Positions 1 through 64,000 of a DNA stretch of 64,000 nucleotides are shown here, one piece after another (the stretch's first letter is position 1; every line of letters starts with the position of its first letter). The stretch spans positions 186,001 through 250,000 of the forward strand of contig NZ_LJCP01000011.1 of assembly GCF_001399755.1 (NCBI RefSeq). The letters are read 5' to 3'. The stretch is from Thiohalorhabdus denitrificans. Its GTDB lineage: Bacteria > Pseudomonadota > Gammaproteobacteria > Thiohalorhabdales > Thiohalorhabdaceae. The notes beneath the pieces were generated by a model. It searched no databases, was not told the origin of the DNA, and saw nothing but the letters and a program-made list of their open reading frames with translations. The translations under genes and the position numbers were made by a program.

Positions 1-91
1 TCGAGCAGGGGGTGCCCGATGCGGATCCAGCGATGAATCGCTGAGCCGCGCGGACACGGACCGGAAGCCGGGACCGGTGGAGGGTGGGGCC

Positions 92-451
92 GTGAGCGAG
101 ATCCTCGAGGGACTGACGCCGCTACGCGTGCGGCCGAAGCGGATCGATGCGGAGTGCTACAACCGCATCCGGGTGCGGCTGATGCGCAGCCGGCGCCTGC
201 CGGTACGGGTCAACGTCCCCGACCATCCGGGCCTGGAGATGATTTTCACCGACGACGCCTGGCTGGGGGTGGACGCCGCCCGGCACGACCTACCGATCAT
301 CTCCTGGAGCGAGTTCGAGGCCAAGGCGCGCACGGGCCTGCACGAGCCCGTAAGGTGCCGGATGGGCCTCTATCACACCCATGCGGGGCTCATCATGGGG
401 AGCGTGTTGGAAGCCTTGGCGGACAACGAGTGGGAATATTCCTACCGGTAG
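92..451 (+). CDS. Hypothetical protein, about 119 aa
   Basis: I do not recognise this protein. It is a short, soluble-looking sequence rich in Arg and acidic residues, with no signal peptide or membrane segment. The GTG at 92 is chosen over the GTG at 77 because GGAGGG at 79-84 is a well-placed ribosome binding site for it. A CCC-TTCG-GGGG hairpin followed by TTT at about 466-480 could end transcription. The upstream neighbour is cut off by the window edge, so no operon can be read. Coding is inferred from the uninterrupted frame, the RBS and high-GC codon use; function is unknown. Confidence 0.55.
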   Translation: MSEILEGLTPLRVRPKRIDAECYNRIRVRLMRSRRLPVRVNVPDHPGLEMIFTDDAWLGVDAARHDLPIISWSEFEAKARTGLHEPVRCRMGLYHTHAGLIMGSVLEALADNEWEYSYR

Positions 452-1178
452 GCCTGCCATGGGCCCTTCGGGGGTTTCACTCAAAACGCAATTCCCACCC
501 CCAGCGAAAGACCCCCAACAAGCGTCAAACACCATTCCTGGCCGGGGCCCGAGCCTGCCCCTATCACGGACCTCCGTAAGGCGATGCCAGGGGGGAGTTC
601 GCCAATCCCCCCCGTACCAAGTGGTAAGCCTGGCCTCCCCAACTCTAGCGTTCAGGCCCTCGAAAACGGATGTACTCCGTCTTCACTCCCGGGCCGCCCG
701 AGGATTCAGCCCTTCCTGCCATTTTTCTTTTTTAAGCCCCCATAACCCTTATCTTTCCGCGGTCCCCGTACCATATAAAAAATTCAATAACTTGTGCCTA
801 TTTTTTGCTCCGTGGAGGTTCGCACCCAGAACCCACTCCGATAGACAATGCCCGGACAAAATTTGAAAAGTGTCCGAAGCGGCTTTAAACTCCGTTTTCT
901 CTGGTGGGGGGGGGATACCGGGATCATCTCCTGGGATCAGATTAGCTGTTTGCCCTAGCGGGCTTTTTCGTCCCCCTACCGAAATTCCGGCCCGTCGGCA
1001 CAAACGGGAATCCCGCTTTTCCGGGAACCGCCGGCGACTCCCAGCGGGAAGCCTTTTGCAAGGCTGGCTTTCCCTGCTGAATCCACAGCTTAAGGCCTTT
1101 GGAACCGCCTGGTTTAAGCTGGTCTCGGTGGAAGGGGACAAGATTTTTTGTCTTTAAACCTCTTCCAACGGGAACTCC
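452..1178. other. Long intergenic region before the TPR-barrel/FecR operon
   Basis: This 727-base gap holds no convincing gene. It contains a short GC hairpin with a T run at 466-480, a run of ten G near 904-913, a GCCC-TAGC-GGGC stem followed by five T at 953-969 that may be a weak terminator or attenuator, and AT-richer patches near 725-800 where a promoter could lie. The leader of the following operon probably starts here. I could not match it to a known riboswitch. Confidence 0.4.
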
Positions 1179-2504
1179 ATGCCAAAACGCATCAACCTGA
1201 CCCTCCTCGTACTGCTCTTCACCACCCCTGCCTGGGGCGCTCCGAACATCATTGAAAAGCTCAGTGTCTGGGTGGAATCCGGACAGCCTGAGAGGGCCTA
1301 CGAATTAGGCCTTGAATATCGCCATCAATACGAGGGAACCCCCCGGTTCGACTTCTACTACGGGGTGGCTGCGGTCGACACCGGCCATTACACCGAGGGG
1401 ACCATGGCCCTCGAGCGGGTTCTCCTCCGCCAGCCGGACCTCGATCGGGCGCGCCTCGAACTGGCGCGGGCCTACTACCTCATGGGCGAGGACCGCCGGG
1501 CCGAGGAGGAGTTCGAGACCCTCGACGACAAGGACACCCCGCCGGAGGTGGCGGAGGCCGTGGACGGCTACCTCGCCGCCATCCGCTCCCGCGACCACAA
1601 GCGGCACACCGATTTCACCGGCCACATCGAGCTGGCCGGCGGCCACGACTCCAACGTCAACAGCGCCACCGCCGATGACTCGGTGACCATCATGGACGGC
1701 CTTTTGGCCCTGCAACTGGACGACGAGTCCAAGGCCATCGACGACAACTTCGGGCAAGTCCGGGCCGGACTCGGACTCACCGTCCCCACCACGCCGTACC
1801 GGGGTTTCTTCCTCCAGGTGGACGGCTCCCGGACCATGCACGCCGAGGCGACCCCGTACGACACCGCCCTCGGGGCCGCCCAGTTGGGCGCGCAGTGGTG
1901 GGTGGGGCCCGTGGACATTCGGCTCGGCGCCTCCGGACGCCGGTTCTACCTCGACAGCGAGCCCTACCAGGACGCCTACGGGGTCTTCTTTGATGGGAAG
2001 GTCCGCGTCGGCGAGACGTGGCAGGTGTCCTGGACCGCCCGGGGCGACCGCCTCGCCTACCCCGAGCAGGAAGTGCGCAACTCCATCCTCTGGAACGCCG
2101 GCCTCGGCCTCTCCAAGGTCTGGAACCTGCCCTGGCAGGTGCGCACCGCCCTGAACGGCTTCTACGGCAGCGAGATCCCCGACGAGGACACCGAGGCGGC
2201 CAGCGCCATCGCCGAGCGCGACATGGTCGGCGGACGGTTCGGCCTGTCGGTGGCCCCCTCCGGCCCGTTCCTGTTCACCGCCACGGGCACCGTCCGGCGG
2301 AGCGAGTACGCGGGCGAGCAGGCCCTGTTCGGGGAGGCCCGGGAGGAGACCCTGTACCAGGCCGAGGCGGGCCTGGACTGGACGCCCGCCGCCGGGCTGC
2401 GCGTCGGCCCCCGGGCCTCGTACGCCGTGAACGACGCCAACCTCGACCTCTACGCCTACGAACGGACCCGGTACTGGCTCCGCGTCCGCTACGACCTCGA
2501 CTGA
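1179..2504 (+). CDS. TPR plus outer-membrane beta-barrel protein, Slam/DUF560-like
   Basis: The 441-aa product starts with a signal peptide (hydrophobic LTLLVLLFTTPAWGA, predicted cleavage near residue 20). A TPR-like helical region follows to about residue 135 (AYELGLEYRHQYEG, ALERVLLRQPDLDRARLELA). The rest is a barrel of alternating strands that opens with the motif GGHDSNVNSA and ends in an aromatic strand (YWLRVRYDLD). This domain order and length match surface lipoprotein assembly modifiers (Slam), outer-membrane translocons that deliver barrel-bearing proteins to the surface. It is 10 bases upstream of a FecR-domain gene, so the two are probably co-transcribed and co-functional. A substrate-independent porin role cannot be excluded. 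Confidence 0.75.
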   Translation: MPKRINLTLLVLLFTTPAWGAPNIIEKLSVWVESGQPERAYELGLEYRHQYEGTPRFDFYYGVAAVDTGHYTEGTMALERVLLRQPDLDRARLELARAYYLMGEDRRAEEEFETLDDKDTPPEVAEAVDGYLAAIRSRDHKRHTDFTGHIELAGGHDSNVNSATADDSVTIMDGLLALQLDDESKAIDDNFGQVRAGLGLTVPTTPYRGFFLQVDGSRTMHAEATPYDTALGAAQLGAQWWVGPVDIRLGASGRRFYLDSEPYQDAYGVFFDGKVRVGETWQVSWTARGDRLAYPEQEVRNSILWNAGLGLSKVWNLPWQVRTALNGFYGSEIPDEDTEAASAIAERDMVGGRFGLSVAPSGPFLFTATGTVRRSEYAGEQALFGEAREETLYQAEAGLDWTPAAGLRVGPRASYAVNDANLDLYAYERTRYWLRVRYDLD

Positions 2505-2514
2505 AGGAGCGGCC

Positions 2515-4173
2515 ATGAGCACCAACCCGCAACGCACCCTCCTCACCGCCGCGGCCCTGGCCGCCGCCCTGTCCGCCCCGGCCCACGCGGAGAACCGGGT
2601 CATCGGCAAGGTGGTCATGGAGACCGGCGAGGTCTTCGCCGTCGGCCCCAACGGCGAAAAGCGCGACCTCCGCCGCGGCTCCATCATCCAGGAGAAGGAG
2701 ATCCTGATCAGCGGCGAAGGGGCCCGCGCCCAGATCCGGTTCCGGGACGGCGGCCTGGTGGCCCTCAAGCCGGACACGCGGTTCACCGTCTTCCGCTACC
2801 GCGAGGAGGCCGGGCAGGGCAAGAAGGCCGGGGCCTTCCTGCGGCTGGTCGAGGGCGGCCTGCGCACCGTGACCGGCGCCATCAAGGGCGGCAAGGAGGA
2901 CCAGGAGTACCGCCTGGACACCCCGGTGGCGTCCATCGGCGTCCGTGGCACCGCCTACGCCCTGCGGGTCTGCGAGGGCGACTGCTCCGGCGGGGCCCAG
3001 GAGGGCCTGTACGGCGCGGTCCGCGAGGGCGAGATCACCGTGGACAACGACCGGGGCCAGGCCCGCTTCGGCGCGGGGCAGTACTTCCACGCCGCCAGCG
3101 CCGCCGACCCCGCCCGCCGCATCATCACGCCGCCGGCCGGTCTCCTCGAGGGCACCACGGTCGCCCGGGACGCCTCCGGCGCGGGCCAGAGCCGGTCCGG
3201 GGAGCAGGGCGACGGCGGCGGTTCCGGGCTGGGCGCCGCTAAGGGCGCCGCGACCGGCGGCCCCGCCACCCACGCCGACCCCGCCGACGCCGTGCCCCGG
3301 ATGAGCTTCCAGGAGGCCACCGACGTGGACGCCTGGGGCTCGCCGGACATGTTCGCCGACGCCAACGACTACAAGGGGCTGGTGGCCGCGGGCTGGGCGG
3401 GCGATCCCGCCGACTTCCAGGGCACGGGCGTCTCCGCCGCCGACGGCGGGGCCTTCGACACCAATTCCCTCGGCGAGGTGTGGGTAGACAACCAGGGCCG
3501 GGTGGTCCTGGTGCGCGCCGGCAGCAACCTCGGCGACCCCTCCGTGCGCTACGAGTCCATGCAGCTCGCCGAGTCCGGCGGCGACGCGGGCCTCGGCATC
3601 TCCTGGGGGCGCTGGACCGGCGACTTCCAGATCGACCACGGCGGCACGGACTACCTCGACAGCAGCGGCTCGCTGTTCTACGCCAAGACCCAGAACTACA
3701 CCACCGCCGCCGAGATGGACGCCCTGGTGAACGCGGGCGTGAGCAGCGCCACCTACACCGCCACCAACGCCACGGGGCCGGCGCTGGTGGACACCAGCGC
3801 CCACAGCGGGGTTGGCCGCAACTGGAACCTGAAGAGCGCCAGCCTGACGGTGGACTTCGTCAACCAGGACCTCACCGGCGCCGAATTCACCTTCAACGAC
3901 GGCGGCAACTACGACGCCACCCTGGCGCTGACCGGCGCGTCGCGGGCCAGCCTCGGCCAGGACGGCAACCCGGCGGTGTTCGTAGCGGACGGCATGGAGG
4001 GCGACATCATTTACACCGTCACCGGTACCCGCCAGGGCTCCGCCAGCGGCAGCATCGAGGGCGGCCTGGCGGGCGACGCCGCGGAGGCGGCCATCGTGCA
4101 ATTCGACCTGGAGGCCGAATACGACCACCTCGTAGACAGCCACGTGGAGGGAATCAAGATCCTGCGGCGCTAG
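2515..4173 (+). CDS. FecR-domain protein with C-terminal barrel-like region
   Basis: The 552-aa protein has a signal peptide (AALAAALSAPAHA, cleavage near residue 25) and then a FecR domain at about 28-170 (VIGKVVMETGEVFAVGPNG; DTPVASIGVRGTAYALRV). A low-complexity Gly/Ala linker covers about 200-265. Residues about 270-552 are strand-rich, with VDFVNQDLTGAEF and a glycine-rich end (GSASGSIEGGLAGDAAEAA), which resembles the transferrin-binding-protein-type barrel carried by Slam substrates. There is no lipobox. There is no membrane helix after the signal peptide and no sigma/anti-sigma partner, so it is unlikely to be a classical FecR signal transducer. It follows the TPR-barrel gene by 10 bases and is closed by a strong terminator. 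Export by that neighbour is my inference. Confidence 0.75.
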   Translation: MSTNPQRTLLTAAALAAALSAPAHAENRVIGKVVMETGEVFAVGPNGEKRDLRRGSIIQEKEILISGEGARAQIRFRDGGLVALKPDTRFTVFRYREEAGQGKKAGAFLRLVEGGLRTVTGAIKGGKEDQEYRLDTPVASIGVRGTAYALRVCEGDCSGGAQEGLYGAVREGEITVDNDRGQARFGAGQYFHAASAADPARRIITPPAGLLEGTTVARDASGAGQSRSGEQGDGGGSGLGAAKGAATGGPATHADPADAVPRMSFQEATDVDAWGSPDMFADANDYKGLVAAGWAGDPADFQGTGVSAADGGAFDTNSLGEVWVDNQGRVVLVRAGSNLGDPSVRYESMQLAESGGDAGLGISWGRWTGDFQIDHGGTDYLDSSGSLFYAKTQNYTTAAEMDALVNAGVSSATYTATNATGPALVDTSAHSGVGRNWNLKSASLTVDFVNQDLTGAEFTFNDGGNYDATLALTGASRASLGQDGNPAVFVADGMEGDIIYTVTGTRQGSASGSIEGGLAGDAAEAAIVQFDLEAEYDHLVDSHVEGIKILRR

Positions 4174-4197
4174 GCGGTCCTTCCGCCGCGACGAAGA

Positions 4198-4223
4198 AAG
4201 CCGCCCCCGAGGGGGCGGCTTTC
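4198..4223 (+). terminator. Rho-independent terminator after the FecR gene
   Basis: AAAGCCGCCCCC-GA-GGGGGCGGCTTT is a perfect GC-rich hairpin with A and T flanks, 25 bases after the FecR-gene stop. It marks the end of the two-gene operon. Confidence 0.85.
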
Positions 4224-4685
4224 AACCTGGTAAGGGGCGAGCCCTGCTGCTCAGCCGGGCAATTGCCTTCGGCTTATGAACCCCAGCCTCCTGGCTACGG
4301 CCTTGGCCCTTAAAGGGTGCAGTGGTTCAGGGAGTTCGGCTTACTCGAACGCTGGATCCGGTGATGTTTCGGCCAATCCCCAGGGCTTGGGGGCCCAGAA
4401 GCGCTGGAGACTCTGGCTTCTCCGTTGAGACGGACAACACCCTGGAACCGGTAAGCGTCCTATATTGCCGAGGACCGAGTTCGCTCTATGTGTCCGCTAA
4501 TGAGAGCCTCATCCCAGCACAAAGCATATTGCGGTTATCGTTGACCGAAATAAGCCCTTGCTAACCTATCTTCCTGAAGAGAGACCTCATACAGCTAGCT
4601 TTTGTTAGCGAAACAACCCAGAACCTTACCTTGGACGTTGGGAATTAAAATTTTAAAAAAATAAATCATTAAACCCTAACTCCTA
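4224..4685. other. Intergenic region grading into AT-rich DNA
   Basis: No supported gene is visible. Base composition falls from GC-rich to markedly AT-rich towards 4640-4685 (for example TTAAAATTTTAAAAAAATAAA). Short inverted segments occur, but none matches an RNA family I can name. The region leads into the promoter of the small membrane-protein gene. Confidence 0.4.
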
Positions 4686-4714
4686 TTCAAACGCTCCAAG
4701 AAATTTATTATAAT
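4686..4714 (+). promoter_or_regulatory. Sigma70-like promoter of the small membrane-protein gene
   Basis: TTCAAA at 4686-4691 (4 of 6 matches to TTGACA) and a perfect TATAAT at 4709-4714 are separated by 17 bases. The predicted start is around 4721, leaving a leader of about 58 bases that contains the 4736-4756 palindrome and the RBS. Confidence 0.55.
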
Positions 4715-4735
4715 TAGAAACACCTAAACCCCACA

Positions 4736-4756
4736 CCCCTAATAAATTTATAGGGG
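4736..4756. repeat. Inverted repeat in the leader of the small membrane-protein gene
   Basis: CCCCT-A-ATAAA pairs with TTTAT-AGGGG, leaving one unpaired A. It lies between the predicted transcription start and the RBS at 4766-4774, so it could be an RNA hairpin or an operator. Confidence 0.5.
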
Positions 4757-4778
4757 AAATTAACCACAGGAGGGAATA

Positions 4779-5009
4779 GTGGGCTCTGTAATTTTTCTTT
4801 CACTCATCTACCTTGCCATCATAATTGCCATGATCTGGCAAGGCTTTAAGGGTGTTATGCAAATTGTTGGGAGCGACGAGCTAGAGAGGAAACAAGGCGT
4901 AAAAAGGATTGCCATTTCCGTAACAGCCGGAATCGCAGCCATGATTGTTATCCAAATTGTTATTGGCGGAATGCTGTTTTCTAGCGCGACCAGCACTGTT
5001 GGGTACTAA
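4779..5009 (+). CDS. Small two-helix membrane protein, 76 aa
   Basis: The product has two hydrophobic helices, at about 4-25 (IFLSLIYLAIIIAMIWQGF) and 46-68 (ISVTAGIAAMIVIQIVIGGM), joined by a charged loop (GSDELERKQGVKR). The arrangement is helical-hairpin-like, but I do not recognise the family. The GTG start is fixed by ACAGGAGGG at 4766-4774. It has its own TATAAT promoter and a downstream terminator, so it is a monocistronic unit. Its AT-rich codon use contrasts with the GC-rich neighbours and suggests recent acquisition or unusual selection. A toxin-like or pilin-like small membrane protein is possible, but nothing decides it. Confidence 0.7.
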   Translation: MGSVIFLSLIYLAIIIAMIWQGFKGVMQIVGSDELERKQGVKRIAISVTAGIAAMIVIQIVIGGMLFSSATSTVGY

Positions 5010-5045
5010 TTAAATTTATTAGCATCCAACGTCTGTTTTGCTATG

Positions 5046-5073
5046 AAAAGGCAGCCGATGTGCTGCCTTTTCT
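5046..5073 (+). terminator. Terminator after the small membrane-protein gene
   Basis: AAAAGGCAGC-CGATGT-GCTGCCTTTT is a perfect 10-base stem with a T tail, 37 bases after the stop at 5009. Its A/T symmetry would allow it to act in both directions, which would also serve rng on the opposite strand. Confidence 0.85.
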
Positions 5074-5223
5074 GGGTGAGCCCCTCCGCCACGGCCGCGG
5101 TTAAAAAAAGTCATTCTTTACTGCCATTCCGGCACCCTTGCCCCACTTTTTCCAACATGCCTACCTGCCCCGTTCCCGGCAAATTTCCATGGGGGCTTGG
5201 GACCGGTTAGTAATAGCCAGGTT

Positions 5224-6689
5224 TCAAAGCACCACCACATCGAACTGCTCCTGGGTGTAGCCGGCCTCGGAGCGCAGGGTGATGGACTTGCCGATGAAGG
5301 CCTCCAGGTCGGCGAGGCCCTTGCTCTCTTCGTCGAGGAGGACGTCTACCACGGAGGGGTTGGCGAGGATGAGGAGCTGCTCGGCGGGGTATTGGCGGGC
5401 TTCGCGGAGGGTCTCGCGGAAGATCTCGTAGCAGACGGTCTGCAGGGACTTCACCCGGCCCCGGCCCTGGCAGTAGGGGCAGGGCTCGGTCATCAGGCGC
5501 TCCAGGGACTCCCGGGTGCGCTTGCGGGTCATCTCCACCAGGCCCAGCTCGGAGAAGCCCACCAGGTGGGACTTGGATCGGTCGCGGGAGAGGGCGTACT
5601 CCAGGGCGCGGAAGACCCGCTCGCGGTGGTCGGCCTTCTCCATGTCGATGAAGTCGATGATGATGATGCCGCCCAGGTTGCGCAGGCGGAGCTGGCGGGC
5701 GATGGCCTGCGCGGCCTCGAGGTTGGTCTTGAGGATGGTCTCCTCGAGGGTCTTGCGCCCCACGAAGCCGCCGGTGTTCACATCGATGGAGGTAAGCGCC
5801 TCGGTCTGGTCGATGACCAGGTGCCCGCCGGATTTGAGGTAGACGGTGCGGTCCAGGGAGCGCTGGATCTCCTCCTCCACCGAGTAGAGGTCGAAGATGG
5901 GCCGTTCGCCGGGGTAGTACTCGATGCGGTCGGCCACCTCGGGCACGAAGTCGCGGGCGAAGGTCTGGATCTGGTCCCAGGTCTCCCGGGAGTCGATGCG
6001 CACCTTGTCCACCTGATCGTCCACCATGTCCCGCATGGCCCGCATGGGCAGGGTGAAGTCCTCGTGGATCAGGGCGGGGGCCTTGGCGGTGCGGATGTCG
6101 GCCTGGAGGGACTCCCACAGCCGGCGCAGGAAGCGCACGTCGCGCTCGAACTCCTGCTCACGGACTCCCTCGCTCACGGTGCGCACGATGAATCCGCCCG
6201 GCTCCTCGGGCGGGTGGAAGGCCTCCACCGCCTCCTTCAGCCGGGTCCGCTCCTCGACCCCGTCGATGCGGCGGGACACCCCCACCCGGTCGATGTAGGG
6301 CATGTACACCAGGAAACGCGACGGCAGGGTGATCTGCGTGGAGACCCGGGCCCCCTTGGTGCCGAGGGGGTCCTTGTTCACCTGCACCACCACCTCGTCG
6401 CCCTCTCGGAGCAGCTCGGTGATCTTCGGTTCCTGGCCGTTGCGGGGGAGGTCCGTGTTCTCGGGGGGCAGGACGTCGGAGGCGTGCAGGAAGGCGGCCT
6501 TCTCCAGGCCGATGTCGATGAAGGCGGCCTGCATCCCGGGCAGGACGCGGCCCACCTTGCCCTTGTAGATGTTGCCGACGATGCCGCGGGTGCGGGGCCG
6601 CTCGATGTGGACCTCCTGGAGGAGGCCGTTCTCGACGATGGCCACCCGCACCTCCTGCGGGGTGACGTTGATGAGGATCTCGCTGCCGC

Positions 6690-6693
<4 letters not shown>
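5224..6693 (-). CDS. rng: Ribonuclease G
   Basis: This is an endoribonuclease of the RNase E/G family that matures 16S rRNA 5' ends and decays mRNA. The protein is 489 aa, the same length as E. coli RNase G. An S1 domain comes first (GIVGNIYKGKVGRVLPGMQA), then the catalytic DNase-I-like subdomain with its two metal-binding Asp regions (TSIDVNTGGF and IIIIDFIDME) and the zinc-link motif CPYCQGRG. I place the start at the TTG at 6693, which overlaps the maf stop as TTGA and gives SGSEILINVTPQEVR, the usual N terminus. An upstream in-frame ATG at 6738 would add 15 unrelated residues inside maf. It is translationally coupled to maf. Confidence 0.95.
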
Positions 6694-7283
<590 letters not shown>

Positions 7284-7298
7284 ACGGGGACTGGCGGC

Positions 7299-7709
7299 CT
7301 ATTGATCCGAGGCCGGCCCGGACCCGCTGTCCGAATCCCCGGACAGGATGTCGCTCCAGAGCTCTTCGAGGTTGTAGAACGCCCGCGTCTCGGCCCGCAT
7401 GACGTGCACGATCACCCCGCCCAGGTCCAGCAGGATCCAGTCGCCGCCGTCGGCGCCCTCGATGCCGCCGGGCTGGAACCCGGCGTGCTTGACCTCCTCC
7501 TGGAGGTGATTGGCGATGGAGCCCACGTGGCGGTCGGAGGTACCGGTGGCGATCACGAAGTAATCGGCGAAGCCGCTGCGCTCGGAGACGTCCAGGGTCT
7601 GCACGTCCTTCGCCTTGCGGTCGTCGAGGGCCGTCTGGATGATCTCCAGCAGGCGATCCGCTTCTTGCTTGCTGGCCGTCGGCTTACGGTTCTTGGCGGT
7701 AGAGGCCAT
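7299..7709 (-). CDS. rsfS: Ribosomal silencing factor RsfS
   Basis: RsfS binds ribosomal protein uL14 and blocks subunit joining during starvation. The 136-aa product carries the family core: LDDRKAKDVQTLDVSERSGF, ADYFVIATGTSDRHVGSIA and DWILLDLGGVIVHVM, ending with FYNLEELW. The start codon lies inside the 3' end of nadD (26-base overlap), the usual coupling in this operon. A basic N-terminal extension of about 15 residues precedes the core. Confidence 0.93.
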   Translation of the reverse strand: MASTAKNRKPTASKQEADRLLEIIQTALDDRKAKDVQTLDVSERSGFADYFVIATGTSDRHVGSIANHLQEEVKHAGFQPGGIEGADGGDWILLDLGGVIVHVMRAETRAFYNLEELWSDILSGDSDSGSGPASDQ

Positions 7710-8367
7710 GAGCGGAAAGGTATTCCTCCACTTGGTGGGGCAGCAGGAAGCGCGGGCTCGCCCCCGCGCCGACCATCTCCCGGATGGCGGTAGCGCTGAT
7801 GTCCAGGCGGGTCACATCGAAGGCCATCACCGCCCCCGCGGGCTGCTCATGGAACACTGCGGGGGACTCGGTCCAGCGCCCCTCCAGGGCCCGGGCCAGC
7901 TCCGGCTCCAGGGCCTCCAGGGAGGTTCCGGGGCGGCGGACGGCCGCGATGTGGGTCAGGTCGAGCATGCGCTCCCACTGGTGCCAGTGGTTGAGTTGGG
8001 TGAAGGCGTCGCTACCTATAATAATTAGTATCGGCCGACGCCCCAAACGTTCCCGGAGCCATTCCAGGGTGCGCACCGTGTAGGAGGGCCCGGCCGCCTG
8101 CACCTCCCAGTCCAGCACCCCCAAGGTGGGGAAGCCCGCCACGGCCGCCCGGGTCATGGCCAGGCGGTGGGCCGCCGGGGTCTTGGGCGCGGCGCGGTGG
8201 GGCGGCTCCCCGGAAGGCACCAGCACCACCCGCTCCGCCCCCACCCGCTGGCGGACCTCCTCGGCGGGCCGCAGGTGGCCGTAGTGGACGGGATCGAAGG
8301 TGCCGCCCATGAGGAGCAGCGGCCCCTCTCCGCCCAGGGGATCCAATGCGCCCGTGCCCTCGGTCAC
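7684..8367 (-). CDS. nadD: Nicotinate-nucleotide adenylyltransferase
   Basis: NadD converts nicotinate mononucleotide and ATP to deamido-NAD in NAD synthesis. The nucleotidyltransferase signature GGTFDPVHYGHLRPAEE near residue 21 carries the HxxH element, and the C-terminal ISATAIREMV is the ISxTxxR motif. Length is 227 aa, normal apart from about 18 extra N-terminal residues (MTEGTGALDPLGGEGPLL), so a later start cannot be excluded. It sits 7 bases after proA and overlaps rsfS. A run of AT-rich Ile codons near 8020-8030 encodes the hydrophobic ILIIIGSDAF strand. Confidence 0.93.
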   Translation of the reverse strand: MTEGTGALDPLGGEGPLLLMGGTFDPVHYGHLRPAEEVRQRVGAERVVLVPSGEPPHRAAPKTPAAHRLAMTRAAVAGFPTLGVLDWEVQAAGPSYTVRTLEWLRERLGRRPILIIIGSDAFTQLNHWHQWERMLDLTHIAAVRRPGTSLEALEPELARALEGRWTESPAVFHEQPAGAVMAFDVTRLDISATAIREMVGAGASPRFLLPHQVEEYLSAHGLYRQEP

Positions 8368-8374
8368 GCCGCCC

Positions 8375-9634
8375 TCAGCCCCGCGTCTGCCCGGAGCCCA
8401 GCACCACGAACTTCTCCGTGGTCAGGCCCTCCAGGCCCACGGGGCCGCGCACGTGCAGCTTGTCGGTGGAGATGCCGATCTCCGCGCCGAGGCCGTACTC
8501 GTAGCCGTCGGCGAAGCGGCTGGAGGCGTTGACCATCACCGAGGAGGAATCCACCTCGCGCAGGAAACGCCGGGCGCTGGTGTAGTTCTCGGTGACGATC
8601 ACGTCGGTGTGCCCGGAACCGTAGGCGGCGATGTGGTTCATGGCGGCGTCCAGGCCGTCCACCACCTTCACCGCCAGGATGGGGCCCAGGTACTCGGTGG
8701 CCCAATCCTCCTCGCCGGCCTCCTTGGCCCCCGAAACCAGCTCCCGGGTGCGGGGGCAGCCGCGCAGCTCCACCCCGGCGTCCAGGAAGCGCTCGCCCAG
8801 TCCCGGCAGGACGGCCCCCGCCACGGCGGCGTCCACCAGCAGGGTCTCCATGGTGTTGCAGGTGCCGTAGCGCTGGGTCTTGGCGTTAACGGCGATGTCC
8901 GCGGCCTTGTCCAGATCGGCGTCGGCGTCGATGTAGGTGTGGCAGACCCCCTCCAGGTGCTTGATCACCGGCACCCGGGACTCCGCCGCCACCCGCTCGA
9001 TGAGGCCCTTGCCGCCGCGCGGGATGATGATGTCCACGTGCTCGGGCATGCCGAGCAGCGCCCCCACCGCGGCGCGGTCGGGGGTGTCCACCACCGAGAC
9101 CACGCCCTCCGGCAGGCCCACCTCGGCGAGCACCGTGCGCATGATGTGGCTGATGGCGCGGTTGGAGGAGATGGCCTCCTTGCCGCCGCGGAGGATGGCG
9201 GCGTTGCCGGACTTCAGGCACAGGGCGGCGGCGTCGGCGGTGACGTTGGGCCGCGACTCGTAGATGATGCCGATGACGCCCAGGGGCACCCGCATCTTGC
9301 CCACCTGGATGCCGCTCGGGCGCATGCTCAGGTCGTTCATGGCGCCCACCGGGTCCGGCAGGCCGGCCACCTGGCGCAGGCCGTCGGCCATGGCCGATAC
9401 CCGGTCCTCGTTCAGCTCCAGGCGGTCCACCAGGGCGGCGTCCAGGCCCTCGGAAGCGGCGCGCTCCAGGTCCTCGCGGTTGGCGGCGAGGATGTCCGAC
9501 TTCTCGGCCTCGATGCGGTCGGCCATGGCCAGCAGGGCCTTGTCCTTGAGGCCGGGGTCCAGCCGGTTCATCTGCCGGGCGGCCTCGCGGGCCGTGCGGC
9601 CCAGCTCCTGCACGTATGCGGTAACGTCGTCCAT
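8375..9634 (-). CDS. proA: Glutamate-5-semialdehyde dehydrogenase (gamma-glutamyl phosphate reductase)
   Basis: ProA reduces gamma-glutamyl phosphate to glutamate semialdehyde in proline synthesis. The 419-aa protein is an aldehyde-dehydrogenase-fold enzyme with the catalytic Cys in [14 protein letters not shown] and the cofactor region [17 protein letters not shown]. The ATG at 9634 is preferred because GGAGGAAGGACC lies just upstream and [18 protein letters not shown] matches the family start. An upstream extension to 9820 would read through a REP-like palindrome. It sits between holA and nadD. Confidence 0.95.
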
Positions 9635-9717
9635 GGTCCTTCCTCCCAAAGCGCGTGCCCGACTGGTCCTTCTACCCATTTGCAGCGGCGGAACCGCCAC
9701 GATCCCCCGGTCCCCCC

Positions 9718-10018
9718 TGTGGGAGCGGCCAGTGGCCGCGACCGAACCGGCCAACCCCGGGGTCGCGGCTGGTAGCCGCTCCCACACTTCCCGTCTGGGC
9801 ATTCCCCCGGAAGCCGCCAATCCGGTCGCGGCCGGGACGGCCGCTCCTACAATGGCCCCCTTGCTCCCGCTGGAGCTTCCTCGTAGGAGCCCACTTTAGT
9901 GGGCGATTCCATCCCGGCCACCGTGGATGATGCTGGCACTCGCCCGCTGAATCGGGCTTCTACTCCAGGCGGTCCGCCCGTAGGAGCGACGGCCCCCGTC
10001 GCGACCACCTTTCGCCCG
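9718..10018. repeat. Cluster of REP-like palindromes between proA and holA
   Basis: At 9718-9786, TGTGGGAGCGGC and GCCGCTCCCACA flank inverted GGCCGCGACC/GGTCGCGGCT arms. At 9824-9850 there is a half unit (GGTCGCGGCC...GCCGCTCCTAC). At 9883-9908 lies GTAGGAGCCCACTTTAGTGG, followed by an inverted partner near 9941-9965 and another GTAGGAGCGACGG at 9979-10003. Copies recur elsewhere in the window, always between genes. No coding capacity is supported over 9635-10027. Confidence 0.8.
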
Positions 10019-10027
10019 ATTGCGCCG

Positions 10028-11062
10028 TCAGGCCCCCGCCGGCAGGCCGGTCTCCACCCCGGCCAGCGCCAGCGCCGCGTCCTCCAGGGCGGCCCAGGGG
10101 TCACCGGCCTCGGCGCCCTTGCTCATGCGGTCCACCCGGGCCAGGGCGGCGAGCACCCGCTCCGCCTCGCCCTCGCCCAGATTTCGGGCCAGCTTCTGGG
10201 CGGCCTGCTTGCGCGGCGGGAAGAGCTTCAGCTCCTTGCAGGCCGCCTCCAAATCCCCGCCGCGGCGGTGGCGGTCCCGCAGGACGATAACGTTGCGCAC
10301 CTCCCGGGCCATGGCCCCCACCACCGCCGGCAGCTCCGCGCCCTCGGCGCGCAGGGCGGCCACCGCCCGCACCGTGCGGCGGGGATCCCGGGCCAGCGCG
10401 GCCTCCGCCAGGTCGAACACCGAGAAGCGGGCCTGGTCGCCCACCGCCGCCAGCACACCGTCCACGTCCAGGCGCGCCGGGCCGCCGGTGTAGAGGGCGA
10501 GTTTCTCCACCTCGCCGGCCGCCGCTTCCAGATTGCCCTCCACCCGCTCCGCCAACAAGGTCAGGGCGTCGGGGGAGAGCTCCAGACCGTAGCCCGCCGC
10601 GCGGCCGCGCAGCCAGTCGGGCAGCTCGTGGCGGCGCGGGGCAAACCGCGCCAGAGTGAGGCCGGCCTCCTCCACCGCCCGGAACCACTTCTTCTGCTGG
10701 TCCTTCTTGGACTGGTAGCCGGCGGTCAGCAGCAGCACCACGTCCGGGGCGGGGTCGGCGCAGTACTCCTGGAGCCATTTGCCGCCCTCGTCCTTGGGCG
10801 CCCCGCCGCCGTAGTGGATCTCCACCAGCCGCCGAGGGGCGAACAGCGAGGGCGCCGCCAGCTCCTGGCGGATGGCGGTGTAGTCCACCTGGTCGTCGGC
10901 GCGGAAGGCGTGGCGCTCCACCTCCGGGTCGGCCAGCAGCACCGAGCGCACCCGCTCCGCCGCCTCCTCCCGCAGCAGCGGGGCGTCGCTGTGGACCAGG
11001 ATCACCGGCGGCGGCTGACCGTGCAGCCGCTTCTCCAGCTCCTCCACCGAGCGCAGGGCCAT
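10028..11062 (-). CDS. holA: DNA polymerase III delta subunit
   Basis: HolA is the clamp-loader subunit that opens the beta sliding clamp. The 344-aa protein has the delta-family N-terminal lines VILVHSDAPLLREEAAERVR and SLFAPRRLVEIHYGG. The AAA-lid-like middle (LTLLAERVEGNLEAAAGEVEKLAL) and the FSVFDLAEAALARDP region follow. Its place directly downstream of lptE and leuS is the conserved order in Gammaproteobacteria. A REP half-unit lies in the 101-base gap to lptE. Confidence 0.92.
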   Translation of the reverse strand: MALRSVEELEKRLHGQPPPVILVHSDAPLLREEAAERVRSVLLADPEVERHAFRADDQVDYTAIRQELAAPSLFAPRRLVEIHYGGGAPKDEGGKWLQEYCADPAPDVVLLLTAGYQSKKDQQKKWFRAVEEAGLTLARFAPRRHELPDWLRGRAAGYGLELSPDALTLLAERVEGNLEAAAGEVEKLALYTGGPARLDVDGVLAAVGDQARFSVFDLAEAALARDPRRTVRAVAALRAEGAELPAVVGAMAREVRNVIVLRDRHRRGGDLEAACKELKLFPPRKQAAQKLARNLGEGEAERVLAALARVDRMSKGAEAGDPWAALEDAALALAGVETGLPAGA

Positions 11063-11127
11063 GTCAGGGTTGCCTCGTCATCTGGTCGGGGGTGCGCCCC
11101 TTCTGCCCCCCGGGGCGCATTCGAGGA

Positions 11128-11157
11128 ATCGCCCGCTGCAGCGGGCTCCGGCCTTAC
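11128..11157. repeat. REP-like half unit between lptE and holA
   Basis: AATCGCCCGCTGCAGCGGGC, followed by TCCGGCCTTACGG, is the reverse form of the GTAGGAGCCCGCTTTAGCGGGCGAT family seen at 18093 and 24968. The CCCGCTGCAGCGGG core is a perfect palindrome. Confidence 0.65.
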
Positions 11158-11163
11158 GGGCCC

Positions 11164-11745
11164 CTAGAACCCGCTCTTGATGGAATCCAGGATCCCTTCG
11201 GCCAGCGCCTCCGCGGCCTGGCGGGCAGCCCGGCGCTTGTTGGCCTCTTCGGCGGCGGGGCTGGTGGCGGGGTCGTAGGGGTAGGTACTGCTCTCCACCA
11301 GTCCGCTCCGCTCCCGGAGGACCTCGAAGTCGGGCTCCGCCTTGTCGGTTTCCTCCCGGGCCTCGCCTTCCTCCGGGGCTTTCTCGCTTTCCCCCGGGGC
11401 TTCCCCGCCTTCCGGCGCGACGCCGTCCACCCGGGGCCGGAGCAGGCGGTAATCCGCCCGCAGGGTCACCTCGTACTCGGTGGCCTCGCCGGTGGCGCCG
11501 ATGGCGGCGGCGCTGCTGGTGGCCTCCCCGCCCTCCACCCGGAGCACGGCCTCGGCCCCGGCGCGGGAATCGACCAGATCCACGGCCCGGTCCCGGTTCA
11601 GGGCGTCCTCCAGGGCGCGGACCAGCTGCGAGTCCTCCGGTTCCGCCTCCAGGTAGACGCGCTCGACCCCGGCGGGAAAGGCACCCACGCCCGGAAAGCG
11701 GTAGCCGCAGCCGGTGAGGGCGATGAGAACCAGGAGCAGCAGCAC
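11164..11745 (-). CDS. lptE: LPS-assembly lipoprotein LptE
   Basis: LptE is the lipoprotein plug of the LptD LPS translocon. The signal and lipobox (LLLLVLIALTGCGYRFPG) and the family line VYLEAEPEDSQLVRALEDAL are clear, as is the position between leuS and holA. The C-terminal half has an acidic Glu-rich insert (GEAPGESEKAPEEGEAREE) and the usual ESSTYPYDPA region. The start is a problem: upstream of the GTG at 11745 the frame reads LRPAR, a plausible n-region, but contains no ATG, GTG or TTG, and then runs into a REP palindrome at 11774-11839. GTG at 11745 gives a signal peptide without positive charge and no good RBS. The REP may have displaced the original start. Confidence 0.85.
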   Translation of the reverse strand: MLLLLVLIALTGCGYRFPGVGAFPAGVERVYLEAEPEDSQLVRALEDALNRDRAVDLVDSRAGAEAVLRVEGGEATSSAAAIGATGEATEYEVTLRADYRLLRPRVDGVAPEGGEAPGESEKAPEEGEAREETDKAEPDFEVLRERSGLVESSTYPYDPATSPAAEEANKRRAARQAAEALAEGILDSIKSGF

Positions 11746-11773
11746 CCGGGCAGGCCGTAACCAGTGGACCCCC

Positions 11774-11839
11774 TGTGGGAGCGGCCAGTGGCCGCGACCG
11801 AACAGGCCACCTCCAGGTCGCGGCTGATAGCCGCTCCCA
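11774..11839. repeat. REP-like palindrome between leuS and lptE
   Basis: This is nearly identical to the unit at 9718-9786: TGTGGGAGCGGCCAGTGGCC at the left end and an inverted GGTCGCGGCTGATAGCCGCT-CCCA at the right. It begins about 30 bases upstream of the only usable lptE start and ends 35 bases from the leuS stop. Confidence 0.8.
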
Positions 11840-11873
11840 AAGGGCCCTTCCGGAGATCCGAGCCGATCCCGGC

Positions 11874-14327
11874 TCACTTGGCCACCACGTTCACCAGCTT
11901 GCCCGGCACCACGATCACCTTGCGCACCGGGGTATCGCCCACCACCTCCCGGATCCGCTCGTTGGCCAACGCCTGCTCGCGGATGGTGTTCTCGTCCGCG
12001 TCGGCGGGCACCTGGATCTGGGAGCGGTTCTTGCCGTTCACCTGCACCACCAGCTCGATGGTGTCCCGCTCCAGGGCGGCGGGATCGGCCTCGGGCCAGG
12101 CGGCGTCCTCCACGGCGCCCTCCTTGCCCAGGCCCGCCCACAGGGCGTTGGCGACGTGCGGGGTCATGGGGGCGAGCAGCCGCACCACGGCGTCCAGGCC
12201 CTCGCCCACCACCGCCCGAGTCGCCTCGTCGGTGGCCTCCGCCGCCTTGGACAGGGCGTTGGTGATCTCCATAGCCGCGGCCACGGCGGTGTTGAAGTGG
12301 TAGCGCTCGCGCACGTCCACGCTGGCCCGCTGCACCAGCTCGTGCACCTGGCGGCGCAGCTCGGCGGCCTCCTCCGGAAGCTCGGCGGGCAGCGCCGGGG
12401 CGGTACCGCCCTCGGCGTAACCCCCCACCAGCCGCCACAGGCGATGGAGGAAGCGGTGCATGCCCTGCACCCCCTCCTCCTGCCATTCCAGCGCCTGGTC
12501 CGGCGGCGCCGCGAAGAGGATGAACAACCGCACGGTGTCGGCGCCGAAGCGGTCGATCATCTCCTGCGGGTCCACCACGTTGCCCTTGGACTTGGACATC
12601 TTGGCGCCGTCCTTCAGCACCATGCCCTGGGTGAGCAGGCGCTGGAAGGGCTCGTCGTTGTCCAGCAGGCCGGCGTCGCGCATGAGCTTGTTGAAGAAGC
12701 GCGCGTAGAGCAGGTGCAGCACGGCGTGCTCCACGCCGCCCACGTACTGGTCCACCGGCAGCCAGTAGCGGGCGCGCTCGTCGGCCATGGCGGTGCCGCT
12801 GTCGGGGCAGGCGTAGCGGACGAAGTACCAGGAGGACTCCACGAAGGTGTCGAAGGTATCCGTCTCGCGCACCGCCGGGCCACCGCACTCGGGGCAGGCG
12901 GTCTCGTAGAACTCGGGGGCCTGCTTGAGGGGCGAGCCGGCCTCGTGGAGCTCCATCTCCGGCAGCTCCACCGGCAGGTCCTCCTCGGGCACCGGCACGG
13001 CGCCGCAGGCCTCGCAGTGGATCACGGGGATGGGCGCGCCCCAGTAGCGCTGGCGGGACACGCCCCAGTCGCGCAGCCGGTAGTTCACCCGGCGCTCGCC
13101 CCGGCCCAGGGTCTCCAGCCGGTCGGCGATGGCGCCGAAGGCCTCGGCGGAGGTGAGGCCGTCGAAGTCGCCGGAATTCTGCAGCACCCCGGGCTCGGTG
13201 AAGGCCTCCTCCATGGCGGCGGCCTCCAGGTCGCCGTCCTCGGGGCGGATCACCACGCGGACGGGGATGCCGTACTTGCCCGCGAACTCGAAGTCCCGCT
13301 GGTCGTGGGCGGGCACGGCCATCACCGCGCCCTCGCCGTACTCCATGAGCACGAAGTTGGCGGCGTACACGGGGAGGCGCTCGCCGGTGACGGGGTGCAG
13401 GGCGTAGTCGCCGGTGGGGATGCCCTCCTTCTCCTGGGCCTCCAGGTCGCCCTCGGCGGTGGAGCGGTGGCTCATGCGCTCCACGAAGGCGGCCACGTCG
13501 CTGTCGCGCTCCGCCGCGGCCTGCGCCAGGGGGTGCTCCGGGGCCACCGCCACGTAGGTAACGCCCATGAGGGTATCGGGCCGGGTGGTGAACACCGACA
13601 GCTCGCGCTCGGCGCCCTCCACGGGGAAGCGCACCTCCACGCCCTCAGAGCGGCCGATCCAGTTGCGCTGCATGGCCCGCACCTCGTCGGGCCAGCCGGG
13701 CAGGTTGTCCAGCTCCTCGAGCAGCTCGTCGGCGTAGTCGGTGATGCGCAGGAACCACTGGTCGATCTCGCGGCGCTCCACGGGCGTGTCGCAGCGCCAG
13801 CAGGTCCCCTCCACCACCTGCTCGTTGGCGAGCACGGTCTGGTCGTTGGGGCACCAGTTCACCGCCGCCTTCTTGCGGTAGGCCAGGCCCTCCTTGAGGA
13901 GGCGCACGAACAGCCACTGCTCCCATTTGTAGTAGTCGGGGTCGCAGGTGGCGAGCTCGCGGTTCCAGTCGTAGCCGAAGCCGAGCCGCTTGAGCTGGCC
14001 GCGCATCTCCTCGATGTTCTGGCGGGTCCAGGCGGCCGGGGAGACGCCACGGGCGATGGCGGCGTTCTCCGCGGGCAGCCCGAAGGCGTCCCAGCCCATG
14101 GGCTGCAGGACGTTCTTGCCCTCCATGCGCTGGTAGCGGGCGATCACGTCGCCGATGGTGTAGTTGCGCACGTGGCCCATGTGCAGCCGGCCGGACGGAT
14201 ACGGGAACATGGAGAGGCAGTAGAACTTCTCCCGCTCCGGATCCTCCGCGGCGGCGAAGGTGTCCTCCGTTTCCCAGCGGGCCTGCACGGCCCGCTCCAC
14301 CTCATGGGGGTTGTATTCACGCTCCAT
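11874..14327 (-). CDS. leuS: Leucyl-tRNA synthetase
   Basis: This class I synthetase charges tRNA-Leu. The 817-aa protein has the HIGH-type motif in [14 protein letters not shown] near residue 43, the KMSKS motif in [12 protein letters not shown], zinc-type cysteine pairs ([26 protein letters not shown]) and the editing-domain line [20 protein letters not shown]. The ATG at 14327 is chosen because [18 protein letters not shown] is the family start; an upstream extension to 14381 adds unrelated residues. It is the first gene of the lptE-holA-proA-nadD-rsfS-maf-rng series. Confidence 0.97.
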
Positions 14328-14686
14328 GGCGACCCTGCCGGTATCGGGGTTCCCCTGACGAACAAGCCCCGGCACCACCAACGCGGGCCGGGACCACCCA
14401 AACGTTAAATTGTGACACAGGGCGGCCGAATCGCGGAAGCACGGGCCTATGGGCGGGGCCGTTCCCGCCCCGGACCCTGACCCGCCTCAAGGGAAAGGCT
14501 GGCGGGCCCCCGGGGGTTTTTGTCATGATTCCCCCGATGCCCGCCACCCGCGGGAATCCGGTATCATGCCCGCTACCGGTTCCGGGTACAGCGGCAATGC
14601 ACGCCCGCCGGGAAGCTGGTACCCTCTCTTTCCGCGAGAGTCGAGCCCCTCGGCTCGACCCCCCTTATGCGCCACCATCGGATACC
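14328..14686. other. Divergent promoter region between leuS and the Fpg-like gene
   Basis: The 359-base gap separates divergently transcribed genes and should hold both promoters. TTAAATTGTGACACAG near 14405-14420 is the only AT-rich patch. Further on there is an inverted pair CGAGAGTCGAGCC/GGCTCGACC near 14634-14660. I see no supported gene. Confidence 0.4.
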
Positions 14687-15478
14687 ATGCCGGAACTACC
14701 CGAGATCGAGATCAGCCGTCAGCGCCTGGATCCCAAGATCCTCAACCGTCCCCTGCATGCCCTGACGGTTCTGGACGAGCGAATCCTGCGGGAGATCCCC
14801 GCCGACGAGCTGCGGGAGGGACTGATCGGGGCCTCCTTCACCGGGATCGCCCGCTTCGGCAACTACCTCCTGCTGGAGGTGGGCGGCGAGGCCGCGCTGC
14901 TCCTCGGCCTCAGCGCCAGCGCCAGCGTCGAGCAGGTCCGCCCCCAGGAGGAGCCGCCCAAGAGCACCCGGCTCGGGCTGTTGTTCCAGGACGGCGGCGG
15001 CCTGGCGGTGGTGGACCCGCAGGCTCGTACCTGGCTCACCCTCCTGCGGGACGAGGCCGAGGTCCCCGACCTGGGCACCTTCGGCCCCGACGCCCTGAAC
15101 GGCCAGCCCGATCCCGAGCAGTGGCGGGAGGCCCTGAAGAGCCGGCGGGCCCAGATTAAGGGCCTGCTCCTGGAGCCCACCCTCATCGCCGGCCTCGGCC
15201 CCCTGTTCACCGACGAGATCCTCTTCCAGGCGGGCATCCGCCCCGATCACCGCGCCTCCGACCTGAGCGACGAGGAGGCCGACCGCCTGCGCGAGGCGGT
15301 GCAGGCCACCCTGCAGAAGGCCGTGCAGTGCCAGGCCAACCCCCAGCAGCTCCCCAAGACCTACCTCACCCGCTCCCGCGACGAGGGCCGCGAGGAATGC
15401 CCCAAGTGCGGCGGCCCGCTGGAGAAGCGCCAGATCCAGGGCCGCGCCAGCGTGTTCTGCCCGGCCTGCCAGAGCTGA
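14687..15478 (+). CDS. Fpg/Nei-family DNA glycosylase-like protein, atypical active site
   Basis: The 263-aa product begins PELPEIEISRQ, keeping the catalytic Pro2 (after Met removal) and Glu3 of formamidopyrimidine/endonuclease VIII glycosylases. It ends with an intact zinc finger (C238, C241, C258, C261) with the QIQGRASVFCPACQ hairpin. Several family positions differ: the lysine of RxGKYLL is Asn (RFGNYLLLE, residue 59), the GMSG motif reads GLSA, DPRRFG reads DPQARTW, and GxGNxY reads GLGPLF. The start is the ATG giving PELPE. It is divergent from leuS and monocistronic. It could repair a different lesion or bind DNA without full glycosylase activity. Confidence 0.85.
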   Translation: MPELPEIEISRQRLDPKILNRPLHALTVLDERILREIPADELREGLIGASFTGIARFGNYLLLEVGGEAALLLGLSASASVEQVRPQEEPPKSTRLGLLFQDGGGLAVVDPQARTWLTLLRDEAEVPDLGTFGPDALNGQPDPEQWREALKSRRAQIKGLLLEPTLIAGLGPLFTDEILFQAGIRPDHRASDLSDEEADRLREAVQATLQKAVQCQANPQQLPKTYLTRSRDEGREECPKCGGPLEKRQIQGRASVFCPACQS

Positions 15479-15492
15479 ACCGCCCCAGCCAT

Positions 15493-15526
15493 TAAAAAGC
15501 GCCGGGCTTGCCGCCCGGCGCTCGTT
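15493..15526. terminator. Terminator between convergent Fpg-like and lipoprotein genes
   Basis: AGCGCCGGGC-TTGCC-GCCCGGCGCT is a perfect 10-base stem at 15498-15522. On the minus strand it is followed by TTTTTAAT, a proper U tract for the lipoprotein gene ending at 15547. On the plus strand the tail is weaker, but the hairpin could still serve the Fpg-like gene. Confidence 0.8.
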
Positions 15527-15546
15527 CAGGACCGGGGCCCCTTTCC

Positions 15547-16662
15547 TTACTGCAAAAGGGTGTCCATGGTGGCTGCGGAGACCTCGCTCCAGTCCATTGG
15601 CTCCATGTCTAGCGTTTTATCCGAGGTAGTCACATAGACGGTGGAGTTATCCCCGGTGTTCGCGTCAAGCTTTACCCAGGTACCGTTTCCACCATTGACC
15701 CGCAGGACGCCGGTAGCCGGATAGGGGTTGGAATTGGTCGAGTAATCGGACCAGGTGAAGTAGGTGGTTTTATCATGGTCCACGGTCACGCAGCCCAGGT
15801 CCCCCAGGCAGCTCTTGTACACCTTGCCGTTTTCGGGGTCGGTGCCGTGATAGACCAGGACGGGGTCCAAAGTACTATCGTCAGAACCGGCCCAGATCTC
15901 CGCGTTCTCGAGCAGGAACTGCTCGCCCTGGGCGAAATCCACCATTTCGATATTGGCCACCATCACCATGTCCACCGAGGCCGGAGCCTCGTGCGGCATC
16001 CCGGGCCCGTCACCCTCGGCGTCGTAATTCTGGGCCTCGGTGCCGCTCAGCATCCGGAAATCGCCGTCCACACCGAAATCCATCCCCGACCCCTGCATGG
16101 TGAGGTCGCGAAAATCCATGGACCAATCGATGTCCATCCCGTCCGCAGCGCCCGCGGTGTAGGCAACCGCAAACCCCCCATCAAAGGTCAGGCCATCCTC
16201 CTCCACGCAGCTGTCGAAGGAGTAAACCATCTCGTCCCCGTCACTGAGGGCCTCGTTGCCGTCGTTGTCCTTGAGGGTGAAGGAATAGCTTCCCCCTTCC
16301 GGGCAGGACTTTTCCTCGGTGTAATCCGCCCCGGCGAGCACTTCCTGGCCACCGCCTGACACCTCCTGATCAAGGCCCTTCTTGGCCCGGTCCAGTCCCA
16401 CCTGCAGGACATTTACGGCCTCCGTGGGGAGAGACCCCTCCACAGCGGAAACCGTATCCTCGGAGCTGGCCGCCGTGGTGGATCCCGATAGCACCCCGCT
16501 CAGGGCATCCGAGCCGTTGCTCTCGTCGATCTCGGCCTCGCTGGTGCTGCCCGTATAGGTGACGGTTCCACCACCGCCGCCACCACCGCTGCTACCACAG
16601 CCCACCAGACCAACAGGCACCGCCAGGGCGGCGGCCAGCATGGAAACCTTCGTGCCGTTCAT
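15547..16662 (-). CDS. Putative lipoprotein of unknown function, 371 aa
   Basis: The start has a strong RBS (AAGGAGGAAGTG before ATG). The signal peptide ends in the lipobox LVGC, followed by SSGGGGGGG, a flexible tether. The mature part is acidic, with several Cys (SCPEGG, SCVEED, SCLGDLGC), and reads as alternating strands with repeated Asp/Gly turns (LKDNDGNEALSDGDEMVYSF; DGGFAVAYTAGAADGMDIDW). I do not recognise the family. It is probably a periplasmic or surface beta-rich lipoprotein. The gene is alone, convergent to the Fpg-like gene and closed by a shared terminator. Confidence 0.8.
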   Translation of the reverse strand: MNGTKVSMLAAALAVPVGLVGCGSSGGGGGGGTVTYTGSTSEAEIDESNGSDALSGVLSGSTTAASSEDTVSAVEGSLPTEAVNVLQVGLDRAKKGLDQEVSGGGQEVLAGADYTEEKSCPEGGSYSFTLKDNDGNEALSDGDEMVYSFDSCVEEDGLTFDGGFAVAYTAGAADGMDIDWSMDFRDLTMQGSGMDFGVDGDFRMLSGTEAQNYDAEGDGPGMPHEAPASVDMVMVANIEMVDFAQGEQFLLENAEIWAGSDDSTLDPVLVYHGTDPENGKVYKSCLGDLGCVTVDHDKTTYFTWSDYSTNSNPYPATGVLRVNGGNGTWVKLDANTGDNSTVYVTTSDKTLDMEPMDWSEVSAATMDTLLQ

Positions 16663-17021
16663 CACTTCCTCCTTTTCCCCTTTTGTTTCGCCCGTGCCTA
16701 CCCAAACCGGGAACAGCCCCAAACTTGCGGGCCCGGTGCCCGACCAACGACCCCTTGCGGCAGGTACCCACTTCCCGGCTGGAAGACACAAAGGCTTTCC
16801 GGATTTTTCCGGGCCCCTGCTTTTACTCCCGTCCAGTGTTTCCTGTCAAATTCCTGAGAATGAAGGGTTCTGAAGACCAATGTCCCGAAAAAGAAGTGCA
16901 ATCGGACATTGTTTGCGACAACCGATCCCTCTGTCCCAGGGTTGATGGGGGACTTTGCCGGCCCGGAAGGGCGCCTTTTGCGGTACCATCGCCGCCCCAT
17001 TCGCCACCTAGCCCGTGAACC
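16663..17021. other. Divergent intergenic region
   Basis: The 359 bases lie between the lipoprotein gene (minus) and the DUF3187 gene (plus). Both promoters should be here. No gene or clear repeat is visible. The most AT-rich patch is GTTTCCTGTCAAATTCCTGA near 16838-16857. Confidence 0.35.
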
Positions 17022-18074
17022 TTGTCCCAAGCATCCTTCCAGAACCGCCGGCCCGGGGGGCTACCGTTCCCCCTGCCCGGACTCCTCGCCGCCCTGGCCG
17101 GCTTCGGGCTTTGCCAGCCGCCCGAGGCCGAGGGCAAGGGGCTCCGGCCCTCCTTGCCCACGGCCACGCTCTCCCCTGTTCAGCAGGTCTACGGCCTGCC
17201 CCGGGACACGGAGCCCGTCGGCGCGCCCGAGGGAGGCCTACGGCTCCGCCTCGACCTGGACCGGGCCAGCCACGACGTGCTGGAGGGGGGTGCTCGGAGC
17301 GGGGTGCTGTTCGACGGGGAGACCCAGCGGACCACGCTGAGCGTCTCGGGCCCCCTGCCCCGGCGGCTGGGGGAGTGGACCCTGGAGGTGCCCCACGTGG
17401 CCCATTCGGGGGGCTTCCTGGACGGGACCCTCGACATCTGGCACAGCGCCCTCGGGCTTCCGGAGGGCAACCGGGGCCGGCGCCCGACGGACGAACTGCT
17501 CTACGTAGTGGTTGAGGACAGGGAAACGCTATTGCGCCGGGACAGCTCGGCCTCGGGCCTGGGGGACGTGGCGCTGGGGGCGCGGTTCCCCGTGGCCGAA
17601 GACGACGGGGAGGGAAGGGCCGTCGTGGGGGTGCGGGTGGAGGCGCCCACCGGCGACCCGGACGGGCTCCTCGGCAGCGGCGGCTGGGACACCAGCCTGT
17701 GGGCGGGGGGCACCCTGCCCGGAGCCACGTGGCTCGGTCCGGGGGCCCTGCACGGGGCGGCGGGAATGGTGGCCATGACCGGCTCGGGGGTGCTGGCCGA
17801 GCTCCACCGGAACTGGGCGGGCTTCCTGCGGCTGGCGGGGGCGGTCCGGCCCGGGTCCACCTTCACCCTGCGCGCCCAGGTGGACGTCCATACGCCCTTC
17901 TACCGCAGCGAGGTGGGCACCCTGGGCAAACCGGCGGCGGAGGCCCGGCTGGGCACGGAGGTGGAGCTGCCGGCCTGGGGCCGCCTGGACCTCGGCGTCT
18001 CCGAGGACCTCACGCCGGAGCGGGCCCCCGACGTCACCTTCCACCTGGGCTGGGAGCGGCGCTTCGGCGACTGA
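17022..18074 (+). CDS. DUF3187 family outer-membrane beta-barrel protein
   Basis: The 350-aa protein looks like a DUF3187 member: a signal segment (LLAALAGFGL), a Q-rich start of the mature chain (LSPVQQVYGLPRDTEPVG), then strands typical of an outer-membrane barrel (LRLRLDLDRASHDVL; GLGDVALGARFPV; ending VTFHLGWERRFGD). The motif TLDIWHSALGLPEGNR fits the family. The start is uncertain: TTG at 17022 is used because the next in-frame starts would remove the signal peptide. Function is unknown; a role as a channel or lipid-related barrel is only a guess. Confidence 0.75.
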   Translation: MSQASFQNRRPGGLPFPLPGLLAALAGFGLCQPPEAEGKGLRPSLPTATLSPVQQVYGLPRDTEPVGAPEGGLRLRLDLDRASHDVLEGGARSGVLFDGETQRTTLSVSGPLPRRLGEWTLEVPHVAHSGGFLDGTLDIWHSALGLPEGNRGRRPTDELLYVVVEDRETLLRRDSSASGLGDVALGARFPVAEDDGEGRAVVGVRVEAPTGDPDGLLGSGGWDTSLWAGGTLPGATWLGPGALHGAAGMVAMTGSGVLAELHRNWAGFLRLAGAVRPGSTFTLRAQVDVHTPFYRSEVGTLGKPAAEARLGTEVELPAWGRLDLGVSEDLTPERAPDVTFHLGWERRFGD

Positions 18075-18092
18075 TACCGCCCGGCAAAGGCT

Positions 18093-18134
18093 GTAGGAGC
18101 CCGCTTTAGCGGGCGATCCGGAGCGGGCTCCTAC
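18093..18134. repeat. REP-like palindrome, GTAGGAGCCCGC type
   Basis: GTAGGAGCCCGCTTTAGCGG-GCGATCCGGAGCGGGCTCCTAC is an inverted repeat whose ends (GTAGGAGCCCGC and GCGGGCTCCTAC) pair perfectly. It lies between convergent genes and may help end transcription. Confidence 0.8.
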
Positions 18135-18186
18135 GTGGACCTTGGCGAGGGTGTGGGTTTGCGGGCCGAGCCGGCAGAACCCGTGG

Positions 18187-18672
18187 CTACTTCTGCTCCC
18201 ACGGCAGCCCGGCGGCCTTCCAGCCGCCCTGTTTGCCCCGGTGGCCCTGCTCGTCCTTGTCGCCCTCGAAGCCCTGGAGCAGGTTGTAGGTCTCGGCGTA
18301 CCCCTGCCGGGCCATGGCCTCCGCGGCCTTGCCGGAGCGCCCGCCGCTGCGGCACATGAACACCAGCACCTGGGAGGTGTCGGTACCCACCTCGGACTGC
18401 AGCTGGGCGGGGAAGTCCGGGTTGTACTCCATGCCCGGGTAGGTCTCCCACTCCACGTGCGTGCCCAGAGCGGGGTACCCCACGAAGTCCCGCTCCGCCT
18501 GGGTTCGCACGTCCACCAGCTGGGCGTTGGGGAGCTTCTCCAGCACCGCGTAGGCCTCCTCGGGGGTCATCTCGCCCGTGAAGTCCTTGCCCTTTTCCCG
18601 GGCGCGCTGCCGGGCGCGGTCGAGGATGGCCTGGGGGTCCTCGTCGGGGATTCGGGAACCTTTTTCGGTCAT
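18187..18672 (-). CDS. Rhodanese-like sulfurtransferase domain protein
   Basis: This 161-aa single-domain rhodanese lacks a signal peptide and is probably cytoplasmic. The domain runs from GEMTPEEAYAVLEKLPNAQL through VDVRTQAERDFVGYP to the active-site loop FMCRSGGRSGKAAEAM, whose Cys would carry persulfide sulfur. CAGGAGACGTCC precedes the ATG at 18672. It is divergent from a PP-loop thiouridylase-like gene followed by tusA, which suggests that it supplies or receives sulfane sulfur in the same relay. The short C-terminal tail (HRGKQGGWKAAGLPWEQK) resembles other rhodaneses of sulfur-oxidiser and phototroph genomes. Confidence 0.85.
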   Translation of the reverse strand: MTEKGSRIPDEDPQAILDRARQRAREKGKDFTGEMTPEEAYAVLEKLPNAQLVDVRTQAERDFVGYPALGTHVEWETYPGMEYNPDFPAQLQSEVGTDTSQVLVFMCRSGGRSGKAAEAMARQGYAETYNLLQGFEGDKDEQGHRGKQGGWKAAGLPWEQK

Positions 18673-18881
18673 GGACGTCTCCTGAGCGTGGGAATCCGTG
18701 CCCCCTCGGGGCGGAGCTCCCATCCATGGGAATTTTCTGCGCCAATACGTTACCATCCGGGGCTGGAATTCTACGCCCAACCGGGCCCTCGGGGGAATTT
18801 GCCCCGGGGGCGGATGTACCGTTCCACAAGGTTTGTTTCTCCCCTCGACGGGAGCGCACATACATGCAGGAGGAAGGCGGA

Positions 18882-19925
18882 ATGAGCGAGCAGCCCAAGG
18901 CCGTGGCACTGCTCTCCGGCGGGCTGGACTCGATGCTGGCCGCCGCGGTGGCCAAGGAGCAGGGCGTCCACGTTGAAGGCATCAACTTCTTCACGGGCTT
19001 CTGCGTGGAGGGCCATACCCACGCCATCCGTCAGAAGGACAAGGACAAGGCCAAGCGCAACAACGCCCTGTGGTCCGCCGAGCAGGTGGGGATCAAGCTC
19101 CACATCGTCGACATCTCCCAGGAATACGTGGGGGTCGTCACCAACCCCAAGCACGGCTACGGGCAGAACCTCAACCCCTGCCTGGACTGCAAGGGCTTCA
19201 TGGTGGCCAAGGCCCGCGAGTGGATGGAGGAAAACGGCTTCGACTTCATCATCACCGGCGAGGTGATCGGCCAGCGGCCCAAGTCCCAGCGGCGCGACAC
19301 CTTCCCCATTATCGAGAAGGAATCCGGGGCGGACGACCGGCTGCTGCGCCCCCTGTGCGCCAAGCAGCTGGCGCCCACGCTCCCCGAGCGGGAAGGCTGG
19401 GTGGACCGTGAGCGCCTCTACGACTTCACCGGGCGCTCGCGCAAGCCGCAGATGGAGCTGGCCGAGCGGTACGGCTTCGAGGAGTACAGCCAGCCGGCCG
19501 GCGGCTGCTGCTTCCTCACCGACGAGAACTTCTCCCGCAAGCTGGCGGACCTGTGGAGCGCCCGCGGGAGCAAGGAGTACGACCTCGACGACGTCATGCT
19601 GCTGAAGATGGGCCGCCACCTGCGCCCGGCGCCCAACTACAAGCTGATCATCGCCCGCGAGGACGGCGAGAACCGCTTCATGAACGGCTACCGCAAGCGC
19701 TTCCACGCCGTGCGCGACCTGGACTACCCGGGACCGCTGGCGCTGGTGCAGGGCGAGCCCGACGAGGCGGACCTGGAGACGGCGGCGCGCATCACGGCCC
19801 GCTACGGCAAGGGCCGCAGCGCCGAAAGCATCCGCGCGGAGATCACCCCGCCGGGCGGCGAGCCCTACGTGACCGAGGTGGCGCCCATGCCGCCCGCGCA
19901 GATCCCCGAGGAATGGCATGTCTGA
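18882..19925 (+). CDS. PP-loop ATPase, ThiI/MnmA-like thiouridylase-type protein
   Basis: The 347-aa protein starts with a PP-loop (LLSGGLDSMLAA, residues 10-21), which adenylates a tRNA or other acceptor for sulfur insertion. It has a CLDCK cysteine pair, the line ITGEVIGQRPKSQRRDTF, RPLCAKQLAPTLPEREGW and GRSRKPQMELA, then PAGGCCFLTD. These fit a family often annotated as tRNA thiouridylase-like and related to ThiI, but distinct from MnmA and lacking THUMP and rhodanese domains. ATG 18882 has AGGAGG eight bases upstream. It overlaps a tusA-like gene by 8 bases, supporting sulfur transfer. The target base is unknown. Confidence 0.8.
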   Translation: MSEQPKAVALLSGGLDSMLAAAVAKEQGVHVEGINFFTGFCVEGHTHAIRQKDKDKAKRNNALWSAEQVGIKLHIVDISQEYVGVVTNPKHGYGQNLNPCLDCKGFMVAKAREWMEENGFDFIITGEVIGQRPKSQRRDTFPIIEKESGADDRLLRPLCAKQLAPTLPEREGWVDRERLYDFTGRSRKPQMELAERYGFEEYSQPAGGCCFLTDENFSRKLADLWSARGSKEYDLDDVMLLKMGRHLRPAPNYKLIIAREDGENRFMNGYRKRFHAVRDLDYPGPLALVQGEPDEADLETAARITARYGKGRSAESIRAEITPPGGEPYVTEVAPMPPAQIPEEWHV

Positions 19926-20172
19926 GGAGAAGGAACGGGAATTCCTCGACGCGCGCAGCCTGCTGTGCCCCATGCCGGTGATCCGCGCCGGGGAGCGCAT
20001 CGCCGAGCTGGAGCCCGGCACGGAGCTGGAGGTGCGCGCCAGCGATCCGGGCGTGCTGCACGACATCCCGGCCTGGTGCCGGGTCAACGGCCACACCGTC
20101 CTGGAGGCCCGCGAGGAGGGCGACGAGCTGGTGGTGGTCCTGCGGGTGGGCGCGGACGATGACGACGCCTGA
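19918..20172 (+). CDS. TusA-family sulfur carrier protein
   Basis: The 84-aa TusA-like protein has the signature LDARSLLCPMPVIRAGERIA with the sulfur-carrying Cys in CPMP, followed by ELEPGTELEVRASDPG and DIPAWC. TusA proteins accept persulfide from a desulfurase or rhodanese and pass it on. The start overlaps the end of the PP-loop gene by 8 bases and its stop overlaps the following CDF gene by 14, so the three are translationally coupled. Partners are probably the PP-loop protein and the divergent rhodanese. Confidence 0.9.
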   Translation: MSEEKEREFLDARSLLCPMPVIRAGERIAELEPGTELEVRASDPGVLHDIPAWCRVNGHTVLEAREEGDELVVVLRVGADDDDA

Positions 20173-21361
20173 GGCCGGCCCCGGCTCCGCGGCCTCCGAT
20201 CCGGAGCGCACCGCGGCGGCGCAGAAGGTGACGGTGATCGGCGCCGTCACCAACCTGGTGCTGGCCCTGGTGAAGACCGTGTTCGGCGTCTTCGCCAACT
20301 CCCAGGCGCTGATCGCGGACGGCCTGCACTCCCTCTCCGACCTGCTCACCGACGCCCTGGTGCTGGTGGCGGTGCGCATGGGCGCCCGGGAGCCGGACGC
20401 CGACCACCCCTACGGCCACGGCCGCTTCGAAACCCTGGCCACCGTGGTCCTGGGGCTGATCCTCATCGGTGCCGGCCTGGGCATCGCCGTAAACGCCGCC
20501 ACCCGGCTCGCCGCCGGCGAGATCGCCCTGCCCACCTGGCCCGCCCTGGTGGCCGCCGCCTTTTCCATCGGCGCCAACGAGTGGCTGTTCCGCATCCAGG
20601 TGCGGATCGGGCGCAAGTACCAGGCCTCCAGCGTGGTGGCCAACGCCTGGCACCACCGCACCGACGCCCTCTCCTCGGTGGCCGCCCTGGTGGGCATCGC
20701 CGGCTCCATGATGGGCCTGGTGGTGCTGGACACCGTGGCCGCCGTGGCGGTGGCCTCCATGGTGATCTGGGCCGGCGGCAAGCTGGGCTGGGACGCCATC
20801 AAGGAGCTGGTGGACACCTCCCTGGAGCGCGAGGAGGTGGAGCGTCTGCACCGGCAGATGCTGCGCATCGAGGGGGTCAAGGCCGTGCACGGCCTCAAGA
20901 CCCGGCGCATGGGCCCCGAGGCCCTGGTGGACGTGCATGTGCAGGTGCCCGGCACCGTCAGCGTCTCCGAGGGCCACCAGATCGCCGAGCGGGTGCGCAA
21001 GCACCTCATCCGGAGCCATCCCGATGTCTCCGAGGTGCTGGTGCACGTGGACCCGGAGAACGACGAGCATGGCATCCCGCTGCTTCCCAACCGGGAAGAG
21101 ATCATGGCCGAGGTGTTCCGGTGCACGGAGGCCCTGGAGCACGATCTCGCCATCCGCGACTATACGGTCCACTATCTGGGTGGACGGATCACCCTGGAGC
21201 TGGCCGTGGAGGTGGACGCGAGCCACACCCTCGGCGAGGCGTACCGGATCGCCGAGCGGCTGCGGGAGGAGATCCGGGCGCAGACCCAGGCCCACGACGT
21301 ACAGGTGCATCTGCACGTGCCGCACGGGGAAAGCGGCGAGACGGCCCCTTCCGGGGCCTGA
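20159..21361 (+). CDS. Cation diffusion facilitator with extended C terminus
   Basis: The 400-aa CDF-family metal/proton antiporter probably exports Zn, Fe or Mn. The membrane part (about 25-220) has the metal-site motifs ADGLHSLSDLLTD in TM2 and NAWHHRTDALSS in TM5. A cytoplasmic dimerisation domain follows (GVKAVHGLKTRRMGPEALVD, then HVDPEND). Unlike YiiP, the chain continues for about 90 residues with what looks like a second copy (IRDYTVHYLGGRITLELAVE ... HDVQVHLHVPHG). It overlaps tusA by 14 bases, an unexpected link between sulfur relay and metal export. Confidence 0.92.
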   Translation: MTTPEAGPGSAASDPERTAAAQKVTVIGAVTNLVLALVKTVFGVFANSQALIADGLHSLSDLLTDALVLVAVRMGAREPDADHPYGHGRFETLATVVLGLILIGAGLGIAVNAATRLAAGEIALPTWPALVAAAFSIGANEWLFRIQVRIGRKYQASSVVANAWHHRTDALSSVAALVGIAGSMMGLVVLDTVAAVAVASMVIWAGGKLGWDAIKELVDTSLEREEVERLHRQMLRIEGVKAVHGLKTRRMGPEALVDVHVQVPGTVSVSEGHQIAERVRKHLIRSHPDVSEVLVHVDPENDEHGIPLLPNREEIMAEVFRCTEALEHDLAIRDYTVHYLGGRITLELAVEVDASHTLGEAYRIAERLREEIRAQTQAHDVQVHLHVPHGESGETAPSGA

Positions 21362-21390
21362 GCACACGGAAAGAAGGGGGACCCGAACCC

Positions 21391-21942
21391 ATGCCACTGC
21401 CCGCCAACGCCCGGCAGCCGCGCCTCGCTCCCATCCGGGGGAAGGCCGCCCCGCTGCTCCTGGCTCTCGGCGTCTGCCTGGCCGTCCCGGCCACGGCGGC
21501 CACCGTCTACAAGTGGACCGACGAGGACGGCACCGTCCACTACTCCGACGCGCCCCCGCCGGGCCAGCAGGACGTGGAGCGCCTGGAGATCGAGTCCGGC
21601 GCCCCCCGCCCGGAGGTTGGCCAGGAGCAGGAATCCGAACCCGACCAGGAGGAGGACGGCGGCGCCGCCGACGTGAACATCTCCGAGGCCGAGATCCAGG
21701 CAAAGAAGCTGGAAGACCAGGTGGAGAAGGCCCGGCAGATCTACGAGCAGGCCCGGGAGAACCGGATCGAGGGGGAGAAGGTCCGGCTCGGCAACGAGCA
21801 GAATTACGTCCGCTACCTGGAGCGGATCGAGGGGCTCAAGGAAGAAGAAGAACAGGCCAAGAAGCAGCTGGAGGAGCTCCGCCGGAAGCTGGAGGAAGCC
21901 CGCTCCCGGCTGCAGGAGCTGCGCCAGAAGGCGCAGGAGTAG
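21391..21942 (+). CDS. DUF4124 domain protein with coiled coil
   Basis: The 183-aa exported protein has a signal peptide (APLLLALGVCLAVPATAA) directly followed by the DUF4124 motif TVYKWTDEDGTVHYSDAPPP. An acidic linker and a long Glu/Lys/Arg-rich coiled coil (about 95-183, LEDQVEKARQIYEQARENR) follow. DUF4124 proteins are common periplasmic proteins of unknown function in Gammaproteobacteria. It starts 29 bases after the CDF gene and may share its transcript. Confidence 0.85.
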   Translation: MPLPANARQPRLAPIRGKAAPLLLALGVCLAVPATAATVYKWTDEDGTVHYSDAPPPGQQDVERLEIESGAPRPEVGQEQESEPDQEEDGGAADVNISEAEIQAKKLEDQVEKARQIYEQARENRIEGEKVRLGNEQNYVRYLERIEGLKEEEEQAKKQLEELRRKLEEARSRLQELRQKAQE

Positions 21943-22005
21943 GGAGAGCGGCCCCGTACCGGCCGGCCCTGGACCCGATTACCGACTCGCAAAGGGAGGT
22001 TCTCC

Positions 22006-22779
22006 ATGCACCAGCCCGTCGTGCTCATCGGCGCCGGCGAGATGGGAAGCGTGTTCGCCCACGGCCTTCTGCGTGCCGGCCATCCCGTCTATCCGGTCAC
22101 CCGCGACATGGACCCGGAGCAGGCGGCAGCGGCCGTTCCGGACCCCGCCCTGGCCCTGGTTACCGTGGGCGAGAAGGACCTCCATACCGTGCTGGCCGAT
22201 CTGCCCCCGGCCTGGCGGGACCGGGTGGGCCTGATCCAGAACGAGCTCCTGCCCCGCGACTGGGAGGCCCACGACCTGCCGCAGCCCACGGTGAGCGCGG
22301 TGTGGTTCGAGAAGAAGCCCGGCAAGGCGGTGAACCCCATCATCGCCTCGCCCGCCTACGGCCCCGGCGCCGACCTGCTGGTGAACGCCCTGGACGGCAT
22401 CGGCATCGGCGCGCGCCGAGTGGACGACTACGACGAGATGCTCTTCGAGCTGGTGCGCAAGAACGTCTACATCCTCACCACCAACATCGCCGGGCTGGAG
22501 ACGGGCGGCACCACCGGCGAGCTGTGGAACCACCACCGCGAGCTGGCTCAGCAGGTAGCCGACGAGGTGATGGACATCCAGGCCTGGCTCACCGGCGCCG
22601 AGCTGGACCGCGAGCGGCTGGTGGCCGGCATGGCCGAGGCCATGCTCGCCGACCCCGAGCACGGCAACACCGGCCGCTCCGCCCCGGACCGGCTGGCGCG
22701 CGCCATCGGCTACGCCGACGAGGCGGGGCTGGAGGTGCCCAAGCTGCGGGCGCTGGCCGCCGAGCACGGCGGTTCCTAA
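22006..22779 (+). CDS. Ketopantoate reductase-like NAD(P)-binding protein
   Basis: The 257-aa protein starts with a Rossmann fold (VVLIGAGEMGSVFAHGLLRA) of the ApbA/PanE type. A helical C-terminal part includes ELVRKNVYILTTNIAGLETG, resembling the Lys/Asn region of the ketopantoate-reductase C-terminal domain. It is shorter than E. coli PanE (303 aa), and identity to true PanE is not evident. GGGAGGTT lies before the ATG. It is followed by a repeat block, then ilvD; the proximity to branched-chain amino-acid genes would suit pantoate metabolism, but this is inference. Confidence 0.7.
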   Translation: MHQPVVLIGAGEMGSVFAHGLLRAGHPVYPVTRDMDPEQAAAAVPDPALALVTVGEKDLHTVLADLPPAWRDRVGLIQNELLPRDWEAHDLPQPTVSAVWFEKKPGKAVNPIIASPAYGPGADLLVNALDGIGIGARRVDDYDEMLFELVRKNVYILTTNIAGLETGGTTGELWNHHRELAQQVADEVMDIQAWLTGAELDRERLVAGMAEAMLADPEHGNTGRSAPDRLARAIGYADEAGLEVPKLRALAAEHGGS

Positions 22780-22794
22780 AAACAGAAAACGCCA

Positions 22795-22826
22795 AACCGC
22801 CAAGGACGCCAAGAGTCGCCAAGGAG
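22795..22826. repeat. Left arm of CCAAGGACG repeat element
   Basis: CCGCCAAGGACGCCAAGAGT and CGCCAAGGA are the inverse of the TTGGCGTCC tandem at 22984-23053. Together they flank a REP-like palindrome, so 22795-23053 is a nested inverted structure. Confidence 0.65.
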
Positions 22827-22854
22827 AAACGGCCCCAAACGGCAAAATCCTCCT

Positions 22855-22938
22855 GTAGGAGCGGCGGCCCCTCGCGGCGACCTGCCGAATAACGTCCCCC
22901 AGACCGAAAGGCATCGCGGCGGGGGCCGCCGCTCCTAC
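22855..22938. repeat. REP-like palindrome, GTAGGAGCGGCGGCC type
   Basis: GTAGGAGCGGCGGCCCCTCG at the left pairs with CGGGGGCCGCCGCTCCTAC at the right, with inner GGCATCGCGGCG/CGCGGCGACCTGCC arms. It is a third sequence variant of the palindromes elsewhere in the window. Confidence 0.8.
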
Positions 22939-22983
22939 ACTCCGTTTTCCGACATTTTTGGGCCTTTTCGCCTTCTTGGCGCG

Positions 22984-23053
22984 CTTGGCGTCCTTGGCGT
23001 CCTTGGCGTCCTTGGCGTCCTTGGCGTCCTTGGCGTCCTTGGCGTCCTTGGCG
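22984..23053. repeat. 9-base tandem repeat CTTGGCGTC
   Basis: Seven exact tandem copies of CTTGGCGTC plus a partial eighth lie directly upstream of ilvD. A tandem of this kind is prone to slippage; copy number may vary between strains. It is noncoding: the region is between the stop at 22779 and the ilvD ATG at 23089. Confidence 0.9.
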
Positions 23054-23088
23054 GTTCATCATCGACTTAGCCTCTGGAGACGACTCCC

Positions 23089-24939
23089 ATGCCGCAATAC
23101 CGCTCCCGCACCACCACCCACGGCCGCAACATGGCCGGCGCGCGCGCCCTGTGGCGGGCCACCGGCGTGAAGGACGACGACTTCGGCAAGCCCATCGTGG
23201 CGGTGGCCAACTCCTTCACCCAGTTCGTGCCCGGGCACGTCCACCTCAAGGACCTGGGCCAGCTGGTTGCCGGGGCGGTGGAGCAGGCGGGCGGCATCGC
23301 CAAGGAATTCGACACCATCGCCGTGGACGACGGCATCGCCATGGGCCACGGCGGCATGCTCTACAGCCTGCCGTCGCGGGAGCTGATCGCCGACTCCATC
23401 GAGTACATGGTGAACGCTCACTGCGCCGACGCGCTGGTGTGCATCTCCAACTGCGACAAGATCACCCCCGGCATGCTCAACGCCGCCATGCGGCTGAACA
23501 TCCCGGTGGTGTTCGTCTCCGGCGGGCCCATGGAGGCGGGCAAGACCAAGCTGGCGGGCAAGGACACCAAGCTGGACCTGGTGGACGCCATGGTCTACGC
23601 CGTGAACCCGGAGCTGTCCGACGAGGACATGGAGAACGTGGAACGCTCCGCCTGCCCCACCTGCGGCTCCTGCTCGGGCATGTTCACCGCCAACTCCATG
23701 AACTGCCTCACCGAGGCCCTGGGGCTCTCCCTGCCGGGCAACGGCTCGCTGCTGGCCACCCACGCCGACCGCAGGGCGCTGTTCGAGGAAGCCGGCGAGC
23801 TGGTGGTGAACCTGGCCAAGCGCTACTACGAGGGCGACGACGAGACCGTCCTGCCGCGCTCCATCGCCACCTTCGAGGCCTTCGAGAACGCCATGTCCCT
23901 GGACATCGCCATGGGCGGCTCCACCAATACGGTGCTGCACCTGCTGGCGGCGGCCCGCGAGGGCGAGGTGGACTTCCAGATGGAGGACATCGACCGGCTG
24001 TCGCGGCGGGTGCCGCACCTGTCCAAGGTGGCGCCCTCCAGCAACCAGTACCACATGGAGGACGTCCACCGCGCCGGCGGCGTCATGCGCATCCTCGGCG
24101 AGCTGGAGCGCGGCGGGCTGCTGCACACCGACCTCCCCACCGTGCACAGCCCCACCATGGACGAGGCTTTGGCGCGCTGGGACGTGCGCCGTACGGAGGA
24201 TGAGGCGGTGGTCAGCCGCTACCTGGCCGGGCCGGCGGGCATCCCCAGCCAGGACCCCTTCTTCCAGGCCACCCGCTGGCCGTCCCTGGACCTGGACCGC
24301 GAGAACGGCTGCATCCGCGACGTGGAGCACGCCTACAGCCCCGACGGCGGGCTGGCGGTGCTCTACGGCAACCTCGCCCCGGAGGGCTGCATCGTGAAGA
24401 CCGCCGGGGTGGACGAATCCATCCTGCAGTTCACCGGCCCGGCGCGCATCTTCGAGAGCCAGGAGGCGGCGGTGGAGGCCATCCTCGGGGATAAGATCAA
24501 CGCTGGCGACGTGGTGATCATCCGCTACGAGGGCCCCAAGGGCGGCCCCGGCATGCAGGAGATGCTCTACCCCACCAGCTACCTGAAGTCCAAGGGGCTG
24601 GGGGCGCAGTGCGCCCTGATCACCGACGGGCGCTTCTCCGGCGGCACCTCCGGGCTGTCCATCGGCCACGTCTCCCCGGAGGCGGCCCAGGGCGGGCCCA
24701 TCGGCCTGGTGGAGGAGGGCGACACGGTGGTCATCGACATCCCCGGCCGCTCCATCGGCATCGACGCGGACGAGGCCGAGCTGGAGCGCCGCCGGGCCGC
24801 CATGGAGCAGCGCGGTGCCAAGGCCTGGAGGCCCGCGGAGCGCCAGCGTCCGGTGACCCAGGCCCTGCGCGCCTACGCCGCGCTGACCACCTCGGCCGCC
24901 CGCGGCGCCGTGCGCGATCTGTCGCAGGTGGAGGGCTGA
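23089..24939 (+). CDS. ilvD: Dihydroxy-acid dehydratase, E. coli-type
   Basis: IlvD dehydrates 2,3-dihydroxy acids to the 2-keto acids of valine and isoleucine synthesis. At 616 aa it has the same length as E. coli IlvD and the same class features: [17 protein letters not shown]-type N terminus, [11 protein letters not shown] (no Cys at this position), [31 protein letters not shown] and [20 protein letters not shown]. This class uses an oxygen-sensitive 4Fe-4S cluster in E. coli. A second, distinct IlvD gene follows at 25163, past a REP palindrome. Confidence 0.96.
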
Positions 24940-24967
24940 GGGACTCAGCCGGTGCGACGGGGCACCC

Positions 24968-25050
24968 GTAGGAGCCCGCTTTAGCGGGCGATGGCGGAAT
25001 TGAGCCGCCAGGGCTCGGGAGGGTAATCGCTCACTAAAGTGAGCTCCTAC
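24968..25050. repeat. REP-like palindrome pair between the two ilvD genes
   Basis: GTAGGAGCCCGCTTTAGCGGGCGAT begins the unit, and ATCGCTCACTAAAGTGAGCTCCTAC ends it in inverse orientation. The outer arms pair while the inner hairpins (CCGCTTTAGCGG, CTCACTAAAGTGAG) are each palindromic: a BIME-like layout. Confidence 0.8.
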
Positions 25051-25162
25051 GGACGGCTTTATGCGGACTCGGACGCCGTTGGACCCAGGGGCAGCCTGCT
25101 GGCCCCCTAAGCGGGTAGTCTGGTAAGGGTGATTCTTCGGTCCAAACAGGGGGCACCACGCC

Positions 25163-26836
25163 ATGCCGGATAACCGCCGCAGCCGCGCCACCACCGAGGG
25201 GGTGCGGCGCACCCCCAACCGCGCCATGCTCCGGGCCGTGGGCTTCGGCGACGAGGACTTCGGCAAGCCCATCGTCGGCGTGGCCAGCGGCCACAGCACC
25301 ATCACGCCCTGCAACGTGAAGATCGGCGACCAGGCCCGCCGCGCCGAGGAGGCCCTGCACGAGGCCGGGGCCATGCCCCAGCTGTTCGGCACCATCACCA
25401 TCTCCGACGGCATCTCCATGGGCACCGAGGGTATGAAGTATTCCCTGGTGTCGCGGGAGGTGATCGCCGACTCCATCGAGACGGTGTGCCAGGGCCAGTC
25501 CATGGACGGCGTCATCGCCCTCGGCGGCTGCGACAAGAACATGCCCGGGGCCATGATCGGCATCGCCCGCATGAACATCCCGGCAGTGTTCGTCTACGGC
25601 GGCACCATCAAGCCCGGCTGGTACAAGGGCGAGGACCTGACCATCGTCTCCGCCTTCGAGGCGGTGGGGAAATACCAGGCCCACAAACTCGCCGAGGAGG
25701 ACCTCCAGGGCGTGGAGCGCAACGCCTGCCCCGGCGCCGGATCCTGCGGCGGCATGTTCACCGCCAACACCATGTCCTCCGCCTTCGAGGCCATGGGCAT
25801 GAGCCTGCCCTACTCCTCCACCATGGCCGCCGAGGACGAGGAGAAGGCCAAGTCCGCCGAGGACTCCGCCCACGCTCTGGCGCACGCCATCCACGCGCAG
25901 ATCCGGCCCCGCGACATTCTCACCCGCGAGGCCTTCGAGAACGCCATCGCCGTGGTCATGGCCCTGGGCGGCTCCACCAACGCGGTGCTGCACCTGCTGG
26001 CCATCGCCCGCGCCGCCGAGGTGGACCTGTCCATCGACGACTTCGAGCGGATCCGCGGCCAGGTGCCCGTGCTGTGCGACCTCAAGCCCTCCGGGCGCTT
26101 CGTCACCACCCAGTTCCACCACGCCGGTGGGGTGCCGCAGGTGATGCGCATGCTGCTCGACCGCGGCCTCCTTCACGGCGACTGCCTGACGGTCACCGGG
26201 GAGACCGTCGCCCAGGTCCTGGCGGATGTGCCGCCGGACCCGGACCCGGGCCAGGAGGTAATCCGCCCCTTCGACGACCCCGTGTATCCGCAGGGGCACC
26301 TGGCCATCCTCAAGGGCAACCTGGCCCCGGACGGGGCGGTAGCCAAGATCTCCGGGCTCAAGACCACGTCCATCACCGGCCCGGCCCGGGTCTTCGACTC
26401 CGAGGACGCCGCCATGGACGCCATCGAGAACCGCGAGATCAATGCCGGCGACGTGGTGGTGATCCGCAACGAAGGCCCCAAGGGCGGACCGGGCATGCGG
26501 GAGATGCTGGGCCCCACCTCCGCGCTGGTGGGACAGGGCCTCGGCGACTCGGTGGGCCTGATCACCGATGGCCGCTTCTCGGGCGGCACCTACGGCATGG
26601 TGGTGGGCCACGTGGCCCCCGAGGCGGCCGCCGGCGGCCCCATCGGCCTGCTGGAGGAGGGCGACCGGGTCACCATCGACGCCGCGCACCGCCTGCTGGC
26701 GGTGGACCTGGATCGGGCGGAGCTGGAGCGGCGCCTGGAGGGCTGGGAGCCGCCGGCCCCCCGGTACACCCGGGGCATCCTGGCCAAATACGCCCGCCTC
26801 GCCCATGAGGCCCACCTCGGCGCCACCACCGATTGA
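25163..26836 (+). CDS. Dihydroxy-acid dehydratase paralogue, 2Fe-2S-type class
   Basis: The 557-aa protein is an IlvD/Edd-family dehydratase clearly different from the 616-aa neighbour. It has a Cys in [12 protein letters not shown], then [11 protein letters not shown] and [18 protein letters not shown]. This three-Cys pattern and length match the plant/mycobacterial-type dihydroxy-acid dehydratase with an oxygen-tolerant 2Fe-2S cluster. It retains [20 protein letters not shown] at the C terminus. It probably makes the same branched-chain keto acids, giving redundancy under oxygen stress; a sugar-acid dehydratase role is less likely. Confidence 0.92.
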
Positions 26837-26844
26837 GGACCCCC

Positions 26845-28839
26845 ATGGAGGAATCCGGCAAGACCGCCTTCGGGCGCCTGTCCTTCGTCGGCCTGCTGGC
26901 GCTGCCCCTCCTTCTGGCCCTGCCCTTCCTGCCGCTGCTCAGCCTGGCCGGCGAGGCGGAGGTGCCCATGGAGACGGTGGTGGAGGAAGGCCCGTACCCC
27001 TGGGCCCCCGAGACCCTGGAGAAGGCCGGCGGCCAGGCGGTGGCCATCGCCTCCATCCGTCCCGGCTGGGGCCTGCCCACCGCGGAGGAAGTCCATTGGG
27101 GCCTCGGGCTGGGCCTGGTGGCGGGCCTGGCCATCGGCTGGTACCTGCGCCGCACGGCGGACCGTTGGGGCCGTGGGCGGGGGGACGACACGCGCCGCAG
27201 CCGTCTGGGCCACCTGGGGCAGGGCCTGGCGTGGGCGGTGCGCGACCGGGCCTTCTCCCTGGCCGTACCCGCCGCGCTGGTGGGGGCCCTGGAGCTGGTG
27301 GAGGCCCGCGACCTGCCCTCGGCCTTCCTGCTGGAGGTGGCCCTGGGCCTGTTCGCCGTCTACCGCCTCGGTGTGGCCCTGTTCCCGGTCCTCCTGCGGC
27401 CCTTCGAGTCCGACGACCTGGCCAAACGGCTCGACCAGCCGGGTGTCAAGCGCCTCTGGAACGCCGGGCGCGGCCTGTTCGCCGTGACCGGTGTGGCGGC
27501 CTTCCTGCTCATCGCCCACCAGAACTACCCGCTCCCCGTGGAGCTGCAGTCGGTGGTCACCCTGCTGCTTACCCTCCTGGCCCTGCCGCCCCTGTGGGGC
27601 CTGCGCCACCGTGCGGGCTGGCGCAGCATCGGCGGCGCCGAGGCCGGGGAGCGCCTGGCCCCGGCGCGGGAGCTGGCCCTCGGGCTCGGCCGGCTCCTGG
27701 TGGCCGCCACCGCCCTGGGTCTGCCGGCCCTGGCCGCCACGGGCCACTACCGGCTGGCCGGATTCCTGCTCCTCAACCTCCTGGCCTCCATCCTGCTCCT
27801 GCTGGCGGCGGGCGCCCTGGCCACCGGCCTGGCGCGCGGCATCGGCCGCCTCAAGCAGGGGAGGCCGCCGGAAAGCCTCGCCCCCATCCTGACCCCGGAC
27901 CGCCAGGCCAACGTCGTGGACCTGCTCGCCGTCCTGGTGCGGGGCGTGGTGCTGCTGGGCGGGGTGCTCAGCGTCCTGGCCCTCTGGCAGTTCCCGCTGG
28001 AGCGGGTCTGGTGGTCCATCCGGCCAGTGCTGTTCGGGTTCCAGATCGGCCAGTACGAGTTCTCCCTGGTCGGGCTGGGGGTGGGGCTGGCCGTGTTCCT
28101 GGTGGTGTTCTATTTCGGCCGCTGGCTGCGGGCGGGCCTCCACCACCGCGTCCTGCCCCGCTTCACCCCCGACATCGGGCTGCGCAACAGCATCTCGTCG
28201 CTGGTGTTCTACGCGGTGCTGGTGGTGGGCGGCTTCATCGCCATCTCCGCCGCCGGCTTCGACCTCACCAACCTCGCCATCATCGCCGGCGCCCTGTCCG
28301 TGGGCATCGGCTTCGGCCTGCAAAACGTCATCAACAACTTCGTCTCCGGCCTGATCCTGCTCTTCGAGCGCCCCATCAAGGTGGGCGACGTGGTGGAATA
28401 CCAGGGCCAGTGGGCGGAGGTGCTGCACATCCGGGTACGCTCCACCGTGGTGCGCACCTACGACCGCGCCGAGCTGATCGTGCCCAACTCCGAGCTGGTG
28501 TCCTTCACGGTCACCAACTGGACCCACTCCGACTACCGCACGCGGTTGATCATCACCGTGGGGGTGGCCTACGGCTCCGATACCCAGCAGGTCCGGGAGC
28601 TCCTCCTCCAGACCGCCCGGGAGCACCCGGGGGTCTACCCGGACCCGGAGCCGGCGGTGTTCTTCCGGGACTTCGGCGACAGCGCCCTGCTCTTCGAGCT
28701 GCGCTGTTTCACCCACCTCGACAACGTCCTCACGGTGCCCTCGGACCTCCGCTTCCGGATCGACGCCCTGTTCCGGGAGCACGGCATAACCATTCCCTTT
28801 CCCCAGCGGGACGTGCATTTCCTTACCGCCCCGAGCTGA
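26845..28839 (+). CDS. Large MscS-family mechanosensitive channel
   Basis: The product (about 664 aa) has an N-terminal hydrophobic signal-like segment, some 8-10 membrane helices, and a C-terminal MscS domain. The pore helix (FDLTNLAIIAGALSVGIGFG then LQNVINNFVSGLILLFERPI) and the beta domain (KVGDVVEYQGQWAEVLHIRV) are typical. These channels release solutes on hypo-osmotic shock in the inner membrane. The ATG at 26845 is chosen; a TTG at 26833 overlapping the ilvD-paralogue stop would add four residues. It directly follows that gene (8 bases). Confidence 0.93.
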   Translation: MEESGKTAFGRLSFVGLLALPLLLALPFLPLLSLAGEAEVPMETVVEEGPYPWAPETLEKAGGQAVAIASIRPGWGLPTAEEVHWGLGLGLVAGLAIGWYLRRTADRWGRGRGDDTRRSRLGHLGQGLAWAVRDRAFSLAVPAALVGALELVEARDLPSAFLLEVALGLFAVYRLGVALFPVLLRPFESDDLAKRLDQPGVKRLWNAGRGLFAVTGVAAFLLIAHQNYPLPVELQSVVTLLLTLLALPPLWGLRHRAGWRSIGGAEAGERLAPARELALGLGRLLVAATALGLPALAATGHYRLAGFLLLNLLASILLLLAAGALATGLARGIGRLKQGRPPESLAPILTPDRQANVVDLLAVLVRGVVLLGGVLSVLALWQFPLERVWWSIRPVLFGFQIGQYEFSLVGLGVGLAVFLVVFYFGRWLRAGLHHRVLPRFTPDIGLRNSISSLVFYAVLVVGGFIAISAAGFDLTNLAIIAGALSVGIGFGLQNVINNFVSGLILLFERPIKVGDVVEYQGQWAEVLHIRVRSTVVRTYDRAELIVPNSELVSFTVTNWTHSDYRTRLIITVGVAYGSDTQQVRELLLQTAREHPGVYPDPEPAVFFRDFGDSALLFELRCFTHLDNVLTVPSDLRFRIDALFREHGITIPFPQRDVHFLTAPS

Positions 28840-28982
28840 AGGGCCCTTGCGCGGCCGGAAAAGGGCATATTCCGCGCAGTGTAAGGGTTTTCACTAATTC
28901 CCCTCCTCGAGCCCACCATTTTACGTTTGCCTTTACCCATCCCCCGGGGATGGATCCCGGGCTTTGCAAGAGGGGAGAAGGC

Positions 28983-29183
28983 ATGCAGTCCGCAAAGGAG
29001 CAGAACAGGCCAGGCCCCGCGGCCCGATCTCAGGGCGCACCTCTCCACAAACCACCGGAATGCCCATCTTGCAATAGCATGGCCCTGCACCGCATACGGC
29101 GCCGGTGGTGGATGCGGCTACTCCCCTCCTCCCGCCGCTATTATTGCTCGAGCTGCAACCGTGTCTTTACAGTGCAGGATTAG
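28983..29183 (+). CDS. Small zinc-ribbon protein, 66 aa
   Basis: The ATG at 28983 has GAGGGGAGAAGG just upstream. The 66-aa product has two CxxC pairs (C27-PS-C30 and C55-SS-C58) spaced for a zinc ribbon, with a very basic, aromatic middle (RIRRRWWMRLLPSSRRYY). The N terminus is a polar tail. The basic, Trp-rich stretch could bind nucleic acid or lie on the membrane. It ends 29 bases before waaA and might be co-transcribed. I do not recognise the family; function is unknown. Confidence 0.65.
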   Translation: MQSAKEQNRPGPAARSQGAPLHKPPECPSCNSMALHRIRRRWWMRLLPSSRRYYCSSCNRVFTVQD

Positions 29184-29212
29184 CCCCGCTGTTCGCCAAG
29201 GAATCCACCCCC

Positions 29213-30532
29213 ATGTCCCTGGACCCCTACAGACTGGTGGCGCCCCTGGCCGCCCTCCCTGCGACCGGGTATATCCTCTGGCGTGCGGCCACCGAAAAAC
29301 GGGGCAGGCGCTATGTCCGGCAGCGGCTCGGGTGGGGGTTTCCCGCCGGGCCCTACGACTACTGGATCCATTGTGTCTCCGTCGGCGAGACCCAGGCCGC
29401 CCTGCCCCTCGTCCATGCCATCGCCCGGACACACCCCGGCAAACGCATTCTCCTGTCCACCTGCACGACCAGCGGGGCGGAGACGGCCGCCAGCCAGCTG
29501 CCGGAAGGCGCCCAGCACGCCTACCTACCCATTGACCGCCACGGCGCCGTTCGCCGGTTCCTGGACCAGGCCCAGCCCCGCTGCGCCCTGATCGTGGAGA
29601 CCGAGCTCTGGCCCAACCTGTTCAATGCCTGTGGCCGGGCGGGGGTTCCCCTGTTCCTGCTCAACGGCCGCCTATCGCAGCGCACCCTGCAAGCGCCCGC
29701 CTGGGTGCGTGCCATTCTCCGCGATGCCCTGAGAAACGTGGAAAGCTGTCTGGCCCGGTCCGAGGAAGATGCCCGACGCTTCGAACGGCTCGGCCTCGCC
29801 GGGGACCGCATCCAGGTGCTGGGGAACCTCAAGCATGCCCGGACCCTGGACACGGTTGCGGACGCTTCCCCGGAGCCGCCCATCCCGCGGCCCTTCCTCC
29901 TTGCCGGCTCCACCCACGCCGGAGAAGAGGCCCGCCTGGGAGGTATGTGGCGGCGTATGAACCACCAGGGGCGGGTGCTGGTCATCGCCCCCCGCCACCC
30001 CAAGCGAGGCCACCGCATCCTGCAGGAGCTCAAGGCACAGGGCCTCCAGGTGGCGGTCCGGAGCCGTGACGAGCCGGTAACCGAGGAAACGGACATCTAC
30101 CTGGTGGACACCCTGGGCGAACTGACACGATTCATGGCCCATGCCGATGCGGTGTTCCTGGGCGGCTCGCTGGTGCCGCGTGGCGGGCACAACCTCCTGG
30201 AGCCTGCCGCCTTCGGCAAGCCGGTGGTCACGGGGCCCCATATGGAAAACTTTCCGGACGAGACCGCAGCGCTCCGTGCGGCAGGGGGTGCGATCCAGGT
30301 AGCCGATGCGGCCGCTCTCGAGGGGGTGGTGGCCAAGCTCCTGGCCGACCCCGAACGGCGCCGGGCCTTGGGGTCGGCCGCCCGGCGGTACCTGGACGCC
30401 CAGGGGGACGTCCTGGCCCGTTACCTGCATGCCCTGGGCGTGCTGTATCCGGAGGGGTTCGCGGCAACGCCGCCCGCCGGGGAGCGGGACTCGGAAGGAG
30501 AAGCAGAACAACCGGTAGGCGCCCTTGGCTGA
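29213..30532 (+). CDS. waaA: 3-deoxy-D-manno-octulosonic acid transferase
   Basis: WaaA adds Kdo to lipid IVA in LPS synthesis at the inner membrane. The 439-aa GT-B enzyme has the N-terminal anchor (LVAPLAALPATGYILWRA), WIHCVSVGETQAALPLVH with the catalytic Glu, ETELWPNLF, LNGRLSQRT, LLAGSTHAGEE and LGGSLVPRGGHNLLEPAAFG. The ATG at 29213 gives the usual short membrane anchor. The C terminus carries about 25 extra acidic residues. It converges with the polysaccharide locus, linking LPS core synthesis to it by position. Confidence 0.95.
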   Translation: MSLDPYRLVAPLAALPATGYILWRAATEKRGRRYVRQRLGWGFPAGPYDYWIHCVSVGETQAALPLVHAIARTHPGKRILLSTCTTSGAETAASQLPEGAQHAYLPIDRHGAVRRFLDQAQPRCALIVETELWPNLFNACGRAGVPLFLLNGRLSQRTLQAPAWVRAILRDALRNVESCLARSEEDARRFERLGLAGDRIQVLGNLKHARTLDTVADASPEPPIPRPFLLAGSTHAGEEARLGGMWRRMNHQGRVLVIAPRHPKRGHRILQELKAQGLQVAVRSRDEPVTEETDIYLVDTLGELTRFMAHADAVFLGGSLVPRGGHNLLEPAAFGKPVVTGPHMENFPDETAALRAAGGAIQVADAAALEGVVAKLLADPERRRALGSAARRYLDAQGDVLARYLHALGVLYPEGFAATPPAGERDSEGEAEQPVGALG

Positions 30533-30624
30533 GCCGGCCCGCACGAACGGTCCGGTGCCCACCCTTCAGCACCATTTCCCGGATACCGCCCTCACATAGG
30601 CCTTCGGCCCGTTAGGAGGCGGTG

Positions 30625-31704
30625 CTAGGCGCCAGGGCCCTGGGACCGCTCCCGAGCCCCCTTCGGGAGCAGCCATCCGAACCAGCTACCCAAGCGCCTC
30701 AGGTGCTGGATGGACTCCGCATACAGGATGAAGAGCAGGAGGAAGGCGGTCAGGATCCAATAGTCCGCCAAGCCGATTCGGGCCATGCCCAGGCCCACCA
30801 GTCCCATGACGGCGGTGAGGCCGGTCACGAGCAGCACGGTGGCATTGACGGATACCCCATGGTCCCGGAGGACGAAATGGATATGCTCGTGGCCGGGCTC
30901 CATGGGGTGCTTGCCCTTGCTCAGTCGCAGGGCGATGGTGGACAAGGTATCCAGAACCGGGAGGGCGAGGACCCAAGCCACGGCGGCCTTGTCCAGGGCG
31001 GCGGGCGTGGTGTGGGAGATGCCGATGGCCAGCCAGGCCAGGGTCAGGCCCAGCCAGGTGCTCCCGGCGTCCCCCAGGAACACCAGGGCCCGGTTTCGGC
31101 CCGGCCAGCGGAAGTTGTAGATGTAGAAGGCGGCCACAGCCGTGAGGACCACAAGGGCCAATTGGCCGTAATCCTGGGCGCCCCCGGTGAGGGCCGCCAG
31201 GCCCAGCACCCCGAGGATGGCCATCACCACCCCGCCCAGGAGGCCGTCCAGGCCGTCCAACATGTTCAGGGCGTTCATCAGCCCGACGGTGACCAGGACG
31301 GTGAAAGGCTCCGCCAGGGGGCCCAGCCGCAGCTCCCCAATAATCGGGAAGGTCCCCAGCGACTCCACCACCATGCCGCCGTAAGCCACCACCCAGTAGG
31401 TCACCAGGCACTGGATCGCGATCCGGAGAAGCGCGGGCAACGGGGCCCGGTCATCCCAGGCCCCAACACCGATCAGCACCAGGGAGGCCATGAGGTAGAC
31501 CTCCCAACCACTTACCGCCGAAGGCTCAAGCCACAACAGGGTGACAAGCGTCCCGGCCGCAACCCCCAGACCCCCGATCACAGGCGTGGTCTGCTTGTGG
31601 ACCTTATGTCCGCCGGGACGATCCACCCACCCTAACCGATGAGAAACCGGCATAAGGAGCCGGATAAGCAAGAGGGAAACCGAGAACGGAAGAAAATAGG
31701 CCAT
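30625..31704 (-). CDS. WecA-like undecaprenyl-phosphate GlcNAc-1-phosphate transferase
   Basis: This 359-aa polytopic MraY/WecA-family enzyme starts polymer synthesis by moving a HexNAc-1-phosphate from UDP-sugar to undecaprenyl phosphate. Motifs: VHKQTTPVIGGLGV, GAWDDR, NALNMLDGLDGL (metal-binding Asp), VFLGDAGSTWLGL and HEHIHFVLRDHG. About ten membrane helices. It is the last gene of the long minus-strand sugar locus, separated from the next gene by 592 bases, so it may have its own promoter. The sugar could be GlcNAc, GalNAc or a QuiNAc-type residue. Confidence 0.92.
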   Translation of the reverse strand: MAYFLPFSVSLLLIRLLMPVSHRLGWVDRPGGHKVHKQTTPVIGGLGVAAGTLVTLLWLEPSAVSGWEVYLMASLVLIGVGAWDDRAPLPALLRIAIQCLVTYWVVAYGGMVVESLGTFPIIGELRLGPLAEPFTVLVTVGLMNALNMLDGLDGLLGGVVMAILGVLGLAALTGGAQDYGQLALVVLTAVAAFYIYNFRWPGRNRALVFLGDAGSTWLGLTLAWLAIGISHTTPAALDKAAVAWVLALPVLDTLSTIALRLSKGKHPMEPGHEHIHFVLRDHGVSVNATVLLVTGLTAVMGLVGLGMARIGLADYWILTAFLLLFILYAESIQHLRRLGSWFGWLLPKGARERSQGPGA

Positions 31705-32068
31705 GGCCCACCCTGTCCCTTGTGAGCGTGAAGGCCTCCCCCCCGGCAAGCCAGTGTTTTGTAATCGCCAGCCAAGCTGGCGCTTTGGTTTCGCTGTCAG
31801 TCGGCCCGTTTTGGACTATGCATGCATCGGCGCCCCGAGCCCGATTTCTTGCACAAAAAACGAACACTCCCGCCAGGGCGCAAAGCCGAGGCAACGTGAA
31901 TGTTCAGGTAGGACTAAAATCCGAAGGACTTGGCTGTAACCAGGCTCTAACCATGCCACGTTGGGCACAGAGAACCGGGGTTGCTCCCGCCAGCGACAAG
32001 CAGGGCCTGCCCGCTCCAAAGGAGGAGCCTTACCGAACGGGCGATCAGGTAATACCGTAGCATGGTAC

Positions 32069-32111
32069 GGGTGCCATATGAAAGGAGAATGCCAATTCTG
32101 TTATGGCACCC
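32069..32111. repeat. Inverted repeat, 10-base arms
   Basis: GGGTGCCATA (32069-32078) and TATGGCACCC (32102-32111) pair perfectly around a 23-base AT-richer spacer. It could be an RNA hairpin or an operator upstream of the WecA-like gene. Confidence 0.55.
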
Positions 32112-32215
32112 CCTAGCCGGGCGCCCCCCTCCAAACAGGAACAAACCTTTAAAAATGCCCGGCCCAGGCGTCTCTACTATCCTAAGGCGATTTGCACACA
32201 CAATCTCCCGTCAAG

Positions 32216-32234
32216 CCGGGGCAATTTGCCCCGG
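32216..32234. repeat. 19-base palindrome
   Basis: CCGGGGCAATTTGCCCCGG has nine-base arms around one T. It lies 62 bases past the stop of the minus-strand glycosyltransferase at 32297. With no U tract it is at best a partial terminator or a binding site. Confidence 0.5.
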
Positions 32235-32296
32235 ATCAAGTCCGGCCCGGGAAGCGAACCGCGCTTACCTGGTAGGCAAAAAGGAACCGGCTTGTA

Positions 32297-33424
32297 TCAG
32301 GCAGGCCTTACAGCCGCTTGGTCCACGGCTTCGTCGATCGCCTCCAAATAGCGCTGGATGACGATCCGCTCATCGAACTCGCGCTCCATCTTGGCCCGCC
32401 CGGCCACCCCCATGGTCTCCCGCTCACCCATCTCCAGCTCCAGAAAGCGGGTCATTTGCCGGGCAAGGTCTTCGGCATCCCGCGGCTGGCAGAGGAACCC
32501 CGATTCCCCGTCATCCACCACCTCCCGGCATCCCACGGCGTCGGTGGTGATGACCGGCCGGCCCATGGCCGCGGCCTCGAGCATGGTGCGGGGCGTGCCT
32601 TCCCGGTAGGAAGGCAGTACCACGCAGCTGGACCGAGCAATGTGGGGGCGCACGTCGTCGGCCTCGCCCAGGTATTCCACGAGGCCCTCTTCGACCCACT
32701 CCTCCAAGGTCTCATGGGGGATCGCGGTCCGGTTCTCCACGCCCAGCGGGCCGAGGAGCTGGAAGCGCACCGCCGGATAGTGGCCCCGGAGGATTCGAGC
32801 CGCCTCCACGAATTCCCCCACCCCCTTATCCCAGACCATGCGGGCGACCAACAGGAATACCGGCGCCTCTATCTTCTCCATGGCGGACACCTGAAAGCGG
32901 GACAGGTCCACCCCGGACCCGGGGAGCTGGCCGATGAGCTCCCGGCGGACCAGGGACCGTCGGAGGAATAGCTCGAGGTCATCGCCGTTCTGGAAGAACA
33001 CCCGGCTGGGCCAGCGCTGGGAGACGCGGTAGAGGACCTCCACCATGCGGGTCAGCCAGCCCTCCCGGATGAAGGCCGTACCCAGCCCCGTGACCGTGTT
33101 TATGCAGGGCACCCGCGCCAACCGCGCTCCGAGGCTGCCGTAGATGACCGGCTTGATAGTGAAGTGCAGGGCAAGGTCGGGCTGCAGACAAGCATACATC
33201 CGCCTGTATCGCCAGATGGTACGCAGGTCCTGGACAGGGTCGTTGCCCTTGTTGTCCATGGGGAAGTCGATGACCTCGCAGCCCAGCTCCGCCAGCCGCT
33301 CGCTCATGGCATCCGGAGGCGCCAGGGTAGCGACCCGGTAGCCACGCTCCATCAAGGCCCGAATTACCCCGGAACGAAAATTATAGAGGTACCAGGCGGT
33401 ATTGGCGGAGAGGGTTACGAGCAT
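32297..33424 (-). CDS. Glycosyltransferase, GT4-like (GT-B fold)
   Basis: The 375-aa enzyme starts MLVTLSANTAWYLYNFRSG, typical of GT4 enzymes of polysaccharide loci that act early on the lipid-linked sugar. It continues with HFTIKPVIYGSLGARLARVP and INTVTGLGTAF in the acceptor half. The donor half has LLVARMVWDKGVGEFVEAA, SYREGTPRTMLEAAAMGRPV (the E-x7-E region) and DGESGFLC. It is cytoplasmic. The start is at ATG 33424, 8 bases from the polymerase stop. The similarity to PglA-like transferases suggests addition of the second sugar; the sugar is unknown. Confidence 0.9.
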   Translation of the reverse strand: MLVTLSANTAWYLYNFRSGVIRALMERGYRVATLAPPDAMSERLAELGCEVIDFPMDNKGNDPVQDLRTIWRYRRMYACLQPDLALHFTIKPVIYGSLGARLARVPCINTVTGLGTAFIREGWLTRMVEVLYRVSQRWPSRVFFQNGDDLELFLRRSLVRRELIGQLPGSGVDLSRFQVSAMEKIEAPVFLLVARMVWDKGVGEFVEAARILRGHYPAVRFQLLGPLGVENRTAIPHETLEEWVEEGLVEYLGEADDVRPHIARSSCVVLPSYREGTPRTMLEAAAMGRPVITTDAVGCREVVDDGESGFLCQPRDAEDLARQMTRFLELEMGERETMGVAGRAKMEREFDERIVIQRYLEAIDEAVDQAAVRPA

Positions 33425-33432
33425 TCCGGGCC

Positions 33433-34473
33433 TTAGTGAAAGAGGGCGAACTGGTAGGGAAGCCAATAAGGGGCATGGGTGGCCATGTTCAGCCAAACCC
33501 ACTGGACGAGTGCGTAATAGCCCACAACCCCTAGAATTATAAAGCCCCGCTCATCCAACTCGTTCCTTATCAGGTGCAGGCGAGAGAAGACGAACATCTG
33601 CAGGGGAATGAAATACAGCGCAACCCGATCCACCGCCGTGGAGGCGAACGGCACCAGCGGCAGACTGGCCAACGCGAGCACCGACATCCACCACCAAAGC
33701 CGCCTCTCTGAATACCCCAGGGCCAGATACCGGTGGAACATCAGGAACAATGCCGCAGGGACAGCGTTCATGGCCACCCGGATCAGACCGCCCTTGGACT
33801 CGTAGCCGCTTTCGACATAGTTGGCCCAAAGGGCCTGACTGGAATCCCAGACCAACAAACCGGCGGCTACTGCAGCGGTCACCCCCACCCAGAAGAAATT
33901 CCACAACCGGCGCCGGCTTGCCGCCAGGGCCGCGATGGGCAGGAGGAGGACGGCGGATTTGTGGAACAGGGCGCCCAAGACCACCCAGGCCACGAAGCCC
34001 CGGACCTGGCCATTGTTCAGCGCGGCCAGTCCCAGCAGGGCCAGGCCGAGGGCCACGGACTGGCGGGTGTAGCCCATGGACACCACGACGATCAGATACG
34101 GCACCGCCACCAGCAGGGCCAGCCAGGGCAGGGGCTGCTGGCGGGCGAAGGTGACCACCCCCATCATCACCAGGGCCCCACAGACCAGGTTCACCCAGTA
34201 GATGTCCCCACCCAGCTGGGCCACGAGCCAGTTAACAAAGTAGTACCCGGGATCCCCATGGGCCAGGGCCCCGAATATCCCCATTTCGTAAACCAGCCGC
34301 AAATGCAGCAGATAGCTCCCCCAGTCCCCGCCCACCTGGTGCCGCAGGCCGATAATGAGAGCAAACAGGGTCGCCACCCCGAACCAGGCCAGGTTCAAGG
34401 CCCGGGGATCGAGACGAATCGGCCCCAGAGTGCCGAGGAAAGGGATCAGAAAGAGCAGCCAGTAGGGCCACAT
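33433..34473 (-). CDS. EpsG/Wzy-like polysaccharide polymerase
   Basis: This polytopic protein of about 346 aa has 9-10 helices (YWLLFLIPFLGTLGPIRL; LALLVAVPYLIVVVSMGYTR; ALFHKSAVLLLPIAALAA). GLRHQVGGDWGSYLLHL and SMGYTRQSVALGLALLGL match the EpsG family, which takes the Wzy role in joining lipid-linked repeat units at the periplasmic face. The locus has no other Wzy candidate. The ATG at 34473 lacks a close RBS; an in-frame ATG at 34551 would add 26 polar residues and cannot be excluded. Confidence 0.88.
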   Translation of the reverse strand: MWPYWLLFLIPFLGTLGPIRLDPRALNLAWFGVATLFALIIGLRHQVGGDWGSYLLHLRLVYEMGIFGALAHGDPGYYFVNWLVAQLGGDIYWVNLVCGALVMMGVVTFARQQPLPWLALLVAVPYLIVVVSMGYTRQSVALGLALLGLAALNNGQVRGFVAWVVLGALFHKSAVLLLPIAALAASRRRLWNFFWVGVTAAVAAGLLVWDSSQALWANYVESGYESKGGLIRVAMNAVPAALFLMFHRYLALGYSERRLWWWMSVLALASLPLVPFASTAVDRVALYFIPLQMFVFSRLHLIRNELDERGFIILGVVGYYALVQWVWLNMATHAPYWLPYQFALFH

Positions 34474-34613
34474 ATCAGGCAATACATCCTCTTGGTTTTC
34501 CCGAGTGTGGCTGCCCAACAGGCCCGACGGCCAGCGCCATTCAGGCCTCATCGCGGATCCGCATCTCCGTGCCGGATGGGCCTTGCGTTTACCCTACAGA
34601 CACCAAAGATGCT

Positions 34614-35699
34614 TTACGGAGAGTCAGAACACTGCTCCCAGAGGAGCCTTGCAAAACGGGGGGCGGTAACCTCCAAGCTGTACTCCCCCTCCACCTTGCT
34701 GCGACCCGCTTTACCAAATTCCTGGCGCCGCTCGGGCTCCCCTTTCAGCCGGTTTAGAGCGGCCACCCAGGCCTCCTCGTCCCCCGCCAGATAGCCATTG
34801 ATCCCGTCTTCTACGATATCGGCATTTACACCGACCGGGGAGGCAACCACAGGCAGCCCACAAGCCATGTACTGGATCAGTTTGAACCCGCATTTGCCAC
34901 GTTCCCACGGGGTATCCGGCAGCGGCATGATGCCGACGTCCATCGCCCGCAGCTGCTCGGCCTCCTCGCCTTCCCGCCAGGGGATCACCTCGTGGGGCAC
35001 ACCAGGCAAGTCCACCTTTCCGGAACCGATGAGCCGGACACGGGCCTGCCCATCGGCGCAGACCCTGGCCAGGGCCGGGGCAATCTTTTCCAAGTACTGC
35101 GCGGTGGTCGGCGAACCGATCCAGCCGATGGTGAAGACTGCGTTCCCCCCAGGTCCGGCGGGTGCCGGATACCGATCGAGGTCCACCACCGTCGGCAGGA
35201 CCTCCACCCGAGGCGCACCCGCCCGCCGCGCGTAACCGGCCAGATATTCGTTGCCCGCCGTCACCAGGGCCGCACCCCGCATTACCCGGGCAATCTTGCG
35301 GCCCAGGAGCCACCGCACCCACGGCCGGGGGTGGCGATCGTATTGATGGAAAAGGGCGTCGTCGTAATCAACTACATAAGGGACACCGGCCCAACCCAGC
35401 AGCCGTTCGAGAAGCGCCGGGCTATACGGGAGCAATTCCTTCTCGATGACGACCAGATCGAAACGGCGAGATCCAAGTATCGCCCGCAGCCGACCCCCGA
35501 AGGCGCCCACCACATCCCTCCAACGGGCCCGGCCGCTGCTGTACTTGTGGGCAAGATAGGAATCGTCAAACAGCGGGGAGACGGTACAGCGGAAACCCGC
35601 CGCCTCCAAATAGGGCAGAAATTGAAAGGTCCGGTAGCGGCTGCTTGCCCCCTTTCGGGCGTATTTGGTTAGGAAGAGAACCTTCGGCCCTTCAGCCAT
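34614..35699 (-). CDS. Glycosyltransferase, GT4/GT1-like
   Basis: The protein is about 361 aa with a GT-B fold. The N half has VLFLTKYARKGASSRYRTFQ and VVIEKELLPYSP; the C half has FTIGWIGSPTTAQYLEKIAP and GKCGFKLIQYMACGLPVVAS, the donor-binding region. It lies in the cytoplasm. The ATG at 35699 overlaps the 3' end of the next gene upstream by 8 bases (a TTG three bases earlier is also possible), so the two are coupled. Acceptor and donor sugars cannot be read from sequence. Confidence 0.88.
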   Translation of the reverse strand: MAEGPKVLFLTKYARKGASSRYRTFQFLPYLEAAGFRCTVSPLFDDSYLAHKYSSGRARWRDVVGAFGGRLRAILGSRRFDLVVIEKELLPYSPALLERLLGWAGVPYVVDYDDALFHQYDRHPRPWVRWLLGRKIARVMRGAALVTAGNEYLAGYARRAGAPRVEVLPTVVDLDRYPAPAGPGGNAVFTIGWIGSPTTAQYLEKIAPALARVCADGQARVRLIGSGKVDLPGVPHEVIPWREGEEAEQLRAMDVGIMPLPDTPWERGKCGFKLIQYMACGLPVVASPVGVNADIVEDGINGYLAGDEEAWVAALNRLKGEPERRQEFGKAGRSKVEGEYSLEVTAPRFARLLWEQCSDSP

Positions 35700-36942
35700 C
35701 AAGAACCGGCCTTTCCGCCACCCCAGCCAAATCTTCCCCGCCGGGAAGCGAAGTAAAGGCGGCTAAGTACGACGCTACGCTGGCCTCTAGGGAAAAACTG
35801 GCCTCGCCCGCGTGACGGCAACGGTCACGAAAGACCTCTCGGTGGGGGAGAACCATATCCACGAACCAATCAGCCGCTTCGTCCAGCTCCCTCGAGCTCA
35901 TGTCTTCCAGAAGATAGCGGACGTCTCCCGATAAAGTATCCGTATCCCCGATGCCGGAAGTGGCCACCACCGGGAGCCCGCACAATAGATATTCCCCTAC
36001 CTTGATGGGCGCCACCGCCTGCATGGAAAACTTGGGCGAACGCAGGGCCAGCCCCAAGTCAGCCGCAGCGAGGTAGCCTGGGACCTGATCTGGGGGCAGG
36101 GACAGGGTAGTTACCGCTTCTTTAAGATGCGGGAAGGAGGAAAGGGCGGGAGGAACGGCCTCTGGCGAGCCCGTCAAAAGAAGCAGCCGAGCGTCGGGCC
36201 GCCGCGAGAGCACGCGCTCGAAAAGGCCCAACATCTCAGGAACACAATACTGCTCCCCCATCGAGCCCGCGTACGCCAAAAGAGGAGCATTCCGCGGAAG
36301 CCCCAGATTCTCCCGGACCGATTCCCTATAACTTTCTTCCTGGGGATTGAATGGGTCCCCGTCCCGGCCGTTGCCCACCACATAAAAACGTTCCGGTGCG
36401 GTGCCCGCTCCAGCGCGTGCATGCAGGATTTGCCCCCCCCGAGACGACCGGGTAAGAACCACATCGGCCCGACGGGAAGCCTGCGCCTCAATATCGCGCA
36501 GAAAGCGATAAACAAGACCGGATGGCGATCGCCCGTCAAAGTCCACCCGCTCATCTATGGGCAGGCCATCCGCGTCAAAGACCATCGGCAGGCTACGGCC
36601 ACGCAAGGCAAGCAACGTCGACAGGGCCGGCAAGGTACTGCGGGGCATGACGACATCGATCCCCCACTCACGAATGGTGCGCCTAATCGCCCTAGGCCCG
36701 TACAAAGCCGTTAGCAGAGAGCCGGCGGATACAGGCCTTCGCCAGACCCGCACAGACCGGTACGGAATGCTGGATGATTCGCAGGCTGTCCGCGCACGTG
36801 AAATTTTCTGTTTATTCCCCCAGGTAAACTGGAGCACGTGGAACACAAAACCTTCGTCCGCCAATCGACGAAAGATAGGCAGGAAGAGACCCTCCAGGTA
36901 AGAAACCTGTGGTCCGTCCCAAGTCACGAATAAAATCTTCAT
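35692..36942 (-). CDS. Glycosyltransferase, GT-B fold, 416 aa
   Basis: MKILFVTWDGPQVSYLEGLF opens the acceptor half. RRADVVLTRSSRGGQIL and FYVVGNGRDGDPFNPQEE mark the inter-domain region, and APLLAYAGSMGEQYCVPEML, VAPIKVGEYLLCGLPVVATS mark the donor half. It resembles GT4 enzymes that transfer deoxyhexose or hexose in O-antigen clusters. It overlaps its upstream neighbour by 4 bases (ATGA) and its downstream neighbour by 8, indicating a translationally coupled series. Sugar specificity is unknown. Confidence 0.87.
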   Translation of the reverse strand: MKILFVTWDGPQVSYLEGLFLPIFRRLADEGFVFHVLQFTWGNKQKISRARTACESSSIPYRSVRVWRRPVSAGSLLTALYGPRAIRRTIREWGIDVVMPRSTLPALSTLLALRGRSLPMVFDADGLPIDERVDFDGRSPSGLVYRFLRDIEAQASRRADVVLTRSSRGGQILHARAGAGTAPERFYVVGNGRDGDPFNPQEESYRESVRENLGLPRNAPLLAYAGSMGEQYCVPEMLGLFERVLSRRPDARLLLLTGSPEAVPPALSSFPHLKEAVTTLSLPPDQVPGYLAAADLGLALRSPKFSMQAVAPIKVGEYLLCGLPVVATSGIGDTDTLSGDVRYLLEDMSSRELDEAADWFVDMVLPHREVFRDRCRHAGEASFSLEASVASYLAAFTSLPGGEDLAGVAERPVLDG

Positions 36943-38069
36943 CCCAACCCGCGTTCAGCCATCAGCCGCGTGTAGAGATGGTCCACGTCATAGACATAAC
37001 GCTCCTCACTAAAATGTTCTTTGGCCCGGATGCCCCCCCGACTACCCATCGCACGAGCAGTCTCCGGATCGTCGAGCAGGTGAACAAGCGAGGCTGCGAG
37101 TTCCTGCGGACTGTATGGGTCAATCAATAAAGCTGTCTCGCCTTCATCCACCACCCGGGGAATACCGCCCGCACGTGTAGCCACAATGGGGAGCCCGGAA
37201 AACATCGCCTCCACCAATACCATTCCAAAAGCTTCACGGGCCGATGCCAAGGCAAAAATATCCATCATTTGATAATAAGGTTGGGTATCGGCCTGATACC
37301 CAACAAAAATCACCCTATCTGCGATCTCAAGTTCAACGGCCAAATCACGCAAGATGTCCTCGTCCGGCCCCGTACCCACAACAAGCAACTTGACGTTTGG
37401 CACACACTGGGTGACTAGGGGGAGGGCGCGAATGAGGTCACTCACCCGCTTGTGCCCGTCAAACAGCCGGCCTACTGTCCCGATAATGGAATCCTCAGGC
37501 CCAATTCCCAGTTCTTCCCGTACCCGCGCAACAACCTCCGGCTTCGCCGGCTGTTTCTTGGGCACACCATTGGCAATCATGCTGACCTTGCTCTCGGGCA
37601 ACCTGATATCTTGCCGGAGGTAGGATTCCACCGCGGGAGAAACCGCCACCATTTGATCAGTGAATGCAGTTATAATCCGGTATAGCAGGCTGCCCTTCCA
37701 GCTCCGGTTCTGTGGGTCGCTGGTTTCTTCACCGATTATAACCGGCACCCGCCCCAACCGGCCGGCCACAGCCGCCAATGCAACGCCCTCGTAAACAGCA
37801 CCATGGATGATGTCAGGTCGAAACCCCCTGACTATCCTGAAGGCTTCTCGATACGGTCGACGATCAAAAATTCCTCTAAACTTGCCTACCTCGGTTATGG
37901 AACAACCCGCTTGCTCGAACTGGTCGGGCAACCCCCCGATAGCCTTCGTGCAAACCAAGCGCTGTTCATAGCGGTCGGGGTCAAGCCTTTTAGCCAGGGA
38001 TAAGCGCGTTTGCTCGACACCTCCGGAACCGACAGTTTCCAGGCAATGCAGTACACGTATCTTCTTCAC
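36939..38069 (-). CDS. Glycosyltransferase, GT4 family, 376 aa
   Basis: RVLHCLETVGSGGVEQTRLS is the Gly-rich acceptor-side loop of GT4 enzymes. IIGTVGRLFDGHKRVSDLIR, LLVVGTGPDEDILRDLA and EAFGMVLVEAMFSGLPIVAT (E-x7-E motif) define the donor half. The gene ends in an ATGA overlap with the next transferase. Base composition is lower in GC than the housekeeping genes, in line with an acquired sugar block. Confidence 0.9.
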   Translation of the reverse strand: MKKIRVLHCLETVGSGGVEQTRLSLAKRLDPDRYEQRLVCTKAIGGLPDQFEQAGCSITEVGKFRGIFDRRPYREAFRIVRGFRPDIIHGAVYEGVALAAVAGRLGRVPVIIGEETSDPQNRSWKGSLLYRIITAFTDQMVAVSPAVESYLRQDIRLPESKVSMIANGVPKKQPAKPEVVARVREELGIGPEDSIIGTVGRLFDGHKRVSDLIRALPLVTQCVPNVKLLVVGTGPDEDILRDLAVELEIADRVIFVGYQADTQPYYQMMDIFALASAREAFGMVLVEAMFSGLPIVATRAGGIPRVVDEGETALLIDPYSPQELAASLVHLLDDPETARAMGSRGGIRAKEHFSEERYVYDVDHLYTRLMAERGLG

Positions 38070-38099
38070 GATAAGGTTCGTTTTTTCAACAGGAAAGAA

Positions 38100-39221
38100 T
38101 CACTTGTTCGCAAGCAGGGTACGGTAAAGAGAATCAAGTTGCTTGACGTAAATGCTTGGCGCAAACCGCCCCTCCACCGCCAATCGACCGGCTACACCGA
38201 TGGAGGAAAGGTAACTTCGCTGCTGCCAAATCTCCATGAGCGCTTCCGCCAGGGGCCCTGCATCCGAGTCGTCAATCAACCACCCTGTCTCCCCATGGGT
38301 TATGATTTCGGGGGCTCCGCCGACGGCGGTGGCCAACACCGGGACTCCGCAGGCCATGGCCTCCACCAGGGCGATCCCGAACCCCTCCGACAAGGACGGC
38401 TGAACATATAGGTGGCACTGGCATACATATTCCACGGGGTCTTCACGGTACCCCCACAGACACACGCTCCCGGTCAGGCCACGCTGCTCAATACGATGCT
38501 CAACCTCTTCACGCTGACTACCATCCCCGATTATCCACAGCTCAGCAACTACACCCCACTCCATAACCCTTGCAACCGCATCGACAAGCGCCAACGGGTT
38601 TTTCACTGGCTCAAGGCGCCCCACAAAACCAATACGGAAAACCTGTTCGGGATCGTAAACCTGGGATTTAGTAGTAGGCAGCCGGACTGGGTTATAAATG
38701 CGGATCGCCTTGTGCGGCGGAACCTCACCGCTCTGAATCTGCCAATCCCTGACTGCATTAGAAACACCGATGACACGGTGTGCGAGGGAATAGATCAAGC
38801 GAAACACCCATTTTGCCCGACCACCATGGGTAGGAATGCCAATTTCCTCACCAATGCGCACCCGCACCCGGGCAAGCCAAGCAGCAATCAGTCCATGAAA
38901 GTTCGCCTCGGCACCATGGGTATGCACGACTTCCGGCCTCAAACGTCGGAAAAGTCGATAGAGCGCAAGAACCGCTCCTAAACTGGGAATCCTCTCTGGC
39001 TTTTCTAGGCAACAAACCGGGCTGCCTCTGGCCTCGAGTCTGTCAGAAACAAACCCACCCTGCCCAATGGCACAGAAGCAATGCACATGCTCGGAGCCCT
39101 CTACCTCATCAGCAAGAAGTTCGATATGTTTTTCGACACCACCGAAATCGAGCGATGTCAAGACATGTAAAACGCATCTCTGCCCCAAACAATTTTTTGA
39201 TCCCGATGGAAGGTCTCTCAT
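38100..39221 (-). CDS. Glycosyltransferase, GT4 family, 373 aa
   Basis: LHVLTSLDFGGVEKHIELLA is again the GT4 N-terminal loop. VVHTHGAEANFHGLIAAWLA and HRVIGVSNAVRDWQI fit the acceptor half; FRIGFVGRLEPVKNPLALVD and SEGFGIALVEAMACGVPVLA (E-x7-E) the donor half. It is similar in layout to the 36939-38069 gene and may be an ancient paralogue. It overlaps the GT2 gene upstream by 4 bases. Two cysteines in a CFCAIG/CCLEKP pattern have no known role. Confidence 0.9.
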   Translation of the reverse strand: MRDLPSGSKNCLGQRCVLHVLTSLDFGGVEKHIELLADEVEGSEHVHCFCAIGQGGFVSDRLEARGSPVCCLEKPERIPSLGAVLALYRLFRRLRPEVVHTHGAEANFHGLIAAWLARVRVRIGEEIGIPTHGGRAKWVFRLIYSLAHRVIGVSNAVRDWQIQSGEVPPHKAIRIYNPVRLPTTKSQVYDPEQVFRIGFVGRLEPVKNPLALVDAVARVMEWGVVAELWIIGDGSQREEVEHRIEQRGLTGSVCLWGYREDPVEYVCQCHLYVQPSLSEGFGIALVEAMACGVPVLATAVGGAPEIITHGETGWLIDDSDAGPLAEALMEIWQQRSYLSSIGVAGRLAVEGRFAPSIYVKQLDSLYRTLLANK

Positions 39222-40183
39222 GGCCTAATAAGGTCCTTGAGGGCGCTTTTCCATCCCGACATATATCGATACCCACCAGAAACCCAGAATGCATACAAAG
39301 GAAAACAACGCCGCCAGCGAGGCAAAGAAACTATTGTAATCCTATGATCCAAGGATTCCCGTTTCTCTTTCATCCTATCCAAGGCCTCATCCAGCGTTTT
39401 ATCCCAAAAAAATTCAACGAAATCCTTCCGGCGGCCATTCAAATGCTCTTGGTATGGCTCCAAATCTCTGATTTCTTTTTTCCAGCCTTCACGGGCATCA
39501 TTCAGGCCGTACATCTTTAATAAAGTAAATTGCGAAAGCTTTTTGCATTTATTAGTTTCAGCTTCGGAGGCATTTCTGCCATGCCTGCGATATAACTGCA
39601 AAGGGTCTTCATGTATAAACCGGGTACCAAGAGCCTCCGCTAAATTATTGATCCAAATATCATGTGATTTGATGTATTCTGGAATTGGTAAGGCAAGTTT
39701 TACCCACTCTTTTCGAAAGGCCGTACAGCAACCCCAAACAAACCAGGAATCCTTATATCCCAGAGCCCTTGTGTTGCCTAACGTAGTAACACCGCTATTA
39801 CTTAGCCGTTCGTCGGCAATAAACTGATCGTTAATTACTACCATTTTTTCCGGGTTGCCTAAAAAATCCTGTATTACTTTGAAAATCTTTTCCTTGAACC
39901 ATACATCATCTTGATCACTTAAAAATATTATGTCGCCTGAACATAATGTCATGGTTTTTTCGAAATTTTTCTTATAGCCGATATTGACTTCATTTTCCAC
40001 GATCCGCACCTCGAAGGTCGCCTTACGCGCGAACCGGTGCAGTATTCCTTTCGTGCCATCCGTCGAGCCATCATCACACACAACTAACTCATCTGGCTGA
40101 CGAGTCTGCGCGACGAAACTGTCAAGCTGTTCCTGCAGATAGTCGGCGCCGTTGTAGGTCGCCATTGCAATGGAAATCCTCAT
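39218..40183 (-). CDS. Glycosyltransferase family 2
   Basis: The GT-A protein of about 321 aa starts MRISIAMATYNGADYLQEQL and has the nucleotide-binding LVVCDDGSTDGT and the DxD-type SDQDDVW motif. This is the rhamnosyl-like GT2 pattern of O-antigen loci, in keeping with the rml genes nearby. It is the most AT-rich large gene of the window. The ATG at 40183 gives the classical GT2 N terminus; an ATG at 40213 would overlap the methyltransferase gene and add ten residues. Confidence 0.92.
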   Translation of the reverse strand: MRISIAMATYNGADYLQEQLDSFVAQTRQPDELVVCDDGSTDGTKGILHRFARKATFEVRIVENEVNIGYKKNFEKTMTLCSGDIIFLSDQDDVWFKEKIFKVIQDFLGNPEKMVVINDQFIADERLSNSGVTTLGNTRALGYKDSWFVWGCCTAFRKEWVKLALPIPEYIKSHDIWINNLAEALGTRFIHEDPLQLYRRHGRNASEAETNKCKKLSQFTLLKMYGLNDAREGWKKEIRDLEPYQEHLNGRRKDFVEFFWDKTLDEALDRMKEKRESLDHRITIVSLPRWRRCFPLYAFWVSGGYRYMSGWKSALKDLIRP

Positions 40184-40188
40184 ATCTG

Positions 40189-41274
40189 CTAGGACCTTTT
40201 TGCCGGACTGCATGACGCACGGGCCACCACCGTCACGAATTCCAGATGATCAGGGTTTAACAGCCCACGCATTGAGGCGACACGAGCCGCTATGTCCGGA
40301 AAAAGTTTTGGCTCTGGGTACGGGTATCCACCCTGGCACAAATGTTTACTTACAGAATGTATATGTCCGGCAACTTCAGTACGCTTAATATAACGAATTT
40401 CATCGAAACCAGTACGACGAAGCAACTCGGTTAGGGAGGGACGGGTGAAGAGCACCAAATGACGCGGTGGTTCAAGGCCACGCCAATGTCGACCGAAGCG
40501 TTGGTGTCCGAGACTATTTAGGTTTGGGGTGTCGATGTACAGGTGGGCCCCGGGCTTCATGGCCTGTCTCAACTGACGTAGGGTTTCGGACGGATCATGG
40601 AGGTGTTCAATCACATGGCTTAGAGTCACTGCATCGAAGAAATGGTTGTAATCGCGAACCGCCTCTACCGAACCTCCCTGGACATTGAGCCCGATCCCCC
40701 TAGCCTGCTCGGCTGCTTTTGCATCCGGTTCTATGCCGTAGGGTTCCCAACCCGCTTTTTGGGCCCAGCGCAGGAATGTTCCATTGCCACAACCCACGTC
40801 GAGCACCCGGGAACCCTCGCTTGCTCTTGGTAGATAGCGAAAACGAAGATCCAACCTCCGTTTCAAGGAGGGGAGCAGTGGGGCAATGGATGCGCCGGCG
40901 CGGATTACGGGTATTAGGGCGGTGCCATAACGCCAATTCATATACCCATTTGCGAACGCCCGCCGCAGCCGCCTTACGGTCCCCAAACCCCCGCCTGTAT
41001 CTGCGATTTCGGGTGCCGAGTGCGTAAAATATGAATCGTACGCGATTCCAATTGTTTCAGGTGTAGGCCTGGGATCTAGGTATCCGGAACCACAGTTGGT
41101 GCACCGGTACAAGTTCCACTGGCCGGGCGCGCAAAAGAATATCCGGTCTTCCAAGCCATCATGAAGCAAGCTTCTAGATCCGCTGCCGCAGACTGGACAT
41201 GCGTCAACAACCTCCAACCCCTCCTCCGTCCATGATTCCGTCCGGGCGGTTGCCCTTTTCTCTGCTGGGTTCAC
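40189..41274 (-). CDS. SAM-dependent methyltransferase with N-terminal zinc ribbon
   Basis: The 361-aa protein begins with cysteine pairs (CPVCGSGS and YRCTNCGSGYLDPRPTPE), the zinc-ribbon pattern of sugar-locus methyltransferases. A class I SAM fold follows, with motif I VLDVGCGNGTFLRWAQKAG, FDAVTLSHVIEHLHDP and a GAHLYIDTPNLNS line. It probably methylates a sugar of the repeat unit or caps a chain, but the acceptor cannot be told. GTG start at 41274. The gene belongs to the low-GC block with Wzx and the transferases. Confidence 0.87.
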   Translation of the reverse strand: MNPAEKRATARTESWTEEGLEVVDACPVCGSGSRSLLHDGLEDRIFFCAPGQWNLYRCTNCGSGYLDPRPTPETIGIAYDSYFTHSAPEIADTGGGLGTVRRLRRAFANGYMNWRYGTALIPVIRAGASIAPLLPSLKRRLDLRFRYLPRASEGSRVLDVGCGNGTFLRWAQKAGWEPYGIEPDAKAAEQARGIGLNVQGGSVEAVRDYNHFFDAVTLSHVIEHLHDPSETLRQLRQAMKPGAHLYIDTPNLNSLGHQRFGRHWRGLEPPRHLVLFTRPSLTELLRRTGFDEIRYIKRTEVAGHIHSVSKHLCQGGYPYPEPKLFPDIAARVASMRGLLNPDHLEFVTVVARASCSPAKRS

Positions 41275-41317
41275 TGCGGACTCCCTGTGGTACTCCGCTT
41301 TGAATCGCGGGTTGAGC

Positions 41318-42760
41318 TCAGGTATACGAGAGGCGAAATGGAATCATGGCCCGCAACGAGGGAGGGGCCCCACGCCATGCGGAAACTACAGATGCACTTA
41401 ACGCGGCTCCCCCCACCAGCCAGCGCAACGGTTCGGAAACCGGAAAAACAACCCCAACTACAGCTGCTGAACCCAGTGTAAGCGCCGGCAGTGCCAAACG
41501 CGCTAACTCGACCCGATGGTCACTTAAGTAAAAGAGAATGATAGCGTCGATTGTCACGCGCAGGCTCCAGACGACCGCGGCGCCGACAATCCCCCACCAC
41601 TGTAGGGCAAATATTAGTCCGGCAAGGTAGGGTATCAATTCGAACAGGTGAGCCTTCGCCGGCAAGTCAGGGCGCCCGCGACTTTGCAATAAAGTAATTG
41701 GAATGCGAGCGAGCGCATTTGCCCAAAGCCCGATAGCGAGAATATGCCCTATGTTAGCCGATTCCGTGGCAAACTTGGTATTAATCCACCACATTATGAA
41801 GGGCTCCGTAATAATAATACCTGCCACCACCACGGGCGTCATTACCGAGAGCACAACCATGACTGCTTGCCTGGTAAGCTTCTCGCGTTCTGCAACGTTG
41901 TCTGCCGCCGCAAAGCGGGGGAATAATGATGTCATGAGGCTTTGAGGCAACATTTCCCCCCGCTGTACCAGATTGTATGGCACAGTGTACCAAGTAACCG
42001 CCTTTGGTCCGGCAATCGCGCCAATGAAGAATCGATCGAACGTCACCATCAGTGGCCCGACGATCGCGGTGACGGAAATCCACCCCCCGTACCTGAACAA
42101 GGGTTTTACTAGGGCGCGAACTGGTCGCGGAGGGAAAGTAAGGGGTACATGCCTGGCACATCGTTCCGATAACGCGGCCAATGTAACCACACGGCCGACT
42201 AGAGCAGCGGGAACCAGCCAACGAAGGTCCGGGGCCACGTACCACGCTGCCAGCAACGGAAGCAGCTGAAATAGGATGGTTCCCGAGACATTGATGGAAT
42301 TCAAGGCAAGAAAGCATTCACGTCCTTGCAGAGCGCCGGAGAGTACTCCGGTCAAAGTCGCCACCGGGACCGCCGCGGCGATCCACGGTACAACGGCCAT
42401 TGCCTCCTCCTTGAGATCGGCAGACAAATCGAAGTACGTCCCGAAGAAAAGATAGGCCAGTGGTAATACAACCAGCGCCCCGACCACCCCCATCCCGCAA
42501 TTAAGTACTAGGGCTGTCCAGAAGGTCTCTGTCCGGCGCTCCGGCGGAGCCTCGGAAAGCTGGGCGATTCTTTGGGCGGTAGCCCGGCCTAAGCCGAGGT
42601 CGAACAGCCCGAAATAGCCCAGTAAAAGCCATACAATTGCCAGTATTCCGTACCGAGCCTCCCCAATTAGACCGAGGTAGAGCGGGACTGTAACCAAAGT
42701 CACAACCGCCGGGACACCCGCTCCAGCGAGGTTATACAGGGTGTTACGGCGTATGCTCAT
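41318..42760 (-). CDS. wzx: Wzx-like polysaccharide flippase
   Basis: This 480-aa MATE/MOP-superfamily flippase has about 12-14 membrane helices, starting with RRNTLYNLAGAGVPAVVTLV and YGILAIVWLLLGYFGLFDLG (family line GLGRATAQRIAQL). It moves the undecaprenyl-linked repeat unit across the inner membrane. ATG 42760 is chosen because it gives the standard N terminus (MSIRRNTLYN); a TTG at 42793 would add 11 residues. It is the first intact gene after the rmlA remnant, at the rml side of the low-GC block. Confidence 0.92.
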   Translation of the reverse strand: MSIRRNTLYNLAGAGVPAVVTLVTVPLYLGLIGEARYGILAIVWLLLGYFGLFDLGLGRATAQRIAQLSEAPPERRTETFWTALVLNCGMGVVGALVVLPLAYLFFGTYFDLSADLKEEAMAVVPWIAAAVPVATLTGVLSGALQGRECFLALNSINVSGTILFQLLPLLAAWYVAPDLRWLVPAALVGRVVTLAALSERCARHVPLTFPPRPVRALVKPLFRYGGWISVTAIVGPLMVTFDRFFIGAIAGPKAVTWYTVPYNLVQRGEMLPQSLMTSLFPRFAAADNVAEREKLTRQAVMVVLSVMTPVVVAGIIITEPFIMWWINTKFATESANIGHILAIGLWANALARIPITLLQSRGRPDLPAKAHLFELIPYLAGLIFALQWWGIVGAAVVWSLRVTIDAIILFYLSDHRVELARLALPALTLGSAAVVGVVFPVSEPLRWLVGGAALSASVVSAWRGAPPSLRAMIPFRLSYT

Positions 42761-43001
42761 GAAAAGTGACCACGGGTTTGGAATTGCTTTCAATACTGCG
42801 AGTTATTGAGATGCGAAACGCCAGAAATGCTTTACTTCTCCGAGAGTGAGCACCTTCATCTTCCCTTCGCCCTTGATACTCTCATTGACTTCACGTAGTA
42901 CGTCGCTGTCCTACGGATCGCTCGTTCTATCGACTAATTCGCGAGCACTCGACGTTCTTCCTTTCGGCTAGCCTCTGTGCGCCTCTTCAGAATTCGCTCT
43001 T

Positions 43002-43124
43002 CTAGCCTTTGCACAGATACTGCCCATAACTCATCTTGGCCAAGAGGTGGCCCAAGCATCCCACGCCTTCTTCATCGATGAAGCCCATGCGACTGGCGAG
43101 GTCGATTCCGGTGAAGGTCGCCAT
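43002..43124 (-). pseudogene. Degenerate C-terminal remnant of rmlA (rfbA)
   Basis: On the minus strand, ASRMGFIDEEGVGCLGHLLA then KMSYGQYL matches the end of the intact RmlA at 43723 ([20 protein letters not shown] then KNGYGEYL). Only about 35-40 residues remain, ending in a stop at 43002 without the LNILEER tail. Nothing upstream within 43125-43176 extends the match. The flanking stretch 42761-43001 carries no gene. It looks like a scar of a duplicated or replaced rml cassette. Confidence 0.7.
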
Positions 43125-43176
43125 AAGCTGCCTGATTACCCCTAAGATCGGTGGCAGGTAGGGTGGGCTGGAAAGC

Positions 43177-43719
43177 TCAGCCAAAGAGCTCGGCTTTTTC
43201 CAGTATGCTGGCTTCCTGATCCTTACCGGAAACCAACGGATCGCCCTCCAGCGGCCATTCGATAGACAGAGTAGGATCATCCCACCGGATGCTGCGCTCG
43301 TGCTCCGGGGCGTAGTAGTCGGTGCACTTGTACTGGAACTCCGCCACCCCGCTGGTTACATAGAAGCCATGGGCGAATCCCGGCGGCACCCAGAGCATGC
43401 GCTTGTTCTCGGCGGAGAGGTGGTCTCCTACCCATTGGCCAAAGGTGGGCGAGGACTTTCGGATATCCACGGCCACGTCGAAGACCTCTCCCACCGTTAC
43501 CCGGACCAGCTTCCCCTGGGGCTGCCGGATCTGGTAGTGCAGGCCACGGAGGGTGCCCTGTACCGAGCGGCTGTGGTTGTCCTGGACGAAATCGTAGTCG
43601 ATGCCAGCCTCAGCGAACTTCTGGCGCTGCCAGGTCTCCATGAAAAAGCCGCGCTCGTCGCCGAATACGTCGGGGTCGATCCGCAAGACGTCCGGTATCT
43701 CTGTGGGGGTGATTTGCAT
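43177..43719 (-). CDS. rfbC: dTDP-4-dehydrorhamnose 3,5-epimerase
   Basis: RmlC is the third enzyme of dTDP-L-rhamnose synthesis. The 180-aa cupin has IPDVLRIDPDVFGDERGFFM, VQDNHSRSVQGTLRGLHYQI (catalytic His region) and LWVPPGFAHGFYVTSGVAEF. It is 3 bases downstream of rfbA. Order here is B-D-A-C, the common one in rml operons. Normal length, no truncation. Confidence 0.96.
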   Translation of the reverse strand: MQITPTEIPDVLRIDPDVFGDERGFFMETWQRQKFAEAGIDYDFVQDNHSRSVQGTLRGLHYQIRQPQGKLVRVTVGEVFDVAVDIRKSSPTFGQWVGDHLSAENKRMLWVPPGFAHGFYVTSGVAEFQYKCTDYYAPEHERSIRWDDPTLSIEWPLEGDPLVSGKDQEASILEKAELFG

Positions 43720-43722
43720 CGT

Positions 43723-44604
43723 TCAAAAGATCCGTTCTTCGAGGATGTTCAACAGGTACTCGCCGTACCCGTTCTTGGCTAGCGGCGCGGCGAGCTCGCG
43801 GACTTGGTCGGCGTCGATGAACCCCATGCGGTAGGCCGTCTCCTCCGGGGAGGCAACCTTGAGGCCCTGGCGCTTCTCCATGGTCTCGATGAAGGTTGCT
43901 GCCTCGATCAGAGATTCGTGGGTGCCGGTGTCCAGCCAGGCCATGCCCCGGCCCATGACCTCCACCCTTAGCTGCCCGCGCTCCAGGTAGGCCCGGTTCA
44001 CGTCGGTGATCTCCAGCTCACCCCGTTCCGAGGGCTGGATTTCCCTGGCGATCTCCGTGACCTGCTCGTCGTAGAAATACAGCCCTGTAACGGCATAACG
44101 GGACTGTGGGTGGGCGGGCTTCTCCTCCAGGCGGGTGGCTTGGCCGTTTTCGTCGAAGCCCACCACACCATAGCGCTCAGGGTCGTTGACCGGGTAGGCG
44201 AGTACCGTGGCGCCCTCTTCACGTCCCGAGGCCGACTTCAGCAGCCCACGAAGGTCGTGGCCGTGGAAGATGTTATCCCCCAACACCAGGGCACAGGGAT
44301 GACCATCGATGAAATCCTCGCCGATCCGGAATGCCTCGGCCAAGCCATTGGGCTCCGGCTGCACGGCATAGCTCAGCTCCAGTCCCCACTGGCTGCCATC
44401 ACAGAGAAGCCTTTTGAACAGGGGCGTGTCCTCCGGCGTGGAGATGACCAGGATCTCCCGGATTCCCGCCATCATCAGGGTGCACAGGGGGTAGTAGATC
44501 ATGGGCTTGTCGAATACCGGCAGCAGCTGCTTCGACACCGCGTGGGTGATCGGGTACAACCGGGTTCCGCTGCCGCCAGCGAGGATGATGCCCTTGCGTT
44601 TCAT
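43723..44604 (-). CDS. rfbA: Glucose-1-phosphate thymidylyltransferase
   Basis: RmlA makes dTDP-glucose from glucose-1-phosphate and dTTP. The 293-aa enzyme starts [20 protein letters not shown] with the nucleotide-binding signature, then [28 protein letters not shown] and [23 protein letters not shown] at 44604 was chosen from the family start; the frame is open further upstream over rfbD. A degenerate copy of its last 35-40 residues lies past rfbC at 43002-43124. Confidence 0.96.
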
Positions 44605-44611
44605 ACCAGCC

Positions 44612-45523
44612 CTATTGCCCTGATTCCCGGTTACCAAGCTCCTTGAGCGCCCGTTCCACCCCAACGCGCCAGTCGGGCCGGGCGATGCCGAAGGTCCGTT
44701 CCAGCCGCTCGCAGTCGAGTCGGCAGTTCTTCGGGCGCTGGGCGGCAGTGGGGAAGCCTTCGGTGCTGATCGGGGCAATGGCGTCGTTGCTCACCTTGAT
44801 CGGCCATCCCATTTCCCGGGCTTGCTCGATAAGGTAGCAGGCGTAGTCGTGCCAGGTGGTCTCCCCGGCAGCCGTGCAGTGGTAGATCCCGGATTTTCCG
44901 GAATCTCCCAGGGCGGTGGGGAGCACTTGGGCGGTGATGTCCGCAACCAGCTCGGCAGGGGTGGGGGCCCCGTACTGGTCATCGATGACCTGTAAGGCCT
45001 CCCGGGAGCAGGCAAGCCGGAGCATGGTCCGTAGGAAATTCTTCCCCCGCGGGGCATAGACCCAGCTGGTGCGCAAGATCAGGTGCTTGCAACCACTGGC
45101 CTGGATGGCCCGGTCGCCTTCCCGCTTTGCCCGTCCGTAGGCGTTCAGAGGCTCGGGCGCATCGCCTTCCCGCCAGGGCCGGTCCCCGGAGCCGTCGTAG
45201 ACGTACTCGGTGGAATAGTGCACCAGCCAGGCTCCACATTCCCTGGCCTCGCGGGCCAGCACGCCCGGGGCCTCGCCGTTAACGGCCATCACCGTTTCGG
45301 GCTCACTTTCCGCGTCGTCCACCGCCGTATAGGCAGCGGCGTTGACCACCACGTCCGGGCTGACGGCCTGGATGGTTTCCGCCAGAGCCTCCGGTCGCGT
45401 GAAGTCCCCGCAAAGGCCTTCACTGCCTTCCTCGTCCAACGATACAAGCTGGCCAATAGGGGCAAGCGCCCGCTCGAGCTCCCAGCCGATTTGCCCAGTG
45501 CGGCCAAACAAGAGGATTTTCAT
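44612..45523 (-). CDS. rfbD: dTDP-4-dehydrorhamnose reductase
   Basis: RmlD makes dTDP-L-rhamnose with NADPH. The 303-aa Rossmann protein has [34 protein letters not shown], the active-site region [20 protein letters not shown] and [12 protein letters not shown] (Y-x3-K). The ATG overlaps the rfbB stop by 4 bases (ATGA), so the pair is coupled. It is 7 bases from rfbA. Confidence 0.96.
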
Positions 45524-46596
45524 TTTTCCATGACTCGATGCCGGTAGTTGGTTTCCATCCAGGCCCGATACTCGCCTGTGCGAACCCGGTCCAACCATTG
45601 TTGGTTATCCAGGTACCATTGCACGGTTTTCTCCAGGCCGGACTCGAAGGACTCTTTGGGGGCCCAGCCAAGCTCCCTAGCGATCCGGGAATCATCTATT
45701 GCATAGCGCCGGTCGTGGCCGGGACGGTCGGGGACGAACTCGATCAGGCGCTCGTAGGCATAATCGGGATGAGGACATAGCCTGTTCAGGATCTGGCAGA
45801 CGGTCTGGACCACCTTCAGATTGGCCCGCTCGCAGCGCCCCCCGATGTTGTAGGTTCGACCTACTCGCCCATTCTCCAGAACCAACCGTAGCGCCCTGGC
45901 ATGGTCCTCCACGTAGAGCCAATCCCGGATGTTCTCCCCGTTGCCGTATACGGGCAGGGACCGTCCCTCCACTGCGTTGAGGATCATTAGCGGAATGAGC
46001 TTCTCGGGGAACTGGTAGGGCCCGTAATTGTTGGAGCAGTTGGTGATAAGGATAGGCAGCCCGTAGGTCTGGTGCCAGGCGCGCACCAGATGGTCGCTGG
46101 CGGCCTTGCTGGCCGAGTAAGGGGAGCTGGGGGCGTACGGGGTCTGCTCGCTAAAAGGAGGCTCATCCGGGCCGAGGTCGCCGTAGACCTCGTCGGTAGA
46201 GACGTGGTGGAACCGGAAGCGGTCCCTGGCCGCGCCTTCAAAACCCTCCCAGTGGGCCCGGGCGGCCTCCAGCAGGTTCTGGGTACCGGTGACGTTGGTC
46301 TCCACAAACGCGGCCGGGCCTTCGATGGAGCGGTCCACATGGGACTCGGCGGCCAGGTGCATGACCGCATCCGGCCGATGGTCACGGAACAGCCGCTCCA
46401 CGGCGGCCCGGTCGCGGATGTCCACCTGCTCGAAGCGGTGGCGGGGATGGTCCCGGGCCGGTCCGAGGGATTCCAGGTTGCCGGCGTAGGTCAGTGCGTC
46501 GGCGTTGATAACCGTGGCCTCGGTCTCGTCGATGAGCTGGCGGACCACCGCCGAGCCGATGAAGCCAGCGCCGCCGGTAACAAGGATCCGCTTCAT
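45520..46596 (-). CDS. rfbB: dTDP-glucose 4,6-dehydratase
   Basis: RmlB converts dTDP-glucose to dTDP-4-keto-6-deoxyglucose. The 358-aa SDR enzyme has [66 protein letters not shown] (Y-x3-K) and [16 protein letters not shown]. The start at 46596 overlaps the stop of the upstream epimerase gene by 4 bases (ATGA). It is a standard-length enzyme. Confidence 0.96.
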
Positions 46597-47621
46597 TGGG
46601 CCACCTTCCCCGCCGTTTCCCCGTAGTACCCCAGATACCACTCCACGAACCGCGCCACCCCCTCTTCCACGGGGGTAGTTGGCTCGTACCCCACATCCGC
46701 CTTGAGGTCGGCGACATCGGCGTAGGTGTCGGGGACGTCGCCGGGCTGCAGGGGCAGGAGGTTCTTCCCCGCCTCCCGGCCCAGGTTTTCCTCCAGCACC
46801 TCGATGTAGCGCATGAGTTCCACGGGGCGATGGGCGCCGATGTTGTAGACGCGGTAAGGCGCGGCGCTGGTGCCCGGATCCGGGTCGGCGCCGCTCCATT
46901 CCGGGTTGGGCTCGGCCGGGTTGTCCAGGGTGCGGATCACGCCCTCGACGATGTCGTCGATGTAGGTGAAGTCCCGACGGTGGTTGCCGTAGTTGAAGAC
47001 CTCGATGGGCTCCCCGGCCAGGATCTTCTTGGTGAACAGGAACAGCGCCATGTCCGGCCGGCCCCAGGGGCCGTAGACGGTGAAGAAGCGCAGACCGGTG
47101 GTGGGCAGGCCGTAGAGGTGGCTGTAGGTGTGGGCCATCAGCTCGTTGGCCTTCTTGCTGGCCGCGTACAGGGACAGCGGATGGTCCACGTTGTCGTGGA
47201 TGGAGAAGGGCATCTCCGTGTTGGCGCCGTAGACGGACGAGGAGCTGGCGAACACCAGGTGCTCCACGCCGTTGTGGCGGCAGCCTTCCAGGACGTTGGT
47301 GAATCCGACCAGATTGGTGTCCACGTAGGCGTGGGGGTTCTCCAGGGAGTAGCGCACTCCGGCCTGGGCGGCCAGGTTCACCGCCCGCTGGGGCTGGTGC
47401 TGCCGGAACACCCGCGCCATGGCCTCGCGGTCCTCCAGGCTGACGCGCTCCTCGGTGAAGCCGGCGTAGTCCTGGATGCGCCGCAGGCGGTCTTCCTTGA
47501 GGGTGGGGTCGTAGTAGTCGTTGACGTTGTCCACACCCACCACTTCGTCGCCGCGCTCGAGCAGGCGCAGGGCGAGGGCGTTGCCGATAAAACCAGCGGT
47601 TCCGGTGACCAGAATCTTCAA
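46593..47621 (-). CDS. UDP-glucuronate 4-epimerase-like NAD-dependent epimerase
   Basis: The 342-aa SDR-family epimerase has [39 protein letters not shown] (the UDP-sugar loop typical of GlcA 4-epimerases), [30 protein letters not shown] and [13 protein letters not shown] (Y-x3-K). It probably gives UDP-galacturonate or a 2-acetamido analogue. It follows the UDP-sugar dehydrogenase by 18 bases, the substrate-supplying neighbour; together they point to an acidic sugar in the polymer. A role on UDP-GlcNAcA is possible because the dehydrogenase resembles TviB. Confidence 0.9.
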
Positions 47622-47639
47622 ACTATGCCCCTTGGGAAA

Positions 47640-48941
47640 TTACAGACGGAGGTCCGAGGCCTCGCGGGGGAAGGCGGATTTCACGTCGAACAGGACGGCT
47701 TCCGGCATGCCCAGCTCGCGGACGCCTTCCGGGCCCATCTCCAGGAATTCCTGGTGAGGAACGGCTAGGATCAGGGCGTCGTACTGCCCCCTCCCGGGCG
47801 GCTCGGCCAGGGGGGTCAGGCCGTACTCTTCCTCAGCCTCCCGGGTATCAACCCAGGGGTCCCATACGTCCACCTTGGCGTGGTAGTCGGCCAGGTTGTC
47901 GACGATGTCCACCACCCGGGTGTTGCGCAGGTCCGGGCAGTTCTCCTTGAAGGTCAGGCCCATGACCAGGATGCGCGAACCCACCACGGGGAAGCCCCGC
48001 TTGATCATGCACTTGATGGTGGCGTCGGCGATGTAGGGGCCCATGCCGTCGTTGATGCGCCGCCCGGCGAGGATCATCTCCGGGTGGTGGCCGATCTCTT
48101 GGGCCTTGTGCGTTAGGTAGTAGGGGTCCACGCCGATGCAGTGGCCGCCCACCAGGCCCGGGCGGAACGGCAGGAAGTTCCATTTGGTGCCGGCGGCGGC
48201 CAGGACTTCCTCCGTATCAATACCGAGGCGGTTGAACAACAGGGCCAGCTCGTTCACCAGGGCGATGTTCACGTCGCGCTGGGTGTTTTCGATGACCTTG
48301 GCGGCCTCGGCCACCTGGATGGAGGAGGCCTGGTGGGTGCCGGCGGTGACCACCCGGCCATACAGCTCGTCCACGAACTCCGCCGTCTTGGGGGTGGAGC
48401 CGGCGGTGACCTTGGGGATGGAGGTGAGCCGGTGGTTCTTGTCGCCCGGATTGATGCGCTCCGGGCTGTAGCCCACGAAGAAGTCCCGATTGAAGGCAAG
48501 CCCCGAGGCTTCCTCCAGCACGGGGACGCACACCTCCTCCGTGGCCCCCGGGTAGACCGTGGACTCAAAGACCACCACGTCGCCGGCCTGGAGGTGGCGG
48601 CCCACCGTCTCGCTGGCCTTGCGCAGGGGACCCAGGTCCGGGTTCTTGTGGGCGTCCACCGGGGTCGGGACGGTGACGATATGGACGTTGCAGGCGTCCA
48701 GGGCCGCCTCGTCGGCGGAGAAGGTAAGGCTCTCGGCGGCCGCCAGGTCCTCGGAAGGCACCTCCCGTGTCCGGTCGTGGCCCGCTTGCAGCTCCTCGAT
48801 GCGCTCGGGGCTGACGTCGAAGCCCACGGTTCGATACAGGCGGCCGAGCGCCGCGGCCAGGGGCAGGCCCACGTAGCCCAGCCCGATCACGCCGATCACT
48901 GGCTGCTGCGGTTTTTCGAACAGGTCTTCTGAATGGGCCAT
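47640..48941 (-). CDS. Nucleotide-sugar 6-dehydrogenase, TviB/WbpA-like
   Basis: The 433-aa UDP-glucose/GDP-mannose dehydrogenase family member has [55 protein letters not shown] and the catalytic-Cys region [20 protein letters not shown], ending [40 protein letters not shown] is the pattern of the UDP-HexNAc dehydrogenase branch (TviB, WbpO) rather than plain UDP-glucose dehydrogenase. It makes an uronic acid for the epimerase next door. Start 48941; 11 bases after wzc. Confidence 0.9.
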
Positions 48942-48952
48942 TTCTTGCCGGC

Positions 48953-51157
48953 TTACTCGTATTTGTAGTTGTAGTAGCGGTAGCCGCCGTAGGCGCCGTA
49001 CTTGCCGTAGCCTTCCTGGGGCCGCAGGTCGTTGTAGACCAGGCCGCTGATGCTGACGCCGTGCTGGCTGGCGCGCCTCTCCGCGGCCTCCACTTCCGCC
49101 AGGTTGGTAACCCCGCCGCGCACCACCATGAACATGGCCCCACCCTGGGCGCCCACCAGGGTGGCGTCGGTTACCGGGATCAGCGGCGCGGTATCCACGA
49201 GAACCAGGTCATATTCCTGCTGGGCCCGGGCCAGGAAATCGATGAAGCCCTGGCTGATGAGTAGCTCGGTGGGGTTCGGCGGCAGGGTCCCGGAGGACAC
49301 GACCGTCAGGTTGTCCGTAAGGGGGGTCTTGATCTGGTCCTCGGTGGCCTCGCCGGCGAGGAAATCCGTCAGGCCGGGGCTGCGCTCCCGGTCCAGGTAG
49401 TAGTGCAGGTGCCCCTTGCGGAGGTCGGCGTCGATCACCAGGACCTTCTGTCCGGTTTCCGCCACCAGGCTGGCGAGGTTAATGGTGATGAAGGTCTTGC
49501 CGGAGGAGGGAATGGGGCTGGTAATGGTCACCACCTTCCGGTCCGACTCCAGCAGGGCGAAGGCCAGGCTGGTGCGCAGGCTGCGCAGGGCCTCCACGGT
49601 GGGGTCCGTGGGGTCCTTTACCGCCAGAATGGGCAGGAACTTCTTGCCGCGCTTGAGGCGCTTGGCGGCGCGCTCCTGGTCACGGTTGTGCGGCACCACG
49701 GCGAAAATCGGCAGGCCCAGCTTCTGGGACAGGGAGTCGGGGTCCTGGATGCCCGTGCGCAGGGCCTTGCGCAGGAAGACCAGGGCGCTACCGCCTATAA
49801 GGCCCACCACCCCCGCGGCCAGGAATATCAAGGGTCGATTGGGCCCGGAGGGCCGCTCGGGTAGTATCGCCTCGTCCACGATGCGCACGTTGCCGATGGT
49901 GCCCGCCTTGGAGAGGCGCAGCTCCTGGGACTTGTTGAGCAGGCTGGTGTAGAGCTCCTGCTGGACCTCCACGTCCCGCTTCAGGCGCAGCAGCTCCTGC
50001 TGGGTGTCCGGCAGCCCTTGGATCCGGCTCTGCAGCTGTTCCTTGTTCTGCTCCAGCTCCCGGCGCTTGCGCTCCATGGACTGCATGGTGGGGTGCTGCT
50101 CCCCGAGCTTCTGGCCTACCTCGGCGCGCTCCATCTCCAGCTCGGAGATGCGGTTTTCCACTTCCACCACGCGGTCGAGGATGGTCTGGGTCTCGGCCGT
50201 GATGTCCACGGCGCTGTTTTCCTGGCGGAAGGTATTCAGCTTGTTCTCGGCGGTGCGGAGCTTCTCCTTGAGCCGGGGGAGCTGCTCCTGCAGGAAGTTG
50301 AGGCTCTCCTCCGCCTCGGCGGAGCGGCGCTCCACATTCTGCTGCTGGTAAAAGCGGGCTACGGAGTCGAGGATCTGACCGATGCGCTCCGGGTCCTCGC
50401 CCTCCATGGAGAGCTGGAGGATGCCCGTGTCCTGGCCCTTCTCCTGGACCTGCAAGCGGTCCTGGAGGCCGGATACGGCGGCCAGCCAGCTCCGCTGCCG
50501 AATGGTGAAGGTGGTCCCGGGCCGGGCCTTGAGGCGGGAAACGAAGAGGTCGATCCGGGGAGACTCGGACTGGGCGGGCTGGCCCACACGGCCCTCCAGG
50601 AGGACCCTGTCCGGTCCCTGGCGTAAGCGGTAGCGGCCTTCTTCCCCTGCAACAAGGGTAAGGTCGCGGCCCTTGAGGGCGTCGTCCACCTCCAGGCGCT
50701 TGACCTCGATCTCTTCCCCGCCCCAGGCGTAACTGTCCAGGCCGAACCAGGGCTCGGCCAATCCATTCTGTGGGTTCGCCTCTCTGGCCAGGTACCCGCC
50801 GACATAGGGGAAATGATTGGGCTCGGCCAGGATGTCCAGATCCAGGTCCTCCACGGCCTTGGATAGGACGTTTCGCGACTTGAGGATCTGGATCTGAGTG
50901 GCCGTCGGGCCCCGGTCATTGACCATCATGCCCTGCGGGGAGTCGGAGAGCAGGCTCTGTACGCCACCGTCCTCGGTCTCCACCTGGATCATGGCGTTGG
51001 ACTTGTAGACCGGCGCCGGCAGCTGGGCCATGACCAGCCCGACCGCCAGGGCGAGCGCCGTTACCCCAACGATCAGCCACTTGCCCTCCAGAAGGGTGGC
51101 CACCACCTGCTGGAGATCGAACTCGTCATCCCTGGGCGGGGTCGGGGCATTACTCAA
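48953..51157 (-). CDS. wzc: Tyrosine-protein kinase/chain-length regulator Wzc
   Basis: The 734-aa inner-membrane protein has the Wzz-type N domain with helix TM1 ([20 protein letters not shown]), a long periplasmic coiled coil ([20 protein letters not shown]), TM2 ([20 protein letters not shown]) and a cytoplasmic BY-kinase. Kinase motifs are Walker [18 protein letters not shown], Walker A' [12 protein letters not shown] and Walker [11 protein letters not shown]. The tail [18 protein letters not shown] has eight Tyr for autophosphorylation. Wzb next door would dephosphorylate it. It controls polymer length and export through Wza, which overlaps it by 8 bases. Confidence 0.95.
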
Positions 51158-52361
51158 TATCGAAACCCTCGGACAGGATGCGCAGCTGGTAGGCCGCCCG
51201 CACGGTGGGCAGGATCTGGCCGATCAGGCGGTTCCAGCGCACCAGGCCGGAGGTGGCCACGTAGACCACGTCCCGGGGCTGCAGTTGGAACTGGTCGGCA
51301 AGCACCATGGAGGCAGCCGCCCGGGCATCGAGATGGAACACCTTGGGCTTGATCCGCGGCGCCCCCCCTTCCTCGGTCTCCTGGGGCACGCCGCGAATGA
51401 CGTAGAGCCCGTAGGCGTAGGCGGCTTCGGAATCGAAGCCCTTCGCCTGGGCGACGGCCTCTGCCAGGGTCATCTCGCCCTGGTGCATGAGCACGGAGGA
51501 CTGCTCGTTGAATTCGCCCAGGACGAAGACCTTGTTGTCGCTGTTGTCGGGCACGTACAGGACGTCGCCGTCGCGCAGGAGGCGGTTGCCTTCCCCGGTG
51601 GAGTACAGCTCGAGCAGGTCGATGCGGTGCTGTTGGCCGTCCCGTGTCAGGATGGCGGTGCGCTGGTCGGCGCCGTAGCTCTGGCTACCGCCACCTCCGC
51701 CGGAACCGCCGCCTCCCTGGCCGGCGGTCTGCATGCCGCCCGCCTGGTTGATGGCGTCCATTACCGTCAGGGGGACGTTGGTGATGGGCTGGATGCCCGG
51801 CTCGTTGACCTTGCCCGTGACGTAGACCTTCTTGCTGCGGAAGGCCACCACCCGCACGCCCACCTGCGGCGATTCGATGTAGGGCGCGAGGCCCTCGGCG
51901 ATGGTCTCGCGGATCTCGCCGGTGGTGCGCCCGGCGACGCGCACCTCGCCGACGAACGGGAAGAAGATGGTGCCATCCTTGCTGACCTGCTGGCCCATCT
52001 GCTCGATGTCCTGGAACTGCCCCATGGGGTTGGACAGCTCCGGGTGGTTCCAGACCACGATGTTCAGGACGTCGTCCGGCCCCACCCGGTATTGGTACTC
52101 CTCCATCCGCTCCTGGAAGGTGCGCTCCCCGTCATCGCCTTCCTGGACCTGCTTGCGCCGCATCTCCAGCAGGGTTTCGGGGTTGATGGGGATGATCTCG
52201 GGGGGCGCCCCGCCCTCCCCTTCCGGACCGCCCTCGCCGTACCATTGGCTCTCGTCCTGGGCAACGCTCTGGATGCCCGTGGTGTACGCGCAGCCGCTGA
52301 TCAGGAGCGGCATGAGGGCCAGGGCCAGGCGGGCAATGGGTGTTCGGGTCGTCTGGGTCAC
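51150..52361 (-). CDS. wza: Outer-membrane polysaccharide export lipoprotein Wza
   Basis: The 403-aa export channel has a lipobox LLISGC (Cys24), the PES domain (YQYRVGPDDVLNIVVWNHPE) and two SLBB-type repeats (KVYVTGKVNEPGIQPITNVP; VFVLGEFNEQSSVL). The usual C-terminal amphipathic helix forms the outer-membrane exit (SGLVRWNRLIGQILPTVRAA). A Gly/Ser-rich loop (GQGGGGSGGGGGSQS) inserted near residue 215-230 within SLBB1 is unusual. It overlaps wzc by 8 bases. Confidence 0.95.
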   Translation of the reverse strand: MTQTTRTPIARLALALMPLLISGCAYTTGIQSVAQDESQWYGEGGPEGEGGAPPEIIPINPETLLEMRRKQVQEGDDGERTFQERMEEYQYRVGPDDVLNIVVWNHPELSNPMGQFQDIEQMGQQVSKDGTIFFPFVGEVRVAGRTTGEIRETIAEGLAPYIESPQVGVRVVAFRSKKVYVTGKVNEPGIQPITNVPLTVMDAINQAGGMQTAGQGGGGSGGGGGSQSYGADQRTAILTRDGQQHRIDLLELYSTGEGNRLLRDGDVLYVPDNSDNKVFVLGEFNEQSSVLMHQGEMTLAEAVAQAKGFDSEAAYAYGLYVIRGVPQETEEGGAPRIKPKVFHLDARAAASMVLADQFQLQPRDVVYVATSGLVRWNRLIGQILPTVRAAYQLRILSEGFDIE

Positions 52362-52390
52362 GGTTGGCCTGGGTTCATGGGCAATGGGTT

Positions 52391-52840
52391 TTAACCGGCT
52401 TCGGCGGGCAGCAAGCCTTTGGCCTGCCAGTCCCCGAGGCAGGCCTCGATCTCCGCCAGGGCATGCTCGAAGTCCTCGCGGGTGCCCCGGTAGGGGTCCG
52501 GGATGTCCGCTTCCCGCCAGCGTCCCAGCCGGTGGACCCGCCCGCGCACCACCGGAAACTGGGCGTTCAGCCAGTCCACCTGCTCCTGCTCCATGGCCAG
52601 GAGCAGGTCGAACTGCTGGGCCAGCTCCAGGTCGATCTGGCGGGCCTGGTGGCCACCGAGGTCCAGGCCGCGCTCGGCCATCAGGGCCACGGCAACCGGG
52701 TCCGCTTCCCGATCCTGCAGGGCCCCCACCCCGGCCGATTCCACCCGCAGGCGGTCGCCGGCGTGCGCCCGTAGCAGGGCCTCGGCCATGGGGCTGCGGC
52801 AGATGTTGCCGGTGCAGACGATCAGGACGCTGCCGAACAT
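52391..52840 (-). CDS. wzb: Low-molecular-weight protein-tyrosine phosphatase Wzb
   Basis: The 149-aa phosphatase has the P-loop LIVCTGNICRSPMAEALLRA near residue 9 and the acid DPYRGTREDFEHALAEIE loop. It dephosphorylates the tyrosine tail of Wzc, cycling chain growth. It lies between wzi and wza, consistent with a group-1-type capsule export operon. Confidence 0.95.
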   Translation of the reverse strand: MFGSVLIVCTGNICRSPMAEALLRAHAGDRLRVESAGVGALQDREADPVAVALMAERGLDLGGHQARQIDLELAQQFDLLLAMEQEQVDWLNAQFPVVRGRVHRLGRWREADIPDPYRGTREDFEHALAEIEACLGDWQAKGLLPAEAG

Positions 52841-52847
52841 GGCTCCC

Positions 52848-54362
52848 TCATCCGGACCAGCGCCAGCGGAAGAATACGGTACGGTCCGTGTCCGCGGAAT
52901 CCTGGTGCGGGTCTACGCGGTGGACCTCCACGCCCGCCTTGAAGGCGCCATATCCGGTGGGCACCTCCCCGGAGAGGGAGCCGCCGTAGAGATCGGCGCC
53001 TTCCGGGAAGAGCGGATTGCCGCCGGCGCCGTCCCGGTTGATCTTGCCCCATCGCAGGACGGTGTGCCAAGTCATGCCGCTGGACAGCGCGAACACGCCG
53101 CCCAGGCTCGTCAGGGTGGTATCGTTGTCCGCGGAATGCCCCAGGCTGCGGCCCCGGTAGCGGTAGCCGTCCTGGTAGACGTGGTGCTCGTAGCCGGTGT
53201 TGAACAGCACGTTGTTCGGTTGGTCGCTGTCGTACAGGGAGGTCTCCACGGCCTCGGCGTATAGCCGGAAGGTCCCGGAGAGCACCGGCATGGCCCCCCA
53301 GGTCTCCAGGCCCGCCTGGGCCATCCATTTGGTGGGCAGGCCGCCCGCCTCGTCCTCGCCGATGGCCTGGCCGTAGAGGGCCACGGGAAAGCCGGCGTAG
53401 GGCGAGGCCAGCCGGAAGTCGAACCCGGCGAGCTGGTTGCCCGGCTCGTTGTCGGCGTCCACCCCCTCGCTGCCGGGGTTGTCCTGGCCCGCCAGGGCGC
53501 GGCCGAAGGTCTCCAGGTCCTCCGGCCGGCCTTTGCCGCCCCACTGGATGGTGCGGGAGAGGCCGATCTCCAGCACGGGGGCCGGCTGGAAGGCCAGGCG
53601 CATGCCCACCAGGTTGGCCCGGGGCACGCTGCGATCGCTCTCCAGCCGACCCATGAACACGGACAGGTCCCAGGGCCCCAGCCAGCGCAGCACCGGCAGG
53701 TCGAAGGGGTCCGTGTAGTTGCGCTCGATGGCTACGCCCGGCACGGGCCGGGCGTTATTGGACAGGATCAGGCTGCCGCTCCAGCCCGGCCCCCACCAGC
53801 GCGGGATGGCCCCGGCCGTCAGGGTCCAGTTGCCCACCACGGCACCGAGGTAGCTGCCGTCCAGGCGGTAGTCCTTGTCGTCCGGGGCGTCGCGCACCGC
53901 CTGGGCCTGGAGGCGGGCGGCGAAGCGGTCGCCCATCCACTCCACCCTGGCCTCGAGCTCCCCGCGGCCGCGGGGCGTGTCCTCGAAGGTGCGCAGGAGG
54001 ATGGGGTCCTCCAGGACCGCGAGGCTGACCCGGGCATCGCCCATGCCGGTCCGCGCTTCCCTGCGCAGCCGGTCGGCGAGCGTGTTGTGCAGGTCGTAGG
54101 CGGAGATCCCCTGCGGGGCGGACCGCCCGGCGAAGTCCTTGGCCACGTCGGGCAGCGACATGGGCCAGGTGGTGGTCAGCGCATCCGTGCGGCCGGTGTC
54201 CTTGAGGTACTGGACCTGATGCCGGAACCGGATGTCCCCGGGATAGGCGAACGGCCCTGCCTGCGCCAGTCCCGGAAGCGCCCCTCCGAGGAGAACCGCA
54301 CCCAGGCAGACCGCCATGCAGATCCTCTGGGGCAAATGCCTTCGCGGCAAGCTACCTACCAT
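52848..54362 (-). CDS. wzi: Capsule assembly Wzi family protein
   Basis: The approximately 504-aa outer-membrane barrel has a signal peptide (RICMAVCLGAVLLGGALPGLAQAG) and then barrel strands (PRWWGPGWSGSLILSNNARP, the Wzi-family signature; PFDLPVLRWLGPWDLSVFMG), ending VFFRWRWSG. Wzi binds capsule at the cell surface. I prefer ATG 54362 over the GTG at 54392, which would add ten residues. A TATTAT element near 54396-54401 on the minus strand might be the -10 of the whole locus, placing the GTG at the very mRNA start. First gene of the 24-kb polysaccharide block. Confidence 0.9.
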   Translation of the reverse strand: MVGSLPRRHLPQRICMAVCLGAVLLGGALPGLAQAGPFAYPGDIRFRHQVQYLKDTGRTDALTTTWPMSLPDVAKDFAGRSAPQGISAYDLHNTLADRLRREARTGMGDARVSLAVLEDPILLRTFEDTPRGRGELEARVEWMGDRFAARLQAQAVRDAPDDKDYRLDGSYLGAVVGNWTLTAGAIPRWWGPGWSGSLILSNNARPVPGVAIERNYTDPFDLPVLRWLGPWDLSVFMGRLESDRSVPRANLVGMRLAFQPAPVLEIGLSRTIQWGGKGRPEDLETFGRALAGQDNPGSEGVDADNEPGNQLAGFDFRLASPYAGFPVALYGQAIGEDEAGGLPTKWMAQAGLETWGAMPVLSGTFRLYAEAVETSLYDSDQPNNVLFNTGYEHHVYQDGYRYRGRSLGHSADNDTTLTSLGGVFALSSGMTWHTVLRWGKINRDGAGGNPLFPEGADLYGGSLSGEVPTGYGAFKAGVEVHRVDPHQDSADTDRTVFFRWRWSG

Positions 54363-54454
54363 AGAGCCGTTTCCGTACCTCGCTACAGGCACCCAATAAT
54401 ACGGTCATCCGCTGCCCGAGAAAACCGTTCCCTGAACCTACGTAGGGCTATCAC

Positions 54455-54492
54455 ACAAAACCGGGCACCCGAACGCTATCGGATGCCCGGTT
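54455..54492 (-). terminator. Terminator downstream of argG
   Basis: On the minus strand AACCGGGCA pairs with TGCCCGGTT, with an inner CCGA/TCGG pairing, and is followed by TTTGTGTG. It lies 125 bases past the argG stop and upstream of the wzi promoter, insulating the polysaccharide locus. Confidence 0.65.
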
Positions 54493-54616
54493 GGGGATCG
54501 GATTCGGGGGGATTACAAACGGGGAAGGGTAGAGAGTACGTCCGGATACAAGCAATGGATTGGCGGGGACGCCCCCGAACGCCGCAACCGCGACGCCCGG
54601 GAGGGACACCTTGCCT

Positions 54617-55828
54617 CTATTTCCCCTGCACCGACTGCCCCACCCGCAGCCGCAGGGCGTTGAGCTTGATGAAGCCCTCGGCGTCGGCCTGGTCGTAGAC
54701 CGTGTCCTCCTCGAAGGTGGCCAGCTCCGGGTTGTACAGGCTCCGGTCGGAGCGCCGGCCCACGGTGGTGACACTGCCCTTGTAGAGCTTGAGCCGCACC
54801 GTGCCGGTGACGTCGCGCTGGCTCTCGTCGATGGCGGCCTGCAGCATGCGCCGCTCCGGCGACCACCAGTAGCCGTTGTAGATAAGCTCGGCGTAGCGGG
54901 GCATGAGCTCGTCCTTGAGGTGGGCGGCCTCGCGGTCCACGGTGAGGGACTCGATGGCGCGGTGGGCCTCCAGCAGGATGGTGCCGCCCGGGGTCTCGTA
55001 GACGCCGCGGGACTTCATGCCCACGTAGCGGTTCTCGACGATGTCCAGGCGGCCGATGCCGTTGTCCATGCCCAGCCGATTGAGCTTGGACAGCAGCTCA
55101 CCCGGGGCCAGGCGCTCGCCGTCGATGGCCACCGGGTCGCCACCCTCGAAGTCCACCTCGATGTAGGTGGGCCGGTCGGGGGCCTGCTCCGGGGGCACGG
55201 ACCACAGGAACATGCCCTCCTCGGGCTCCGCCCAGGGGTCCTCCAGGATGCCGCCCTCGTAGGAGATGTGCAGGAGGTTGGCGTCCATGGAGTAGGGCGA
55301 GCCGCCGCCCTCCTTCTTGCCCTCGATGGGGATGCCGTGGCTCTCGGCGTAGGCGAGCAGCTTCTCGCGGGAGTCCAGGTCCCATTCCCGCCACGGGGCG
55401 ATCACCTGGACGCCCGGCTCCAGGCCGTAGTAGCCCAGCTCGAAGCGGACCTGGTCGTTGCCCTTGCCAGTGGCCCCGTGGGCCACCGCGTCGGCGCCGG
55501 TCTCCCGGGCGATCTCCACCTGGCGCTTGGCGATCAGGGGCCGGGCGATGGAGGTGCCGAGGAGGTACTTGCCCTCGTAGACGGTGTTGGCCCGGAACAT
55601 GGGGAAGACGAAGTCGCGGGCGAACTCCTCGCGCAGGTCGTCGATGTAGATCTCCGAGACCCCGAACTGCTTGGCCTTCTCCCGGGCCGGCTCCACCTCC
55701 TCGCCCTGGCCGATGTCGGCGGTGAAGGTCACCACCTCGCAGCCGTAGGTATCCTGGAGCCATTTCAGGATAATGGAGGTATCCAGCCCGCCGGAGTAGG
55801 CGAGCACGACCTTGTTCACGTCCGCCAT
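54617..55828 (-). CDS. argG: Argininosuccinate synthase
   Basis: ArgG joins citrulline and aspartate in arginine synthesis. The 403-aa enzyme has the PP-loop [18 protein letters not shown] at the start, [34 protein letters not shown] and the [20 protein letters not shown] region. Standard length. It is monocistronic; argF and argD lie 1.6 kb further on the same strand, separated by plus-strand genes. Confidence 0.97.
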
Positions 55829-55981
55829 CTTCGAGCCCTTCCTTGTTCGCCGTTGGCGGCGGGCAGCGCCGCCGGAGCGCGCAATTTTTCCACTCCCGGG
55901 TCCCGGCGTCCAGGGCGGTAAACCCGGGGGGCATTTCGGAATCCAAGGGATGGCAGCCCTCTACCCCATGGGAGACTGACC

Positions 55982-56380
55982 ATGAACGACCCGACCCGCA
56001 TGACCGAGAAGGACTGGCAGGAGCGGCTCACCCCCGAGCAGTACCGGGTATGCCGCCAGGGCGGCACGGAGCCGCCCTTCAGCGGCGAGCACGTCCACAC
56101 CAAGGAGCCGGGCACGTATCGCTGCGTGTGCTGCGAGGCGCCCCTGTTCCACTCCGACCACAAGTTCGACTCCGGGACCGGTTGGCCGAGCTTCTGGACC
56201 CCGGTGGTGGACGAGAACCTGGTCACGGAATCCGACCACAGCCTGGGCATGGTCCGCACGGAGGCGCGCTGCGCCCGCTGCGACGCCCACCTGGGCCATG
56301 TCTTCGAGGACGGCCCGGCGCCCACCGGCCTGCGCTACTGCATCAACTCGGTCTGTTTGACCCTGGAGCCGGAGGAGTAG
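55982..56380 (+). CDS. msrB: Peptide methionine-R-sulfoxide reductase
   Basis: MsrB repairs methionine-R-sulfoxide in proteins. The 132-aa protein has zinc pairs (CVCCEAPLF and [12 protein letters not shown]), the [11 protein letters not shown] region and the catalytic Cys in RYCINSVCL. No signal peptide, so cytoplasmic. bolA follows on the same strand with its own RBS. Confidence 0.95.
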
Positions 56381-56476
56381 GCCTTTGGCCGCCGCCGTAA
56401 GGCCCGGGCTACAATGGCCCGGGACCGAGGTAGCCGTGAGACGATTGCACTAACCATCTGGAGAGAGCATAGCGCC

Positions 56477-56791
56477 ATGACCATACAGTCGGCCATCGAG
56501 GACAAGCTGCGCACCGCCTTCGACCCCGAGCACCTGGAGGTGATCAACGAGAGCTACATGCACAACGTGCCCCCGGGATCCGAATCCCACTTCAAGGTCT
56601 ACATCGTCTCGGAGGCCTTCGACGGCGAGAAGAAGGTGGCCCGGCAGCGCGCCGTGAACAAGGCGCTCGCCGAGGAGCTGGCGGGCGGGGTCCACGCCCT
56701 GTCCATGCACACCATGACCCCCGAGGAGTGGCGGGCCCAGAACCCCGAGGAGCTGGCCTCCCCCAACTGCAAGGGCGGCTTCGGCAAGTAG
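56477..56791 (+). CDS. bolA: BolA family protein
   Basis: The 104-aa BolA-fold protein has the conserved helix-strand pattern: LRTAFDPEHLEVINESYMHN, ESHFKVYIVSEAFDG and the C-terminal HALSMHTMTPEEW with the conserved His. BolA proteins pair with monothiol glutaredoxins in Fe-S trafficking and act as morphogen or regulator in E. coli. GGAGAGAGCATAGCGCC precedes the ATG at 56477. The C-terminal NCKGGFGK tail is family-like. Confidence 0.92.
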   Translation: MTIQSAIEDKLRTAFDPEHLEVINESYMHNVPPGSESHFKVYIVSEAFDGEKKVARQRAVNKALAEELAGGVHALSMHTMTPEEWRAQNPEELASPNCKGGFGK

Positions 56792-56892
56792 GACCCACGC
56801 CATGACCGTTGCCAAGCCGGGCTACGGCGGCCGGGCCAGCGCCCCGGCCACCGTTGCCTCCGCCCTGCGGTGCGCGGCCCGGTACGGTTGAG

Positions 56893-57348
56893 ATGGGGCC
56901 GCCCCCGGTTTTCAGCGGCCGGTCACGCTGGGAGGATCCCCTGCTGGGGCTCGCCCTCGGCGCGGCCTTTCCGGTGTGGGCCTGGCTCGCCTGGTGGTAC
57001 CGCCCCGAGTCCGCCTTTACCGGAGCCGTGGCGGCCCCCGCCACCTTCCTCTACGTCGCCCTCGCCCTGCCCGTTCTGGAAGAGGTGGCCTTCCGCGGCC
57101 TGGTCCAGGAAGGCCTGGGGCGCCTGTGGCGACGGCGGTGGGGACCATTGACGGCCGCCAACCTGGGCCAGGCCGGCCTGTTCGGCCTGCTCCACCTGCC
57201 CGGCCATCCCGCGGGCTGGGCCGCCGCCGTGGTGGTGCCCGGCCTGGTGTTCGGCCTGTTCCGCGAGCGTCACGACACCCTGACCACCCCCATCGCCCTC
57301 CACGCCTTCTACAACGGCGGCTATTTCCTGCTCTTCCCGCCCGGTTAG
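56893..57348 (+). CDS. CPBP-family intramembrane metalloprotease
   Basis: The 151-aa membrane protein has three to four helices and the Abi/CPBP signature: LEEVAFRGLVQE (Glu-Glu at 63-64, Arg68), LFGLLHLPGH (His101) and ALHAFYNGGYF (His137, Asn141). It is on the short side for the family. The ATG at 56893 is two bases after a 29-codon open frame (56802-56891) that begins 10 bases after bolA; a TTG at 56809 could extend the protein by 28 residues of unlikely composition. Family members range from CAAX-type proteases to accessory maturases; the substrate is unknown. Confidence 0.8.
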   Translation: MGPPPVFSGRSRWEDPLLGLALGAAFPVWAWLAWWYRPESAFTGAVAAPATFLYVALALPVLEEVAFRGLVQEGLGRLWRRRWGPLTAANLGQAGLFGLLHLPGHPAGWAAAVVVPGLVFGLFRERHDTLTTPIALHAFYNGGYFLLFPPG

Positions 57349-57374
57349 GGCCCAGCCCCCTCCCCGGCAAGCAA

Positions 57375-57409
57375 AACGCCCCGCCCATTGGAATAGGGCG
57401 GGGCGTGAT
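57375..57409. terminator. Terminator between the protease gene and argF
   Basis: ACGCCCCGCCC-ATTGGAATA-GGGCGGGGCGT is a perfect 11-base stem. Read on the minus strand it is followed by TTTGC, which serves argF. Read on the plus strand it may end the protease transcript. Confidence 0.8.
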
Positions 57410-57429
57410 TCGGCGATTGGCGAGGCGGG

Positions 57430-58328
<899 letters not shown>

Positions 58329-58332
<4 letters not shown>

Positions 58333-59495
58333 AGCAGCTCCCCCAGGAGGTAGTCCAGGCCCTCGGCGATGCGGTCGGCCTGCTCGCGGGTGAGGATCAG
58401 CGGCGGCAGCAGGCGGATCACCCGCTCGGCGGTGACGTTCACCAGCAGACCGTGCTCCAGGGCCTTGGGCATGAGCCCGGACAGGTCGGCGTCCACCTCG
58501 ATGCCGAGCATCAACCCCTTGCCCCGGATCTCGCGCACCTCGGGACGCCGGCCCACGGTCTCCTCCAGGCGGGCCTTGAGGTAGTCGCCGGTCTCCGCCG
58601 CGCGCGCCACCAGGCCCTCCTCTTCCATGGCGCGCAGCACGGCCCCCACGGCGGCCATGGCCAGGGGGCTGCCGCCGAAGGTGGTGGCGTGCGTCCCCGG
58701 GCCCAGCAGCTCGGCCGCCGACTCGGTGGCCAGCATGGCCCCCACGGGGAAGCCGTTGCCCAGGGCCTTGGCCACGGTCACCACGTCCGGCCGGATGCCG
58801 GCGTGCTGGTAGGCGAACCACGCCCCGGTGCGGCCCATGCCGGTCTGCACCTCGTCGAGCATGAGCAGCCAGCCGCGGTCGTCGCACAGGCGCCGGAGGC
58901 CGGCCAGGTATTCCGCATCGGGGACGGTCACGCCGCCCTCGCCCTGGATGGGCTCCACCAGCACCGCCACGGTGCTCTCCGAGGCCACGCGCTCGACGGC
59001 CTCCAGATCGTTGTAGGGGATGCGCTTGAAGCCCGGCACCAGCGGCTCGAAGCCCGCCTGCACCCGGCGGTTACCGGTGGCGGTGAGGGTGGCCATGGTG
59101 CGGCCGTGGAAGCTGCCCTGCATGACCACGATCTCGGGGCGCTCGATCTCCCGGGCGTGCCCCAGGCGCCGCGCCAGCTTGATGGCCGCCTCGTTGGCCT
59201 CGGCCCCCGAGTTGGCGAAAAACACCCGGTCCAGCCCGGAGAGACGGCCCAGCTCCGCGCCCACCTCCTCCTGCAGCGGCACGCCGTACAGGTTGGAGGT
59301 GTGCACGAGGCGGCCGGCCTGGCTGCACAGCGCCTCGGTTACCGCCGGGTGGGCGTGGCCGAGGTTGCAGACGGCGATCCCGCTCACCGCGTCCAGGTAC
59401 TCCCGGCCGTCGGTGTCCACGAGGGTCGCCCCGCTGCCGCTGGCGAAGGCCACGGGCAGGCGCTTGTAGGTTTCCATCACATGCGAGCTCGGCAT
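58329..59495 (-). CDS. argD: Acetylornithine aminotransferase
   Basis: ArgD transaminates N-acetylglutamate semialdehyde in arginine synthesis. The 388-aa class III aminotransferase has [39 protein letters not shown] and the PLP lysine in [18 protein letters not shown]. It overlaps argF by 4 bases, forming an argD-argF operon. Confidence 0.96.
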
Positions 59496-59584
59496 GGGCA
59501 GAAGCTCCGGGAAAAATGGGAGAGTCTACCCCGGCGTGCCGGGCTCGCCAACATCCCCGCGGGGATTTTTATGACCCCGCGCCA

Positions 59585-59614
59585 TTGTCGATTTCCGCGC
59601 AGCACGTCTATAAT
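59585..59614 (+). promoter_or_regulatory. Sigma70-like promoter for the superoxide dismutase gene
   Basis: TTGTCG at 59585-59590 and a perfect TATAAT at 59609-59614, separated by 18 bases, lie about 87 bases upstream of the ATG at 59701. Confidence 0.5.
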
Positions 59615-59700
59615 CCCCCTTTTCATCGAGCCGGAACGATTTTGACCGACCCCTTGGGAAGTTACCTACGTTTCGCCCAGGAAAACCAGGAGGGGCCAGA

Positions 59701-60318
59701 ATGTCCGTATATTCTGTCCGCGAAGAGCTGAAGCCGTCCGGCCTCAACGGCATTTCGGACGAGCAGATCAATGATCACTGGAATCTGTACGTCGGCTACG
59801 TGAACAACGCCAACGCCCTGCACAAGGAGCTCGCCGACATGCGGGCCAACGGGCAGGGCGGCACCGCCGCCTACACCGACCGTCGGCGCCGCTTCGGCTT
59901 CGAGTACGACGGCATGGTGCTGCACGAGTACTACTTCGGCAACCTCAAGGCCGGCGTGAGCCGCAACGACAGCGGCGCCTTCTCCAAGGCCGTGGCCGAG
60001 CAGTTCGGCTCCGTGGAGGCCTGGATCGAGGACTTCAAGACCTGCGGCAAGTCCCGCGGCATCGGCTGGGCCGTGGCCTACTTTGATCCGGCCACCGGCC
60101 AGATCAACAACCACTTCATCCAGCACCACGAGGACGGCCACATCGCCGGCTTCGCCCCGCTCGCCATCATGGACTGCTTCGAGCACGCCTGGATGGTCGA
60201 CCACGGGGCCGGCGGCCGCGGCGCCTACATCGACGCCGTGGTGGAGAACCTCAACTGGGACGTGCTCGACGAGCGGACCCAGGCGGCCCAGGAAGGCAAG
60301 ATCTGGAAGCGCTTCTAG
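59701..60318 (+). CDS. Superoxide dismutase, Fe/Mn family, divergent branch
   Basis: The 205-aa protein has the Fe/Mn SOD fold. Probable metal ligands are His in INDHWNLYVGYVNN, His in MVLHEYYFGNL and the Asp and His of IMDCFEHAWMVDHG. Compared with classical SODs, the first helix is one residue shorter between His and the YVNN tyrosine and lacks the His30/31 pair, and DxWEH reads DCFEH. The helix KSRGIGWAVAY stands where FGSGWxWL is usual. It has no signal peptide. It has its own promoter and a strong terminator, so it is a single-gene unit. It could be cambialistic or Fe-specific. Confidence 0.88.
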   Translation: MSVYSVREELKPSGLNGISDEQINDHWNLYVGYVNNANALHKELADMRANGQGGTAAYTDRRRRFGFEYDGMVLHEYYFGNLKAGVSRNDSGAFSKAVAEQFGSVEAWIEDFKTCGKSRGIGWAVAYFDPATGQINNHFIQHHEDGHIAGFAPLAIMDCFEHAWMVDHGAGGRGAYIDAVVENLNWDVLDERTQAAQEGKIWKRF

Positions 60319-60345
60319 GCCGGACGGTTTTTCGTTCGCATTCCG

Positions 60346-60371
60346 GGCGCCCCTTGCGGGGCGCCATTTTT
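60346..60371 (+). terminator. Terminator after the superoxide dismutase gene
   Basis: GGCGCCCC-TTGC-GGGGCGCC followed by ATTTTT is a perfect 8-base stem with a U tract, 27 bases after the stop. Confidence 0.9.
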
Positions 60372-60397
60372 ACGAATGGGGAACGAAACCGGGTGAC

Positions 60398-60426
60398 TTG
60401 ACCTGGGAAGGCCTTCCGGGAATCAT
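60398..60426 (+). promoter_or_regulatory. Candidate promoter of the pyruvate dehydrogenase operon
   Basis: TTGACC at 60398-60403 (5 of 6) and AATCAT at 60421-60426 (4 of 6) are 17 bases apart and lie between the SOD terminator and the pdhA ATG, about 85 bases upstream of it. Confidence 0.4.
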
Positions 60427-60510
60427 ACGCTGCCGGCGAAAATGCGCTGTCGCCACGGCAACCGGTGCTCGCCGTACGCATAAGCCCGCATTGCAAAGAA
60501 AGGACGTGCC

Positions 60511-61518
60511 ATGGAAGCCGCAGACCGCAAGCGGTTGCTCCAGGAAATGGTATTCGCGCGGCGTTTCGAGGAACGCACCGCCGAGGCCTACCATCACCGG
60601 GACATAGGGGGGTTCCTGCACCTGTATCCGGGTCAGGAAGCTTGCGCTTTCGGGGTCCTTGAACAGGCGCGCATGGGGCACGACTACGTGATCACCGGCT
60701 ACCGGGACCACGTCCACGCCCTGAAGTGCGGCGCGGACCCCAAGGAAGTCATGGCCGAGCTGTACGGCAAGGAGACCGGGTCCTCCCGGGGCCGCGGCGG
60801 CTCCATGCACATCTTCGATGTGAAGAACCACTTCATGGGCGGCTACGCCCTGGTGGGCGAGCCCTACCCCCTGGCGGCGGGCCTGGCCAAGGGCATCAAG
60901 ATGAAGGGCACCGACCAGATCGCCATCTGCTTCCTGGGCGACGGCGCCAACAACCAGGGCACCTTCCACGAGACCCTGAACATGGCCCAGCTCTGGGAGC
61001 TGCCCGTGCTGTTCGTCTGCGAGAACAACCTCTACGCCATCGGCACCTCCCTGGAGCGCTCCACCCCGGCCCACGACCAGTACCTGCGGGCCCAGTCCTA
61101 CAAGATGGAGGCGGATCAGGTGGACGGCCAGGACATCGACACGGTCATGGAGGCCGCCGAGAAGGCGGTGGACTTCGTTCGCTCCGGCAAGGGCCCGTAC
61201 TTCCTGGAGCTGATGACCTACCGCCTGCGGGGCCACTCCATGTCCGATTCCGGGCGCGGCTACCGTTCCGAGGACGAAATCAAGCAGTGGATGGAGCGCG
61301 ACCCCATCTACCTGTTCCGGGACCGGCTGGTGGAGGAAGGCGTCCTCACCGCCGACGAGTTCGAGCAGATGGACAAGGACGCCCAGCAGCACGTGGACGA
61401 CGAGGTGATCCCGTTCGCCGAGAACAGCCCCGAGCCGGACGTGGGCGACCTCCACAAGTACGTGCTCAGCGACGACGACAGCTGCGCCATGGGCCAAATC
61501 GCGGGCGGAGGGAAGTAA
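60511..61518 (+). CDS. pdhA: Pyruvate dehydrogenase-type E1 component, alpha subunit
   Basis: This thiamine-diphosphate enzyme decarboxylates a 2-oxo acid, probably pyruvate. The 335-aa subunit has the E1-alpha lines GQEACAFGVLEQARMGHDYV, the phosphate-contact motif SRGRGGSMHIFD, the ThDP motif FLGDGANNQGTFHETLNMA and RLRGHSMSD. AAAGAAAGGACGTGCC precedes the ATG. It begins the operon with E1 beta and an E2-E3 gene. The heterodimeric E1 is unlike the single-chain AceE of enterics. Confidence 0.94.
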   Translation: MEAADRKRLLQEMVFARRFEERTAEAYHHRDIGGFLHLYPGQEACAFGVLEQARMGHDYVITGYRDHVHALKCGADPKEVMAELYGKETGSSRGRGGSMHIFDVKNHFMGGYALVGEPYPLAAGLAKGIKMKGTDQIAICFLGDGANNQGTFHETLNMAQLWELPVLFVCENNLYAIGTSLERSTPAHDQYLRAQSYKMEADQVDGQDIDTVMEAAEKAVDFVRSGKGPYFLELMTYRLRGHSMSDSGRGYRSEDEIKQWMERDPIYLFRDRLVEEGVLTADEFEQMDKDAQQHVDDEVIPFAENSPEPDVGDLHKYVLSDDDSCAMGQIAGGGK

Positions 61519-61521
61519 GCG

Positions 61522-62499
61522 ATGGCGGAGATTTTCTACTGGGACGCCGTGCGCCGGGCCCATGACGAGGAGATGGCCAACGATCCCCTGGTATTCGCCA
61601 TGGGCGAGGACATCGGCCTTCCCGGCGGCACCTACAAGGCCACGCAGGGCCTGTTCGACAAGTATGGCGAAGAGCGGGTGATGGACACCCCGATCTCGGA
61701 GAACAGCTACACCGGCATCGGCGTGGGCGCCTCCATGATCGGGGCCCGCCCCATCGTCGAGATCATGTCGGTGAACTTCGCCCTGCTGGCCACCGACCAG
61801 ATCATCAACGCCGCGGCCAAGATCCGCTACATGTCCGGCGGGCAGGTGGGCTGCCCGGTGGTGGTCCGCAGCCCGGGCGGCGTGGCCCACCAGCTCGGCG
61901 CCCAGCACTCCGGCCGCCTGGAGAAGCTGTTCGCCGGCACCTCCGGCCTGCGCGTGGTAACCCCGGCCTTTCCCGTGGACGCCTACGGCATGCTCAAGAC
62001 CGCCGTCCGCTGCGACGATCCGGTGGTGATCCTGGAGCACGAGGCCATCTACAACCTCAAGGGCGAGGTGCCGGACGAGGAGTACTTCGCGCCGCTGGAG
62101 GGCGCCCGGGTGGTGCGCGAGGGCACCGACGTCACCCTGATCGGCTACCTCATGAGCACCCACTGGAACCTGGCCGCCGCCGACAAGCTGGCGGAGCAGG
62201 GCATCTCCGCGGAGGTCATCGACCTGCGCAGCCTCAAGCCCATCGACGCCGACACCCTGCGGACCTCCCTGGCCAAGACGCACAAGGCGGTGATCTGCAC
62301 CGAGGACGAGGCCCCGGTGGGCATGAGCGCCGAGATCATGGCCGTCCTCAACGAGCAGTGCTTCTTCGAGCTGGACGCCCCGCCGGTGCGGGTCACCGCC
62401 GAGGACGTGCCGATCCCGTACAACCACACCCTCGAGAAGGCCGCGCTGCCCGACGCGGACAAGATCGCGACGGCCACGCAGAAACTGCTGGGGCACTGA
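61522..62499 (+). CDS. pdhB: Pyruvate dehydrogenase-type E1 component, beta subunit
   Basis: The 325-aa subunit has FAMGEDIGLPGGTYKATQGL, RVMDTPISENSYTGIGVGAS and RSPGGVAHQLGAQHSGRLEK, the usual E1-beta pattern, and a C-terminal transketolase-like domain (GTDVTLIGYLMSTHWNLAAA, then AEVIDLRSLKPIDADTL). It starts 3 bases after pdhA and ends 2 bases before the E2-E3 gene, so the three are coupled. Confidence 0.95.
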   Translation: MAEIFYWDAVRRAHDEEMANDPLVFAMGEDIGLPGGTYKATQGLFDKYGEERVMDTPISENSYTGIGVGASMIGARPIVEIMSVNFALLATDQIINAAAKIRYMSGGQVGCPVVVRSPGGVAHQLGAQHSGRLEKLFAGTSGLRVVTPAFPVDAYGMLKTAVRCDDPVVILEHEAIYNLKGEVPDEEYFAPLEGARVVREGTDVTLIGYLMSTHWNLAAADKLAEQGISAEVIDLRSLKPIDADTLRTSLAKTHKAVICTEDEAPVGMSAEIMAVLNEQCFFELDAPPVRVTAEDVPIPYNHTLEKAALPDADKIATATQKLLGH

Positions 62500-62501
62500 C
62501 C

Positions 62502-64000
62502 ATGGCGAGCAGCTACACCATCAAGATGCCGCAGCTCTCGGACACCATGACCGAGGGCGTGCTGGTGGAGTGGGAGAAGCAGCCCGGGGACCACGTGGCG
62601 CGCGGCGACGTGGTGGCCCAGGTGGAGACCGACAAGGCCATCATGGACGTGGAGGTCTTCCGCGAGGGCTACCTTTCCGGGCCCATCGCCCCCGTGGACG
62701 CCACCGTGCCCGTGGGCGATCCCCTGGCCTACCTGGTGGAGTCCCCTGAGGAGGTGGTCCACGAGGAGGCCGAGGGCGGCGCCCCGGCGGCCCAGGCCGA
62801 GGAATCCGCTCCGGCCGGCGAGGAAAAGCCTGCCGAGCCGCAGACCCCCGCCACCGAGCAGCCGGCCGCCGAGGCCCCGCAGCAGGCGGCCGGGCCGCAG
62901 GCCCCCGCGCCCCGGCCCAAGGGCAAGAAGGCCACCCCCTACTCCCGCGTCCTGGCGCGGCTGCTGGGTGTGGACCTGGAGCGCCTGACCGGCACCGGCC
63001 CCGAAGGCGAGATCACCGCCAAGGACGTGGAGGCCGCCGCCCCGGCGGGGGCCGCCGCCGGCGGTGAGCCCGCCAGCGGGGCGGTGGCGCCGCGGCGCTC
63101 CATCCCCGGCCACGAGCGGGACATGACCTCCCTGGAGCGGGCGGTGGCGCACAACATGCAGGACGCGCTCACCATGCCGCTGTTCCGGGTGAGCATGCAC
63201 GCCCATCCGGAGCGCCTGCAGCAGGCCGCCAAGTCCATGGGCATCAGCTTCACCATCCTGCTGGCCCGGGCCTGCGGCGAGGCCATCAAGCAGCACCCCG
63301 CCATGAACAACGCCTACCAGTTCGGCGACAAGATCGTCGAGCGCTCCAACGTGGACGTGGGCATCGCCGTGGAGGCGGACAAGGGCGGCCTGGTGGTGCC
63401 CGTGCTGCGCGACGTGAACAACCGCGAGCTGTCCGACCTGGCCACCGGCTGGAAGGACCTGGTGAGTCGCGCCCGTCAGCGCCGCCTCACCCCGGCCGAG
63501 TACGAGCACCCCACCTTCATGCTCTCCAACCTGGGCATGTTCGGCGTGGAACACTTCGACGCCATCCCGGTGCCGGGCGCCAGCGGCATCCTGGCGGTGG
63601 GCTCGGTGACCGAGCAGGGCATGGGCCTGACCCTGTCCTGCGACCACCGCGTCATCAACGGCGCCGACGCCGCCCGCTACCTGGGGGACCTCAAGGCCCT
63701 CATCGAGAACCCGGACGCCTGGCTGGAGGGCGGCTTCCCGCTCATCCCCGAGGGGGACTGGGACGTGGAGGTGGCGGTCATCGGCGGCGGCACCGGCGGC
63801 GAGGACGCCGCCCGCGAGCTGGCCGAGAACGGCCACAAGGTGGCCCTGATCAACGACGGCGAACTGCCCGGCGGCGAATGCCTGTGGCGCGGCTGTATCC
63901 CCTCCAAGGCGTGGCGGGCGAGCGCCAACCGCCTGCGCGACCGCGAGGGCGACAGCCTGCTCGGCGTGGAGGGCACCGACCAGGGCACGCTCAACTGGAA
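62502..64000 (+). CDS. Dihydrolipoamide acyltransferase (E2) fused to dihydrolipoamide dehydrogenase (E3), 3' partial
   Basis: The frame starting at 62502 runs unbroken to the window end (499+ residues). Residues 1-80 are a lipoyl domain with the acceptor Lys45 (QVETDKAIMDVEVF). A Pro/Ala linker (80-140) leads to the E1/E3-binding domain (about 145-180, ATPYSRVLARLLGVDLERL). The CoA acyltransferase core follows, with His382 in SCDHRVINGADAARYL. Within about 10 residues of the core's end (NPDAWLEGGFPLIPEGD) an FAD-binding E3 domain begins: VAVIGGGTGGEDAARELAE, then the redox cysteines Cys460 and Cys465 in ECLWRGCIPSKAW. No stop or frameshift separates E2 from E3. GTG codons near 63766 with GAGGGGG upstream could give some separate E3, but E2 must run on into E3. 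The E3 end is outside the window. Confidence 0.9.
   Translation, partial: MASSYTIKMPQLSDTMTEGVLVEWEKQPGDHVARGDVVAQVETDKAIMDVEVFREGYLSGPIAPVDATVPVGDPLAYLVESPEEVVHEEAEGGAPAAQAEESAPAGEEKPAEPQTPATEQPAAEAPQQAAGPQAPAPRPKGKKATPYSRVLARLLGVDLERLTGTGPEGEITAKDVEAAAPAGAAAGGEPASGAVAPRRSIPGHERDMTSLERAVAHNMQDALTMPLFRVSMHAHPERLQQAAKSMGISFTILLARACGEAIKQHPAMNNAYQFGDKIVERSNVDVGIAVEADKGGLVVPVLRDVNNRELSDLATGWKDLVSRARQRRLTPAEYEHPTFMLSNLGMFGVEHFDAIPVPGASGILAVGSVTEQGMGLTLSCDHRVINGADAARYLGDLKALIENPDAWLEGGFPLIPEGDWDVEVAVIGGGTGGEDAARELAENGHKVALINDGELPGGECLWRGCIPSKAWRASANRLRDREGDSLLGVEGTDQGTLNW

What the first reader, a model, noticed from the sequence alone, without database searches (positions are those of the whole stretch)
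1179..4173. Slam-like TPR-barrel paired with a FecR protein carrying a TbpB-like barrel end
The first gene has the TPR plus barrel order of surface-lipoprotein assembly modifiers. The second is exported, begins with a FecR domain, and ends in a strand-rich, glycine-patterned region reminiscent of Slam substrates, but lacks a lipobox. FecR here has no membrane helix, sigma factor or TonB receptor beside it. The pair may be a secretion system in which a FecR domain is the surface or released effector domain.
Basis: partly seen in the sequence, partly recalled or inferred. Interest (0 to 1): 0.65.

Follow-up and report, generated by a model that had tools for sequence, protein, structure and literature searches.

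The report
Slam-like barrel paired with FecR–TbpB-fold protein
Two adjacent genes encode an outer-membrane channel of the Slam (type 11 secretion) superfamily and a partner whose tail folds like the proteins Slams put on the cell surface but whose head is a FecR domain; relatives sit beside a membrane adenylate cyclase, so the pair looks like a sensor carrying an outside signal inwards rather than a plain secretion system.

Summary
Gene 1 (1179-2504) is a TPR plus predicted 14-strand barrel of the DUF560/Slam superfamily. Gene 2 (2515-4173) has a signal peptide, a FecR domain and a C-terminal domain (CTD) whose predicted fold matches fHbp, TbpB, LbpB and NHBA in all 50 top structural matches. 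In 79 of 80 homologous loci a FecR gene adjoins the barrel gene; in the 80th the contig ends. Intact partners usually end in one to five CTDs, and lipoboxes are almost absent. The barrels form one clade apart from host-associated Slams.

FecR domains in relatives cluster with CHASE2 sensors (23 of 40 within 6 kb); 22 of 80 pair loci carry a CHASE2 adenylate cyclase. Sinorhizobium NsrA, the published outer-membrane receptor acting through the CHASE2 cyclase CyaK, is FecR-TPR-barrel in one chain. The window's genome has one FecR protein and one CHASE2 cyclase, not adjacent.

Best reading: a T11SS-like branch used for signalling. The barrel docks or displays the CTD; FecR stays periplasmic and relays to CHASE2. 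Translocation and signalling are inferred. Cyclase-FecR-TPR clusters were noted before (Campylobacterota); I found no earlier T11SS link in the open literature searched.

The parts
1179..2504 (+). TPR plus 14-strand outer-membrane barrel, DUF560/Slam superfamily, with N-terminal signal peptide
1248..1598 (+). TPR helices of the barrel protein (residues 24-140), predicted periplasmic
   Evidence: TPR_19 at residues 67-127; helices in the model
1611..2498 (+). 14-strand membrane barrel (residues 145-440)
   Evidence: model pLDDT 94.5; 14-strand barrels OmpG and CymA align at Z about 21
2505..2509 (+). AGGAG ribosome-binding site of the second gene, in the 10-nt gap
   Evidence: read from the sequence
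2515..4173 (+). exported FecR protein with C-terminal TbpB/fHbp-type domain, no lipobox
2515..2589 (+). signal peptide (residues 1-25, ...APAHA/ENR), signal peptidase I type by inspection
   Evidence: sequence; no Cys before residue 153
2710..2979 (+). FecR domain (PF04773), residues 66-155
   Evidence: E 8.6e-11, 42.6 bits, cut-off 24
3130..3309 (+). low-complexity Gly/Ala/Ser-rich linker, about residues 206-265
   Evidence: sequence; low confidence at the start of the model
3562..4170 (+). handle-like strands and C-terminal barrel of TbpB/fHbp/NHBA type (residues 350-552); final barrel from about residue 393
   Evidence: NHBA C-terminal domain 149 of 152 residues aligned, Z 11.5, rmsd 2.8; fHbp C-terminal barrel 118 of 119, Z 10.8, rmsd 2.7
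4200..4219 (+). GC-rich perfect hairpin just after the FecR stop codon, terminator-like but with a short T tail
   Evidence: read from the sequence; not flagged by the terminator scan

Best explanation
The pair is a branch of the Slam/type 11 secretion superfamily used for trans-envelope signalling. Both proteins are exported by Sec. The TPR-barrel sits in the outer membrane and binds the TbpB/fHbp-like CTD of its partner, most likely moving it to, or holding it at, the cell surface. The FecR domain stays in the periplasm. When the outer part meets its ligand, FecR acts on the periplasmic CHASE2 domain of an inner-membrane adenylate cyclase and changes cAMP. In the window's genome the cyclase is encoded elsewhere (G000:C14, about 228992-231403). 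Shown here by computation: barrel family and strand number, CTD fold, obligate pairing, SPI-type export without lipobox, FecR-CHASE2 genomic association, fusion of FecR with a TPR-barrel in NsrA. Inferred: binding of CTD by the barrel, its translocation, the periplasmic position of FecR, contact of FecR with CHASE2, the ligand.
For: Barrel: Slam profile match over nearly the whole length, barrel-only E 1.2e-25 against 1.5e-4 and 0.096 for unrelated outer-membrane barrels, 14 strands. CTD: 50 of 50 top aligned PDB rows are fHbp, TbpB, LbpB or NHBA, Z 9.4-11.5; Foldseek top 27 the same; some relatives hit TbpB_B_D, HphA_C or FHBP_C by sequence; the CTD model finds genuine cargo genes beside Slams. 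Pairing: 79 of 80 loci, the 80th cut by the contig end. CTD copies 1-5, FecR always one, last CTD nearly always 0-17 residues from the C-terminus, lipobox pattern in 1 of 64. Signalling: CHASE2 cyclase in 22 of 80 pair loci; FecR x CHASE2 presence 18/20 against 12/36 genomes, p 3.8e-5, and 23 of 40 FecR domains within 6 kb of CHASE2 against about 0.7% expected; one FecR and one CHASE2-cyclase in the window's genome. Topology: NsrA is FecR-TPR-barrel, with only its barrel loops proposed as surface-exposed and signalling through the CHASE2 cyclase CyaK (PMC7529298); FecR joined to LysM or FimV-type domains; conservation FecR 0.36, TPR 0.36, barrel 0.26, CTD 0.23 median identity. PMC9239204 reports CHASE2 cyclase, phosphodiesterase, FecR and TPR genes clustered in Campylobacterota.
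Against: The window pair itself has no CHASE2 gene beside it and 58 of 80 loci show none in the DNA held (flanks up to 6 kb, many cut short). NsrA has no detected CTD and its barrel is not detectably homologous to Slam barrels, so it is an analogy for domain logic. The LysM/FimV-type N-terminus was seen in three loci only, one with a clear score (2.7e-6, below the curated cut-off). The CTD model has moderate confidence. The FecR domain also resembles, below threshold, Leptospira surface proteins.
Confidence: 0.5

Rival explanations
1. Plain type 11 secretion: the barrel moves the whole FecR-CTD protein to the surface or medium, the CTD being the export signal and FecR the variable-end effector, as in hemophilin/HrpC-type soluble cargo.
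For: Known T11SS cargo has an N-terminal effector and a C-terminal barrel that directs export (PMC8406197, PMC12282271); soluble SPI cargo is known there; the FecR partner is SPI-type and ends in the barrel.
Against: FecR is the conserved single-copy part and the CTD the repeated, fast-evolving part, the reverse of an effector/export-signal split; FecR clusters with CHASE2 periplasmic sensors and is fused to periplasmic modules.
Confidence: 0.22
2. No translocation: the CTD is a periplasmic plug or clamp on the TPR-barrel, and the barrel loops are the ligand receptor, as proposed for NsrA; FecR relays to CHASE2.
For: NsrA works with FecR, TPR and barrel but no detected CTD; 14-strand barrels are narrow; the barrel part diverges faster than the TPR part.
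Against: The CTD fold is that of surface-exposed Slam clients, up to five tandem copies are hard to explain as a plug, and the CTD is the fastest-evolving part.
Confidence: 0.2
3. The FecR N-terminus is a retention module that anchors a surface adhesin (the CTD array) at the barrel, in place of a lipid anchor; the CHASE2 linkage is incidental regulation.
For: Sub-threshold match of the FecR region to the LapA retention module (2.9e-6; 2.4e-6 in L053); no lipobox; tandem CTD arrays.
Against: Scores are below the curated cut-off of 50 bits; the FecR-CHASE2 linkage is strong and holds also for FecR proteins without CTD.
Confidence: 0.08

Closest known systems
Slam / type 11 secretion system (DUF560 barrel with TbpB, HpuA, fHbp, hemophilin-type cargo)
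   Same: TPR plus 14-strand DUF560-superfamily barrel; adjacent exported partner ending in a TbpB/fHbp-type barrel domain.
   Different: Separate clade of barrels; partner carries FecR, is not a lipoprotein, CTDs in tandem up to five; CHASE2 cyclase nearby rather than TonB receptors; transport untested.
Sinorhizobium meliloti NsrA - CyaK (CHASE2 adenylate cyclase) - Clr signalling
   Same: FecR domain, TPR and outer-membrane barrel working with a CHASE2 cyclase.
   Different: In NsrA these are one 1190-aa chain without a detected CTD; its barrel is not detectably homologous to the Slam-like barrel.
Campylobacterota CHASE2 cyclase / phosphodiesterase / FecR / TPR gene cluster (PMC9239204)
   Same: Same gene set by annotation: cyclase, phosphodiesterase, FecR outer-membrane protein, TPR protein; phosphodiesterase-like genes also in Neptuniibacter and Amphritea pair loci.
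   Different: The paper names no Slam/T11SS relation or TbpB-like fold; sequences of those genes were not compared here.
BiofilmReg operon: LysM-FecR protein with CHASE2 histidine kinase (PMC5192318)
   Same: Exported FecR protein encoded next to a CHASE2 sensor.
   Different: Peptidoglycan-binding LysM instead of CTD; histidine kinase instead of cyclase; no barrel.
FecR-FecI-FecA iron-citrate signalling
   Same: FecR domain.
   Different: No sigma factor, no TonB receptor, no transmembrane helix in the FecR protein.

Membership tests
DUF560 / Slam superfamily barrel | N-terminal periplasmic TPR domain | tested here: met
   TPR_19 over cut-off, helices 24-140
DUF560 / Slam superfamily barrel | 14-strand C-terminal barrel | tested here: met
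   14 long strands, pLDDT 94.5
DUF560 / Slam superfamily barrel | sequence match to DUF560/SlipAM profile | tested here: met
   window copy alone below cut-off (16.7 vs 22 bits), but the same-genus copy and many relatives over it, 40 of 48 relatives match at E<=0.1, profile-profile E 1.5e-38
Type 11 secretion system | adjacent gene for an exported protein with C-terminal 8-strand TbpB-type barrel | tested here: met
   fold match to fHbp/NHBA/TbpB C-terminal barrels; strand count of 8 taken from those matches, model confidence moderate
Type 11 secretion system | partner is moved across the outer membrane by the barrel | not testable with these tools
   needs surface-display assay
Slam (surface LIPOprotein assembly) | partner is a lipoprotein with lipobox | tested here: not met
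   no Cys before residue 153 in the window protein; lipobox pattern in 1 of 64 CTD-bearing relatives
FecR anti-sigma regulator (FecIRA) | transmembrane helix, adjacent ECF sigma factor and TonB receptor | tested here: not met
FecR-CHASE2 signalling set | CHASE2 sensor gene adjacent to the FecR gene | tested here: inconclusive
   not adjacent in the window; one CHASE2 cyclase elsewhere in the genome; adjacent in 22 of 80 pair loci and in same-genus G002
LapA-type retention module | match over the curated cut-off | tested here: not met
   27.5 bits, cut-off 50

The most novel reading that the evidence does not exclude
A whole clade of the Slam/T11SS superfamily, widespread in environmental Gamma- and Betaproteobacteria, serves signal transduction: the barrel displays a TbpB-fold sensor at the surface while the same polypeptide's FecR domain in the periplasm controls a CHASE2 adenylate cyclase, so that one chain spans from cell surface to inner-membrane sensor.
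Probability: 0.35. Interest if true: 0.82.

Novelty: new variant of a known kind. Interest (0 to 1): 0.62.

Why it matters
Of ten T11SS sequence clusters, nine (mostly water and soil bacteria) contain no characterised protein and their cargo is unknown (PMC8406197). This pair supplies a consistent candidate cargo class for one such environmental branch, not recognisable from the window sequence by Pfam models of the CTD, and links T11SS-type barrels to CHASE2-cAMP signalling. It also offers a general reading of sigma-factor-free FecR proteins: FecR as the periplasmic partner of CHASE2, joined to different outward modules (LysM, TPR-barrel, TbpB-type domain). All of this is testable in laboratory E. 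coli.

Tried and rejected
Protein scan of genome contigs with the single FecR protein found nothing; the barrel alignment worked. Sequence search of the PDB gave no usable relative for either protein. Pfam finds no family in the window CTD itself. Classical FecR-FecI-FecA signalling rejected: no sigma factor, receptor or membrane helix. An unrelated porin for gene 1 rejected by profile comparison with controls; OmpG and CymA top the structural list because they share the 14-strand barrel, and no Slam structure appeared in the rows listed. BcsC and PelB lead the Foldseek list, as TPR-barrels of another kind; not pursued further because the sequence profile favours Slam. NsrA's barrel as a homologue of the Slam-like barrel: no convincing support. 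TonB-like proline-rich spacer in L043/L049/L061 considered; the segment before it is FimV/LysM-like instead. The NsrA paper itself (PMC5952392) is not in the library; its content is taken from later papers and from the annotated gene.

Full report
Observation. Both reading frames are present as described, on the + strand, separated by 10 nt with a good ribosome-binding site between them, so they are very likely co-transcribed. Third-position GC is that of neighbouring housekeeping genes for gene 2 (0.97) and slightly lower for gene 1 (0.91). The FecR domain is the only one found in the genome, and the flanks hold no sigma factor or TonB receptor.

Gene 1. TPR_19 is over its cut-off; SlipAM and TPR_Slam are only sub-threshold in the window copy, but 40 of 48 relatives match SlipAM (best 9.6e-20) and 29 match TPR_Slam at E<=0.1. 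A model built on 48 sequences has mean pLDDT 94.5: helices 24-140, then 14 long strands up to residue 440. This is the architecture published for Slam1, a periplasmic TPR domain and a predicted 14-stranded barrel (PMC5449769). Profile-profile comparison with 18 Slams from a family rich in them gives E 1.5e-38 over 398 columns. The barrel alone gives 1.2e-25 over 287 columns, end to end, while an unrelated outer-membrane barrel set gives 1.5e-4 and 0.096. In a maximum-likelihood tree the FecR-paired barrels and the Slams separate across a well-supported branch (99/95), each group being one clade on this sampling.

Gene 2. A signal peptide without lipobox, FecR at 66-155, a Gly/Ala-rich linker, then a strand-rich end. 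Alignments of relatives show shared motifs in the end region (WGRW; H..G.P....G...Y; G.F.G..A..AG) although identity is only about 20%. The repeat unit of about 260 residues, visible where CTDs occur in tandem (L053), suggests a handle plus barrel unit. The model of residues 262-552 (70 sequences) has pLDDT 70 and pTM 0.73. Foldseek against the PDB puts TbpB, fHbp and NHBA in the first 27 places, E from 1.6e-4, and the second aligner lists only fHbp, TbpB, LbpB and NHBA in 50 rows, Z 9.4 to 11.5; the C-terminal barrel of fHbp aligns over 118 of 119 residues at 2.7 A. Independent sequence support: single relatives match TbpB_B_D (7e-5) or HphA_C (0.002); the FecR proteins of Paracoccus and Shinella match TbpB_B_D (2e-4) and FHBP_C (0.002); a CTD profile finds cargo genes beside genuine Slams at 1.4e-5 and 3e-7; profile-profile comparison with four cargo proteins gives 2e-4 against 0.31 and 0.62 for controls.

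Pairing. A scan of one genome per species with the barrel alignment gave 304 relatives, of which the best 80 loci were kept. In 79 a FecR gene adjoins the barrel gene: 77 directly downstream on the same strand, L107 directly upstream, L104 on the other strand; in L097 the contig ends 216 bases after the barrel. These are the closest relatives of the window barrel, so the figure describes this clade, not all DUF560 barrels. Of the FecR proteins, 64 carry one to five CTDs; many without one are cut by contig ends or are short second FecR proteins. FecR is always single, the last CTD nearly always lies within 17 residues of the C-terminus, and a lipobox pattern appears in 1 of 64.

What FecR does here. 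A CHASE2 adenylate cyclase lies in 22 of the 80 loci, often directly after the FecR gene. Over 56 relatives of the window genome, CHASE2 is present in 18 of 20 genomes with FecR and 12 of 36 without (Fisher p 3.8e-5, not corrected for phylogeny), and 23 of 40 FecR domains lie within 6 kb of a CHASE2 domain against roughly 0.7% expected. These FecR proteins carry different outward modules: LysM with a CHASE2 kinase, FecR-TPR-large barrel in one chain with a CHASE2 cyclase, or the CTD with the Slam-like barrel. The window's genome has exactly one FecR protein and one CHASE2 protein, a CHASE2-cyclase, on another contig; in same-genus G002 FecR-CTD and CHASE2 are adjacent.

Published anchors. In Sinorhizobium meliloti the outer-membrane protein NsrA perceives a protein signal and acts through the CHASE2 cyclase CyaK (PMC7529298, PMC13001267). 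The gene directly upstream of cyaK, here identified with nsrA by position and by length (barrel given as residues 600-1200), encodes FecR 66-160, TPR 417-587 and a C-terminal barrel. [quoted passage not shown] T11SS papers describe nine of ten sequence clusters as uncharacterised (PMC8406197) and do not mention FecR in their main text; no open paper held both FecR and DUF560.

Mechanism. Taken together: barrel binds CTD (inferred from the fold and obligate pairing with a Slam-type barrel), CTD reaches or faces the surface (inferred; the CTD is the fastest-evolving module at 0.23 median identity, FecR and TPR the slowest at 0.36), FecR stays in the periplasm (inferred from the LysM/FimV and NsrA fusions), FecR acts on CHASE2 (inferred from linkage).

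Verdict. Confirmed observation, partly supported interpretation. A new variant of a known kind: a T11SS-superfamily pair with a FecR-bearing, non-lipidated partner and a probable link to cAMP signalling.

Noticed in passing
L053:7480-11397, L082:2247-7607, L107:400-5514, L041:1941-5444: FecR proteins with three to five tandem TbpB-fold domains, up to 1786 aa, beside the barrel gene.
   Followed up: partly
L205 (G001:C4:198000-217500): A same-genus genome has the barrel followed by a FecR protein without CTD and one with CTD, a third FecR nearby, and a CHASE2 cyclase about 5 kb away.
   Followed up: partly
L043:7252-9240, L049:1855-3156, L061:7236-9266: FecR proteins with an extra N-terminal FimV/LysM-like segment and a Pro/Glu/Val-rich spacer before FecR; two carry the CTD, the third is cut by the contig end.
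   Followed up: partly
L058:10058-13033 and 14 other loci: A TPR plus Glyco_transf_41 (O-GlcNAc-transferase-like) gene lies close downstream of the pair in 15 of 80 loci, mostly Betaproteobacteria.
   Followed up: no
L212, L213, L214, L215: Gammaproteobacterial NsrA-like proteins (FecR, TPR, large barrel; two with a TonB-receptor-like barrel match) next to CHASE2 cyclases.
   Followed up: partly
window 4500-5009: GC falls to 41% between the FecR gene and RNase E/G, with a small ORF (4779-5009, 76 aa, hydrophobic, no Pfam match).
   Followed up: no
window 2710-2979: The FecR region scores below threshold with Leptospira Lsa33 and LipL45 and with the LapA retention module.
   Followed up: no

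Follow-up and report, generated by a model that had tools for sequence, protein, structure and literature searches.

A conserved Fpg/Nei-superfamily clade, probably of pseudo-glycosylases, in Thiohalorhabdus and the Acidithiobacillus-containing order

We analyzed a stretch of 64,000 nucleotides from Thiohalorhabdus denitrificans (the window), which carries a gene for an Fpg/Nei-fold protein in which several residues of the canonical active site are replaced. This gene, its orthologue in congener G001 and a gene of the Acidithiobacillus-containing order form one monophyletic clade, and on balance we lean toward the view that the clade is a conserved, real pseudo-glycosylase branch of the Fpg/Nei superfamily. 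Comparison of its members suggests that their shared role is probably non-catalytic binding of nucleic acid or protein, and that the job of the window gene is probably something other than excising damaged bases. The relevant features of the window are as follows, with residues numbered here and throughout as in E. coli Fpg (Pro = 1) unless the ORF is named.

11874..14381, - strand: leuS, divergent neighbor
14687..15478, + strand: Fpg/Nei-fold protein, assigned to the putative pseudo-glycosylase clade; 263 aa plus stop (ORF, Pfam, tree and model)
14690..14695, + strand: Pro2-Glu3 of the ORF, equal to Pro1 and Glu2 in mature Fpg numbering; the catalytic dyad, kept
14861..14863, + strand: Asn59 of the ORF, replacing Lys56 of E. 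coli Fpg, within RFGNYLL (alignment)
14906..14917, + strand: GLSA where canonical HLGMSG has HLGM; Gly replaces His70 and Ala replaces Met73
15014..15034, + strand: DPQARTW for DPRRFG; Arg108 to Gln, Phe110 to Arg
15083..15337, + strand: H2TH domain, ORF residues 133-217 (Pfam)
15191..15208, + strand: GLGPLF for GVGNIY; Asn168 to Pro
15332..15373, + strand: QANPQQLPKTYLTR, a short linker of the kind seen across the clade; here and in the sister group, the lesion-capping loop region of canonical enzymes is missing
15398..15469, + strand: intact four-cysteine zinc finger, C238/C241/C258/C261 of the ORF
18187..18909, - strand: rhodanese-domain protein, convergent neighbor conserved at clade loci; true start probably internal

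Fold, family and genomic setting of the window protein

Pfam and structural modeling both assign the two-lobed Fpg/Nei fold to the window protein. Fapy_DNA_glyco, H2TH and zf-FPG_IleRS all score above their cut-offs, the AlphaFold model has a mean pLDDT of 94.7, and a fold search places this model on solved MutM-DNA complexes, some 250-260 residues aligning with Z ~30 and rmsd ~2. For the Acidithiobacillus clade member L039, the model has pLDDT, taken by blocks, of ~96-98 in the C-lobe and of 64-80 in parts of the N-lobe. Relative to E. coli Fpg, the window protein carries K56N, M73A, R108Q, F110R and N168P, with His70 to Gly as a further loss; there is no change at Pro1, Glu2 or the zinc cysteines, and the alignment indicates that Lys154 and Arg258 are retained. 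An earlier sequence-only reading had described an Fpg/Nei-like protein with an intact PELPE and zinc finger, and sequence and Pfam analysis bear out that description along with every motif change it named.

The ORF opens with MPELPE. Another ATG in the same frame occurs farther upstream, at 14525, but the start at 14687 is supported because the first start of the ORF in congener G001 is MPELPE itself. Since the G001 orthologue, 86% identical to the window protein, keeps both GLGPLF and DPQARTW, the changes are not sequencing or annotation noise. At the position of canonical Lys56, this orthologue has His.

The window protein falls short of each family model for a characterized activity. It scores 152 bits against TIGR00577, the Fpg/MutM equivalog (cut-off 203.3), which the Acidithiobacillus member L039 also fails to reach at 125.1 bits. 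Scores of 74.2 against the endonuclease VIII model NF007763 (cut-off 252) and 40.9 against the Nei2 model NF040775 (cut-off 400) led us to reject membership in Nei or Nei2. Family models label such genes formamidopyrimidine-DNA glycosylase; in this case the residues that define that reaction are missing across a whole order, in which the gene itself persists.

Three Fpg-family genes were found by searching the organism's own genome (99.89% complete): the window gene, L003 and L002. L003 is a canonical MutM (297.7 bits to TIGR00577), which answers the question, raised in the sequence-only reading, of whether a second, canonical mutM exists; the window gene is therefore not the organism's MutM. 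L002 (1501-2289 of its locus) has a PELPDVE-type start and keeps all seven core residues (Pro1, Glu2, K56, R108, K154, N168 and R258), and the ORF upstream of it encodes what we take to be a PolX-type polymerase.

Several observations concern the surroundings of the gene. Just upstream of it, GTCGAGCC/GGCTCGAC form a perfect inverted repeat of 8 bp around a 4-base loop (window 14640-14659). No promoter or terminator consensus was found near the gene, and a search of the whole window for an RNA leader or riboswitch returned zero Rfam matches at gathering scores. An anti-phage system was rejected, there being no PADLOC match. Between the Fpg-like and rhodanese genes sits an ORF (15547-16791, - strand) whose start resembles that of a lipoprotein and which contains a poly-Gly run; it gave no Pfam match. 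Farther along, the rhodanese gene (-), a gene for a ThiI/MnmA-type HUP protein with an NFACT-R_2 domain (+) and TusA (+) stand together at 18187-20172, possibly as a sulfur-relay cluster.

Distribution and ancestry of the clade

Among 369 genomes across the class, the clade appears at high score only in the window's own genus and one order, where it is found in 31/31 genomes; the lower-scoring matches that were read are residue-intact MutM or PELPDVE-type proteins. The order is linked to Acidithiobacillus by L039 (Acidithiobacillus sp.), whose protein is identical to that of genome G382. No further clade members were found among 398 genomes spread over the phylum. TIGR00577 matches all of these 31 order genomes, and in 29 of them a gene exceeds the cut-off, which makes it a canonical MutM. 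The exceptions, G381 and G395, have completeness values of 85% and 69%. A mutation private to a single genome was rejected, the changes being common to the congener and the Acidithiobacillus order. Carriage on plasmids was likewise rejected: none of the matches, which fall in 55 plasmid records, reaches 60% identity, the best listed being 29.8%, and the ten matches listed are MutM-like or unannotated.

Our main tree contained 96 rows, including a diverse 30 of the 80 loci from a contig scan and 24 class MutM rows; E. coli MutM and Nei were its only characterized rows. The 28 clade rows group together with support 100/98, with MutM, including that of E. coli, elsewhere. Clustering within a characterized clade, which the sequence-only reading had named as contrary to its proposal, did not occur in this tree. 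The L002 group adjoins the clade, and the clade, this 12-row PELPDVE group and one long-branched planctomycete row are joined with support 100/98. A second tree omitted 16 functional or nearby columns and ten clade rows; here 100% of the 200 bootstrap replicates recovered the clade, whose branch support was 96/77.

Gene order agrees with the clade tree. The rhodanese gene lies downstream in the window and at 11/12 other clade loci, and leuS lies within 5 kb upstream in 7/12. In the third congener, G002, a single contig carries both leuS and the rhodanese gene, but the Fpg-like gene is absent from the interval (L210), and no clade member was found elsewhere in this 82% complete genome. This is a clean loss at a conserved locus, and because the gene is absent there at the same place, it is dispensable in G002. 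Taken together, the clade would be old and vertically inherited; we would place its split from a residue-intact Fpg-like group in the ancestor that the window's genus shared with the Acidithiobacillus order.

In the literature searched, no paper joins Acidithiobacillus and formamidopyrimidine-DNA glycosylase, and the one paper found with both Acidithiobacillus and mutM gives, in its available part, a single mutM, AFE2758 (PMC2621215). Among the papers listed for inactive or paralogous Fpg or for DNA-glycosylase pseudoenzymes, we found nothing on the clade. A published conservation set of 124 Fpg sequences was, as its available text states, filtered for an N-terminal Pro-Glu (PMC5422863), so that members starting with Ala were removed by construction.

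Residue conservation, charge, selection and candidate roles

Residues were counted in 30 of 34 clade rows, the truncated L195, L196 and L197 and the duplicate L039 being dropped. K56, M73, R108 and N168 are each retained in 0/30 full-length members, H70 in 1/30, K154 in 2/30, Pro1 in 4/30 and R258 in 5/30. The remaining 26/30 have Ala at Pro1. Glu2 is retained in 27/30, which suggests that the site is still under some demand; the three members without it (Gly in two, Asp in one) all lack Pro1 as well. Zinc cysteines 243, 246 and 263 are present in 30/30 each. The seven core residues are kept in all 33 class MutM proteins and all 29 from the Acidithiobacillus order, and the sister group, set against the clade, holds them in 12/12 rows. 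Both active groups are invariant at 27 columns, of which the clade loses 8/9 functional ones versus 2/18 others (Fisher p = 1.7e-4, or 9.4e-4 without H70, which we count as functional on an assumed role), and the two lost non-functional columns, G75 and G111, adjoin M73 and F110.

Because Pro1 is Ala in 26/30 members, Glu2 is lost in three and K56 and N168 survive in none, the function under selection across the clade would be independent of Pro1 chemistry; judged by these counts, it can need neither Pro1 nor Lys56. The sequence-only reading had proposed, from the kept nucleophile, either a different substrate range or a non-catalytic DNA-binding role. The prevalence of Ala at Pro1 favors the non-catalytic option clade-wide, the kept nucleophile proves not to be a clade-wide property, and DNA binding stays putative, because the losses extend beyond catalysis to the phosphate clamp and to the wedge in the base stack. 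In L. lactis Fpg, the available text reports, Met75, Arg109 and Phe111 insert into the stack, kink the DNA and evert the base (PMC5422863). The residues for base eversion and excision (K56, H70, M73, R108, F110 and N168, and mostly Pro1) are gone from the clade. Under the explanation we prefer, the glycosylase work would have gone with them, the C-lobe with its H2TH domain and zinc finger would be the working part, holding nucleic acid or a partner protein, and the product would serve alongside MutM in recognition or as an adaptor, without catalysis.

That the clade is instead enzymatically active, as a glycosylase or AP lyase whose site has been rewired, its new residues compensating for those lost and its substrate a different one (single-stranded DNA, crosslinks or AP sites only), seems to us doubtful. 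The window protein may indeed cut AP sites, since it keeps Pro1, Glu2, Lys154 and Arg258, and in E. coli Fpg, according to the accessible portion of one study, mutants of R108, N168 and R258 have oxoG catalytic constants lowered at least tenfold with AP-site activity much less affected, those of N168 and R108 retaining much of it (PMC4737139). Yet Pro1 is absent in 26/30 members, three of which also lack Glu2, and position 56 varies freely among N, H, P, T, Q, A and G, with no single new residue taking the place of Lys. In M. smegmatis Nei2, moreover, P2A and K51A abolish AP lyase, whereas 5-OH-uracil glycosylase is abolished by E3A and K51A and kept in full by P2A (PMC11323726, available text); if Nei2 Lys51 is equated with Fpg Lys56, by way of the E. 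coli Nei Lys aligned at that position, then the residue needed for both activities is one that the clade has lost. For the window's genus alone, where Pro1 and Glu2 are present, a residual AP-lyase activity is possible as something other than the clade-wide selected trait, and the four retained residues may reflect a private change of substrate.

The combination of K56 loss and N168P recurs outside the clade, and could mark an alternative working mode of the kind that a rewired enzyme would require. The contig scan supplied 78 other Fpg-like proteins, once L039 and the truncated L046 were set aside from its 80 loci. Pro168 occurs in 18 of them, every one of which also lacks K56; Pro1 and Glu2 are present in 78/78, a sample that favors MPELPE starts and is therefore uninformative on how common Pro1 loss is. 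The 18 comprise Saccharibacillus proteins (L044, L053, L058 and L091) and one Actinomycetota/Acidobacteriota family (L049, L062, L063, L056, L084, L094, L098, L112 and others), several of whose members lack the zinc cysteines. Both groups are separate from the window clade in the tree built without functional columns. We suggest only tentatively that Fpg-fold proteins have been converted repeatedly to conserved non-glycosylases through loss of the Lys56/Asn168 phosphate clamp, in at least three separate bacterial groups, counting the present clade, the Actinomycetota/Acidobacteriota family and Saccharibacillus; these might form an unrecognized class of non-excising sensors or adaptors, in which the Acidithiobacillus branch would have gone furthest by discarding the nucleophile.

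The protein-only half of our preferred explanation, an adaptor or regulator (for example of MutM or of the adjoining sulfur-relay proteins) that makes no contact with nucleic acid, is improbable when taken alone. The net charge of the window protein is -9.3 and the clade median is -2.0 (32 rows), compared with +10.4 and +12.5 in canonical MutM, so that strong nonspecific DNA binding is not expected. The N-lobe is acidic (clade median -4 versus +2 and +5 in canonical MutM, the N-lobes of E. coli MutM and Nei being slightly acidic too), and 18 of the 26 columns conserved as positive in MutM have lost that charge, all of which would suit a protein partner, as would the conserved rhodanese neighbor. 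Eight of those columns are still positive, however; positive charge persists at the positions of R10, R53, K149, K154 (as Arg), R238 and R258 (as Lys), and the clade has gained new conserved Arg/Lys, mostly in the C-lobe. The rhodanese gene, for its part, is convergent rather than co-directional, and the shared housekeeping order looks like plain ancestry.

Selection was compared in 28 genomes with both the clade gene and MutM, which gave 378 pairs, 83 of them with dS of 0.1-1.5 for both genes. In these 83 pairs, which share ancestry and are non-independent, dN/dS has a median of 0.111 and a mean of 0.155 for the clade gene, versus 0.136 and 0.165 for MutM; in 56/83 the clade gene has the smaller ratio. 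Protein identity is higher for the clade gene in 302/378 pairs. Between the window gene and its G001 orthologue, dN is 0.091 and dS 0.571, for a dN/dS of 0.159, compared with 0.269 for the L002 pair. By this sequence-based measure, the clade protein and MutM are under equally strong purifying selection. A functionless duplicate decaying toward loss, to which the many missing catalytic residues and the absence of the gene from the leuS-rhodanese locus of G002 might point, is highly improbable given these ratios, the absence of internal stops in the clade matches listed and the kept zinc ligands.

Running from members with Pro1 and Glu2 through to those with Ala1 and Gly2, the clade is a mutagenesis series provided by nature on a single fold. 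Such a series would reveal what an Fpg-type protein does without excision.

Comparison with known Fpg/Nei proteins

The nearest residue-intact relatives of the window clade form its sister group, whose proteins start in a PELPDVE-like manner and to which L002 belongs. Like the window protein, they have a short linker ahead of the zinc finger. We know of no characterized member of this group.

Fpg/MutM (TIGR00577, NF002211) shares with the window protein the fold over its whole length, PELPE, the H2TH domain and the four-Cys zinc finger. It differs in the residues replaced in the window protein (K56, H70, M73, R108, F110 and N168) and in the lesion-capping loop region, absent from the latter, and its role is filled separately in the window genome by the canonical L003.

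Mammalian NEIL3, with Val, is an exception to Pro1 (PMC11323726, available text), as are the 26 clade members with Ala1; unlike the role proposed for the clade, NEIL3 is an active enzyme, and we set it beside the clade by description only. Because NEIL3 has Val and Nei2 P2A keeps its glycosylase, Pro1Ala alone is no proof of inactivity. For M. smegmatis Nei2, also of the Fpg/Nei family, the same available text reports that AP lyase is neither needed nor sufficient in vivo, where P2A rescues psoralen resistance (PMC11323726). Unlike the window clade, Nei2 has intact catalytic residues, and its Glu3 is required in vivo; the clade complements the finding, in that text, that Nei2 acts in vivo without lyase activity (PMC11323726).
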